In this document: piece by piece, positions 1 to 64,000 of the stretch | How the letters are laid out: every line of letters starts with the position of its first letter | How positions within the stretch are numbered: the stretch's first letter is position 1 | Source of the DNA: Hypomesus transpacificus | Taxonomy: Eukaryota; Chordata; Actinopteri; Osmeriformes; Osmeridae | DNA: 64,000 nucleotides | Direction of reading: 5' to 3' | Assembly: GCF_021917145.1 (NCBI RefSeq) | Contig: NC_061073.1 | Location: forward strand, 16,239,840-16,303,839 | Notes under the pieces: generated by a model | What the model saw: the letters and a program-made list of their open reading frames with translations, nothing else | What the model was told of the DNA's origin: nothing | The model's database searches: none | Position numbers and translations under genes: made by a program

Positions 1-1999
<1,999 letters not shown>

Positions 2000-4900
2000 A
2001 TGGAGTCCCACAGGGGGAGTGGCTTGCCTCAGAAGGACTACAAGCAGCACAGCCCTCGAAGCAGTCTTCAGGGTGACAGCACAGGCCAGTTTGGGGTCAG
2101 AGTCCAAGTCCAAGGGATCAAAGGTCATCCATATGTGGTTGTGAACAACGGTGGCAAAGATCCCTTTTGCTATGGCAGCCAGGAGTGTCTCAGGGATGTT
2201 TCTGTCGTAGGCCTCCAGTCTGAGAAGGGCCTTGCCATGGTCAGGGGATCCCCACGGGGCAGTCCCTCATGGGATAGAAGAGCAGCTCTTAATCAGGATC
2301 AGTATGGCTCTCAGGGAGAGTTCCCAAGATCTCCGACTGGGTTTCACTATCTGAGGCATCCTGAGTTACTCCGCCCGTACGACCCTGATAACAGCTTCCG
2401 AGTCCCCTCTCCCACTCATATGGGACATTCAAACATGATCCCCACGTTTAGAGATGCCCAGGCAGCTCTGCCCAAAGTCAGGATCCCATTACCAGCTGAG
2501 GGGTCAGTGGAAGCCCAGAGCCAGCCCCAGAGCCAGCCCCAGAGCCAGCCCCAGAGCCAGCCCCAGAACCAGCCCCAGAGCCAGCCCCAGGGCCAGCCCC
2601 AGAGCCAGCCCCAGAACCAGGCCCAGAACCAGGCCCAGAACCAGGGCCAGAACCAGGCTTTTACCCCATGCAGGGCTCTCAGAGACCAGGCCGAGGCCAC
2701 CCGGATGTCCCCCAGCTCTCTGGAGCCTGAGCCCGTCCCCTCAGTGGGGAGGTTAATAGACCAGTTTGACAGGCCCCAGAGGAGGGGGCGCTGTGGCCGC
2801 AGGGGCAGGATCGACCCGGAGGACCAGAGGAGATCACGCAGTGTGGACAGCAGCCAGCCGTTACACCCCTCCAGCCTGTCTGCCGTCAGGGGGGAGACCC
2901 CAGGGGGATCCAGTGTCCCCGGTTCTCCCAGGGCTGTCCCCGGGTCTCCCAGGGCTGTCCCCGGGTCTCCCAGGGCTAGGTTCTTTGTTGGAGAGGTGCC
3001 CCTACTGGCACAGAGAAGAGGAGGCAGCAAGTCCACCACGCTGCTTTACAGAGGACAGGAAGACAAGGAGCAACCTTCTCCCAGAGCAGTTAAAGTGCTG
3101 TACCGAGGGGACAAAGCCTCCCAGTCCACCAACACCACTGATGAATCCACGGAGGAGAGAGACACGCAGGTAAAACAGACAGTGTACTACACCAGTTAGT
3201 GGAACACACAGCTGGGTACTTGGTAAACACTGTGCTGTGCACTCATCAGGTTACTCCAGATCTGCTGAAAGGGTGGCAGGAGCTTCTTCCACAACCGAAT
3301 GCAGAAACCACCAAACAGATACTGTACACTTACCTCAAGGATGGGTAGGTACTGGAAATAAACCTATCATCAATTGTTTCATATTTAGTTTACCTAGGGA
3401 TCTGAAAAAGTTCACCTTTTTCCACGTGAATTGGCACTAGTTTTCATCCATGACATCCATAAGGAATTGCTGTTTTATCTGTGTGATATGACTTACTTCC
3501 ACAGCTTCCATAAACCCAATGATCCCCAATATATTAAACCAACATGAAACCACAATGGGATGCATCATTGCATGATAAATGCGATTGTAGATTACATATC
3601 TATACTCTTATCTCGATGATGCCTTTCAATCTACAGATTGTTGTTGTGTTTCAGGACTACTGACAATGATTCCACCACTCAAAAGAAGGTCAACTTGGTT
3701 TTTGACAGAATCGGCCAGCTGAAGTGGAAGACTGCAGAGAAAGTGGAGGCGGAGAATAAAGTAAGAGTTGAGATGAGCATCATCAACTTGTACTGTTGGG
3801 TTTGTGTCTGTTGTGTTTTTTATAGGGTATTTATTTGTTCCGTATCGTGTAGGACTTTGCTGCTGAGGCCAAGGCACTTCAGGAGAAAGGCGAAGCTCTG
3901 GAGAGACAAGTGTCAGAGTTGAAGAAACAACTGGAGGATGAAACGCTGGTAAACCGCTGCAGTTTAGGGAGAAGAGAACCAGAAACGCGTCCGCATCCTG
4001 GAGAGTCGCTCATCCTCGACGTGGCGTCTCCAGGGAAAGGGCTCCGTCACTACAAATAACACCATTTTATGTCCACGTATGCGACGCAGAATGAGAAGAG
4101 TCTAGCAGACGCGTGTATGAAGGCCAAGGAGAACGTGAAGGGCTTGGAGGAGGAGCTGGAGACGAGGCAGGATGAGCTGTCTAAACTCAGGGACCGACTG
4201 GCTGAAACGGAGACCGAACTTCAGACAACCAAACAGGAGTGAGTACAGGACCATCATCCACATCTGTTCTGGAGTAAAACACACTCAGTTCAGACTGGCA
4301 CATTTGGGGGTCCATCTGCTGAGGATATCCACTTGTTTGTGTCTGCCAGGCTTGTGAAGATGAAGGCAGAGAGAGAGAAATCCAGGATGGAGATGAAGGA
4401 CCTGCAGCAGCAGCTGTCTGAGATGCACGATGAGCTGGACCAAGCCAAGACGTCCGAGGCTGACAGGATCCAGGACGAAGTTCTTCTGAAGGTTAAACCG
4501 GTTTACTCATCAAAACACGCCTGTACTGTTCACAGTGTGTTCGGACCCCCATTTTTGTCACTGATCGACCGGGTTTGTTATCTCTTTGATATGTCTTTTG
4601 GTAGGACATGGCCCAGCTGCGTGTGGAGTTTCAGGAGGTCCTGCAGGTGCAGGAGGAGCAGGAGGAGGTGCTACGCTGGAGGGAGAGGGAGCTGACCGCC
4701 CTCAAGGGGGCTCTGAAGGAGGAGGTGGAAACACATGACAAGGACATGGTTTCTCTGAGGGAGGAGTATGAAAAAGAATTCCAGGAGCTTCGACTGCTCG
4801 TGGAGAAAGTCAAAGAGGTAACCGAAGCCGCCCAAACATCTCACTTCCATAACGTCGAGCTAAGAGGCTAATTTAGCCTTTCCTTCTCAGAGTAACTGTC

Positions 4901-7900
4901 TACTGGGCCGGGAGAAGGCTCGGGTGGCGGAGGAGAGCGGAGCAGCCCAAGAGCAGGTGATGGAGCTGAGCCAGGAGAGGGAGCAGCTGAGAGGACAGGT
5001 GCAAGACCTGGAGAGGGAGGTGGATCACCTCAATCACATGATCCAGGAGTCCAGAACCCTGGAGAACCAGCTGGAGGAAAGGTCCAACCAGCTGAGGGTG
5101 AGATGGAGGGTGATGGAGGCCATAGTAGAAGGCTTGGCATGTAAAAAATGTTGTTCAATGTTGCAAGACGGGTGCTTCTAATAGAGGAGGCTCTTTCATT
5201 GTCCTTCCGCAGAAGGAGAAACAGCATGTTGAGGAAACGTTGATGCAAGTGAGAGAAAAGGAGGAGGAGCTATGTCAGGCCAACCACGCCCTGGCTGTGC
5301 GGCTCGAGTACATCCAGGTAAGACCAGGGTTGTGGAGCATAGACAGTTCTCTCTCTCTTCCCACATTTCCTATGCTTAATCACTGTCCCAATAAAGCAGA
5401 AATTCCCTACATTCATCCTCATGGGTTTCTATAGAGGTTTGGGAATTGATCAGCCTCATTGAACACATCTTCAACGTGCGTTCCTCTTCTGTCCCTCATC
5501 CTCATTCATGGTCAGAGTGAGTTTACCCAACTCAACCATGAACACAGAGACACGAAGGAGAAGCTGAAGGAGGAGAGGAGACAGACGGAGGATCTGAGGA
5601 GGAGGCAGAGCGGTCTGGAGGAGGAGAGACAGCTGCAGGACAGATGTGTGGAACAGCTGCAGAAACAGGTTCGTGGAATGAAGGAGGGAAGGGCAGGAGG
5701 AGGTGAGGGTGGGTGGGTGGAGAGGGAACCAGAGCCAGGTCACCAAAGGCAACAAGTTCTTTCAGGATGAAGGTGTGGTTGGATGATCTCGTATTGATGC
5801 ATGGCCCCTTATGGCCTCTCTTAAATTCCTGTTAAAACTGTGGAATCTAGATGATGACACCAGACAGCAAACATTCTTTTGTTTTTCCCCCACCCTTCTC
5901 CACCTGTGTGATGTGTTTCTGGTCAGATGAGTGACCTAGTAGGGGAGAGTGAGACGTCCACAGGCAGGCTGCAGGCCCAGATCGATGAGGCCAGGGAGAC
6001 GAGCTTCAGGGAGCTGGCAGCGCTGCAGAAACAGCTGCAGGAAAAGGGAGTAGAACTGGACAAATCCCGACAGTCTGCCAACAAACTGCAGGAAGAGGTG
6101 TGGTCGCCGTTCTCCCTCTTTAGTACACGTTCCGCCCTATGTTATGATTAGCAGAGAAACTGTTTCAACGTAAAATTGTTTAAACATTTTTTGTTTTAAT
6201 GTCATTTTATGAGATGATGAGGTGTTTGTTTTATGCTGTTTGTGAGCCCCTAACAGGATTTTTTTTAAATAAAAATATATTTGTTTTTAATTCAAAATGA
6301 GGTAGTAGTGTCTCACTGAGTTCAAAGTGTTATGTGATTAACTTGGGATTGGTAAATGAGAGATATTTGTTGTCAATGTGGACAATCCTACGTGTGTGTG
6401 TGTGTGTTCAGCTGTCTACCTTGGAGGAGGACCTGAAGCGGTGTTGGAGGGATCGGGACACCGCCCAGGAGACGAGCAGACAGATGGGCCGGAGGGTGGA
6501 GGAGGTGGAGGAGAGGGGCACAGCTGCCCAGGAAGAGCAGGCCAAACAGGTCCAAATCCTGGAGGTATATACTGTGTGCACAACTACAAGTCACCAAATA
6601 CATCCAAGATCAGGAAGAAATACATATTTTCCAATGGATGTCATTTGTAAATGTCAGATTTGTGATTAACAGACACACTTGTTAATCACAGATCTGACAT
6701 TTACAAACATCTCCTACACACCCTGGGAAGTCAGTCATTTTTCAGATTCGGTTCATTGTAGAATAGTTCAATTTCTCAGGGTGTTTTACCTGTGTTTCTA
6801 CCTGCATGCACTGAATGTTATAAGGGTACCAGAAAGAGTGGTGGTTGCAGAATCTCAATGACACCTTAGTGTTGTTTGCATTGCTGATGACAAAACACCA
6901 GACAAGGACAATGGTTGACTCTTTGCAAGGTCACAGAGAAGCGGGTGGCTCACATTGCAGTTGACTAGAGTGGACAGACCTGTGTGTGTGTGTACTCAAA
7001 TATCGGACTTTTCTCATCAAACGTGCCACTTCTACCATGTTCCCAAATATTGCAGTCTTCAGATCAACAACAGGAGTAGAGGGAGTCCCGCACGGTACAT
7101 TAGCTTGTGTGTGTGGTGTGTTTCCTGTCCAGGGGCGGATATCTCAGCTGGAGGAGAACCTGAGTGAGGAACGCACCAGCGCAGACCTCCTGATGAACAG
7201 AGTGGACAAGGGCAAAGAGCAGGCTGGTTTAGATCCGTCGCACACAAACCACATCATCTTTAGCTCTCATTTGACGTTTTTTTTTTTCTTCACTCAGCGC
7301 CGTGTAGGCGTCTCCTTCAGCCTCAGGGAATGAACTGCACCACTCCCCTGTCCCCTCGCAAGCTGAGAGCAGCTGATTGAGCCGCAGATTGTGAAACTCG
7401 GGAGGAAGGAGTTTTGTTTCTAGTCTGAGCACTCTCCCATAACCCCCCTCTTCACCGCCCCCCCAACCCCCCCCTTTTCACCGCGCCCCCCAACCCCCCT
7501 TTCTCAGACGGATTGTTTATGTGAAATGCTGAATGCTTCTCTGAGATGTGTCCGTGTTCTCTATGCAGCTTGCTGGTAAAGTAGGCCAGCGTGTATGCTA
7601 GCAGATTGTTGCTAATTGCCACACAATATTACATTGTTAAATAGACAAAAAACAAGCAGACTAATCGGGGCAGCTATTCAGACTCCGTCGACTAACCACC
7701 TCAGCTCATCCAGTACAGAGTAGAGTCTGGATTCTGCCTACAGTCTGACTGGGGAAGTTAGACCAGACACCATTTCGTCTGTCCAGGAAACCTCACCACT
7801 TGAACAATGCTTTTCATAACATCACTCTGTTGTAAACCTGACAGGGTAAATGTAAAGGGGTGTCCGATTGTCTCCTGACTGGTTCTTGCTTTTCTGTCAC

Positions 7901-9471
7901 AGCTGGAGAAGATGAGGGGTGAATTTCTGCAGGAGAGAGCAGCCAGACAGGATCTGGAGTGTAATAAGATTACCCTGGAGAGACAGGTGCAGTGCTGTTA
8001 ACACCTGCTGACCACAACAGAAACGTGATTCGTTTCCTGTTTTTACCAAAGCCCGTTTCCTCTTTCCACCAAGCCCAGTTTTCCATAGCGACTGCGATGT
8101 GTTCTCCCTCCTCCACAGAATAAAGACCTGAAGGGCCGAGTCTCTTACCTGGAGGGTTCCCAGAAAGCCACCCAGGACGGCCTGGTCTCGAAGCTGGTGG
8201 CCCGTATCCAGGAGCTGGAGGAGAAGCTGCAGGTGGAGGAGAGGTGAAGCCACTGCACATAAATAAGTCTTCAGCACACTTAAAAAACATGCTGAAAACA
8301 CCTATAAGGCAGTATAATGAACTACGGTAATGCATGTTGGTTGTATGAGATAAGTCGATAGTAAAAGTAGTTAACTGTCTCCTCGGGTTGCTTATTAGCA
8401 TGTCCAACTGTCCTCTTCTCACCCTCCCTGGTGTCCACTTGTGTTCATTTGAAGACAAGGTTTGTAAGCGTGAGGGTTATTTTCTGGTGCGGCCCCGTCG
8501 AGACCGTTGTGTAATGCAGGGATCGTGCTAGGGCCCGCCTGAGCGGTTAGGGAGTCGGGCTAGTAATCAGAAGGTTGCCGGATCGATTCCCTGCCGTGCC
8601 ACATGACGTTGTGTCCTTGGGCAAGGCACTTCACCCTACTTGCCTCGGGGGGAATGTCCCTGTATTTACTGTAAGTCGCTCTGGATAAGAGCGTCTGCCA
8701 AATGACTAAATGTAAATGTAAATGTGTTCTCCGTCTGCTCGTATCATCAGAGACAACAGTAACCTGCAACAGGCCAACCGCAAACTGGAGCGCAAGGTCA
8801 AGGAGATGATGATGCAGATGGAGGACGAACACCTGTCTGTGCAGACGCAGAAGGACCAGGTGAGGCTGTGTTCAAACACCCAGGGTCAAACGGTGCTGCG
8901 AAGAGACTTGATTGGGGCTTGGATGGGACGACTCCTGGCTGTCTCACCTGTTTGTCCTCTCCTGTGCAGCTCAACCAGAGGCTGAAGACCGCCAAAAGGC
9001 AGATGGATGAGGCGGAGGAGGAGATTGAGCGGTTGGAACACGCCAAAAAGAAGCTGCAGAGAGACCTGGACGAGCAGGCGGAGAGCAGCGAGGAGCTGCA
9101 GAGCCAGCTCTACGCTCTGCGCAACGAAATACGGTGATCCCCCTGTCTGTCTGTCTGTGTCTGTCTCTGTCTGTCTCTCTCTGTCTGTGTCTGTCTGTCT
9201 CTCTGTCTGTCTATCTGTGTCTCTCTGTCTGTCTGTCCGTCTCTGTCTCTCTGTCCGTCTGTCTGTCTGTCCGTCTGTCTCTCTGTCTGTCTGTCTGTGT
9301 TAATGCCAGATGATTAATGATTCATCTTGTATACTTATTACCTGAAAGCTTTGCTCTTAAAGACAACAAATGTTACAATCTTACTCCACTAGGCGGAAGG
9401 CGAAATCGGCCCCGCTGATGATGATAGTGGAAGATCACACGGACGATGTGGATGACTGCATCTCGGACTGA
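2000..9471 (+). CDS. cgnl1: Cingulin-like protein 1 (paracingulin)
   Basis: This is a cytoplasmic plaque protein of tight and adherens junctions that binds ZO-1 and Rho/Rac exchange factors. Eighteen coding exons chain in frame: 2000-3169, 3250-3344, 3655-3760, 3853-3948, 4090-4238, 4350-4491, 4605-4817, 4891-5097, 5213-5317, 5516-5668, 5927-6097, 6412-6564, 7133-7222, 7903-7986, 8119-8243, 8751-8859, 8970-9133, 9393-9471. This gives 1136 residues; human CGNL1 has about 1300. The head carries the ZO-1-interaction-type motif ([18 protein letters not shown], about residues 31-49), a [11 protein letters not shown] motif found in CGNL1 but not in cingulin, and the basic RSRSVDS segment. The rod is a long coiled coil with [13 protein letters not shown] and SEMHDELD, followed by a short acidic tail. 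The start is the first ATG in the first coding exon. Oddities are a Gln-Pro-Ser repeat at about residues 171-220, three PGSPRAV repeats near 306-326, and a GC donor after 7222. The choice of cgnl1 over cgn rests on the head motifs and on the aqp9/adam10 neighbours. Confidence 0.93.
2511..2660 (+). repeat. Coding minisatellite in the cgnl1 head
   Basis: A 12-base unit (cagagccagccc and variants) is repeated about 12 times. It encodes [12 protein letters not shown] repeats of about 50 residues inside the disordered head of paracingulin. The frame is kept throughout. I recall no such tract in mammalian CGNL1, so it is likely a lineage-specific expansion. Confidence 0.9.
8535..8724 (+). mobile_element. 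tRNA-derived SINE, copy 1 (cgnl1 intron)
   Basis: A copy of the window's dispersed SINE. It has a tRNA-like head with A-box (cctgagcggtta) and B-box-like (ggatcgattcc) sequence, a central tgtccttgggcaaggcacttcaccc block, and the 3' tail gctctggataagagcgtctg ending in aaatgtaaatgt repeats. It lies in forward orientation in the intron between exons ending 8243 and starting 8751. The head resembles a Ser/Leu-type tRNA, but it is not a functional tRNA. Confidence 0.9.
9146..9302 (+). repeat. (CTGT)n/(CTCT)n microsatellite
   Basis: A pyrimidine-rich run of CTGT and CTCT tetranucleotides in the last cgnl1 intron. It starts just after the exon that ends at 9133 and lies upstream of the final coding exon at 9393. 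It has no coding role. Confidence 0.9.
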
Positions 9472-10244
9472 ACGATGCACCTTCAACGACTGGAAAGATG
9501 AGAAGCAGTTATTCTGTCTGTGAGGACCCCTGCCTGTACAGCCTCGTGGATAACGCTCACTCACTGACGTTTCTCTGAGCCTGTTTCTTGTTGTGAATTC
9601 TTAATGTTTTGCTTAGAGTGGCCTCTAGTGGGCATTTCTAAACTGCATTTATAAATTGTATTTCTAAACACCTATTGACGTACCTCCAGAGGAACCAGTG
9701 AGGAGTGGAACAAATGGAGCAATGTTGACAACACGATGAAACACAATGAGCTTGTCGTATTTCAAAACATTTGATTGTTTAAAATACATACTGAATCATG
9801 ATGTATTTAACTTCAGTCAGTAGAGTGAAGTGGACATGCTGAAGAATAATTGTTTAAAGTCCCTAAACCTCTAATCCAACTATGACTGTGTTTGCCTTTT
9901 GTAGGAATGTCCTGTTCCATACTGTTTGTATGTATGACTGCACTTATTATAGATTATCTGCAAAGCAGAATACTGCACTGTTGACAGGAACGCATCTCAT
10001 AACTGTAAAACTACCTAAATTAAAATGTATTTTTCAAATTGACACATGCAGTATTGTACCCTTGGGCCTCCAATCCATGACTCCATGGATGTGCACTGTG
10101 AGGGTGGTGAACACGAACTAACAGGTCGATGGTGTGTGTTGAATGGGTGTCTAGTGGGGGGTGGGGGGGGTCTGGTGAACTCCAGAGGTTTCCGAGTATG
10201 TTAGTCAACTGTCAGTCCTGGCTGCAGAGGTAGCACAGAAGCAC
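9472..10244 (+). other. cgnl1 3' UTR and cgnl1-aqp9 spacer
   Basis: No gene is seen between the cgnl1 stop and the aqp9 start. The left part must hold the cgnl1 3' UTR. I could not place a convincing polyadenylation signal; an attaaa-like site near 10018 is only a possibility. The right part holds the aqp9 leader, since the ATG at 10245 is preceded by unspliced-looking sequence. Confidence 0.5.
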
Positions 10245-13200
10245 ATGGAGATAAAACACAAGAGAACGATGAGGCAACATTGTGCTCTGAAGCATGGGAT
10301 ACTCAAGGAGTTCCTGGCTGAATTTCTTGGGACTTTCGTCCTGGTTGTGAGTAAAGCTTGATGTTCGAGATTACTTTTATTTTGAAATGTTGACGTTTTT
10401 GTTGCCGTTGCTTCTCAACGCTGATCCAGTGGGTGTTGCGGTGGTCTCTTTCCTGTCAATTTAAATTAAAATGTATTTGTGTTTATTTGTTCGTTGTCTC
10501 GCTCCATCTGTGTGTTAGCTGTTCGGCTGTGGCTCTGTGGCCCAGTCTGTCCTGAGTCGCAATGCCCTGGGGGAACCGCTTACCATCCACATCGGCTTCT
10601 CTGTTGGACTGATGATGGCAGTATATGTGGCAGGTGGAGTGTCAGGTAAATCAAAATATTAGAGTCATCACAAATATCTCAGATTGGGGCTCTTCAGAAT
10701 TGTCAACTCTGTACCAACTCTGTCCCCTTTGAAGTTTTTGATGTCGTAGACGGCTTGCTTTCAGCTTTTATTGAGTAGGTTCATTGTGATTTCCTTGCTG
10801 AGTAGATGAAAATAAGTTTAACCTAATCAATTAAACTTTGTAGTTTTGGTGGAGACCAAATCAAACAGAGCAGATAATTTGTAGTTGTGTGTTCAGAGAG
10901 CGTGGCATAAAAGCTTGCATGTGCAATATTATGTAATGAATGGATTGATATTAATTGGAGCTGGCAAAGATCAATTCCCCTCGACCCGGGGTATTGGCAT
11001 TCAGTTAAATCAATGGGAGATGACATCTTTATTTCAAGGATCGTGCTGTGCTTTTCAAAATGTTCTATGGTTGTATTATCTGTGATAGATACAATCCATA
11101 CTGTATACACAGTTTATATGTCATTAAAATGACTTAATAAGTCAAGCGGACTAAGCGTGTTGCCACGGTAACAAAGTTAATAAAGTGTTCTTGTTACATC
11201 AGAATTAGCTGTTTCCTGCCATGTGCCACCTTCAGTCCAGTGATACTTATACTCGAGTCAGGGAGAACGTGCCAGACGTCATCCAGATCCGATGGATGAG
11301 AGCTAGCCATTGATTTTTCATCCCCGGCACATTTGAAGTGTTGGCTTCATTGAGGTCATCCATAACCCCAGGCTCTAAACGCCCTGTAAGCTCCATCGAT
11401 CTCCCCCCATGTCCATCTTTCTATGACAGCATCCAGCCCCAACGCCCCTCACAGGAAACTGTTGACAAACACACGCAAATCCACACTGTGACTTTTCAAA
11501 AGGGCTGTTTCTTGTTTTACATGAACTCACAGTTCCTTATCTCATCGAACTCAGTCACATCCTCGTGAGACGTTTATAACAAAAACCTGAAACGCCTGGC
11601 CTGCTGTTTCCTACTGCTGGCTCTTGTGGCTCCGCCCCCCCCAATTTGTCCGGTTTCCCCACCCCACCTTCCTCTCACTGTCTGCTCTGCCCTCCGTCCC
11701 AGGGGCGCACGTGAACCCTGCCGTATCTCTCGCCATGGTTATCCTGGGCAAGCTCAAGTTCTGGAAGTTTCCCCTCTATGTGATCGCTCAGTTCTTGGGT
11801 GCCTTTGCTGGGGCTGCAGCAGTCTTCGGACTGTACTATGGTGAGGTTTCTGTTTATAGGTAACTTACCCCGATTTACTCCCCAATGTGCCCCATGGAGC
11901 AGATGGCACAATAAACCATTACAGCACAATAGGCAATGTTGAAGCCACAGGACATGTTGTTTAAAGATTTTGGGACACATCGGGTCAATTGGGTTAATTC
12001 ATTACCAGGGGTATCTTCACAAACACTCTTTGTAGATGACTTTCATCACACTTTACTTTCGAATATATGTATTTATTTGTGTCGAACATTAATTGAGCAT
12101 CTATTTGACTGTGAAGATGAACAACAATGACCGATGCTCAAGCGACTGAACTGCTTCTGTCAAACTGTCCCTTGTGCAGATGCCTTTATGGAGTACACTA
12201 ACGGGATCCTGTCCGTGACGGGGATCAATGCCACGGCTCACATCTTCGCTTCCTATCCGTCCAGGCACCTGTCTGTCCTGGGTGGCTTCATAGACCAGGT
12301 AGGACAGGATCGGAGACAGATGACCCCTGTGTTGTTCCAGTTCCGTCATTAAATAACCCCCTTTTCTTTTCCTGGGAAATGTGGTTAATGCAAATTGATT
12401 GTCCTACTTTCTGACAGAGCGCCTGTCTCATTAGCTGAGTTTTGGGTGTAATGACCCATTTTGGCACTCTCTGGATGTTCAGCTCTACACTTAGCCCCAT
12501 TTTTGGTTGTTCCGGATCCTTCAAAAACAAACAAGTGCTATGTAGTGTGGATCCAGATCAGTGAGTGTCTACACCACGTCATTGGCTCCCTCGATCTGAA
12601 TCCTATGACTAAACTAAATAGGCGTTTTCTCTAAAATGGACAAAACTGCCCGAAAGCAGTTTAAAAGTGACGTTTCGAAACGCACATGATGCCTTTTACG
12701 ACAGATTTTCCGGCAGGTTTTGAATGAGACTGTTTTGCGTTGCTCTGCCTCAGGTGATGGGGACAGGGATGCTGGTGATGTGCATCCTGGCCATTATTGA
12801 TGGCAAAAACATCGGAGCCCCCAGAGGCACGGAGCCCCTGGCCATCGGCCTGGTCATCATGGCCATTGGGGTGTCCATGGGCCTGAACTGTGGCTACCCT
12901 CTGAACCCAGCCCGGGACCTTGGGCCCAGGCTCTTCACTGCGGTGGCCGGATGGGGCATGGACGTCTTCAGGTGGCTTCACGTTCTGGTTATTCCATCTG
13001 TCTCACCTAGTGGATGAGCTGCCTCAGTTCAGTTCGTTCCCCTGCTTGCTATATAGGGTTTTCCATTGATATTTGCTAAGCAAAAAACACATGTTGAAAT
13101 CGATTCATGTGTTATATAACCCCACATGCATTCATCCCATGCAGTCAATGCTGACAACTGATCCAGTGTCAGCCAGTGTCACCTGCTTATAGTGTGCTAT

Positions 13201-13597
13201 GGTGGGCATCGTTCCACTCTATTGAATTATAGTGAAAGTCTATGGTTGTTGGCTGCCCTTGTCAAAACCAAACAGCCATGTAAAACTAAAGAAATCGACT
13301 AAAATACACGGAATTCATAGAAATTGCTGATGTTTTTAGAAAAAACAAACATACTTTGTTAATTTGTGTGTGTACGCATGTCCTTGTATGTGCAGCACTG
13401 CAGACAACTGGTGGTGGATTCCTGTGGCAGGGCCCATGGCCGGGGGCGTGGCAGGGGCTCTCGTCTACTTCCTGTTCATTGAGCTGCACCACACACAGCC
13501 CGAGAAGCCCCACGAGGAGGAAGAGGAGGAGGATGACGAGGAAGAGGACGAAGACAGCAGTCTCAAGGACAAATATGAGATGATCACCATGAGCTAA
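10245..13597 (+). CDS. aqp9: Aquaporin-9-type aquaglyceroporin
   Basis: A six-helix membrane channel for water, glycerol and urea. Six exons chain in frame: 10245-10346, 10519-10645, 11703-11840, 12180-12298, 12754-12971, 13396-13597 (301 residues; human AQP9 has 295). The two pore motifs are present: NPA at residues 81-83 (GAHVNPAVS) and NPARD at 213-217. The Asp after the second NPAR is the aquaglyceroporin mark. The ATG at 10245 is followed by a short basic N-terminus and the first helix (EFLAEFLGTFVLV). The C-terminus has a Glu/Asp-rich stretch of about 20 residues and ends KYEMITMS, like the KYELSVIM end of AQP9 and unlike AQP3. The position between cgnl1 and adam10 matches human AQP9. 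Which teleost aqp9 paralogue this is cannot be told here. Confidence 0.93.
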
Positions 13598-14448
13598 AGA
13601 ACTCTACCTCCAAGGACTTACATAGTGTCTGGTTCAGCAAATGTCAATCAGGAGACGAATGTCCGACCCCCTCCCATCTAGGGACAGGCTTGCTCTCTCA
13701 CTGTTGTCATGGAGAAACCCTGGTGTAGATAGACAGCCATTAGTTATGCCTGTCAGCAGTGCAAGGCTGTTTCTGCCCTCTGGTGGCAACAAATATTATG
13801 ACTGTCTTACAAGGTGCATTGATTTAGAAGATTCTCTTGCATTGGCGTTCATTTGATCTCAGAACTGTATTATAAGTATACAAAGGCACTTATTGGTTTA
13901 TAGTGATGTGCTGTTAAGCGTATGGCAGTAGTATCTGTAACACAACGGAAATGTAACATTCATGTCTTGACAACAACAATTCTTGTTCTTAGTTTTCCTT
14001 CTGTATGTATAAAGCTCTGTACATTTTACTTTGTCCTTTGTCATTTCAAATGTAAACGTTATGTTTCCGACCAGATGTTTGTGATATGTGGACCTCACTT
14101 CATCTGTTCTTCCTGGTTGGAGAAATACTGGTTCTACTGCATCAGATGTGTTGCCTTCAGTGTAGGCTTAGATTAAAATACGCACTCACACACATTTCAA
14201 ACAAATGTATCATTTTCAGACACATACTTTACATAAGACATTCACACTTACAGTTTGAGGGACATTTATTTGACGTATTGCAGAAAGATTTGATTTCAAC
14301 TTTCCTAGATGTCGGTTAACGTACTCATTGTTTTACGTGTTCTTTTGTAAATGTATCACATCATTGCCAAACACATTGCCTGTCTTTCAAATAATTAAAA
14401 TGTAAGGATTTCTTCAGATTCCTGTTTGTGTCGAAGATTATGATTCAT

Positions 14449-14454
14449 AATAAA
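14449..14454 (+). terminator. Probable aqp9 polyadenylation signal
   Basis: A canonical AATAAA about 850 bases after the aqp9 stop, followed by a GT-rich stretch (gcgtgtgtgtcttgtatg) of the kind that promotes cleavage. No other gene on this strand ends nearby. Confidence 0.55.
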
Positions 14455-14592
14455 GCGTGTGTGTCTTGTATGTTCAAAAATGTTTTACATTCTCACAGTC
14501 CACCTGTCCTCAAGTCTTCAAACTGGCACTGCAGAGTGGGATGTTTACACAGTGGAATCTTCGTCATAGAGTAACCAGGGGCAAACACACAA

Positions 14593-14650
14593 TGGCCGGG
14601 TTTTCCAGATAGCGTTAAGAGCTTCTTAACAAATCTGGGAAACCCGGCCA
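14593..14650. repeat. Short palindromic element
   Basis: tggccgggttttccagat at the left is matched by the reverse complement of atctgggaaacccggcca at the right, with only about 20 bases between. It would fold into a stable hairpin. The arms resemble the CCGGGTTTCCCAGA ends of small fish MITEs, so it may be a collapsed MITE. No clear target duplication was found. Confidence 0.6.
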
Positions 14651-14916
14651 ATGTTTGTGGGTGGGTTTCATGTTGCTTAGTAGCATCGTTCCGACACTGC
14701 CCTTGAACAGGCAGCGAACCGACAAACACTTCTGTTTAGCAGTGCGATGAGAATGAGTAGAAGAAAATGCTAATGGTTTAACAACAAACCTTCACAGCTG
14801 GTAAGTTTGTGGTATTGCTCAGGATCCTACCTTAGTCCTGACCATGGGCATGTCACTGTAATTACTAGTTTTACTCTAAACTCAATCTAGAATTATAGAT
14901 TATAGATTATTCTGGG

Positions 14917-16534
14917 ATGTTTGGCATTAACTTCAGGATCACATATAAAGATGTTGAAAAACAGAGACTTGGAAGGACAGAGAGTGTTCAGACCCAGGCT
15001 GCTCATCATAAAACACTGTTCCACTACAAGAGAGCTTTCCTACTGGCCAGTAAAGACTCCTGCCTCCAGAAACAGTACTGCTGTCTGTTCAACCTAGGGG
15101 CTGGGTACATAGGCGCAGGCAAAACAAAGAAAGGCCTAAAGTGCCTTTTGAGATGCATGAAAGTACAGAAGCAGTCAGGCTGGGTGGACGATGGAGATCT
15201 TTACTTCAACATGGGTCTGGCGTACGAGGGACTGCAAAGACTGGACAAGGCCCTGCCTTTCCTTCAGAAGGCAGTGAGAAGCTTCAAGCCGAACAGTCCC
15301 AGCAGCCTGGGGGATTCTCTGATCAAACTGTCCTACTGTTGGGTCTCCCTGGGGGAAAGGGCCGTGGCGGGTAAGTCCTTTGCCCAGGCTGCCAAGGCTT
15401 ACAGGCGAGCTGGCAGGAGGGAAGACGCAGCCATGGCTCTTCAGGAGGCTGCTAAACACACCATACTGAGCGGTGAGGCGTCTGACAGACATGTGATGCA
15501 GCTTCTGCAGGGCTGCCTGCAGGACTGTGAGGACGGGAGCTGTGATGTCAAGCTGAGAGGTAACGTTTCAGATAACGCACCCTTCTCATTCTGAGATTAT
15601 ACCAGTGAGTTCATACCCACTACAATGACTGTGAAAAGGGCAGTAACTGCATGAGGATGCTTCTCCTTCACTCAGACCAGCTGCTGACTGACGTGGGGCT
15701 GCATTACTGCGCCCTGGGTCAGTTTAGCCGTGCGGAGGCCTGTTTTCTGGAAGCGCTGTCCGCCTGCAGCACACAGACAAATGAGTGCCCGCAGAGAGCC
15801 GTGCTGCTGCAGAACCTGGGGGCTGTGAAGAACGCCCAGGGCCTCTTCTCCTGCTCTCTGTCTTATCACACTGAAGCAGTGCAGCTGTTCGGTACAGTCT
15901 AAACACACATACATGAATTATTCTATAAATGTACTGTTCATCCTGCTGGATATGTCCCGATGCTTCATACACTTACAGTCACTACACCTGGCACACCCTG
16001 ACTGGTATTCATAGTCATGTTTACTTGCAGGTGCTTTGGATCAGTGGAAAGGGGAAGGAGAGAGCATGGCCAACCTGGCCTACGCCTACAGCCAGATGAG
16101 ACTCTACCAGCCAGCAGAGATCTGCTACCAAACAGCTCTGGAGTCTCTCAGGAGAGCAGGTAAGCTCACGGTGATCTATGACCTCTGGTTCGTCCTCATG
16201 AAGCACTTCTCGTCCTCGTTCGGCTGTTTCCTGGCGTGCTTTATCTTCCCGAAGGAGATCTTCGGGGTCAGTGTCTGATGTGCGAAGGGCTTGCTGCCAC
16301 CCTGGTCTGTCTGGGGGCCACCAGACGGGCCATCTCCACCTACCAACACACCCTGGATCTGCTGGAAGGTTCAGAGGTATGCTTTGTTTACCGTCTTAGA
16401 AGTGCACTGGACGGCGGGCACTCTTTTGACTCCGTTTTCGATCTTTGTTGATGTTGTCACAGGCTGTGTTGGATATCATCAGGAAAAGGATTGTGAGAAA
16501 AATGACAACGCTATCGATTGTAGTTGGTACGTAA
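14917..16534 (+). CDS. ttc24: TPR protein, TTC24-like
   Basis: A tetratricopeptide-repeat protein whose closest remembered match is TTC24, a poorly characterised vertebrate protein. Exons: 14917(?)-15559, 15676-15891, 16031-16159, 16255-16376, 16463-16534. The joins keep one frame through several helix-turn-helix repeats: KRAFLLASK, FNLGAGYIGAGK, YFNMGLAYEGLQRLDKAL, VGLHYCALGQFSRAEACFLEAL, LQNLGAVKNAQG, MANLAYAYSQMRLYQPAE and CEGLAATLVCLGATRRAIS. KRAFLLASK plus FNLGA.Y is the TTC24 signature I rely on. The start is uncertain: the first 40 or so residues do not look like TTC24, so a true upstream exon may be missing and 14917 may be inside an intron. The end is also short. The last exon reads into a stop just after a possible donor (ttg|gtacgt), and human TTC24 continues with a long tail. 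Human TTC24 is not in the CGNL1/AQP9 block. Confidence 0.7.
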
Positions 16535-17289
16535 AATCTCATGTGCTTCCAACTCACTGGATCACAGTTTTTGTTGATGATCTAGCACTTGCATGTCACA
16601 CCCACCGGATTTACAATCAATATGATCACGTGCCAGATATGATTAAGGATCAATGCTCTTTGAGCCGAAACACACGAGAGCATTGATTCTTCTTGTGTTT
16701 TTAGTAGCAAGCAGATGGGGCAACAGGGTCTATCAAAATGTATTTGTATAGCCCTTTTTACAAGCAATGTCACAAAGGGCTTCACATTTGCCCATAGAAC
16801 TGCCCCTCAACCAACCTAAACCTTCAAGGAAGACAAGGGAAACTCCCTGAAAACCTCACTAGAGGAGAAATGGAAGAAACCTTGGAGCAATTCAGTGAGG
16901 GATCCCCTCCTCCAGAGACACTTGGGGAAAGAGAGGACCAGAACACAGGCTAAACATAGTCATACAACAGGGAACTATCAATGGGTTTTGAAACACAACC
17001 AGTGTTCAACTTGGATTCTCATGGCCTTATGGCTGGTGTCAGATGCACACAGCTCTCTGGTGGCAAGCTGTGGTATTGCAGAGTGGTAATACCCATCTCT
17101 ACCACCTCTAGTACCGGTATATTTAGTACCTACCTATGCAGCAAAGTTTCTCGTAGCCTAAACACAGACAGTAGTAGGAATATATTCAAAAGGTCCCCTG
17201 TCCTATTGGTAAGAGTTCACAGTACAGAACATTTAACTACAGTGTGTCTTCAGTATCACACAAAAATAAAAACAGTAGGCAATTGTCCA
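16535..17289. other. Spacer between ttc24 and the adam10 3' UTR
   Basis: No gene is seen. The segment at 16735-16925 looks like a dispersed fish repeat and is listed separately. The genes on either side converge here. Confidence 0.5.
16735..16925. repeat. Probable dispersed repeat
   Basis: The segment starts tttgtatagccctttttaca and runs through a gtcacaaagggcttcac block to accttggagcaattcag and ggatcccctcctccagagac. I recognise this wording as a common interspersed repeat in fish genomes, but I cannot name the family. Only one copy is in the window, so its boundaries are approximate. Confidence 0.4.
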
Positions 17290-19906
17290 GTTTATTTTGA
17301 ACGAATCTTTTAATTAATGCATTTCAAGTACTCCAAAAATTACATCTCTTCGCACAATACAATTTGAAACCGTTTTTTTTTTTTTTTTTGTAAAAATGTT
17401 CAAAGTGAACAAAAGATTTTGATACTGTATAAAACACAGTGAACATTAAAATCAGACAGTAGTATTACTTTTTAATCGTGTTCTTTCGGCCTACATCACC
17501 TACAACATTTCAAATCAATTTGGACATTTCAGTGCACGTTTATCTAAAAACTTTACCGGTACTACAAAATTAAAATGAAAGTAAATTTACAGGCATTATT
17601 CTTCTGTTCGTCTACCCAAACCATGCCACAGGATAACAGAAGACAAAAATTAGAATGACACAAAGTCCATTACACTGAATTGTTTTTACCACTGGTGATA
17701 GTGGAGAAAAGAATATCTGTAACAAACCCCCTTTCAACTAGCACATATAGGAACATAAATAACTTAGAAGAGAGGGAAGTTTTGTCACATGAACATCTTG
17801 GAATTTTTTTAAATCTGGAATTAGAATACAAAAAAGAACAGACGTATCAAAAAGTCTTCATCTTCAAATAAAACTCCAATTCTCCAAGTACTGTACAAGT
17901 TCACAAGGATATAATCTGGGCTAGTATTAGTGGACTAGCCTATAAGATGATTTTAAAACCGCTTCTACTCCTTTATACGGTAAAACCCCCAAATGAGTTT
18001 AGCAACCCCTAATCTCAATAATTCCTCAACGATGGGAAACAAATGAGTTGATGTGAGACAGACAGACTCTAGCGTCTCCTACAGACCTGTGCATGCTTGG
18101 CCACAGAGAGGTGATGGGATAGCAAACTATCTTGGAAGCCGCTAGCATTGCCCCCACTTTTTCGTGTTAAGAGGGCAGGAGGAAAACCCCCAAGCTCATA
18201 TCAAGCGCACCATGGCAGTCCCCATCACCTCCAAACCTGAGGCTTAATCTGTCCCAACTAGTGTATGGCTTCTCCAAACCTACTGGCCCTTTCCAACCAC
18301 TGTGACACTAAAGGATGCGATGGGGCTGCTCTTTACAGATCTCTGGTCAAGAGACATTTATGACAAGGTCATGTACGCCTGCTCATCTGCCCTGCTGGGC
18401 CTCTGGCGTTGTAGAACAAACACCTGCAGAAACATTGGGCAGGAGATCTGTTTGAGGAAATAGAAGAATAATGATCATTCATTCCATACAGCTACTAGCC
18501 CCTGACACACAGCTGTCATGGGCTTCAGTATGCCACTGATTCCAATCTCAATCTTTTGTCACCATTGTCACCGTTTTAAGACTAGATACAACGAGCTGTC
18601 ATAGCAAGGTTATAGTGACAACAGACCTTTGTTCGCTGTAGTTACATGTAATTAATGTGTCTGCATACTGACCATCATCTTCAGAGCACACTTTTGATGT
18701 GAAAAGCAAGAGCATGGAGTCATTTTTTTTTCTTTTGTTTTTTTTTACATCCATATTGGAAATATTTAGCAATTTCACACTTTCCACACTCACGTAAACC
18801 TAGCACTGTAACATTAATACACTCTCTGACCTATTGTAAGCCCTAAGTCTGCCTTCATTTGCCTGCATTTATGAACTACACAGGCAGAATTCTTATCTTA
18901 AGTTAGTGGTTATTCATTCTTCAGCAACAATAAAAGTGTGTCAAACCTAGTGAGGATCCCTCCTGTTCCTTGACTATCCCTAAATGTTACATGGTGTGAA
19001 CAGTACGAGATGTTAGCAACAAAACAAAAGCAGATGAAGATTTGGATCTTGAACGTCCCTCCAGGTCAAAAGTGGGATATGGTGACCTTGACGTTTAGCA
19101 TCCATGTCCAGTAACCTAACGTGATGTTGAGACTGCCTCCTGATCCGACTGCAGTAGGGGAAGACGAACCACCATCAGATCTCCCTCCCCCCCCCCCCCC
19201 CCCCCCCCCCCCCACTCCAGCACTCAAGAGTTCATCTTCGCAGATACCTTCATTTGTGTGTTTAGAGTCCTGAGAGTACTAACCGAAACCAGTAAAGAAT
19301 CATACATTTACAGTAGAAGAAATAGTTTGTATTCACTTATGATACACTTAAATCTGTACAGTCACATGCAGAGGATGGTCTGCATGAGAGACAAGAGCTT
19401 GTGTCTTTTGACGTTTTGAAAAGGTGGAAAATCCCCAAAAAGTGCTGAAGATCTCTACCGAATGCCTCTCGGTTCCCTGGCTGGGACGGCAGAAGACAAA
19501 TCCAGCAGCCGCAGGTGTGTCACTTGAGAGGACTTAGCAATTGGAAAGGAGAAAACAAAAACCAAAATCATCACAGAAGGTACTAAAGCTACGCATGATT
19601 CCTTTACTCCTTTAAAAACAAACCAATAAAAAAAAAAATAGGGGGGGGGGAGAAGGAGAAATGCCAGACGGCCGCGTTGGAAATGGCTCGGGGGGGTCCA
19701 AGTCTGCATCCCAGGCAGGATGGACGATCTCACGGCAGGGCCACTCTGTCGCTTCTCTATTTCTCGCGGTCTGTTTGTCGGGCTGTTTGGTGGATGAAGG
19801 GTGTGACGATGATCGGGTGACTGGTTTAGGCTATTCTTTGGATGGAGTGACTGTTTTATCCCACTGTAGGCACAAGGAGGAGGAGCCAAGGTACGGCCTG
19901 CTGGTC
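17290..19906 (-). other. Long adam10 3' UTR (inferred)
   Basis: About 2.6 kb follows the adam10 stop on the minus strand without any gene. A minus-strand AATAAA (TTTATT on the plus strand) at 17291-17296 is a candidate polyadenylation signal. ADAM10 has a long 3' UTR in other vertebrates, so I infer the same here. The segment holds a 30-base C run (19187-19214) and a G run near 19642. The true end could be closer to the stop. Confidence 0.35.
17291..17296 (-). terminator. Candidate adam10 polyadenylation signal
   Basis: TTTATT on the plus strand reads AATAAA on the adam10 strand, about 2.6 kb after the stop. It was picked because the next gene on this side, ttc24, converges just beyond it. 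Other signals within the 3' UTR may be used instead. Confidence 0.3.
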
Positions 19907-22900
19907 TCAGCGTCGCATCTGGCCCATCTGATAGTTCTCCCTGGGCTGCCGGCTGTGCCTCTGGGCCTGGGGCTGAGGCTGCCTCTGAGGCTGAGGCTGC
20001 CTCTGAGGCTGCCTCTGCCCGGCGTGCTGGTGGGAGTGGGGGTGCTGGGACTGGTGCTGCACCTGGGAGCTGGCTTGCTGCTGGGCACGCCGCCTCTTCA
20101 GGGTGCCTGGTCGGGGGGGAGAAGGGAGGGGGGTGACTGGGTGTTAGTTCAGCACTTCAGAACAAGACGACTTCCAGGTCTCAACCATGTGGTTGGCGTT
20201 CCCCGGTGGGTTGTTTGTTAAGTGTTTATTGTTGGACGGAAAGGCTGGCTGGCTGCTGCTCACCTGGTAGTGGTTTGGGCGGGGGCAGCTTGGGGTTACT
20301 GCTGGGAGTGTGCACGCTGCAGATCTTAATGAAGCCGGCCATCAGCATGATCAGAGCGATGCCCATCAGCAGGACGGCCCACCAGTGTGCCTGGATGGAG
20401 ATCATAGAAACAGGCAGTTCATACAGGGACATCCGCCTGGGGAGGGAGAGGGGGGTGAGGATGCTGTGAGACACGTACCACTATCCACTCAGCGATGTTC
20501 TCGTAGAGTTCGGGGTTGAAGATGGCCTTCTTGAGCCTGGCCAGTGGTCCGTCTGCGTCCACCAGACGGCACTTCATGAACACGTCGCAGTAGCCCTTGA
20601 AGTCGTTGCAGGGGGATCCAGCGGGTAGGGTGGTCACCTTCTTATTGAAGAAGCGGGCCAGCTTCTCAGAGCCTGTGCTGCTGCAGGTGTTGGGGTTCAC
20701 TGCAAGGGGAAGGAAGTGACCATTAGCTCACACCTTAACGGCCAGAACATGAAGAGCTTCACCTTAACACCCAACCTAATAACACTTGACACGCCTCGTG
20801 ATGGATTGTGTGTGTGTGTGCGTGTGGATATGAGGAGATGTGTATGGCAAGCGGGGGAGAAGTCTCACTCTTCTCCATGCAGCACACGTGGCACAGCTCC
20901 GTCTCGTCCTTGCCCTCCTGGCTGGCGCAGGTGCACACCTCCAGCCCGTACTTCTCACAGATGGAGCCGGAGCAGCCCTGGGGAGGAGGAGCAGGGAGAG
21001 GAGGAGCAGGGAGAGGAGGAGCAGGGAGAGGAGGAGCAGGAAGAGGAGGAGCAGGGGCAGGGAGAGGAGGAGCAGGGACAGGGAGAGGAGTGGCAGGGAG
21101 AGGAGGAGCAGGGAGAGGAGGAGCAGGAAGAGGAGGAGCAGGGGCAGGGAGAGGAGGAGCAGGGACAGGGAGAGGAGTGGCAGGGAGAGGAGGAGCAGGG
21201 GCAGGGAGAGGAGGAGCAGGGAGAGGAGGAGCAGGAAGAGGAGGAGCAGGGGCAGGGAGAGGAGGAGCAGGGGCAGGGAGAGGAGGAGCAGGAAGAGGAG
21301 GAGCAGGGGCAGGGAGAGGAGGAGCAGGGGCAGGGAGAGGAGGAGCAGGGGCAGGGAGAGGAGGAGCAGGGAGAGGAGGAGCAGGTAGAGGAGGAGCAGG
21401 GAGAGGAGGAGCAGGGAGAGGAGGAGCAGGTAGAGGAGGAGCAGGGAGAAGAGGAGCACGGAGAAAGGTTAATCGGCGTCCTCACAAGAGGGCTCCCAGG
21501 GAAGGGGGGAGGGAGGCCCAGGACAGTGGCACGCCCAGCACACCTCCAGCAGGCAGCCCACTTACCCCGTTGAGGCAGACTTGGGTCTCCCCGTGGCAGG
21601 CGGTGAAGTTGGCCTTGGGCTCGGAGGTGGGGCAGTGGGCCGTGCCCCCGTTGCACATGCCCTGGTGGGCACACTCCGACTCCTCTCTGCACTTGTCGTT
21701 GCGGCCCTTGTAAGTGCACTCGTGAGTACAGCAGGGGCCTTGGCTGGGACTGAGGGAGCACAAAAGAGTTCAGTCGGCTTTGCTACACGTCGCTTCCAGG
21801 AGGTTGATTTGTGTGAGAAACACTGGAGGGGAAACCAAAGGAAAGCCACTGCCTGTTGGCCATTTGAATTACCTGCAGACTTTGTTTGGCTTTCGCTTGC
21901 ACTTCTTGTTGTCGGGCTGGTTGGCGTCATAGCAACACTGGTCCCTGCACTGGTCGCTGTAGCCGCAGTCACACTCCTCTCCAGGCTCCACCAGGCCGTT
22001 ACCACAGATGGGCTGGCCAGACTCTGTAGCCGTGCACGTGTGTGTGTTTACACCAAGAAAACAAACACACAGAAATGCCTCTCCTCTCTGTGGAGAGGGA
22101 TCTACACCAGAGACGTGGCCTAACTACAAACACAACAAACACAACGTACCGACGAAGCAGTTGCCCCTCTTCTTCTCCAGCACCTGGCTGATGTTGCGCA
22201 CGCTGCAGATGGAGAACTTGTTGTTGTTGAGCTTGTCTCCCGAGGTGGCCCGGGCGTACATGATGTAGTTCCCCTTCTCCTTCTTGTCTTGGCTCTTGGA
22301 CTCCCCCGGAGTGCACTCTGACCCAGAGTCATGCTGAGGACAGGGGGGGGGAAGCAATCTTGGTTCAGGATTTAAGAGGGGATTAAAATGAGTCACACTA
22401 GCGCCTCTAAGCCTCACTTGCACTGAGCGGAGAGGCACTCATTATCCTTCTAAACTCACCGGGGAGCCGAAGTTGTGTCCGACTTCGTGAGCGAAGGTAA
22501 TGTGAGAGACTTTGGGTGGGACGTGCGAGGCATAGTTCTGCACGGTGATGATGCCGGTGTTCAGAGACTTCTTCTTACCATCCGAGTATAACTTGCTCTT
22601 CTCACAGATGCCCCCTGAGCTGCCTGTGAACACAAGCCAAGCCTGTCAGCAGAGAGTTCCCCAAATATGGAATTGTCATGCACATGGGAAGCTAAAACCT
22701 AACCAAGTCATGGCTTCACTACCTGACTGACTACATCTGCGGCTGTAACCCTGACGGTGTTGACTAGAGGGTGATGGAGGCGTTACCTGCAGGGGCCCCC
22801 ACCCAGGCCAAGCCCAGAACGCCGTCGTCAAAGTCCCTGTCAGTGAACACGTAGGCCAGGCAGTAGTCGTCGTGGTTCTGCTCTGAGTTCAGCTCCAGAA

Positions 22901-25900
22901 ACTTCTCCACACCGATGTTGGCGAAGCGGAAGGGGTTGGACCTGTCTCTCTCATCACTGGTCATGTTGATCTGTACAGCGCACACGCGCGTGAGAGAGAG
23001 AGAGAGAGAGACAGAGAGAGAGAAAGAGAGAGAGACAGAGAGAAAGACAGAGAGAGAGAGACAGAGAGAGAAACAGAGAGAGAGACAGAGAGAGAGACAG
23101 AGAGAAAGACAGAGAGAGAGACAGAGAGAGAGACAGAGAGAGAGACAGAAAGAGAAACACACACGCAGCTCAAGGAAAGTAACAATGCCAGCATAACATG
23201 AGAGTAGCATTTCACCCACAGTGAGTCAGGTTTGCGTTCATAACGACTGAATGAATCTCGAAACTCACCCTGATTCTTTTCACCATGAAGCTGATGTTGC
23301 GAATGCCCATAAAGTCTGTTCCCTGGTAGATAGCATCGATGGCCTTAACGTGACTGGAGATCTGGAGCAGGGAGATAAAAGCACTCGTTCCTCACACTGG
23401 AATGGAACTGCACCCCCCTTGGGTCCCAGTGAAAGCTGGCGTGTCCTGCACTACCTGTGCTATGACCGCCTCTCTGGTCTTGTAGAACTTGAAGAAGAGG
23501 TGGTCTGTCTGGATGAAGAGCTGGCAGGTGTTCTTCTCCACCTGGGCCATCCTCTTCTTCCTCAGCAGAACAGGGTCGGAGGGTGCATCCTCGCTCTGCT
23601 CCTGGAGCAGGGCGGGCGAAGAAGAAACAGATAGGGGCGGTTAAATAAATCATATGCAGCATTTTCAGGCCAGAGGTGGCTGAATAAAACATGTGCCGTA
23701 TTTTTAGGTCATCAAATATACCTAAACCAAAGTTTTGATACCAAAGATTCTGCATGCAACCATTAGGGAAATATAAGCAGATAACAGTTATGATCTGTGT
23801 TGATCTATGACAAGCAGACAGTAAAGTTGTGGCTGTGTGGTATGGATTTACCAAGGCTGGTTCCTCTACAACAGAGCTCTGGTACTTCTTCATCTTCTCA
23901 AATACAGAGTGGTCAGCGCAGCCTCCTTCTGGCCCATACTTGTGTGGATAGTCTGAGGGAAAAGGACAGCACATTGTTTACATTAACCCAGACCATTTGA
24001 AGCACTTAGCCTCAGAACCCTCTATTGTCTCTGAAGAAATGCACTTAAGAGCTCCTCTAACGGTCGAGATAATGGTTCTCTTGCCAACGTTGCTGGCCAT
24101 TTGCCTTTCTCTAATGCTCTCAAAGCGCAAATAATACATTTATCACACATTTTCTCTACATACTCATGAGCAGGCAGTGCCACAGGCAGAAGATAATTAG
24201 TCGTCCCTACGGACCAATGTAAGACCTTGTTTGCTGTTGAACTTTGCATGGCACATGGCACTGTGGCTAGTATGCAGTGTACCAACACTGTACAGACAGG
24301 CCACTTAATTAAGCTGTAGTGGCCCAGCTGTAGTGGCCCAGCTGTAGTGGCCCAGCTGTAGTGGCCCAGCTGTAGTGGCCCAGCTGTAGTGGCCCAGCTG
24401 TAGTGGACCAGCTATAGTGGCCCAGCTGTAGTGGCCCAGAAGAGACTGCTAATTGGTGCCTTGGGGAACACAGGAGAGTCTCTGTATCATCAGGATCTAG
24501 AATAAAAATGTGGGAGTGTGTGTGTGAGGAAGGGACTCACTGATGTCGTCTTCATGGTAGATGACCGAATGGAAGGGTACATCTTTGTCCTTCAGGTATC
24601 TCTCAGCAGGCTCCACGTAGAACGTCCCCTGGTAGGTCTGGATGAAGCCCTCAAACTTGCCCTCCACGATGGAGCCGTGGCTCAGGGTACCCTTCTCCCC
24701 TGTGGAGAGAGACCCAGACTCAGAGAGCCCGACTCAGAGAGCCCGACTCAGAGAGCCCGACTCAGAGAGCCCGACTCAGAGAGCCCGACTCAGAGAGCCC
24801 GACTCAGAGAGCCCGACTCAGAGAGCCCGACTCAGATAGCCCGACTCAGAGAGACAGACACTGAAGGCAGCATCAGAGACTTCTCTCCAGCTTTTTAAAT
24901 TGGTTTGACCATAAACATCAGTGAGGTGGTTGCCTCTATCCTTCCTGGTTCCCAAAGTTCAAGAAAACTTGATTTGCCCCCAGAACTATGAAAAACAGAG
25001 ACAGGAAGGTGTTAAGCGTACCATATATTTCTCCAGTGTAGATGTGGGAGGTATCATACGTGGTCTCTTCCCCTCCCATATCCACTTTCAGGTCCGGGAC
25101 AAACAGGGTGGTGTCCCTCTTCATTCTCAGATTAAAGTGTCTGAGAACCGAGGAAACAGAGTCAGCGCACAGGAAACAGATGCACAAGTGTGTCCAGGAC
25201 AGAACAAAAGAAAGTCACTGAACAACAGGCCTAACCCTCCGGGGAGGGGGGGGGTCTGCTTATCCATTCACTACGAAAACATTAGACAACAAAAAGGAAG
25301 ACGATAAGTGTCATCCTGAATCCAAGTCAGATTTCATTGTTACGGGTACTTTCTCTTGAGGACAGACACCCAAGATGAGGGTCAGGAACGTGTTACTCTG
25401 AGCATGTGCCCCCAGGTTGGGGCAGAGGTCTGAACTTGGCAGGGCTGAGAGAGGTTGGTGATGTTATTCGGCACTTAGAGGGGGGGGGGGGGGGGGGGGC
25501 AAATGAAAAGGAAAACTGAAATAAAAGCAAGGCCACTGGCTCAGTGAAAAAGATAGAAGAAAATACATAAAGCTTTTCCTTATGCTTCAGTAGAAGTTGC
25601 TAACATAATTTTATGCGAGTAGCACATAGAAAAACAATTTGGTGTTTTTCAACTGCGGTTTTTTCTTCTTACTGACAGAGACCAAAGAAGCAAACAAGTG
25701 ACAAATTAAGTGATACTTATATCTTCTCTAAAAGTAGAAGGCTGCTGGCTATATATAATAAAATATAAGGCAGAGATTTATCTAAAAGAATAAGATATCA
25801 TCTGGAATAGCACAGAAACAGACATTGTCCATATGGCAAAGAATTAGCGTTGTTTCATGCTAAGCCAGGAGGGCAGCAAGCTTTGGAGAGTCCTACTTTT

Positions 25901-27823
25901 CTGAGCAGCTGACACCTTGCTTCTATTTGTTTGTTTGCTCAGCCCTTATTCCTCCCCTTCCCTATCAAGCTGCATCTGAGCCTCAAAGCACTGGGCCTGG
26001 CCACTGGCAGGAAGAGGCCTGGTCCTCGCCAAACTCCCTGCCAGATGGTCTCCACTGGGTCTCTCAGCTTAGACCCAACACCGCTCTCTGACACAGCTAC
26101 ACAGCTCTTTTTAAAGGTACAGGATATTAAATGATGATGTGCTTCTAAAAGCATCCACCAGTGACATGCAGTTTCTGTGACCGAGATGATCATTCTGTAT
26201 ATAAAGAACCATGGACTTGGATGTTTTGCAACAACGTAACCATGCTTTACTTTTCAATTTCTAGAAAGAAAACCGACCAACCTTCCATGGGCATGGAAGT
26301 CCAGATGAAGGAACTTGTCTTCGTGGGAGAGCGCCCTCTTGGCTCTCTGATGTTTGCTGTGAAGCAGGTCTGTGTCATAAGACAGACCTTCATAGTGGCG
26401 GATGTATTTATTCAGGGGGTTTCCATAATAACCTGGACATAAGATAGTGGAGTTTTAGCAAGTTCCATAAACATATTGTTGCCTACACAACACATTCCAA
26501 CCCAGATCAAAGTAATCAACATAGTTTGCTAATATGCAAGTTGTATTAGTAGTATAATATATACTATTACTACTAAAATATTAAATAGGCCTGCTATTCA
26601 CATATAGGCCGACTTTATCTGTACTTGAAAACATTAAAGTATCAAAGATGTGATAATTCAAGCATGGACGCGTTTTTGATTGTTTTGAATGTCCCAGAAA
26701 CCAAATGTCTTTAATGCTTTTTCTTAAAATTCCTCTTTATATATAAACTTGTCCAAATAGTTGGGATTGCTAATTCTTCAACCTCATGCCTAGTATAAAG
26801 CTAAATCAAAAACGTATTATTACAAGAAGAAAACATCAACAAATATATTGAATGGCATCGAAGATCGATACGTCAGCATCAGAAATATATATTTCGCATG
26901 ATTGACGACTGCTTAAACGTGTAGTTTTCGCAAACAAATTAAATGATCCAACTACCACAAGCCATCATTTGTGCGTTTAAGTGATCAGGGGTTGCATATT
27001 TGTTAAAATAATATAGCAATGCCTGTTAATTAGTCATGACTACATCATATTGGGAATTAGGAGGTGTACTAGTAGGAATCCCTAGGGCTTCTGTTGAAAA
27101 GTAAAAAGCATTGCATGGCTACGAAACACAATAAGGTTTAGCTACGCTTGCTAAGAAGAATCCGGTCATTGTTTCTGTACTGGTGCTTTTGACTAGGCAG
27201 CTAGTTAGCTTGCAATACAATAGACAATCAGATAGCATAATGAAGAACGTAACGCCTACTTGCTGTGCTATCTAATGAAACTGTGGCTAAATGACAACAT
27301 GGAATTTTGCAAAAAATAAGACATTTCAAAAACAACGTTTAGATCAGTATTGCGTGTTTACATTAATAACTGAGCAAGCTATCAAACTTAGCTAACGCGA
27401 TACTCCCAGACTTGGTAGTAAATAACTGTTCGCTAGCTAGCTAGTCAGTTAGCCTAGATTATATGTTGGCTAGCCGTGTCGGGTGGTAGTACTAGTGTCA
27501 AACCGACAATAGTCAATATAGGTACTTGTAAATAGAAAATGGGCAGATTTAACTAATTAACTGGAAACTATTAAATAAATGTGGCGGTGAGGTTGAGAGA
27601 AATCAAATTGAAGGACGCAATCTTGTTCAAAACAACCAGGCCATGGCTAGTCCGCTGTTTTTGCCTAGCCATTGGCTCGCGATATCTTTTCTCTCCTGTC
27701 CAATTCCTTCGTGTATGTCGCTTTTTCGATTAATCAATTGAAATATGGCAACTCACCTTGTGCACAGTTTATTACATAAATAATGAAAATTAATTCCAAG
27801 AGAAGCATATCCGTCAAACCCAT
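19907..27823 (-). CDS. adam10: ADAM10 metalloprotease (alpha-secretase)
   Basis: A type I membrane zinc protease that sheds Notch, APP, cadherins and other ectodomains. Sixteen exons chain in frame from the ATG at 27823: 27757-27823, 26282-26432, 25022-25140, 24541-24699, 23852-23952, 23455-23601, 23269-23361, 22787-22970, 22460-22623, 22150-22333, 21873-22023, 21566-21749, 20869-20977, 20479-20699, 20264-20390, 19907-20106. This makes 786 residues; human has 748. In order: a hydrophobic signal peptide; a prodomain with [13 protein letters not shown]; a proprotein-convertase site RKKR (about 213-216); the zinc motif [11 protein letters not shown] (386-396, its last His across an exon join); a disintegrin domain; a Cys-rich region; one membrane helix (about 681-702); and a cytoplasmic tail ending [10 protein letters not shown]. 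The tail is lengthened by an RQPQ-type repeat. Several introns carry tandem repeats close to acceptors. Confidence 0.97.
20981..21462 (-). repeat. Purine VNTR in an adam10 intron
   Basis: About 480 bases of ggagcagggagagga-type units of 15, 18 and 24 bases, mixed with ggaagag and ggggcag variants. On the adam10 strand it is a pure pyrimidine-rich CTCCTGCTCCT tract directly abutting the acceptor of the exon at 20869-20977. Long open frames in all frames of this tract are repeat artefacts. Confidence 0.95.
22990..23160 (-). repeat. GA/GACAGA microsatellite in an adam10 intron
   Basis: A run of gagagacagagagagaaag units just upstream, in transcript sense, of the adam10 exon at 22787-22970. On the transcript it reads TCTC/TCTGTC and extends the polypyrimidine tract of that acceptor. 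Confidence 0.93.
24313..24441. repeat. 14-bp tandem repeat (about 9 copies)
   Basis: The unit agctgtagtggccc is repeated head to tail about nine times with two single-base variants (tggacc, agctata). It lies in the adam10 intron between the exons at 24541-24699 and 23852-23952. Confidence 0.93.
24711..24856. repeat. 14-bp tandem repeat (about 10 copies)
   Basis: The unit gactcagagagccc is repeated about ten times with very few changes. It lies in the adam10 intron immediately before, in transcript sense, the acceptor of the exon at 24541-24699. Unit length equals that of the unrelated array at 24313-24441. Confidence 0.93.
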
Positions 27824-28732
27824 TGTTAGAGCATTGATAGTGTTATCACTTTATTGTCCTACTTAGCTAGGCGCAGCCGCCCTGTGTTTTTGCAGCTTCC
27901 TCTCATCACCTCCCCTTCTTCTCAACGCCCTGACGTCAGACGCAGTTGGGATCTTAATGACATCCCTTCCCCCACATAACACACTGTAGGTATTTTACTA
28001 CACGTACCAGTATACTCTGACAGGTGTTTCCAACCCCGTGCCTGCCTAAGAGGGTTACCTTCCGGTAGGATTTTTCTCCAACCCACCCCAGCAACTGGAT
28101 GATCAACTGGATCATTAGAGGTGAGATGGAAAAAGTACACGCATCCTTCACTCAAGTAAAAGTACGGGTACTTTAAAAAGAGATGTTTTTAAAGTTGAAG
28201 TGCTGACTACACTTTTTCACTGAAGTTCAAGCAACGCCGTTATCATAATAAATCCCCCCCAATATTCAAATCTGGTCAAATTGTCCCCCCCAATATACTG
28301 ATATAAAAATATAAATGTGTCACGCTACGACAAGCAACCATCACCAGCAAAATATTTGACCTTTCTACCTTTCAAAACCTTTTTAGAATTTCTTTTTCAA
28401 AAATGTTCAACCTTGAGAATATATATATTTTTAAACCTACGTTGACATACCTGAAAGGTTCCTCTGCTAGCAATCTATAATTTCTGAAGAGCAATACAGC
28501 AGTTTATGGCTCACACACACATGTTGATGTACATCCAACCAAGCAGTGTAATAAAGCATTAATTTAATTCATTTTAACATATGATACAACAACAAATCTT
28601 AAGAGATGTAAAACCATGCTGTTCACCAGACCAGCCAGATTATCAGCTGTGTCAGTTCAAGGGGGTTCTCAGTCATAATTAGCACCCTCAAAAAGCTACT
28701 TCAGCCATCCCAGTCAGATGCAGCTGTGTGCG
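27824..28732 (-). promoter_or_regulatory. fan1-adam10 spacer with the adam10 promoter
   Basis: About 0.9 kb separates the fan1 stop from the adam10 ATG; both genes read leftward. The part near 27824-28000 is where the adam10 5' UTR and promoter should be, and it contains a perfect CRE palindrome (listed separately). The part near 28250-28700 should hold the fan1 3' UTR. No gene or RNA was seen. Confidence 0.5.
27931..27938. promoter_or_regulatory. CRE palindrome TGACGTCA
   Basis: A perfect CREB/ATF consensus site about 110 bases upstream of the adam10 ATG on its strand, where a core promoter would be. This is a sequence match only. Confidence 0.4.
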
Positions 28733-31700
28733 TCACTCCAGACGAGCGCCCCTGGCTCCTGTGGCTGTCACGTGGCAGACCTCCACATCTGCACCCAGAC
28801 TCTGCAGCTCATCCAGCCAGATCTGCTGCTTCTGGGACAGCCTGTCACTGGGCCCTTTCACCTCCACCAGCTGTAACACAGAGAGCCTTCTCCAGTCAAC
28901 AGTGTACAACAGACATTATGAACTTTGCACTGGTTGATTATAAGTTGGGGATATAACTATCACCACAGGGTTTAACACGAGGTAATTGTGAGCTCACCTT
29001 GTAGCTGTTGTTCGAGGTGTTCCACACCACCAGGTCAGGTAGACCTGCTCGACAGTGTCGGTAATCCTTTACCATCCGAGCGATTACCCCTCCCAAGAGG
29101 GTTCCTCCCAGACAAGACACAAGACTCTGCCCAGATATAGGTCATTTAGAATGTGTTAAATCAGAACGTCTTCAAAGCGCTATGGTGTGTCACTTACCTA
29201 CCAAAATGTTACTAAATAACTGACACTATCATTACCATGTCGTTGACAAGACATGACAGGGTAGTCGTAAATCCCTGTAACTACCTGGAGTACATAGCAA
29301 CCCTGTAGGTAATCATTCAAGAGGCTTGTTGTCGTTACCTGAGCTTGCTCCAGAGAGGAGAAGCGCTCCCAGCTGACCAGGGAACATTCCCGTCCCTCCT
29401 GCGAGGTCCAGGTGTCAAACAGCAGGTTGTGGAGCGTATCCACAGACGCCTCGCGGAGCATCTGAACACGCGTCTCTACGGCCTCCCTCCGATTCTCATA
29501 GAAGCGGTCAGTGAAAAGGTCCAATGGACAGGTCTGTCACATGAGAAGGTTCAGACACATTTCAGAAGGGATATCTAGCTGGAGATGGCTATTAGTGTTG
29601 GACGGGTTTGTGCCTACTTGGTAGGGGTTTCGGAAAACATCTGGAATGTCATCCATGAAAATGATATCCCACATCAAGAGACCAAACAGAGTAGAGAATG
29701 TCGATCCCTCTCCATGAATGCCTACATAGAACAAAAACAAAAATTAATCCGCACATAATTACACTGACTATAATAAAGAAGATTATTACCAATGGCTTGT
29801 TTTATTTTGTTGTACATTTTTTCTTTGTTCATGAGGTTTAAAGTGTATGCACCTGCCCACCAAAGTAAATTCCTGGTTTGTGACCACTTACTTGGTGATT
29901 AAACACAATTCTGATTCTGATGCATTTTTATACAAACAACTTGCCTTGGTCAAAGCCATTCCGTCTGTAGTGTGCCAGTGACAGCTCTTCCACAGAGCAC
30001 ATGACAGTCGCGTCTCCCCCTTCCTCCTCAGTTGGCAGGAGAAACACAGATTTCCCTGTTCCTCCCTCATGAGGGAACAGCTGGCCTCGGATGGTCACCT
30101 AGAGGCAAAACGAAAACAATCTGACTTGTGAAGTCAGGTGGCTGAGCGGTTAGGGAATTGGGTTAGTAATTCGAAAGGTTGCTGGTTCGATTCCCGGCCG
30201 TGCAAAATGACGTTGTGTCCTTGGGCAAGGCACTTCACCCTACTTGCCCTACTCTCCCTGTACTTACTGTAAGTCGCTCTGAATAAGAGTGTTTGATAAA
30301 TGACTAAATGTTAATGTTTTAGAGCGGTGTCTTTTTTTTCCCAAGGCAGTTTAAATCGTAGAACATCTCAGTTGGCCTTACGTGAGTGACATCTTTGACA
30401 TGGATGGTTGGCAGGTCTTGGAGTTCAAGGCGGTACTTCTTGAAGCTAGGAGACTCCTTCATTCTGGAGGCTCTTTGGTGGAGGGACAGTTGATGACCGG
30501 TGCGCACCAGAGGGTCTGACAGACCCTCGCTGATAGCAGCAATGGCCTGTAAAACAGACATTGGCATTGCAAAAGTCTAATTAAGGGCTGATATGCTGGG
30601 GGAGGGAGTCTGGACAACCAGCCAGGAATGCTTTTGTAGAGGTTAAAAAATATTGCCACAAACCTGCTTAGGCTGTTTTAGGTGCTGCTGCAGGTTGAGC
30701 GCTATCCTGTCCCACCATCGCCCCCTGCTGTCAGGACAGTATACAGACTGGCCCAGTAAGGAGCGCAGCTCCTCCACCGCTTCCTAACACAAGCATGACA
30801 CACTCCAACCGTCAACAGAAACAACTACAAAAACATAATCCAGTGACTTTTCGGACATGTTCACGTAAAGCACAGTCACCTCATAGCGTCGCAGCCTCTG
30901 TAGAATCTCCACGCCTCGAGACAACACGCGAGTGTACGCCCATCCTGTGGTGAAGCAGCGCAGGAACACCGGAAGGTTCTCCTCATGACTGCTCTGACAG
31001 AAACACTCAGGAGTCAACAAGCAGCCCTCTGACGTGGGACTCTGAGAAAGCTCATAAGCACCTCTGGGTGAATATGAGTCGTGTGGTACCTGAGGTCGTG
31101 TGTCATCCTCAGCTCCTGCCAGGTCGCTTTGGCTGAGGTGTAAAGCAGCAGAGCGTCGTCCCAGTGGCCTGCCTGCATGGCTGTGATCACCTCCTGCAGG
31201 GTGCGCATGACCGCCTCGTACCTGACATGATGGATGGGAACGTCTGAACACTCCAAGGCACATTTGCAATAACGCAGGAAAACGAAACGTGCCCTGACAT
31301 AAAGATAAGTGAGGAGGAGGAAAACGGGACTGAAAATGACATGATCACATTACTGTCCGTGTTGGTCATCATGACCAATTCTTCCTCTGAATCTGACCTG
31401 ATGAGGTCTTCTCTGTCCCGGAACAGCTTGGTGCGGCGAAGCACGGTGTAGTCAGGGAAGGCCAGACGGCCAGAGTTAACCAGGAGGACGGTGTAGAGCT
31501 GGCCCTGACCTCCGGCAGCCATGTCCTCCTCCTCCATGGAGTCAGTCAGAGAGAACAGGAGGAGAACCCGAGAGAAGACAGCTCGAGGTCCTCGGTGGAG
31601 ACGCACACAGGAACTGGCCAGTTGCTTGGCCCTGTAGGATCAAATGAAGACAGAGGTGAGCAGAACATAGGTCGATCATGTAGGGACGCCATGATAAATA

Positions 31701-33426
31701 AAATCACCAGAATCGCACGTTAACTCATTTTGATGTATTCACTTTTTAAGAATGATGGCCCCGGTGTTATTCTGACCAGGAGCCAGAGCAAAGAGAGACT
31801 TCTGTCTGCTCAGACGGAGAAGCCCGTCCACTAGCTGCTGTTTCGGAGTCCCAGACCCTCCGAGGCGGAAGGCCTTGGCCAGGTTCCGGAGCTCTGGGAC
31901 GGGCAGCAGGTCCAGAACCTCCCCGAGCTCCTGGAGGTCATTTTCTGTCATACAGAAAGAGGGATTTAAGTATAGATTCTAAGTGAGGGGAGTGACTTTC
32001 CAAAGTGGACAACCTCAAGTGACAGTCTCCCACCTGTCTGTAGGAAGCTGCTATCAACCAGCTCTTGAACAACAGGACTCAGGTCAGCGCTAATTTCAGC
32101 ATAACCTAGCTTGTTCACTTGGAGCCATTTCAGCTTCCTCTGGAACAGTCTAACGTACAGTTTCTGTCCAGGCACTAGAGGAGAAAAAGGTACAACTAGG
32201 AAAACATAATAAAACATATATAGCTAGGTAACAAGAACAGCCAATTAGAGAAAACAAACAGGTATAACATACACAACAAACAGGTGACATTTCAACTCAC
32301 CCGAGAGCCTTTCAAACATGTGTATGACAGACAGATCATCCTGATTGAACAGCTCCCTGTCATCCTCATTCTCCAGTACGGCCTCTAGCACAGTCCGAAA
32401 GTTACGGAGATAGTATGATAACCGCGATGGGTCTGAGGTGTCCGCTTCCTCAGCCGCTTTCCCTGCACCGGGTTCAGTCAGATCATCACCGTCCAAAACT
32501 ACAGAGCTTCCAACGAGAGCCTGCTTTGTTCCGCTCTTTAATGAAGAGTCACTAAACACATCTGAAGTGGGCTCTGATCTGTGTTGGCTGCAGTCAGATG
32601 CCCCTGTCGTGTGTTTGCTAGACTCAGCCTCGACTGGCTCACTGTTCTCCACATATCTGACTTTCTTACTGAGTGCCGAGGTCCTCTGTTCTGAACCGCT
32701 CTCGCCAGATCTCTCCCCTTTCTTCCTCTTCGTTAGTCTGGAAGCAGCCAGAGAAACCACTGGAGGAAGATCATCCCCATGTTTCTCTGATGGACTCTCT
32801 ACTTCAATAGAACTGGTTGATTCAGTGGCTAATATAATTGTTTTGTTGTCACCTGTAACTCCATGGTTCTCCTTCTGTGAGCCGCTCAGCTTCCCAGAGT
32901 CTTCCTCCTCCTCCTCCGAAGAAAGCTCTATCACATTCGGTGGCCGAGAGCCATCTGGAGATTTGAGGCCTTTACTGGATAACTTGGAAGACAAGCTACC
33001 GAGACTGATGGTCCTTACCACACGCTTTCTTCTCACTTCATGTGATATCTGCTTTTTGAAATAAGGGCTTGTCTTGGGCTCTTCCTTTGCTTCCTTGGAA
33101 AGGCATGTGTCGTCCTGGTCTGGGGTCTTGGGGCTATTTCGAGGAGGTGACAATGGCAGCTTAGACACAGCAGTACTACTGAAGGAAGCCGCCTCGTCAT
33201 TGTTATCCCTTTGAAGGTTCTGGCATTGTGAATCAATGTGCTCATTTATCTTAAACCTAAGGACCATCTGGCCACACAGAGGACAGGGCAGTTTAGATGG
33301 TGGGGTATTGTTGAAGAAGGAGGTGATGGGACTCGTTCCGGTCCCTCCATTTTTCAAGATTCTTTTTTTCTTTGAGGCAGATAGACTTCGCTGATTAGTT
33401 TTGTTTGGGTTGAGTCTCTCAGCCAT
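28733..33426 (-). CDS. fan1: Fanconi-associated nuclease 1
   Basis: A structure-specific nuclease recruited by ubiquitinated FANCD2 that acts in interstrand cross-link repair and limits repeat expansion. Thirteen exons chain in frame: 32301-33426, 32034-32174, 31743-31944, 31398-31631, 31090-31221, 30880-30991, 30664-30783, 30382-30546, 29945-30098, 29618-29721, 29339-29533, 28998-29126, 28733-28870. This gives 983 residues; human has 1017. A UBZ4 zinc finger (C48, C51, H63, C68) is followed by a poorly conserved acidic linker, then a SAP DNA-binding region (about 423-489), a helical TPR-like region, and the C-terminal VRR-NUC nuclease. Its PD-(D/E)XK residues are visible as D926 (GLPDLVVW) and E941/K943 (LVEVKGP). 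The intron after 29945 starts with GC (caag|gcaagt). The start ATG is 5' of the zinc finger, as in human FAN1. Confidence 0.97.
30132..30318 (+). mobile_element. tRNA-derived SINE, copy 2 (fan1 intron)
   Basis: Same family as at 8535: ggtggctgagcggttaggga, B-box-like ggttcgattcccg, tgtccttgggcaaggcactt and a gctctgaataagagtgt tail. It lies in the fan1 intron between 30098 and 30382, antisense to fan1. It has more changes in the tail than the other copies. Confidence 0.9.
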
Positions 33427-35315
33427 GGTGGCTCAAGCTAGTGCGCTGTCCCTCAGGTTTGACTAGAAAACCACTTGAATAGGCTTTCCATTGCACCGAG
33501 ATTCCGGCTATAGTCTGCAGCTGATCTCTGCAGCCGAGGTTGACATTATTCAAAAGTTGTCACAGTAGCTAAGATTCGCTTGGTGCTAGCTAGCGGCTAA
33601 ATCAGAGTAACTGTCGCGCGCCTATTAGCTAGCTAGCTAATCAAAGCATAGTGGTTACTAGTCTTATCCTGTACATTACCTTGGCATATAGTATCACATT
33701 TTGACACTCTGCACTTTACAGTTCACAATAGCGAACTGTAAAACGTGTTGCCTGGTACAATGCATTTGATTAGCAATAAAATTATAATGCTTGTCCGCCA
33801 CTTTTCAAGATTCTGCGCTCAGAAGGCCGAAGCAATCGATGAAAATCCGTCCGACTAGAATAATAGATCTCTGACGGATCGATTTCCATCGGTTCTGGTT
33901 CAGATTACAGACAGTGAACCTGAAGTTTTGTTCTAATTAATGCTATTCGAAATATTGTACATTAAATCCTAATCATCATTATTGTTATCCAGGAAAAATA
34001 CTGAATTGTCTTTTTAGTCGTACGTTTTTGCAAATCCATTCATTTTTTTAATGTTACATTTTCATGTTAAAAAATCAACCACATTCTGGTTTGAATTGAT
34101 GCGGAGCTTCTCATCTAGGCAACAAATGTTATATTAATCAAGTATGCCTACTCTGTGCTATAACTAGCGTGTCATTACTTCATTATTGTAAATATAAATT
34201 TATACTAGACTGTATTTAATTCAGAAAGACCGCTATCTCATTGTATGTGCCAAGACCAAGGTACGACATTATCTTACGGTGCTGTCCAGGGAAGAGAGAA
34301 GAATAGCGATGTGCCTTTCTTACACACGTTCCAGGGCTGTGAGTGTTTTCTTCAAAAACCACCAGATTCCGGGGCAATCTCTGTGATCGGAGATAAACCA
34401 GCGTTTAAAGGGAGCCATACCTTTACCCTACGAATCGATGTTGGTAAGTATCCTATAATTATTTGATGTTCAATGATAGAGAATTTGCTGTGTTGGCAGA
34501 TCAATCTTTCAATTTGTTTTAGCTCATATCCAATGATGAGCTCTGGGGCACAAAAATTGCATCTCAGACCCAAGCCACAACATTCATCATCACCAAGACC
34601 CTTAGCATGGTGCAGTGCCAATGAGATATCATTAAAATGAAGGTCGTTGAATTTTTATGTTTGCCATGTATCTGGTAAAATCGTAAACCTGGACCTTGGT
34701 AAGAAAAATGTGATGAAATGATGTGGATCATGGATGAATATGTCACTATGCGATAAGGTTCGAGACAAGAAAAAACGGTTATCTTCAGGTTATAAAGAAT
34801 GTAAAATCGAGAAACACTTGTGTGAGGGTTAGGGACAGTTTATCTATAGTAACACCCCCTGCAGTTGCGGCAAAAGTTTGGCGTAATGAATTAGCATCTG
34901 ATTATTATGTGAAAGGCTCTGGGAAAATCCGTCGTGAATATGCATTCAAAATATAAATATATCTAGATCAAAGATTTTAGCACAAGGCCTTGTGTGTACA
35001 TAAGATAGTCAAGCTAATTTGACAGTTCAGTACCTTGGACAGTTCTGTTTTAGTGCGCATTTTAGTGGGTGGGGGATGGGGTTTAACGGAGGCGTGCTCA
35101 GGTGTTGTTGGGTAGAAATAGTTTGGCTAAAACATCTATTTGCAAGTGCATGTTCTCTTTCCAAATATTTGGCGTTGTTGTGTTGTTTTTCATCACAGAT
35201 CATGTTGTTTATTCATATGCATGTCCACTGTGTAATTCTTTAATTGTAAAAAATGTCCATTGTGTCTCTGATCTACTGTAGGACCAAGAATAGAGGGGGA
35301 TTACCAGAGCCAACC
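33427..35315. promoter_or_regulatory. Divergent fan1/apba2 intergenic region
   Basis: fan1 reads left and apba2 reads right from this 1.9 kb interval. The fan1 promoter should lie just right of 33426. The first coding apba2 exon has an acceptor (actgtag) at about 35280, so at least one upstream non-coding exon exists. A candidate lies before a strong donor (gatgttg|gtaagt) near 34443, but this is unproven. No other gene was seen. Confidence 0.45.
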
Positions 35316-38300
35316 ATGGCTTATGGAAAGAGACCAGGGACTATTACCAAAATACAGGGAGCCAGTTCTCCATCCTGCCCAGGTCCTGGCCCTGGATTCA
35401 CAGCGTATCCAGGTGAGGAAACACAGGATTTGAGGAGAGAATCCCCTCCACCTCGCCACCGCAGAAGCACAGAGCTGTATCACAACAACCAGCCTACCCC
35501 CCCTGGCCTGGCTCGTGTCCGTCCTCTGACCTGTGACCTGAGTACCGATGGCCTGGACGAGGAGGACACTTGTTCTGAGTACGACAACGTGGGCTCCGAC
35601 GTGGAGCAGCACTCTGATGAAGTGCTGCACAGTGTTGGAAACGGAAAGAGCGTGGACGTGACCTACTACACCCACTTCCGCTCCGAGGAGGGCACGTATG
35701 TGGAGACCGTGGTGGACGGCACTGACGAAGGCTGCAGCGTCGTTGGTCGTCGTTCGCCCAGGGAACATCGCAACTCAGAAATACATGAGGAACCACCGCA
35801 GGACAAAGAACCTCCTCACTCCGACCGGCAGTTTAGTTCCTGTCCCGCCCCCGTGCCAAGAGGCAAAGAGAACGATGAGCCGAGGCAGAAACAGGAATAT
35901 TTCTCTGATGAACCCGAGCAGGAACAGCAGGATGGAGCCGGACACACAGAGGACGATACGGAAGGCACGGTTAAGACCTCCGTCGCTCAGCAGGAGAATA
36001 AGGGAGAGAGGATGAGAAAGAGAGAAGGAGAGGATAGGGCTAGCGAGCCTAATGAGGTCTACTCTACAAGGAACTGTGTTATCCCAGAGAGCAGTAAGAA
36101 GTCAGCTAGTGAGTCGTCTCTCAGAAGCACTAAAGAGAAGGCGAGACACAGCAAGGGAAGGGGCAAACTGGAAACAGGCGAGGATGTGGAGCTTACAGTG
36201 CCTGGGGCAAAGGGGTGTCCTAACAGCCCCACTCACCCAGAGGCCCAGAAGAACGGCAGACCAGCAACCATCAGGCCAAAACCTAGATCCAACATCAGTA
36301 AGCCACAGCCTCCCCCACATCAGCATCCTAACAAGACCCAGATCCAGGCACACACCAATCCACAACCCAAACCCAAGCCACAGCCACAGCCCAAACCCCA
36401 GCCACAGCCCAAAGCCCAGACCAAGACCCAAAACAAGCCCAAGACCCCTGGCCCACAGACCCACCAACCTCAACAGAGAAGAGGGGGTCCCACCAGACCC
36501 ACCCCAGAGAAGAGCCAGCCCATAGCTTCCAGCCCACCTCAAACGCTGCCCCATATCACCGAGCTACAGAGGGTGCCGTCTGAAGACAGGGAGGTGTGGG
36601 CAGAAACACAAAAACAAGTAAGTGTTGCAAACGGGACAGGGTTTGCTTTGATATATTTACCCTGCATGTCTGATCATCTGACCGTATGGTCCCTGCTCAC
36701 TCTGTTACAAATGTATTTCAGAGTGTCGCAGAGCAGCCAAGGATGCCTCCCTGCTCCCAGCCTAAACCACCAGAGGACAGCATTGACCAGGTGAAGGTGA
36801 ATGCTGAGGTAATTAGAATACAGCTAACTAATTGTTTGTCAATTATCCACACGTGAACGAATATCGAATGTTTTCTTTTTTTCTTTTCAGCAAACGCAAG
36901 AAAAGGCTTCTTTTCCAAGCTTTGTGGACGGTAAATATATTTGTCATGTGCTTTATGAATTCCGTATGCTGTTTGGCGGATGAACAATTCATCAAGCTGG
37001 TTGTTTCACAGTCCCAGGTCCCTGTGAACCAGAGGACCTGATCGATGGGATCATCTTTGCTGCTAACTACCTTGGCTGCACTCAGGTGCTGTCAGACAAA
37101 AACCCTTCCAAAGCCATCCGCATGTCGCAGGCTCAGGAGGCTGTCAGCCGTGTGAAGGTAGAGCCCCTTGTGCCGGGGAGTCACATACCAAATCCAGTTC
37201 TTAATGCAAGTGTGGGCCTAAAAACGCTGAATGTGCAATCATTTGTCAAAACACAGCAATGCCGCATCATGTTTAATTGATTGCAGCCGCTGTTATAGAG
37301 TACACTGTAGAGCCACAAGGTGGAGCTCTAACATGTTTTTGTTTTTTACCTGTCCACAGTGTCAAGACGAAGATTCACAGATGGTGACTGAAGTGGACCT
37401 GTTCATCTCCACCAAGGCTGTCAAAGTGTTAAATGCAGACACACAGGTCTGTAATGGTCAGCCCTGCATCATCAAATCTAAAAGGTATTCCGAAAGGGCA
37501 AATATTTACATCAAGAACAATTGGATCATTATTTGTGTCTTTTATTCACGCAGGAAACGATGATGGACAGTGCCCTTCGTATAATCTCCTATATTGCGGA
37601 TATTGGGAACATTGTGGTTCTGATGGCAAGGAGACGCATGTCTCAGGCCACCTCGCAAGACTGCACAGAGGACGCTCTGTCTCCTGCTGAGGGTCAGAGG
37701 CAGTACAGGATGATCTGCTACGTCTTTGAATCGGAGGACGTAAGAATTCAAACCCTCTGTCATAAGGCCTGGTGCCACATCCAAATAGAACATGTCACCT
37801 TAATCTGAACGGTTTCTCTCATGACTGCATTGTTCACTGGAGCAAAAAGGTTAAGTAGTTCTTCCCAACCAACCCTTCCCACAGGCACAACTCATTGCCC
37901 AGTCCATCGGTCAGGCTTTCAGTGTGGCGTACAGAGAATTTCTCAGAGCCAATGGAATCAACCCAAAGGACCTGAGCCAGAAACAATACAGTGACATCAT
38001 CAATTCCCAAGAAATGTACAATGATGACCTGATACATTTCTCAAACTCTGACAACTGTAAAGAGGTATGCTATGTTTTTTTTATTGCAGATAAAAATTAT
38101 AACGATGATGCATTTGTACGGAAACAATAACCTGTGTTGGCAGAGCCTAGAGCCATCTGTGACCATCCGTAAGCACCCCTTATGTTCATCCCTTTAATGT
38201 AAACACCTTTAAGATGTCCTCTTTCTCCCTTCACCTGGAAGCTGCACGTGGACAAGCAGAAGGGGGAGAGCCTGGGGGTGGTGATCGTCGAGTCTGGCTG

Positions 38301-39621
38301 GGGCTCCATCCTGCCCACCGTGATCCTGGCCAACATGCAGAACAGTGGCCCCGCTGCCCGCTCTGGGAAACTCAACATTGGAGACCAGATCATGTCCATC
38401 AACGACACCAGCCTGGTGGGGCTTCCTCTGGCCACCTGCCAGGGCATCATCAAGGTACAGAGGGAGCGGTCAAGCACCGTCAGCATGTCAGTAAGCCATC
38501 TGACCTTTTCGTCCCTGCTCCCTGTTGTGACTGGTATAGGTTAATGGGTTTTTACTAGACAGGTCTCAGGGTCACCAATCCATACTGTTGTTTCAGGGCT
38601 TGAAGAGTCACTTGCAGGTGAAGCTGAGCATCGTGAGTTGCCCCCCGGTTACGACCGTCCTCATCAAAAGGCCGGACCTCAAGTTCCAGCTGGGCTTTAG
38701 TGTTCAGAACGGCATAGTGAGTGGGGTTTGCTTTACTCTGGGGGTCAGGTGGATGAGCGGTTAGGGAGTTGGGCTATTAATCAGAAGGTTGTTGGTTCAA
38801 TTCCCAGCTGTGCAAAATGACGTTGTGTCCTTGGGCAAGGCACTTCACCCAGTTGCCTCGGGGAGAATGTCCCTGTACTTACTGTTAGTAGCTCTGGATA
38901 AGAGCGTCTGCTAAATGACTAAATGTAAAATGTAAATGTACTCTGTCTGTGTGCTCCGTAAAGGACAGTCCCTCAGAAGGGGGTGTTTACATGTAGTCAT
39001 TTAGCAGACGCTCTTATCCAGAGCGACTTACAGTAAGTACAGGGACATTCCCCCATGAGGCAAGTAGGGTGAAGTGCCTTGCCAAAGGACACAACGTCAT
39101 TTGGCACGGCTGGGAATCGAACTGGCAACATTCAGATTACTAGCCCGATTCTCTAACCGCTCAGCCACCTGACTCCCTATTGTTTGACTCTGTGTGCAGA
39201 TTTGCAGCCTGATGCGGGGTGGCATTGCGGAGCGAGGAGGGGTGCGTGTCGGCCACAGGATTATTGAAATCAACGGCCAGAGCGTGGTTGCCATGGCACA
39301 TGAGAAGATTGTCCAGACCTTGTCTGTTTCAGTGGGTGAGGTGAGCAAACAAGTTCAATCATAATTGTAATGCCTAATCCACATCCAAAATGCACACAGT
39401 GAATTGAATTGTTTCTCATATCTTATCTGGGCCCTTACAGTAAATCTGTGATACGTGTATTTTTTAAGGATCTATAAGTCTAGGTAAGATTTGACATAAG
39501 TTCAACCAACACCTGCTCACACTTGTCCTCCTGTCTCTCTCCACGTCAGATCAACATGAAGACCATGCCTGCTGTGATGTTCAGACTGCTGACAGGGCAG
39601 GAGACTCCCGTCTACATATAG
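35316..39621 (+). CDS. apba2: Amyloid-beta precursor-binding family A member 2 (Mint2/X11L)
   Basis: A neuronal adaptor that binds the NPTY motif of APP and Munc18-1 and links them to trafficking. Exons: 35316-36617, 36722-36808, 36891-36930, 37012-37157, 37360-37446, 37554-37739, 37885-38064, 38242-38454, 38597-38716, 39200-39340, 39550-39621, all in phase, 857 residues. The N-terminal half is disordered and poorly conserved. It holds a [14 protein letters not shown] segment like the Munc18-binding region and a Lys-Pro-Gln repeat near residues 350-375. The PTB domain (about 478-676: [20 protein letters not shown] through [10 protein letters not shown]) and two PDZ domains (about 677-765 and 770-857: [12 protein letters not shown] and [16 protein letters not shown]) are nearly identical to human, and the protein ends in [21 protein letters not shown] and GQETPVYI favour APBA2 over APBA1. 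The ATG at 35316 has a strong context (ccaaccatgg). Confidence 0.95.
38743..38940 (+). mobile_element. tRNA-derived SINE, copy 3 (apba2 intron, forward)
   Basis: A full-length forward copy with gtcaggtggatgagcggtta, ggttcaattcccagctgtgc, the tgtccttgggcaaggcactt block and a gctctggataagagcgtctg tail with aaatgtaaaatgtaaatgta at the end. It shares one apba2 intron with an inverted copy 46 bases away. Confidence 0.93.
38986..39177 (-). mobile_element. tRNA-derived SINE, copy 4 (apba2 intron, reverse)
   Basis: A full-length reverse copy, reading from tacatgtagtcatttagcag to ccgctcagccacctgactcc on the plus strand. It lies just before the apba2 exon at 39200, so its A/B-box end is about 22 bases from that acceptor. 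Confidence 0.93.
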
Positions 39622-41175
39622 AGTCTACATGGAGCCTTACACGGCTTCTGCATGTTCACAATGACGAGTGATACATTAAGTAATCCTTTAACTCTAGTGT
39701 TGTGACCCTTACTACCCTGGAAGGAATCTCTTCAAGTTTTCTCTTGAACTACGGTACATTGTCCCAGTGGATTGATGATGTGTAAATAGGCTTCTGATAG
39801 TGTGTATGGATGCAGTACTGATGCTCTGGGAGAATGTGAAGTGAATATAATACCATGGTTATTTTCTTATGAAAAAAGATAAAGTAGTACATTTTATTTT
39901 TGATTTAGTCCTTATTTTTTTATAATATACAATGTTATACAATGTTGTTTAATTATCAGTGCTGCCAACTTTTCCAAAAACCTTGGCGTGAGATTTGGTA
40001 GCCCCGGGCGAGGTTTCGCGAGCTTCACACCCCCCAAAGGGAAGTTTACACGGCTGTTTGCGCGTCAATGTCGCTTCTCTCGGTTAACCTGCGCGTCGTC
40101 TGTTACTGTTACAACGTTTGCTTGGCTACTTGTTTTGCGTTGCCTTTTCAGCGGTAGATATACAAGGTGTGACGTGAGTGCGTGAGAAATTGTTGAAATG
40201 CGTGTGTCACAAGGCGAAACCATGAGAGTTGGCAGCTCTGAATTACATATAGTTGAATTTACTGGCATGTGAATTATATCATTAGCATTGGGTGGACCAG
40301 TCAATAATGGCAGATAAGTATTGGGTTTTCAAAGAAGGTATTGTGCTTTGCTGGAAAATATGAGGCAAACTAGGGTGTTAACATTTTGGCAATACTAAAG
40401 GCCAAAGATTATGACTATTGCAACATGTATTCTAAGATAAACATTTTGGTGATTGCCTTCTACAGGTAGGAAGAATTTAACAATTGTACATTTGTTGTAT
40501 GAATGTAATACCCCCATACTAAGACAGCATTGTCATGGCTGAACCCTTATAAAAGCATACCATTTCCTAAAGTGTTTTAACAAAGTGCCCATATGACATG
40601 CAGCACTTAAAATAAAGGGATCAAGTTTGATATGTGCATGTATTGGAGGACAACAAGATTTCCTGTAATTTGCACATTTATTGATACAATGGACTGGGAA
40701 ATAGACAAATTGAGATGACAGCACACTGTTCCTTGGACACAATCCTGGCTTGCTGGTTGCGTACTGCCTAGTCCTTGAACACAACACAGTATAAATCCTT
40801 CAAATTTGTATGTGTTACATTATTGCAACATGGCAGGGACATGGTATTAAAAATAAAACAACAAATTCATTAATAAACATTAATAAATGCTTTAAGGTTT
40901 AGGCTATGTACATTATTCACACACTTAAATACAGGCTCACAGATGTCATTACATTTGGTCCCTAATAAAGCACAATCTCTTTCTGTGCTGTAGATCTTCA
41001 AGTATTGGTGATGTGCAATGGCTGGGTGACCTGACGTACTTCCTAGAACACAGAGTTTTTTTTTAATGGCAGACCAATAAGGAAGTTTCTAATACTTTCT
41101 TTTATAATATTTTATGGAATATTGGGAGATCAGTCAGAGTCAGAGACTTACAGCAGTTGAACCCAGTAGTTCTTG
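39622..41175. other. apba2-duoxa spacer (3' UTRs)
   Basis: Converging gene ends: the apba2 3' UTR on the left and the duoxa 3' UTR on the right. A MITE-like element lies at 39957-40240. No gene was recognised, and I could not assign polyadenylation signals with confidence. Confidence 0.5.
39951..40246. mobile_element. MITE-like element with inverted ends
   Basis: The left end cagtgctgccaact and the right end agttggcagctctg are inverted copies of about 14 bases (cag.gctgccaact). The 284-base body (39957-40240) has no open frame of note and is GC-richer than its flanks. It is flanked by aattat on the left and aattac on the right, a 5 of 6 match. The ends recall small fish hAT elements, but an 8-base duplication is not clear, so the superfamily is uncertain. 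Confidence 0.5.
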
Positions 41176-43090
41176 TCAGAGCCGTACACTGAGGGTCATT
41201 TCTTCAAGGAAGCTGGAATTGACATATCCCTCGCCAAAATTAACCTCATCGTCATCAGAATTATCCATGTCGACACTGAAAGCCTCCCTTATCTTCTCTG
41301 GGACCAAACAATCCAACAACACTACCACAACACCAATCACAGCACACAGTACTCCTGGGGAGAGGTTAGAAATGTTTCAACAATCAATATAGCATAACAA
41401 GATTCATTTTTCACAGTTTCACTTGACACAGCTTTCTATGTGGCAGTATTTAGGGATTGACTTACCTGTGGCAAGTGCCAGCCAAAAGGAATGGCTATAG
41501 CCTGTTACTAAGGAGCCTGTCCCTATAGTCAAAGTGCATGAGGGCAAGTTCATGATTGTAGAGAAGGATGCCATGGAGAAGAAGATGAAGGTAGCAGTTG
41601 CCATCATCATGTACCCGGCATAGAGAATGACTGGCATAGAGAAGAGGATGTTGGCAACCAGCCAGCAACAGAACGCAGTCCTGTGGAGGCAAAAAAGTCA
41701 TTGCCTGGCAGCAGTACAGTATGCTGTATGCTTGTGGATTAGAATGAGAATAGCCTTCGTACCAGAGGGTGGCAGAAGCGTAGCGGCCAGAGAATCTGTA
41801 CTGGTAGATGAGGCCACAGGGGCTGTGGAGGGTGAATTTCTCAGCGATGTAGAGGATGGGGTTGGGCAGGCCTTTCTCCAGGGCCTCTTCGTAATACTTG
41901 TCGATGGTTTCCTTCCACTCGAACATCTCATTATAGTCTATGGTCTCGTTGAGCTGAATTACAGGATTTCCTGTGAGATAACCATAGATTTACATTTACA
42001 TTTAGCAGACGCTCTTATCCAGAGCGACTTACACTAAGTACAGGGACATTCTCCCGAGGCAAGTAAGGTGAAGTGCCTTGCCCAAGGACACAACGTCATT
42101 TGGCACAGCAGGGAATCGATCCGGCAACATTCTGATTACTAACCCGACTCCCTCACCGCTCAGCCATCTGACTTCCTTTAAGATGAAGATGATAGATGAT
42201 AGATGAAGCTCATGCGTTCCTAAACAACCCTTAACAAATACGGCGACCGTGTAAACTCATGCTAGGCTTGGTCCAGGTAATGAGCCTCCAATCAATACAA
42301 AGTTTCTGTACTTGTTGACATAAGGATGGGGATATTCTTTTCACCCAGTGGACAAAGAACTCTCTCAACATTATAACATACAGTAAATTGAGGCTAATGA
42401 TAAAAAAAAAAGATTTTCTGAGATAGCCATCTTTCTGTTTCCCCAGTGCAGGAACTCACCTTTTAATGTGATGTTGATACCATATAGTCCCACGTGTAAG
42501 CCCACCTCAGCATTCACTACAGCATTGCTAAAAGACTTGTAGGTGGCATTGGTGACGGCTCTAGCCTCAGCCCAGTCACTGGTAAAGTTTAGTGCTGTGA
42601 AGGACCATCAAATTACTAAACAACAATCAACAGGAGGTGAGACTGCATGTCAACCAACCAAACTTTAGTTTGGGTTTGAGGTATTTGCATTCATAGGTGA
42701 TAAATACATAACTGAACGACACTCACCTACTATTACAACGCCGATGAATAAACTGATGATTATTCGGCACATCCAAAACACCCTCTGAAACAGGGAGAAT
42801 GCTCAAACAGAACGGACGGATAAGTCCGCAAAATCATCCTATTTCAGCCTTCTTAATCATCGAAAAAATCATATTTAAAACCTCAAAAGTATTCAAATAC
42901 ATGGTAAGAACCCTATTACGTAATGGACTGCAGTCGCACTCACCGACCTCCCTCGTATGCCTGGAAGTATGAGAAGGAAACTGACTGTGATCATCAGGAA
43001 AACCAAAATAATGGTGAGCAGGTGGGTACTAAAGATGAACGAGGTTCTTTGTAGAGGGTAGAATGGGTAAATGTCATTGTAGAAAGTCAT
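41176..43090 (-). CDS. duoxa: Dual oxidase maturation factor
   Basis: A five-helix membrane protein that escorts DUOX from the ER and is needed for hydrogen peroxide output at the plasma membrane. Six coding exons: 42944-43090, 42727-42784, 42460-42594, 41763-41970, 41466-41680, 41176-41354 (313 residues). It starts [15 protein letters not shown], close to the DUOXA2 N-terminus. The first helix is followed by LLILPGIRG, a family motif, and the luminal loop has N-glycosylation sequons (NFT, NAT, NIT, NET) and [18 protein letters not shown]. The C-terminus is short and acidic. A non-coding 5' exon probably lies just right of 43539 (donor ctg|gtaagc), spliced to an acceptor at 43116/43117. It is head-to-head with duox, as in mammals. 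DUOXA1 versus DUOXA2 cannot be separated firmly. Confidence 0.95.
41990..42174 (-). mobile_element. tRNA-derived SINE, copy 5 (duoxa intron)
   Basis: A reverse-orientation copy (plus strand tttacatttagcagacgctc through ctcaccgctcagccatctga) in the duoxa intron between 41970 and 42460. Because duoxa is on the minus strand, this copy is sense to the gene. Its right-hand end keeps A- and B-box-like sequence. Confidence 0.93.
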
Positions 43091-43116
43091 CTTTCCTCCA
43101 GATCTCACACGTGAAG

Positions 43117-44133
43117 CTGAAACCAGACAGTATGACAGAGAAGACAGTGTTAGCTGTGGGGGCTCTCAGTTACTTAAAGATTCAGAGATAGGAGTTCTCC
43201 CTCTATGCGCTGTAGATGTACAATCATTTAATCTGCACAAAATGCAGATGTATCACTTAAAACAAATATTACACCTGAACACCAATGATAATTATAGGAA
43301 ATTGCAGATTATTTAATCACTTGTAGGCTACATGTCAGATCACTTGATAACGAATCAGAACATCTGTAAGTGGATACTCTTGAACTCTTTACTTCGTAGC
43401 CCTAAATTATTACGTAAAGACCCAATTTGAGTTTGACCAGTATTCTGTTCAAGACTAAAAAAAATTCAATTAACCATTTAACGGGGTCCTGATAAATGCC
43501 AGAGTATGGCTATGTTAACATGACAGGTCAATGCTTACCAGATCAGCAGAAGGATGAACAGTGCGAGTAAATCTTACAAGGTCGAAGCTCTTCTTTTTAA
43601 AGCTCCACCATCTTCCTTGTGTTATTCATTGTTGCATGGATTGGTGTTCTTTGGAAGAGGTGTGTGAATTAGAGATAAGCATTCCGTCTTTCAGTGAACA
43701 CGGGACATCTCAGTTTGTGTCAGGCATGAGATCATCCTCAGTTACTGGATATTGTATTACTCTAATTGATTTGTCTTGGACATCTGTTCGCTGAATACAT
43801 TTCATCCTATGATCCCATCCATAATTGGGTAAGTTGCTACTAAATATAGGATATATGGTAGCCTATATAATCAAAACAACGTTGTTTTAACAACTTTTTG
43901 CTAATATGATCACATTTCGCGCACAAACATTTCAGGCTGATGTACAAAAACTGACGAGTAAGAGATGCGATTACTCGACACCTCAAATAGACGCGATCAA
44001 TAAAAAAATGTTTCCTTTAAATGATCTCGATGCACATTAAAAGTTTCCCTACCGTTCTATTTCCAACGACAACTCCTCCTAGACTACTCTTGACTGAGCG
44101 GGAGACTTGGCAGCTCAACCATCTCTCGCACCA
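43117..44133. promoter_or_regulatory. Shared duoxa/duox promoter interval
   Basis: The two ATGs lie 1.04 kb apart and face away from each other. duoxa seems to begin with a non-coding exon starting near 43600, spliced at 43539 to 43116. duox probably begins close to 44134, since its ATG follows an unspliced-looking leader. That leaves about 500 bases (roughly 43600-44100) as a shared bidirectional promoter. Mammalian DUOX/DUOXA pairs have the same arrangement. I did not find a TATA box at a convincing distance. Confidence 0.6.
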
Positions 44134-47100
44134 ATGGATTTACGTACACGGATCTGGAGTATCCTAAAACTGGTAGTGTTAGCGGCTATTGTTGAAGGTA
44201 ACTGTCCCAATACCTTATTTAATTAGACACTTTTATTTGTTGTTTGGTGACGTAAAAGTGTACACTCTGCTGACAATAGACTGAATATCAAACGGGACTA
44301 GTCCCATTTTAACAGCTGTTAAAATTCACCTGTACAGATTCCCACTCCAAAGTTACCTGGGAAGTTCAACGGTACGACGGCTGGTATAACAATGTGGCAT
44401 ATCACAGTCGAGGAGCTGTTGGTAAGTTTCCTTCGTTTTGTAAGCAATAACTATTTTAAATATTTCATACTTAAAATTATTGCTTGAGAAATGAATTACA
44501 ATTAACGCACTATTGACATTTGGATTTACTGTGTGCCTGCAGGTTCTCATCTTGTGCGTCTCCTGCCCGCACGCTATTCTGACGGCGTTTATCAGCCTGT
44601 TAAACAACTGCCCAATCCACGCCGTCTGAGCAATGTCATTTCGAACGGTCCATCAAGCCTAGCGTCGAAACACAACCGAACTGTCCTCTCCGTGTTTTTC
44701 GGTAAGTAGGATACCGTCTGCACACCCAAAGCTTTCAGATTTTTTTGCCATGTCTACTTAAATAAAAATTGCACCGAATGTTACAGAAACTGCCCATAAT
44801 GTTATCAACAGTCAATCAAATTAAATTTGTATTTCCTTTCACTTCGACTGTCTAGGCTACCATGTTGTGTTTGAAGTCCTTGACTCAAGACAGCCTGGCT
44901 GCCCACCTGAGTTTATGAACATCCAAGTTCCAAAGGGAGATCCTGTCTTTGATCCTACCGACACTGGTGAAGTTAATCTCCCATTCCAGCGAGGTGTCTG
45001 GGACAAAGACTCCAGCCAGAGTCCCAACAACCCCCGCACACAGGTAGCCTACTGTTACACAAGTGCACAAGTATCACTGTCAGAGTCCATTAGGACATTA
45101 ACAGAATCCCTGTTATATCCTCATCATGTACCATACAGGTGAACCTAGTGACAGCATGGCTGGACGGGAGCTCTATCTATGGCCCCTCCAGTTCGTGGTC
45201 AGACACTCTGAGGAAGTTTGAAGGTGGCCTGTTAGTGTCTGAGGGCAACATGCCCAAACGGGGTGGGCAGCATCTCCTCATGTGGAGTGCACCAGACCCT
45301 TCAACAGGAGACCACAACCCACACGGACTCTATGGTAAAACTCCTTCAGTCTTTACACACGTTGACACTGAAAATGGACTGTTTCAAATCCGTAACGTAG
45401 AATTTACTGGTGTATAGATCTGTGTTACCAAATATACTGAAGAAACGAATATCCCTTGGAGAGTGCAACAAGCCGTGCGTTATGCATCTGTATTTTGTGG
45501 ATGGATTGTTATCCTGAGAACTGTAAATCCTCCACACGTTGCAGCACAGAGAAGGGAGTTTAACTGTTGAGAAAGCAGTACTTCCTGAACTTTGTTATTG
45601 TCATGGGCGGTGAAGTCTCTCTCTCTGTGTTGACACCTGGGAGAGAACCACTGCCGAATCTTCAAAACAAACACACAAAATATGACTCAATCAATGATCT
45701 TCCATGCACAGCGATCCTGTGCATTTCAGGCACGTTCGTTTCGGACAGTATTTTGTAGAACCTCAAGAAAGGTTTTCCCGTCCTAGAGTTGTAAGGAAAT
45801 GGTTTGTGTCTTTGTTTAATTTCCAGAGTTGGGAAATGCCTGGGCCAACGAGAATCTGTTCACAGTGGCCGAGGGGATTATCTGGTTTCGCTTCCACAAT
45901 TACCTGGCTTCCCAACTGCATGAGAAACACCCAACGTGGTCAGATGAAGACCTGTTTCAAAATGCCAGAAAAACTGTTGTGGCCAAGTTCCAGGTACAAG
46001 GACAATTCTCTTTTAATCCATTTTCTAGCCAGGTGTTCATTATAGGGCCCTGAAAAGATTGCCGTTGCATCACCACCAGGTGGTTGTGATTGTATGGATG
46101 AAATGGTTTTAGTTTAAGGCTAAGTGTGTCAACTGTCAGTGAGTTTAGAGCAGAACACTGCCTACATTCCAGTCAATGAAAGTATCTTGTCAATAACAAT
46201 AGTGTTATTGTTAACTGGTTATTCCACATATAATTGATTTGTTATTTGGAAAAAAAACATCAGGATTTGTTTATTTATAATTTTGCATCTCCAACAGAAT
46301 ATTGCCCTTTATGAATGGCTGCCTGGATACCTGGGAAACAAGAAATTGCCTTCCTATCCAGGTGAGAGAGAAGAGTGGGTTAGTGTGTATGCACATGACT
46401 GAGAATGTGAGGGAGTAAGGTCATGCACTGGTGACCACAAGACAGGCGTTGTTAGGTGAGCTACCTCTTGTGGTGTTGTCCAAAAACACGGCTCAGCAAC
46501 AGAGTGGCCAGGTGTTCTGTTGAATCAGCAGTTTCAGTTCAAGTAGGTTGGTGGAACATGAGCCGGAAGAAGAAAAATCAGATCAGGTTTATTCTAGTGT
46601 CATGAATCACATTACGTTATAGCTTCTTGGCGATTCCCAGACAAATAAAAAATATATTTCCTGTACTGGACTATTGGTTATGTGATTGGCACATAACCAA
46701 TGGTATCAACCAGCTTTTTATAGTTATATTATAGGGTGTGTTTTTTATGGCCTATTCATAGGCTACCAGAAATTTGTGGACCCGGGGATCTCCCCTGAGT
46801 TCCAGGCTGCTGTCAGCTATGGCTCCACTATGGTGCCCCCTGGTGTTTACATGAGGTAATATCCAGCTACGACTTCACATGAATCTACAACTGTTGGATG
46901 GATTTTCTATTTTCAACAGAATGTCCCAAATTCTGCTTATATTTTACAGTGTTTTCATACTATAACAGCACGTATTGATTAATGTTTCATCCATTCCTGC
47001 GGAGCAGAAACAGAACCTGCCACTTTCGCGACGTCGTCAACGTCGACGGGAGCTCATCACCAGCGCTGCGTATGTGCAACAGTTTTTGGAAGCGTCAGGT

Positions 47101-50100
47101 AAAAACATTTTAAAATATACATGACCACTGTGTACAGTACAACAGTGCACGGATATATTGCATGTATGAAAGGTTTTGTCATGTAAAAACACTTGTCAAT
47201 TCAAGAGAAGCATACAGTATTTATACACAGATCCTTATGGTTTATTAATTCAATAACTAAAATAAAACTGCATTCTAGAGCCCCAACTTGGAATCAGGCC
47301 AGGACGTGGATGATCTCATCATGGGCATGGCATCCCAGATTGCGGAGAGAGAAGACAACATCATTGTGGAGGACTTAAGGGGTAAATTGAACTTTCGGTC
47401 TTTGTTTCCTGTACGAGAATGACATATCCAACATTACATTACATTTAGCAGACGCTCTTATCCAGAGCGACTTACTGTAAGTACAGGGACATTCCCCCCG
47501 AGGCACATATGGTGAAGTGCCTTGCCCAAGGACACAACGTCATTTAGCATGGCCAGGAATCGAACCGGCAACCTTCTGATTAATAGCCCGATTCCCTAAC
47601 CGCTCAGCCATCTGACATCTGTGTGTTTCTTCCATGTCCCTCACCAGACTACATGTATGGCCCCCTGAGGTTCTCACGCTCAGATCTAGTGGCTCTGACC
47701 ATCCAGAGAGGCAGAGACCACGGCCTCCCGACTTACAGCCAGGTCAGAGAGGCCTTGGGCCATGCTCCGGTGCTGGCCTGGGCAGACATTAACCCAGAGC
47801 TCAACAGAACACATCCTGAGGTAACACAGCACCAGAAACAGAGGGCCTTGAAGCACTAACCTTTAGCAGACGGATACAACTAAGATGATTTGTGACTCAA
47901 CTTAAATAAAAAAAACGTTTTTTGTTTCAATGCTTTCACAGTTGTTCAGAGATCTGGCAGACCTATATGGGGACGATATTTCTAAACTGGAGTTGTTCCC
48001 CGGCGGTCTCCTGGAGTCTGTTGATGGTCCAGGTCCAGTTTTCACCTCCATCATCTTGGACCAGTTTGAGCGTATCAGAAATGGTGATAGATTCTGGTTC
48101 GAGAACAGGCAGAATGGGTAAAAAGGACAGGCAAACAGCAAGCTAGAAAGTGTTTCATAATCTTTATCATTGATTACGGCATTGAAAAATGCAATCTTCA
48201 CCTGACCATGAGCAACCATTCATTCATGTTTGGTGTGTTTGACACAGCTTGTTCAATGATGAAGAAATCCTGAACATTCGGAACACCAACTTTTCTGACA
48301 TCCTTCTATTAGTCACTAGCGCGGAATCTGAGGACGTGCAGAAGGAAGTGTTCTTCTGGAGGGATGGTAAATTCATTCAAGATTGGCATATGACTTCACA
48401 TGCGTGGTGTATTACATGAAGGTGTGTCTGGTCTGTGGGATTGCGTCATGAGCTGAGTGTATGACATGTCTGCCTTTGACCCTCAGGCGACCCCTGTCCC
48501 CAACCAGCACAAGTTAATGCCTCTGACCTCCAGCCCTGCACCAAAGTTACCACGCTCAACTACTTCGATGGATACAAAGTGGGCTTTGGTGTCACCGTTG
48601 TTGCATTATTTCTTTTCCCTGTTGGTCAGTGTACCTACTTGATGGTAGCAGTTCTGTTGAAATAGCATGTTATCATTTAACCTTATTGCTGGATGTCTGT
48701 TTGGTCGGGATCACTGATAAGTGCATAGCAGGTTGTAATAATATTATTATTTCATTATAATGAAGTATTATTCCAATGCATTATATTATAACACTGATAT
48801 GTTTCCTTCTTTATAGTGAGCTTTCTAATGGCCTATGCAGTGGCTGGTTTCCGCAATAACAAATATAAGAAGTTCCAGAGGAGAGGCAGGGCTGCTGAAG
48901 GAGCAGAGGAGCCCCCTGTGGGACTCACAGGTGTGTTCACGGGGGTCCAACACATGACACGGTCCTATCATCACCTACATCCACCATCCACTCCGCTATC
49001 TAACTTGCTACATTCACACACTTTCAATGGCCCAGTTAAATTAGTTTGTTGATATGCGGTCAAATGCTCTCCCGCTGAGCTAGACCCATCCCAGCTTACA
49101 ACGTTACTCGGTTTCTCTCTGTCCTGTAGCGTGTGAGTGGCAGGGCCCAAAGAAGCCTCTGCGCCCAGTCAGTGTGCACATGGACGAGAGGAAGAGGCTG
49201 CAGATGTTTGACGGCGATGGGCCTGCCCTTCGCTGTCTCAGTCTAGGAGCCCAGACCAGCCTGGACGTCCTTCTGGCTGACGATCGATCACGCAGAGCTC
49301 TGCTCCTCAAAGTCCCCAAGGAATACGATCTGGTGAGTGCCGTCAGAGACAGCCAACAGGAGGCATCCTCACCTTGGAACTGTTGTAAAACCACGTTACT
49401 CTTCTCAATGTGAATCAGCTTCCTTTTTCTTATGCTGCAGGTGTTGTTTTTTGACAATGAGTTCAAGCGGACGGAGTTTGTTAATCACCTGCGCTCTGAG
49501 GGGACTAACAGTGACAGACAGATGACAGTGACAGAGACAAGTGAGAAGGAGCTTCTCAGAGAGGCCGTAACCAAAGAGCAGAGAGCTCAAATAGTGGAGA
49601 CCTTCATCCGACATGCGTTTGCCACGGTAACAGTGCTCATGTTCTATTATATGACTGTCATATAGTCATATTATCTGCCTTTTATAAGTCATATATTAAC
49701 CAGGATAAGCTATAACTCAATCCAAAGGAGATAGACTTCCATGAAGTTGCTTCTGGTCACGATAATGGCATAAGTGACTCGAGTATATCTCGTTTGGCAC
49801 CAGTTTCCATCCTACGTGACAATCAGTATAAACAGAGTTGACTCACAATCAAGACTGATGATAACATTTGGGTTGGGCAGGTCCTGGAGATTGACAGGTG
49901 TGATGCTGGTGATGTGAGAAGCACGTCCAGTAGAAAGACCAGGGAGGCTCTGCAGTGTGAACTGACAGGAACTGAGTTTGCTGACACCCTCGGACTCAAG
50001 CCCGATTCACTCTTTGTGGACTCCATGTTCACGCTGGCCGACAAAGATGGCAATGGCTACCTTTCTTTCCAAGAGTTCCTCGATGTCATTGTCATATTCA

Positions 50101-53100
50101 TGAAAGGTAATCCCAGTGGATTTCAAACACATTAAAGTCAATGCCATTCACTTTGAAGCATGCCCTCTGTTTGGTAGCATGTTACAACATGATGATATGA
50201 CTGCCTTTATCCTGTCTGTATACACAGGTTCCCCAGAGGAAAAATCCAAACTGATGTTCTCAATGCATGACATTGACGGAAATGGCTTCTTGTCTGAAGA
50301 GGCTTTTTCCAGACTGCTCAGGTTAGCCACTCAGGCTATAACATCCCATCACACCTGCGGTTTTCCCGCTCTAAAGCCTCATTTATACTTATGTCGTCGA
50401 CACTTTTGAAATGATCGCCGCCGAAAAGAAAGTGTCACTCAGCCTGCTGCATTTATATTTCGGCAAACAGTCGCCTGTGCTCAAGGTTTGCGTGAAGTAA
50501 ACAGAATCATTTTACCGTTGCATTCATAGCCATGGTTACATTGTTAAAGCTCTGTAGCCTAGGTGATCATTAGGAGAAACTGACAATTTAACATTTTCAC
50601 TATGTGACGACTTCAGCGCCAGTAGAAATGTCTCCTGGTAGGCAACACTTCCAAGCGACAGTTAAACGTGTCGAACGTGACGTAATTTCTGTCGGCGACC
50701 TTTTCAAAAGTGTCTGCGACCTAAGTATAAATTGGGCTTAACTCACTTCACCTGTGTGCTGCAGGTCCTTTATTGAGATCTCAAGCGGTGCCCTTAGCAA
50801 GAGCAAGGCAGAGGAGGCTATTAAGGCCATGCTGGAGGCTGCAGGCTTCAACAATAAGGAGCACATCACCTGGGAAGACTTTCACTTCCTGCTGAGGGAC
50901 CACGAGAAAGAGCTGCAGTTTGCTCAGCTCAACATCAAAGGTGATGAGGGACGGGGGGGCAAATGGAAGACCTGAAACCTTTTTTTCCTCTCTGCTGTAC
51001 TGTATTTCCTTCAGCCCATGTACTGTATGTTGGCTTGTTGTGCCTGCAGGTATGGAGATGCAGAAGAAGAAAAAGATGAGTCGGGACCAGCGGGTGTCCT
51101 TCATCATCCCTGCGAAACACAGGTAAGTGGGGGGTAACGTGGCTGAGCGGTTAGGGAATCGGGCTATTAATCAGAAGGTTGCCAGCTCGATTTCGGGCCG
51201 TGGAGAATGACCTGCGTCCTTGGGCAAGGCATTTTACCCTACTTGCTTCGGGGGGAATGTCCCTGTACTAAATGTAAGTCGCTCTGGATGAGAGTGTCTG
51301 CTAAATTACTAAATGTAGGTAAGAGAACGGGGGGAAACAGAGAGAGACTTGGCCACGGGAACTGCCTTTCCCCAAGTTCCTTGGCTTCTTTACAACCATT
51401 TTCTAAATCAAAGGGTCATCCAAGTCTGTTGGTGTATTTAACAATCTTATCATCTGCACCTTCAGTGCAGCTGAAGGGGACCTGCAGTTGGGCTACAGCA
51501 GCATGGAGAATGAGGGATCGGAACTTCGCAAACGACATGGGAAAAAGTAGGTTTTTGCTCATTTGTTTTTGTGGTTCACCACAAAAGTGTGATGTAAGTG
51601 TGATGGAACCTGCCCTCTGTGTGACCTAACATTTCATTGTCTTTGAGCCTTTCAAATATGAGGGTTGTTGTATGCATGGTGTTTTTATCAAACATTAACT
51701 TTATCACCACTTAATTTCCATTTTCATTTTTCGTCTTCTCTATGGGAAGCAAACCAACTTTAAAGCACCACCTGTACTCTCCTTATCCTAGGCCAAGTAA
51801 CCATCACCCAAAGGTCTATGTTAAACCCAAGAGGGACAAATACAACAGAAATCCAATTCAAAATAAAATCCAGCAGTTCAAGCGTTTTGTTGAGAACTAC
51901 CGTCGCCATATTGTCTGCTCCACTATCGTCTATGGCATCACTGCTGGGCTGGCTCTGGAGAGATGCTATTGTGAGTTCTGGTGCTCATTTCCCTCCCCCC
52001 CCCCCCCCCACCCCCCACCCCCTCAGAAACCTGTCAAAGACTGTTAGTGTCATGAGGGTCACCTGCTCCAAGGCATTGACAAGCCATTCCCTCATACAGT
52101 TGAAAACGGGCAATGCATGTTTGCCTCACAAAAGCATCTACTATTTGTTAAGTATTTCAATTCTTAGAAGTAACTAAACCTCATATTGAAAATTGAGTGA
52201 ACTGCTTAAGCCTGCTTGAGAGCCAGCTTGAAAGTAATACCCGTGGACTAACATATACAAACCACTAGTTCTGTGTTTAGACTATGGTTTTCAGGCCAAC
52301 TCGTCCGGGTTCCCAGAGACCTCGGTGGTGGGTATAATGGTGTCCAGAGGTGCGGCCGCCTCCATCTCCTTCCTGTTCCCCTACATGCTGCTGACCGTCT
52401 GCCGGAACCTCATCACCATGTTCCGAGAGACTTTCCTCAACCGTTACATCCCCTTCGACGCTGCCATCGATTTCCACCGCTTTATGGCCATGTCGGCCAT
52501 CGTCCTCACGGGTAAGGTGGGGGCTCGCTGCCTGAAGACGTGGATGATGGGAAGGGTCTTTTAATGTTTGTTATATAGGCACACTATATATATATATATA
52601 TATATATACTGTCTCCAGAAGGTTTTCGGAACATTTCACATTGAGAATATTTTATTGTGTATTTTTTTTTTTACATTAAACACTAAATTAGCCATCATTA
52701 CAAGGTGAAACGTTCTTTTAAATATACATTTTGGTAATCTTTCATTTACGTGCCTATTCATACCCTACAGTTTGGCAGATAGATGTAGATTACTGGGCCC
52801 GAAAAACTTACTGAAGCCACTCTATACTTCCTTGTCTCCTTTCTTTGAAGTTGTTCACAGTCTGGGTCATGTGGTCAATCTCTACATATTCTCTATCAGT
52901 GAACTCAGCATCTTGGCCTGTCTTTTCCCCAAGATCCTGTCTAACAACGGGTAATGTCTTCATATTCTAACAGTCATAGTTTTCATTGAAATATAATTTC
53001 ATGTTTTACCTGATTGTGGATCATATTTTTTTAATGTTTACTATTTTCAGGTCTGAACTTCCTATGCCATGGACATGGTGGTTCTTTCAGACTGTCCCAG

Positions 53101-56100
53101 GTACTCTGGAGAATAAACCAAAACAAATCTCAAAAACGTAACGTTGTAGCACAGAAAGTGAAGGATTCCATCATGGATGCATCTTTTCCTGTTTCAGGCA
53201 CCACAGGCATTCTGCTTCTCTTAATCTTTGCCTTCATGTACGTGTTCGCCTCCTTCTACTTCCGACGAATCAGCTTCCAGGGATTCTGGATCACACACAA
53301 CCTCTACGTGCTTGTGTACATTCTGGTGAGCCACCACCCACCCACCCCTTCCATCTGTCACTGTGTATAAAAATAAATAAACCCCTCATGCAAACCATTG
53401 TGGTGTTGCACTGTTAACATGGTGTGGTGGATCCTACCTGTGGGAACTGACGGAGGTCCCACAGTAGAGTGAGTCTTAGCTGTGTGCTTCCCCATGACAG
53501 ACGGTCATCCATGGCAGCTACGCCCTACTCCAGGAGCCCCGCTTCTACATCTACCTGATCCCCCCCGCTCTACTCTTCCTGCTGGACAAGCTGATCAGCC
53601 TGAACAGGAAGAAGGTTGAGATCCCTGTAGTGAAGGCTGAGTTGCTGCCTTCAGGTACCCCCGCTTCTCCCAGCCAATCAAAGCTTAGCATAGGACTACA
53701 GTAGAGATTACACCACACCAAAAGACTTCTGTTGTAGTTGGATATTTGATGCGTGTTCTTATTATTATTGACATAAAAAAACATTGACAAACAGTTTCTG
53801 TCCCACACACAGCCATCTAATTCCACAGTTATCATTATTATGATCATCAACATAATCCTGTTCATTTTAATAATAATTCACATCAGAGAGGGTTATCTTC
53901 TTCCGGTTCATAGTGTTTAGTAACATCACGTGTTGGTTTTACCGGTCCGTGACTGCTTCTCCGCAGGAGTGACGTACCTGGAGTTCAAGCGTCCGCAGGG
54001 TTTCGTGTACCGCTCAGGCCAGTGGGTCCGTGTAGCCTGCCTGTCACTGGCCACAGACGAGTACCACCCCTTCACCCTGACTTCAGCCCCACACGAGAAG
54101 ACCCTCAGCCTGCACATTCGAGCTGTGGGCCCCTGGACGAGCCGACTCAGAGAGCTCTACACTCCAGAGAGCCTTGCAGAGCTGGGCACCTATCCAAAGG
54201 TACAGTGCCCTCCAAAAGTATTGGAACAGTGAGGCCAATTCCTTTATTTTTGCTGTAAACTGAAAACATTTGGGCTTGACATCAAACGATGAATGTGAAA
54301 CCAGAGATCAACGTTTCAGCTTTTATTTCCAGGTATTTACATCAGGATCTGATGCACAAATTAGAAAATATCACCTTTTTGTTCGAACCCACCCATTTGT
54401 CACGTGAGCAAAAGTATTGGAACATGTGACTGACAGGTGTGTTTTGTTGCCCAGGTGTGTCCTATTACATACATTATTCAATCAATAAATACCACTGAAT
54501 GTCTACACTCAGGTTCAGATTGGGTAAGATAGGTTTTGTCTATGCAGACTGTATTCAGAGGTGAAAACAACATGAAAACCAGAGCGCTGTCTTTGGGTGA
54601 AAAACAAGCAATTGTGAGTCTTAGAGAAGATGGAAAATCAATCAGAGCCATTGCAGAAACATTGGCCATAGCCAGTACAACCATTTGGAATGTCCTGAAG
54701 AAGAAGAAAACTACTGGTGTACTAAGTAACAGACGTCGAACAGGTAGACCAAGGAAAACATCAGCAGTTGATGACAGAAACATTGTGAGAGCTGTAAAGA
54801 AAGACCCTAAAACAACTGTTAGTGAGATCAGCAACAACCTCCAGATGGCAGGAGTGAAGGTATCACTATCTACTGTTCGCAGAAGACTTCATGAACAAAA
54901 GTACAAGGGCTACACCAGAAGATGCAAACCACTCATTAGCAAGAAGAATAGGAAGGCCAGGCTGGAATTTGCCAAAAAGTACAGAGATGAACCTCAAAAA
55001 TTCTGGGACAAAGTTTTATGGACTGATGAGACAAAGATGAACTTTTACCAAAGTGATGGAAAGGCTAAAGTTTGGAGAAAGAAAGGAACTGCTCATGATC
55101 CCAAACACACAAGCTCATCTGTGAAACACGGTGGAGGTAATGTCATGGCTTGGGCTTGCATGGCTTCTTCTGGGACGGGCTCAATAATCTTCATTGAGGA
55201 TGTAACACATGATGGCAGCAGCAAAATGAACTCGGAAGTCTACAGAAACATTTTGTCTGCCAATTTAAGGAAAGATGCAACCAAACTGATTGGCAGAGCC
55301 TTCATCATGCAGCAAGATAACGACCCAAAACACACTGCCAAAACAACAAAGGAGTTCATCAGGGGCAAGAAATGGAAGGTATTAGACTGGCCAAGTCAAT
55401 CTCCAGACTTAAACCCTATAGAGCATGCATTTTACCTGCTTAAGAGGAGACTGAAGGGAGGAACCCCACAAAACAAACAACAACTGAAAGAGGCTGCAGT
55501 GAAAGCCTGGGAAAGCATCAAAAAGGAAGAATGCAAAAGTTTGGTGACGTCAATGGGTCACAGACTTGCTGCAGTTATTGAAAGCAAAGGATTTGCAACT
55601 AAATATTAAGTCTTATTCACTTAAATATGTTTTAAGTATATCTGTTCCAATACTTTTGATCACATGACAAATGGGTGGATTCAAACAAAATGTGATATTT
55701 TCTTAGTTGTGCATCAGATCCTGATGTAAATACCTGGAAATAAAAGCTGAAACGTTGATCTCTGGTCTCACGTTCATTATTTGATGTCAAGCCCAAATGT
55801 TTTCAGTCTACAGCAAAAATAAAGGAATTCGCCTCACTGTTCCAATACTTTTGGAGGGCACTGTATGTCAGCACCTGTTTGTGTGTGTTGATAGGTGTTT
55901 GTGTGCATTTGTGTGTGTGTATTTGCTGTGTGAATGCTAAGTTTCCCTGACTGTTTTATGACAGCTGTACCTGGACGGGCCGTTTGGAGAAGGCCACCAG
56001 GAGTGGACAGACTTTGAGGTGTCTGTTCTGGTCGGGGGAGGAATCGGAGTTACCCCCTTCGCCTCCATTCTAAAGGACCTTGTGTCCTCAAACAAGTCTA

Positions 56101-57069
56101 AGATTCAGTGTAAAAAGGTACAGTGCCCTGAAACTGTTTACCTGACCCCTGTCTGCCATCTCACCTCACACTTATGACCACAATGACTGATGTGTTGAAG
56201 GTCTACTTCATCTGGGTCACACGAACACAGCGCCAGTTTGAGTGGGTGTCTGACATCATCAAGGAAGTAGAGGAGAAGGACACTCTGGACCTCGTGTCGG
56301 TCCACACCTACATCACACAGCTGCCTGAGAAGTTTGACCTTCGCACCACCATGCTGGTGACTGACAGGAGATATGATTTTAGCAAACAGAGTTGATTTAA
56401 GTCTTTTTGATGGAGCAACTGTGGTCTGTAGAGTGTGTACCGGTTACATAAAGTGATGTGTGTGTTTGTGTGTGTCTTTATGTGGGATGCGACCGCAGTA
56501 TGTGTGCGAACGTCACTTCCAGAAAGTGCGGAACCAGAGCCTGTTCACCGGACTGCGGTCTGTTACTCACTTTGGTCGTCCTCCATTCGTGCCCTTCTTC
56601 AACTCGCTACAGGAAGTTCATCCTGAGGTCAGGGTGACCCCTCCCTCTCCATGCACGTCACTTCCTGCTTAGCAGCACCTCAGAGCATTCCTCTGCGTCC
56701 TTCTATCTATAGACTAGTGAAATCATGTGGGGTGGTGCTGGTGGTGTTTGTGATTGGCTGGTGGGTGGCATGTAACTCTGTATCAACTCGGTGTCTCACG
56801 GTGAATGCGTGAGACTTGAGCACCTTATATAAATGATTGAAAAAATGAAATGAATGAATGGGGGGGTCGCGACCCACCAGGGCTATCTAGATATAGCAAG
56901 ATGGTTGAAAGTTGGACAGAATATTTTTTTCTTCTCCTCCCTGAAGGTGGTTAAAATGGGTGTGTTCAGCTGTGGGCCTCCTGGACTCACCAAGAACGTG
57001 GAGAAGGCTTGCCAGCAGATGAACAAGAGAGACCAGACCCACTTCATCCATCACTATGAGAACTTCTAG
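44134..57069 (+). CDS. duox: Dual oxidase
   Basis: A membrane NADPH oxidase that releases hydrogen peroxide for thyroid hormone synthesis and mucosal defence. Thirty-three exons chain in frame: 44134-44197, 44338-44421, 44543-44701, 44856-45043, 45139-45334, 45827-45993, 46298-46361, 46762-46855, 47008-47098, 47279-47381, 47648-47820, 47942-48117, 48248-48366, 48487-48624, 48817-48930, 49130-49332, 49441-49626, 49881-50106, 50228-50321, 50765-50940, 51050-51122, 51466-51546, 51792-51970, 52281-52511, 52851-52950, 53051-53100, 53198-53325, 53501-53654, 53967-54199, 55965-56117, 56201-56356, 56499-56627, 56947-57069. Length 1534 (human DUOX1 1551). Order: signal peptide, peroxidase-like ectodomain, first helix (about 596), EF-hands [12 protein letters not shown] (about 827) and [12 protein letters not shown] (about 863), ferric-reductase helices with conserved His, FAD site [11 protein letters not shown], and NADPH motifs [23 protein letters not shown] and CGPPG. 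It ends HHYENF. A Tc1 element interrupts the intron after 54199. Confidence 0.97.
47431..47617 (-). mobile_element. tRNA-derived SINE, copy 6 (duox intron)
   Basis: A reverse copy (plus strand ttacatttagcagacgctct through taaccgctcagccatctgac) in the duox intron between 47381 and 47648, ending about 30 bases before the next acceptor. Confidence 0.93.
50372..50741. mobile_element. PIF/Harbinger-like MITE (duox intron)
   Basis: A 364-base insert (50375-50738) flanked by TAA on both sides. Its left end agcctcatttatacttatgt and the reverse complement of its right end, agcccaatttatacttaggt, match at most positions, and the similarity runs on for about 45 bases (gacacttttgaaa and gatcgccg/ggtcgccg). 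There is no coding capacity. TAA duplications with TIRs are typical of the PIF/Harbinger superfamily. It lies in the duox intron between the two exons that follow the first EF-hand. Confidence 0.75.
51132..51318 (+). mobile_element. tRNA-derived SINE, copy 7 (duox intron)
   Basis: A forward copy starting gtaacgtggctgagcggtta only about 10 bases after the duox donor at 51122, with a slightly shortened central block and the gctctggatgagagtgtctg tail. Sense to duox. Confidence 0.92.
54201..55865 (+). mobile_element. Complete Tc1/mariner element in duox
   Basis: The element itself is 54203-55863 (1661 bases), flanked by TA at 54201-54202 and 55864-55865. Both ends read cagtgccctccaaaagtatt inwards. 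The inverted repeats run about 215 bases, with few mismatches, and carry the inner repeat aaaagtattggaaca near 54410, which is the IR/DR arrangement of fish Tc1 elements. It lies in the same orientation as duox, starting 2 bases into an intron. The transposase frame is open from start to stop. High TIR identity and the intact frame suggest a young insertion. Confidence 0.96.
54572..55609 (+). CDS. Tc1-like transposase
   Basis: A 345-residue transposase, the usual length for fish Tc1 families. The N-terminus has a paired-like pair of helix-turn-helix domains (about 1-110) split by the AT-hook-like GRPR motif at 58-61. The catalytic DD34E triad is complete: D152 (WTDE), D249 (QQDNDPKH) and E284 (DLNPIEH), with 34 residues between the last two. 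The Gly-rich HGGGNVMAW box is present. I chose the ATG at 54572, which gives the conserved [10 protein letters not shown] start; an in-frame ATG 10 codons upstream also exists. No stop or frameshift is seen, so it may still be functional. Confidence 0.95.
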   Translation: MKTRALSLGEKQAIVSLREDGKSIRAIAETLAIASTTIWNVLKKKKTTGVLSNRRRTGRPRKTSAVDDRNIVRAVKKDPKTTVSEISNNLQMAGVKVSLSTVRRRLHEQKYKGYTRRCKPLISKKNRKARLEFAKKYRDEPQKFWDKVLWTDETKMNFYQSDGKAKVWRKKGTAHDPKHTSSSVKHGGGNVMAWACMASSGTGSIIFIEDVTHDGSSKMNSEVYRNILSANLRKDATKLIGRAFIMQQDNDPKHTAKTTKEFIRGKKWKVLDWPSQSPDLNPIEHAFYLLKRRLKGGTPQNKQQLKEAAVKAWESIKKEECKSLVTSMGHRLAAVIESKGFATKY

Positions 57070-57344
57070 CCTGCCCTCACTGTCAAACACGCCCCTTTTT
57101 CCATATGTGCTAGATTTTTTCTATGTTTTCTAGATGGGCCAGAATATTTGTATGCATAGTACACGTATAGTAAATCATAGTATGTGGTATATGCGGATTA
57201 CAGTAATTCAATTTAAAATAAAATACAATTGTGATATACAGTATTTGTTCATGTAATGCATTGTCATCTATAATTATGTGGACAAACAAATACAGAATTT
57301 AAAAGTCACATTTATAAGTCTCTTTTCTTGAACTGAGTCATTAA
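57070..57344 (+). other. duox 3' UTR
   Basis: AT-rich sequence after the duox stop, with a candidate polyadenylation signal at 57217. The foldback element begins directly after, so the duox transcript likely ends before it. Confidence 0.5.
57217..57222 (+). terminator. Probable duox polyadenylation signal
   Basis: AATAAA about 150 bases after the duox stop, with TG-rich sequence downstream. It is the first canonical signal after the gene. Confidence 0.5.
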
Positions 57345-60069
57345 ATATTATGGTAACATTTTAGAATAATGGTCCGTTGTTAATGAGTAGCTATGCAGGA
57401 AGTAATAGGTAGTTCTACATTAACACTGAATTTAATACTATTAACTAATATGGAACCAAGATTAACTAAGCAGTAAGTAATAGCGAATTTAGTTCAAAGG
57501 TAGTTCCTTGGTTTACTAAATAAATATATTCTCATTGAGAACTACTTGTGAACTATGACCAATTAAGAAAGAATAACCAATGAATTACTAATCACAAAAG
57601 TAAGGTCTAAATAGTGAACAATTGTGTTTTTTTTACTCTTAACATGGTCGTAACATTTCAGAAGCTTGTGCCCTGAAATGAATTCTTTGTGGAAACCAGT
57701 TTATGAATATTAACGTTCTAACACGCCCCTGTATGATTATGGGACACGTCCACCCCAATATTTGATCATACTGTATGATTATGGGACACGTCCTCCCCAA
57801 CAGTTGATCATACTGTATGATTATGCGGGCAATTTCGATGTGTCTGCTATTAGGTCTTTCTGCAGCTCAGAAAATATCAAATCACGGCCGGTCCATTTTC
57901 CAAATCCAATCGACTTGGTCCATATACCAAAACCTATTTGTCCTGAATCCATGACATGTTTTCCCTAAAGCTATACTGGTGCAACCTCAATGAGTAGGAG
58001 CGCAAAATCATTTGGCAGTGGCACATTTTTATGGATGGTAAATATCCAGGATTTGGCTAACATACGATAACAACCACTAGGTGAATTTCACTAGAATTTC
58101 GAATTGTATAATTAGTGCAAATTTCGAATGGTAGAATTAATGCGAATTTCGATTGCAATACTATACAGTTTGTATGAGGGACTTTTTACAAGCTAGCCGA
58201 CAGCTAGCCTGGCTTTACAGCTAGCAACAACTGTAGCTAGCATTTTGGGCCATGTTCCTGTTCTCTGATTTGGGTTATCTAGCAAGTTATTTTACAGTCC
58301 TGCCATTTGTTCTTTCTTCCTTCATCATTTTTATTCCTTTGGAAGTGCGTTGCTGTTGTATTTCGCAGTAGTGGCCAATGCTAGAATCGTGAGTAGTGAA
58401 TAGGCCTATACCTTGATTTGGGTTAGGGTTAGCCATGTACTTACTTATTAATGATTTAGCCATTATGTTTGACTCAGTTTATCATCACAGTTTGTTGAAT
58501 GTGTTAAATGTTTCATTCCAAAATACAGAATGTTTTGTTTAAATGCGAGGTTTCATCATTGTGCCAAACAAAGAATGTTTTATTCAGACATATAAAAATA
58601 AAATGCTTTTTTCTTGCATGCCCATGTGCATTTTTGCATTATCTAGGATTTTCTTATACGATTTCATGGAAATCTTCCAGTGCCTATAGTTAAAAAATAT
58701 ATTATCCAATCACTGCAGTTGTTTTATGTTGTAAATCTTGTGAGGTGACATGTTAGGGAGGGGTTAACATGTTTTTCACTTTGAAATAATGGTCCAGATT
58801 ACAGTTACCGGATGACAATGTAACTCTTGAGTAATTAGTGAAGAGTTAACATGTTTGTCACTTTAAAATAATGGTCCACATCACAAGTAGTTACTGCAGG
58901 ATTACAAGGTAACACTTGAGTAACTAGTGAGGAGTTAACATGTTTGTCACTTTAAAATAATGGTCCACATCACAAGTAGTTCCTGCAGGATGACAATGTA
59001 ACACTTGAGTACTTATTGAGGAGTTAACATGTTTTTCACTTTAAAATAATGGTCCACATCACAAGTAGTTCCTGCAGGATAACAAGGTAACTCTTGAGTA
59101 ACTAGTGAGGAGTTAACATGTTTTTCACTTTAAAATAATGGTCCACATCACAAGTAGTTCCTGAAGGATGACAAGGTAACGCTCAAGTAATTAGTGAGGA
59201 GTTATACTGGTTTTTCACAAGTAATAGGTCTATAATAAGTCTAATTTTATATTTGACACATACGGTACAGGCATACATTTCTGTGAGGCACTAGTGATAT
59301 TCGAACAAACATTGTAATCTGGAAGATTTGGTTTTGTGCTTATTGCAACATAAATGCAGGATGCAAATTGTTTTTGACAAGAGAACATCAATGTTTATAT
59401 TCATATCCTAAAGAGAAGTTCTCCTCAGGCGGCTACTGTAACATAAAGGTAGGTCTTTGGAGACTGAGACATTGAACTGACGCTCAAGAACTCATAATAG
59501 TAAACTAATCCAATCATTTGAGTGTCAGCATCACTTCCTAATTATTAAAAATGTTAAACAAATTATTATTTGTATTATACCTTTTTTAAGTTTGAAATAA
59601 ACAGAGAACATACATCCATTCTTTGGTAAGAGTAGTCAAAATCTCAACCTGTAGTTAACGTATTTTGGGGGATATAATATTTATAAACTGGTTTCCACAA
59701 AGAACCCATTTGAGGCACAAGCTTCTGAAAAGTTATGACCATGTTAATAGTGAAACAACCACATTGTTCACTTTTTAGACATGTTACTTTGTGATTAGTA
59801 AATAGATGGTTATTCTTTCTTAATTGGTGATAGTTCACAAGTAGTTCTCAAGAGGATACATGTATTTAGTAATAACCAAATACCTACCAAGGAACTACCT
59901 TTGTTGTAAATTAGCTATTACTTACTGCTTAGTTAATCTTGGTTCCATATTAGTTAATAGTATTAAATTCGGTGTTAATGTAGAACTACCTATTACTTCC
60001 TGCATAGCTACTTGTTAACAACGGACCATTATTCTAAAGTGTCATTATTCTAAAGTGTTACCAATATTA
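57345..60069. mobile_element. Foldback-type non-autonomous DNA element
   Basis: The element (57351-60063, 2713 bases) is flanked by ATATTA on both sides (57345-57350 and 60064-60069). Its ends are long imperfect inverted repeats of about 350 bases: tggtaacattttagaataat at the left matches the reverse complement of the right end. Shared blocks include gtagctatgcaggaagtaat, tatggaaccaagattaacta and gtggaaaccagtttat. The right end has a small local duplication of attctaaagtgt. The interior holds a two-copy 42-base repeat (57725-57825) and an 89-base minisatellite whose units begin aataatggtcca like the inverted ends. No transposase frame is present. I cannot name the superfamily. Confidence 0.85.
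58740..59216. repeat. 89-bp minisatellite inside the foldback element
   Basis: Five units with starts of aataatggtcca at 58785, 58867, 58956, 59045 and 59134. The last three spacings are exactly 89; the first is 82. Each unit contains acatcacaagtagttcctgc, ggatgacaatgtaac and gaggagttaacatg. The aataatggtcc core is shared with the terminal inverted repeats, so the array probably grew from terminal sequence. Confidence 0.92.
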
Positions 60070-61164
60070 CTGCTAGTATGAAGATGTGTGTTTAGAGTTT
60101 GGAGGAAAAACCGTACACATTCAAGAAATGTGTCTTAGCAATTGAGAAAAACTGTAAGATCACGGATGTTCAAAGGAAATAGTCTAACGATTCAGTAATA
60201 GTAAATCCCTGGGGTTGTGTAATTAGACAAACCTATCATAAGGAACAGCAGATAAAACATGTTGTTTACTTTGCAGATTCACCTGCCCATATCTGAGAAA
60301 AGGTTCACGTTCCACTTCAACACACTTCCTTAGTTCTATAAGTGTGAATAGATTTGGGAAATTACAAAATCTTAGACAGGATGACGCAGGCAAAAACTTG
60401 CCAAATTGATTGTGTGATTTATGGCAGGTGAATTTAACATTGAATCATTGGCCTTCCATTTGCAAAGTGTATCTTTTGTTTGTATTTGTAACACGCTTTA
60501 TGCAACATACTGCACAAAGCAATCAGACTAATTGCTTTTAGTGTTGATTCACAAACCTGTGTGTAAACATGGCTGTTATACTGTGTTGACAGAGGTAATC
60601 TGTTTCATAACAGGTTGCTGAATGTTGTTTTCTGCAATGGCCTCATTCCCTCTTAATACGAAATTAACAAAGCCTACTGGCATGTGGCAATTCTTAAGTC
60701 ATGCACGCACCTTCGTTGGAATGACCTTTTTGAGAAGTTAATTTTGATTTGAAGTCATGGGCTTGGGCTTTTATGTTGAACCCTCTGGGACTGGTTACAC
60801 AAATATTATTTGATTTGGCACGTACACACCTAAGTTAGTTAGAAGTTCCTAAATTATTGTACATCCCTTGTGTGTCTTTGGTGGCCTCTAACGAGATGAC
60901 TCAACAGATGTCTGAACTTTGATGAGGTAAGGCACCATAGGAGACATTAAGTACAACAGTAGGGAGATAAGCTGGCATGAATAAATCTCCCTGTGTTTCC
61001 TTGTATCAGACGTCTCCGGTTCCTAGATGAATAGAAGTTTATCATAAAGATTTGTTGTAGTACCGTAAAGACACATACAAAAGTGTCAAAATGTGTAAAG
61101 TATGGAGTGGATGTGTAAACTATGCCCTGCATACACACAAAAAACGAAATAAAAGTGTTTTTCA

Positions 61165-61500
61165 TTACACTGTCAGTGTGTAGTTGCTTAGCTGCTTTGT
61201 GTGTTTATTGAAATGATAGTTTGTGTGCATCCAAGGGCGCAGGTTTGGTTTGAACATTGGTGGGGACACAATTTTACCATTCCATTTGCTATCGATGCTC
61301 CTGCCTGGATATTGTTTGTACCAACTGTCTTGAAAACGCAGGGCCCTCAGGTTGGTTTGGCTTGTCTTCAAAGTCCATAGACGGATGGATGTCTTCGCTG
61401 CTACACTCATCTTCACATGAACCGTCACGGCCGCTCTCACTGTCTAAATCCTTCCTAGCATGTGGACCAATCTCCTTAAAACAATTAAAATTACACATTT
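61165..61500 (-). pseudogene. Possible relic of a hAT-type TTF zinc-finger protein
   Basis: On the minus strand one frame reads ...LRALRFQDSWYKQYPG, which resembles the start of the TTF-type zinc finger of fish hAT transposase-derived proteins (LxFQxxWxxxxPWL). An overlapping frame upstream is acidic (SESGRDGSCEDECSSEDI), as in the linkers of such proteins. The frame has to change between the two, and the Cys residues of the finger are missing, so it would be a broken fragment. The match is short and the call is tentative. Confidence 0.3.
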
Positions 61501-61667
61501 AGCTACAATATCAACTCATGTATACTTTTAGAACCAGCTAGGCACATTTATTCTATCTACAGTAGATCCAGACCTGTGACCCTGTAGCTCTAACTGCCTC
61601 TTCCATGTCGGAACTGCTGCCTTCCATTGCTTCATTTGCCTAATAGAAGTTGACACACGCATATATA

Positions 61668-61778
61668 TATATGGCAATGCTAAATTATTCTTCTGAGTAT
61701 TTCTTTATGGCATCAGTTGAGCATATATGGCAATGCTAAATTCTTCTTTTGAGTATTTCTTTATGGCATCAGTTTAGC
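61668..61778. repeat. Two-copy tandem duplication (56 bp)
   Basis: The segment atatggcaatgctaaatt...ttgagtatttctttatggcatcagtt occurs twice in a row with a period of 56 bases. It follows a short (AT)n run. It is non-coding. Confidence 0.85.
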
Positions 61779-63073
61779 CTAGTATGAACACACTGTGCCT
61801 CAAAAAACAATATCCTAATCGATTTGAACACTTCCTGTCATAATCACTACAGACTATTTTCAGGACCTCCATCTCTTTCTGTCTCTTTACTGCTGCTTGG
61901 ATCAATGGCACTTTATTTGTCTGATAAATGACACAGTATCCACCTTATTCAGTACAATAAATTATATTTTTATATGGCAACGACGGTACGAGCTTTCTGA
62001 TTGGCTAATGGGTAGTCATGCCAGCCGCGTATTGACCGCCATTTACGGTTATGTGTGCATTGTATTGACGCAAAGCATAATGTTTTCAATGCTTTTGAAG
62101 AGTTTTCCAAGAGTTGTTTGTTTATTGTAATGTTTTCCTGGTTCTTGTAGAGTTGAGTAAAAAAAGTCCATAGTTTCAAAGATAGTGCCTTAGCAACCAG
62201 ACAAAAAACTGAAAATTGCTCCATCTACTGGTGAAGGAACAACAATTCACCTGGACAACATGGACTGAGACTCAGAAGGTCAAATTGTCTGTGCAGTGTA
62301 ACTTTAATATACATTTCCACAGTACTGTGACAGTGACATTATAATTACAGATATTCTTCCTTAAAGTTATTAAACAAATACCCCATAAATGTTTTTATAA
62401 TGATTCTGTCTCCTACACTCTAACAAGTATATTATCTATGTAAGCAAATCAGTGACATCATGTTTTGATTTTAAAGGTATTGAATACTTAATATTAAAAA
62501 GTACACGCCGCCGAATTTGTTGGTTTTTAATACACCTCTTTAAAATTGAAATATAAATGTATTTCAATGTAAAAAAAAAAATCTGATCCATTAAATTAAA
62601 GGTTCAGAAATTCAGGTTGCTCATATCCGAATGGTGAAATTCAGATCCCTTTCAAAATTCAAAATATGTCACTGATTTGCTTCCATTAATATCTACTATA
62701 CACATTATGTGTAGTTCTGGTCACAAACACTGGAGACTGACTCAGGGGAGGAATTAATGAAAGCTAGAATCCTGACAAAATTGACAATCAAAACATGAAT
62801 GGATTATTTTTCAAGTGTCGAGGCAGTGTGTGAGTATCAATGGAGTAGCCTACAGACAAAGTGTCAAATTGTCCAAGTACGTCTCCAGCGCAGTGAACCG
62901 TTTATAGTAGTCCAGGCCTACTTAGAGCAGGGTAATCCTCTTAGCTGTCTGTAAGCACCAGCCCAGAAGTCTGCTGCCATCCAGACTGTCAATTCCTACC
63001 TCAGACACTCAGCAGGCCACAACAAAGGGGATTCTGGGACATTTGTGGAATGGTACCCTCACAAGAATGAAAT

Positions 63074-63497
63074 ATGCACCTTCCTCTTCTTGGCAACTTT
63101 GTTGACAGAGCAGTGGAAGAGTTTTTGGTCGGTCTCCTCAAAATGTTTGGAAGTGGTACCAGGAAGTGGTTTGTGAAGAAGCAGAAGAAACCGCGTCCGT
63201 GCAGGAGGCCATATAACAGGAGGAAGAAAAAACGAGCCACCAAGATCCTAAAGCAGCACAGAGAAATGATACTGAATGAACTGGATGTCAACAGAGTGCT
63301 TCCGTACCTGGTGTACGATAAAGTTTTCTCTCTGGGGGAGTACAAGGAAATACTAGGTCAGGACTCCAACGACAAGAGGGCTGAGATATTTCTGGACCAG
63401 TTGTCCTTGAAGGGGCCTGCTGCATTCTGTGCATTTTGTTCTGTTCTGGAGGAAGTATGTCCCCACCTGCTAACCTGCTTTCTGCTGGATTGTGAAG
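63074..63497 (+). CDS. CARD-domain protein, first recognised exon
   Basis: A protein-interaction module of apoptosis and innate-immunity proteins. The exon encodes 141 residues. A short hydrophobic-acidic start is followed by a very basic stretch (KKQKKPRPCRRPYNRRKKKR, about residues 36-55) and then a CARD-like six-helix fold of about 85 residues: ILKQHREMILNELDV, LPYLVYDKVFSLGEYKEIL, AEIFLDQLSLKGPAAFCAFC and LEEVCPHLLTCFLLD. The pattern of the fourth and fifth helices (KGP.AF..FC..L) is typical of class I CARDs such as those of caspase-2 and CRADD. It ends at a good donor (gaag|gtacag), so more exons should follow beyond the window; read through, it stops at 63514. An internal ATG at 63142 could be the real start. 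I cannot name the gene. Confidence 0.6.
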
Positions 63498-64000
63498 GTA
63501 CAGACATTAATTAACCACTAGTTACACCTAACAAGCAGTTTACAATAGGAACCTGAAAATGATATAAGACACCAATGGGCCATAACTGGTGTGCTGTTCT
63601 GGTCATTAGTCCCAAGGTGGCAGTCTGCGATCAATCACTGTGGTGTGTTTACGTGATGCAACATCAACACATTTCACAGCTTATTGATCTGTAATGGCTT
63701 TTGGGTTGTTTAGTAGTTTTTGTTATTGGATTTCATCCTGAACCTCACAATATTTTCAAAGGGCTCGAATTCAATCATTGAAAATATTAACGTAGCTACT
63801 TTACAATAAGCCAATACCTCTCACTAAGAACCAGCAAAAATAGCGCCTCCTAAATCTGAAGGGCTGAGGAGATTACTAACCAGCCACAAACTGGCGAGTA
63901 GAAACATATGCTCACGACCTGGCTATTGTCTACTGTTTACACACCCTCTAGACTTAACAGTTCAAAATGAACATGATGATAAATAATCAGTTCACTGTCT
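63498..64000. other. Right-edge sequence after the CARD exon
   Basis: Presumed intron or spacer. I see no further exon, repeat family or RNA gene before the window ends. Confidence 0.4.

Follow-up and report, generated by a model that had tools for sequence, protein, structure and literature searches.

What becomes of a splice donor when a transposon lands on the very TA that the donor contains, and can the gene around it still be spliced? This question is raised by a locus in the window (the whole stretch of DNA analyzed here, 64,000 nucleotides from Hypomesus transpacificus, G+C content by quarter 41.5-47.7%), where a Tc1 element had been predicted to sit on the TA of a duox donor, and to weaken or break the splicing of that gene. 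The insertion is confirmed as it was described, and the event, precisely described in the original prediction, is of an ordinary kind; it is the consequence that was overstated, as the donor models considered below point to duox splicing that is probably leaky but mostly normal, with the gene being dented rather than broken.

The insertion and its host gene

The features of the locus needed to follow the argument are these:

53967..54199, forward strand: duox exon ending ...GTYPK in phase 0 (phmmer against DUOX1)
54200..54205, forward strand: filled donor GTACAG, bases 1-3 being host and bases 4-6 Tc1
54201..54202, forward strand: left copy of the TA target duplication, donor positions +2 and +3
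54203..55863, forward strand: Tc1 element, 1661 nt, on the same strand as duox
54203..54424, forward strand: left terminal inverted repeat of Tc1
54572..55609, forward strand: transposase ORF, 345 aa plus stop, with HTH and DDE_3 domains
55643..55863, forward strand: right terminal inverted repeat of Tc1
55864..55865, forward strand: right copy of the TA target duplication
55866..55964, forward strand: remainder of the original 102-nt intron, with acceptor TATGACAG
55965..56117, forward strand: next duox exon, presumably the start of the NADPH-binding region
56118..56200, forward strand: next duox intron, with donor AAAG|GTACAGTGCCCT

The exon ends in CCAAAG at 54199 and the intron opens with G (54200) and TA (54201-54202), correct to the base as predicted, and the insertion point lies between intron bases 3 and 4. 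Joining the flanks at the single TA gives the empty site AAAG|GTATGTCAG, the GTATGT-type donor that had been foreseen, and reading the two states against each other (AAAG|GTATGT becoming AAAG|GTACAG) bears out the altered positions +4 to +6, the lost G(+5) and the retained GT. The intron (54200-55964), said to have grown from about 100 to 1765 bases, measures 102 nt empty and 1765 nt filled, which makes it the longest of the 28 modelled, the other 27 being 83-492 nt. The inverted repeats are 95% identical between 54201-54379 and 55687-55865, and 92% identical in an inner block (54377-54424 vs 55643-55690). A second CAAAAGTATTGGAACA motif lies in the repeats at 54409, with its complement at 55643; it resembles the IR/DR layout of Sleeping Beauty-like elements.

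That the host gene is duox, as had been proposed, is supported by exon homology (the exon before Tc1 matches mouse and human DUOX1 by phmmer) and by a gene model assembled by eye and script and checked afterwards against mouse DUOX1. The model covers two stretches, of 912 and 518 aa, each of which can be aligned over its whole length with mouse DUOX1 (6wxr); ~90 residues that separate the two (6wxr 926-1016), and whatever 5' exons precede TWEV, lie outside it. The peroxidase-like, EF-hand and NADPH oxidase parts are collinear with DUOX1, and GTYPK|LYLDG is continuous across the 54199|55965 join. The placing of an NADPH-region exon downstream at 55965 is likewise supported, the label of the region being that of the original prediction, with which our general knowledge agrees. 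Both flanks are single copy in the 437-Mb assembly (376 contigs), additional matches being short, repeat-like and confined to the GT-rich part of the intron. At 35250-38541, ahead of duox and in the same orientation, are exons resembling those of an APBA/X11 (Mint) adaptor gene.

The element family, its age and its targets

The identification of the element as Tc1 is supported by its CAGT-tipped inverted repeats, its TA duplication and a 345-aa frame with Pfam matches to HTH_Tnp_Tc3_2 (88.7 bits, cut-off 31.5) and DDE_3 (49.3 bits, cut-off 28.6). The element was not placed in the Sleeping Beauty group, HTH_SB reaching 22.9 bits against a curated cut-off of 43. A manual count on the translated frame, with the catalytic residues assumed, puts 34 residues between the second D and the E, which fits DD34E. 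The element shares with members of the Tc1 clade (C. elegans Tc1, zebrafish ZB, Sleeping Beauty) the TA duplication, CAGT-ended inverted repeats, an HTH plus DDE_3 transposase with 34-residue D-E spacing and an AT-rich palindromic target, but differs from the systems compared in having long (about 220 nt) inverted repeats. Looking for its tip sequence in the literature for a family name gave no relevant match.

Exact matches to the 35-base tip number 2965 in the assembly (1492 forward, 1473 reverse), which corresponds to ~1480 copies if both tips are assumed intact. Full elements were obtained from 21 of the 23 loci tried (seven of the 21 being top BLAST hits, biased to similarity), and these, together with the copy in the window, show a mean of 4.6 differences over about 1661 aligned positions (median 4, maximum 16). 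The 345-aa frame is intact in 17 of the 21 sampled copies, with one more having 344 aa. The duox copy is very young and probably autonomous, and the family represents a recent, possibly ongoing burst. TA is found on both sides at 16 of 17 sites including the window, the exception (L061) being one where no right end was found; among the 16 other loci, 14 carry 1661 nt with TA on both sides, as in the window, and one carries 1658 nt with TA. Since the same TA-flanked structure is read at so many loci, an assembly slip at the duox TA, which had been named as something that would remove the observation, is unlikely.

ACA as the outward flank, equivalent to TA and then TGT, accompanies 518 of the 2965 tips, about 52 being expected, and AGG accompanies 46 (about 38 expected), where the expectations assume 42% G+C and are altered little by the range seen in the window. 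At the 43 AGG sites readable on both sides (L032, L045 and L061 are unreadable on the right), the joined sequence is GTATAT in 20, GTATGT in 15 and something else in 8, so that 35/43 are GTATAT or GTATGT. The target preference is TA-TRT, in agreement with the consensus CAYATATRTG given for C. elegans Tc1 in PMC9635669 and with ATATATAT, given for zebrafish ZB in PMC7913693. A GTATGT-type donor is, therefore, half of a preferred target, and, with 15 of the 43 AGG-TA insertions having a GTATGT-like empty site, such a site alone is no proof of a donor; at the duox site it is only exon homology that identifies the donor as a real one.

When all 46 AGG-TA tips were checked for an open frame that extends as far as the site, 18 besides duox had one of at least 35 aa, and no Pfam family exceeded its cut-off for these (the longest frames being compared by their last 80 residues only), the single weak sub-threshold match falling in a low-complexity frame. 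Only duox among the 46 thus has a recognizable exon, in a screen that would miss exons below 35 codons and donors not ending in AG. One of the frames (L019) looks ARID1-like, in our judgement, but the sequence joined there, GTAGTT, does not resemble a donor. Another AGG insertion (L020) lies inside a tandem array (GGACACAGTGGAGGGCAGGTACGTACTGCAT...), with GTACGT as the joined site.

Rushforth and Anderson are said to have described, in 1996, C. elegans Tc1 insertions whose element sequence is spliced out of exons by means of cryptic sites. The duox case resembles these in that Tc1 lies in a transcribed gene and splicing may buffer its effect, but it differs in that the gene's own donor is restored where the element entered. 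With introners, as portrayed in PMC9860276, it shares splice-site bases that are part target duplication and part element, although introners make new introns, and here an existing 102-nt intron has been enlarged. An introner reading is not supported, as joining the flanks leaves these two exons separated by a GT-AG intron of 102 nt. Our literature search, with most subscription papers outside its scope, found no earlier description of a Tc1 insertion placed precisely at a splice donor.

How strong is the rebuilt donor?

The predicted weakening stands in part. Scoring both donors, as had been suggested, with a consensus matrix (frequencies from general knowledge, full consensus 8.63 bits) gives 5.48 bits for the empty and 0.11 bits for the filled site; the former outranks 24 of the 27 other modelled duox donors, the latter exceeds four and ties with a fifth (i.e., 5/27 score as low). 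The argument that losing G(+5) should break splicing fares worse, as G(+5) is present in 11 of the 27 other donors and absent in 16, four start with GTAC (GTATGT is found in none), and the donor at 56118, which homology establishes as a real junction (CKK|VYFIW), is identical to the filled one over 16 bases (54196-54211 vs 56114-56129). This identity had been overlooked, as had the GTATGT at 55863 and the cryptic donors within the element.

An old Tc1 relic at the 56118 donor was considered and rejected: TACAGTGCCCTGAAA has seven exact matches in the genome, and a Tc1 end is absent at the other six, three of which lie in one other repeat, the rest sharing only the word with the duox intron. 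The identity is unexplained by a relic and may be due to chance, for which a post hoc hand estimate (nine shared bases over 27 donors) is ~1 in 10,000.

Pairing with the U1 5' end, modelled as free duplex optima only, does not agree with the claim that the filled site is the weaker donor: it is predicted to pair at -7.6 kcal/mol (11 bases; -7.9 over 16-17 bases) and the empty one at -6.8. The filled optimum bulges C(+4), GTA[C]AGT, and A(+5), G(+6) and T(+7) would then pair as the consensus AGT. Weaker pairing than at the filled site is predicted for 16 of the 27 other duox donors, and than at the empty site for 11. The +4 bulge is not exceptional by itself in this model, as 16% of 1024 random +4..+8 endings equal or exceed the filled site in U1 pairing; in favour of the filled site, only 3.1% of random +5..+8 endings do so given C(+4). 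PMC9311317 and PMC12527174 treat a single-base bulge on the target strand as an accepted U1 register and refer to Roca et al. 2012 for bulged-nucleotide 5' splice sites, the former also associating bulge registers with more alternative donor use. The duox site shares with these a predicted one-nucleotide bulge on the pre-mRNA side, but its bulge is a duplex-energy prediction, whereas the bulged registers in those papers are described as used by U1.

The signals that would compete with the filled donor are the following:

54230..54232, forward strand: in-frame TGA met on intron retention
54437..54442, forward strand: cryptic donor CAG|GTGTGT, 5.53 bits, U1 -8.2
54455..54460, forward strand: cryptic donor CAG|GTGTGT, 5.53 bits, U1 -8.0
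54524..54529, forward strand: cryptic donor TGG|GTAAGA, 3.18 bits, U1 -9.2
55863..55868, forward strand: GTATGT recreated by the last G of the element, TA and TGT

In the matrix, 13 GTs within Tc1 score above the filled donor, those at 54437 and 54455 being the best. The candidate at 55863 reads GTATGTCAG and has a poor exon side, ACT (-0.25 bits, U1 -1.9 to -4.4); its use would leave Tc1 in the mRNA. When exon, intron and exon were folded together (2151 nt), positions +1..+9 of the filled donor were predicted to be almost fully base-paired with the right repeat (probability of being unpaired at most 0.05, 212 pairs between the arms). By the same calculation most of the empty donor is paired too (unpaired 0.04 to 0.40 at +1..+6), so the contrast in donor burial is only moderate, and equilibrium folding ignores U1 binding before the far repeat has been transcribed.

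Weighing the readings

In the reading that we favour, and regard as somewhat better than an even proposition on these models, the 54199|55965 junction would stay the main product, at reduced efficiency and with some leakage, after the young Tc1 had inserted. The element entered the TA of AAAG|GTATGT, whose intron side fits its own TA-TRT preference; with the donor beginning G|GTA, the TA duplication would rebuild GTA, and the CAGT tip would supply GTA[C]AGT, readable by U1 with a single bulged C at +4. It is because the rebuilt GTA and the tip would be readable in this way that the normal junction is probably the main product. Leakage would go to retention or to the in-element cryptic donors, both giving an early stop.

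The foremost alternative, unlikely but deserving to be taken seriously, is that the insertion damages splicing severely: the donor would be passed over, with retention, exon skipping or cryptic donors taking its place, and duox would lose its C-terminal catalytic part. The fall from 5.48 to 0.11 bits speaks for it, but the same 16 bases function as the next duox donor, 16/27 donors do without G(+5) and U1 pairing is undiminished. It would also gain from the donor lying within a long predicted stem, although that stem presumably can form only once the right repeat, 1.4 kb further on, has been transcribed. The two 5.53-bit cryptic donors, which lie beyond the left inverted repeat and pair well with U1, the unmatched length of the filled intron and the TGA that a retained intron reaches early and in frame all fit this alternative as well, and the last of these would uphold the expectation that failed splicing truncates duox.

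Distinctly less probable is that splicing here is irrelevant to fitness, the insertion being rare, heterozygous or private and another allele supplying duox. The near identity of the copies, many of which may therefore be polymorphic, is consistent with this, as is an assembly in which the locus appears once and from which zygosity cannot be read; against it, neither flank query found an empty allele in the 376 contigs, though a collapsed assembly would hide one. That the insertion is an artefact of assembly, or a pattern arisen by chance in non-genic DNA, is very improbable in view of the exact TA duplication, the full-length element with intact ends and the duox frame that runs on unbroken from one exon to the next, and nothing was found in its favour.

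Tc1 insertions at GTA donors

The duox locus amounts to a natural experiment on one donor, in which +4 to +6 were changed, and 1.66 kb with a long inverted repeat added, with the GT kept. The general idea it offers, and one worth testing, is that, wherever the target is G|GTA, the duplicated TA and the CAGT tip together restore a readable donor. A bolder version, about which we are doubtful, would have Tc1 pre-adapted to land harmlessly on donors: TA-TRT overlaps GTATGT, and the CAGT tip, near-universal among Tc1 elements to our knowledge, would turn any G|GTA into G|GTA[C]AGT. If that were true, a Tc1 element entering at a GTA donor would be much more likely to be tolerated than one a few bases away, and introns would be left carrying transposon from base 4 onwards. 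Should the duox junction fail, the sequenced fish would carry a recent loss-of-function allele of a gene whose enzyme makes H2O2; should it work, it would support a simple rule for the survival of Tc1 insertions at GTA donors, a rule testable genome-wide in fish with many recent Tc1 copies.
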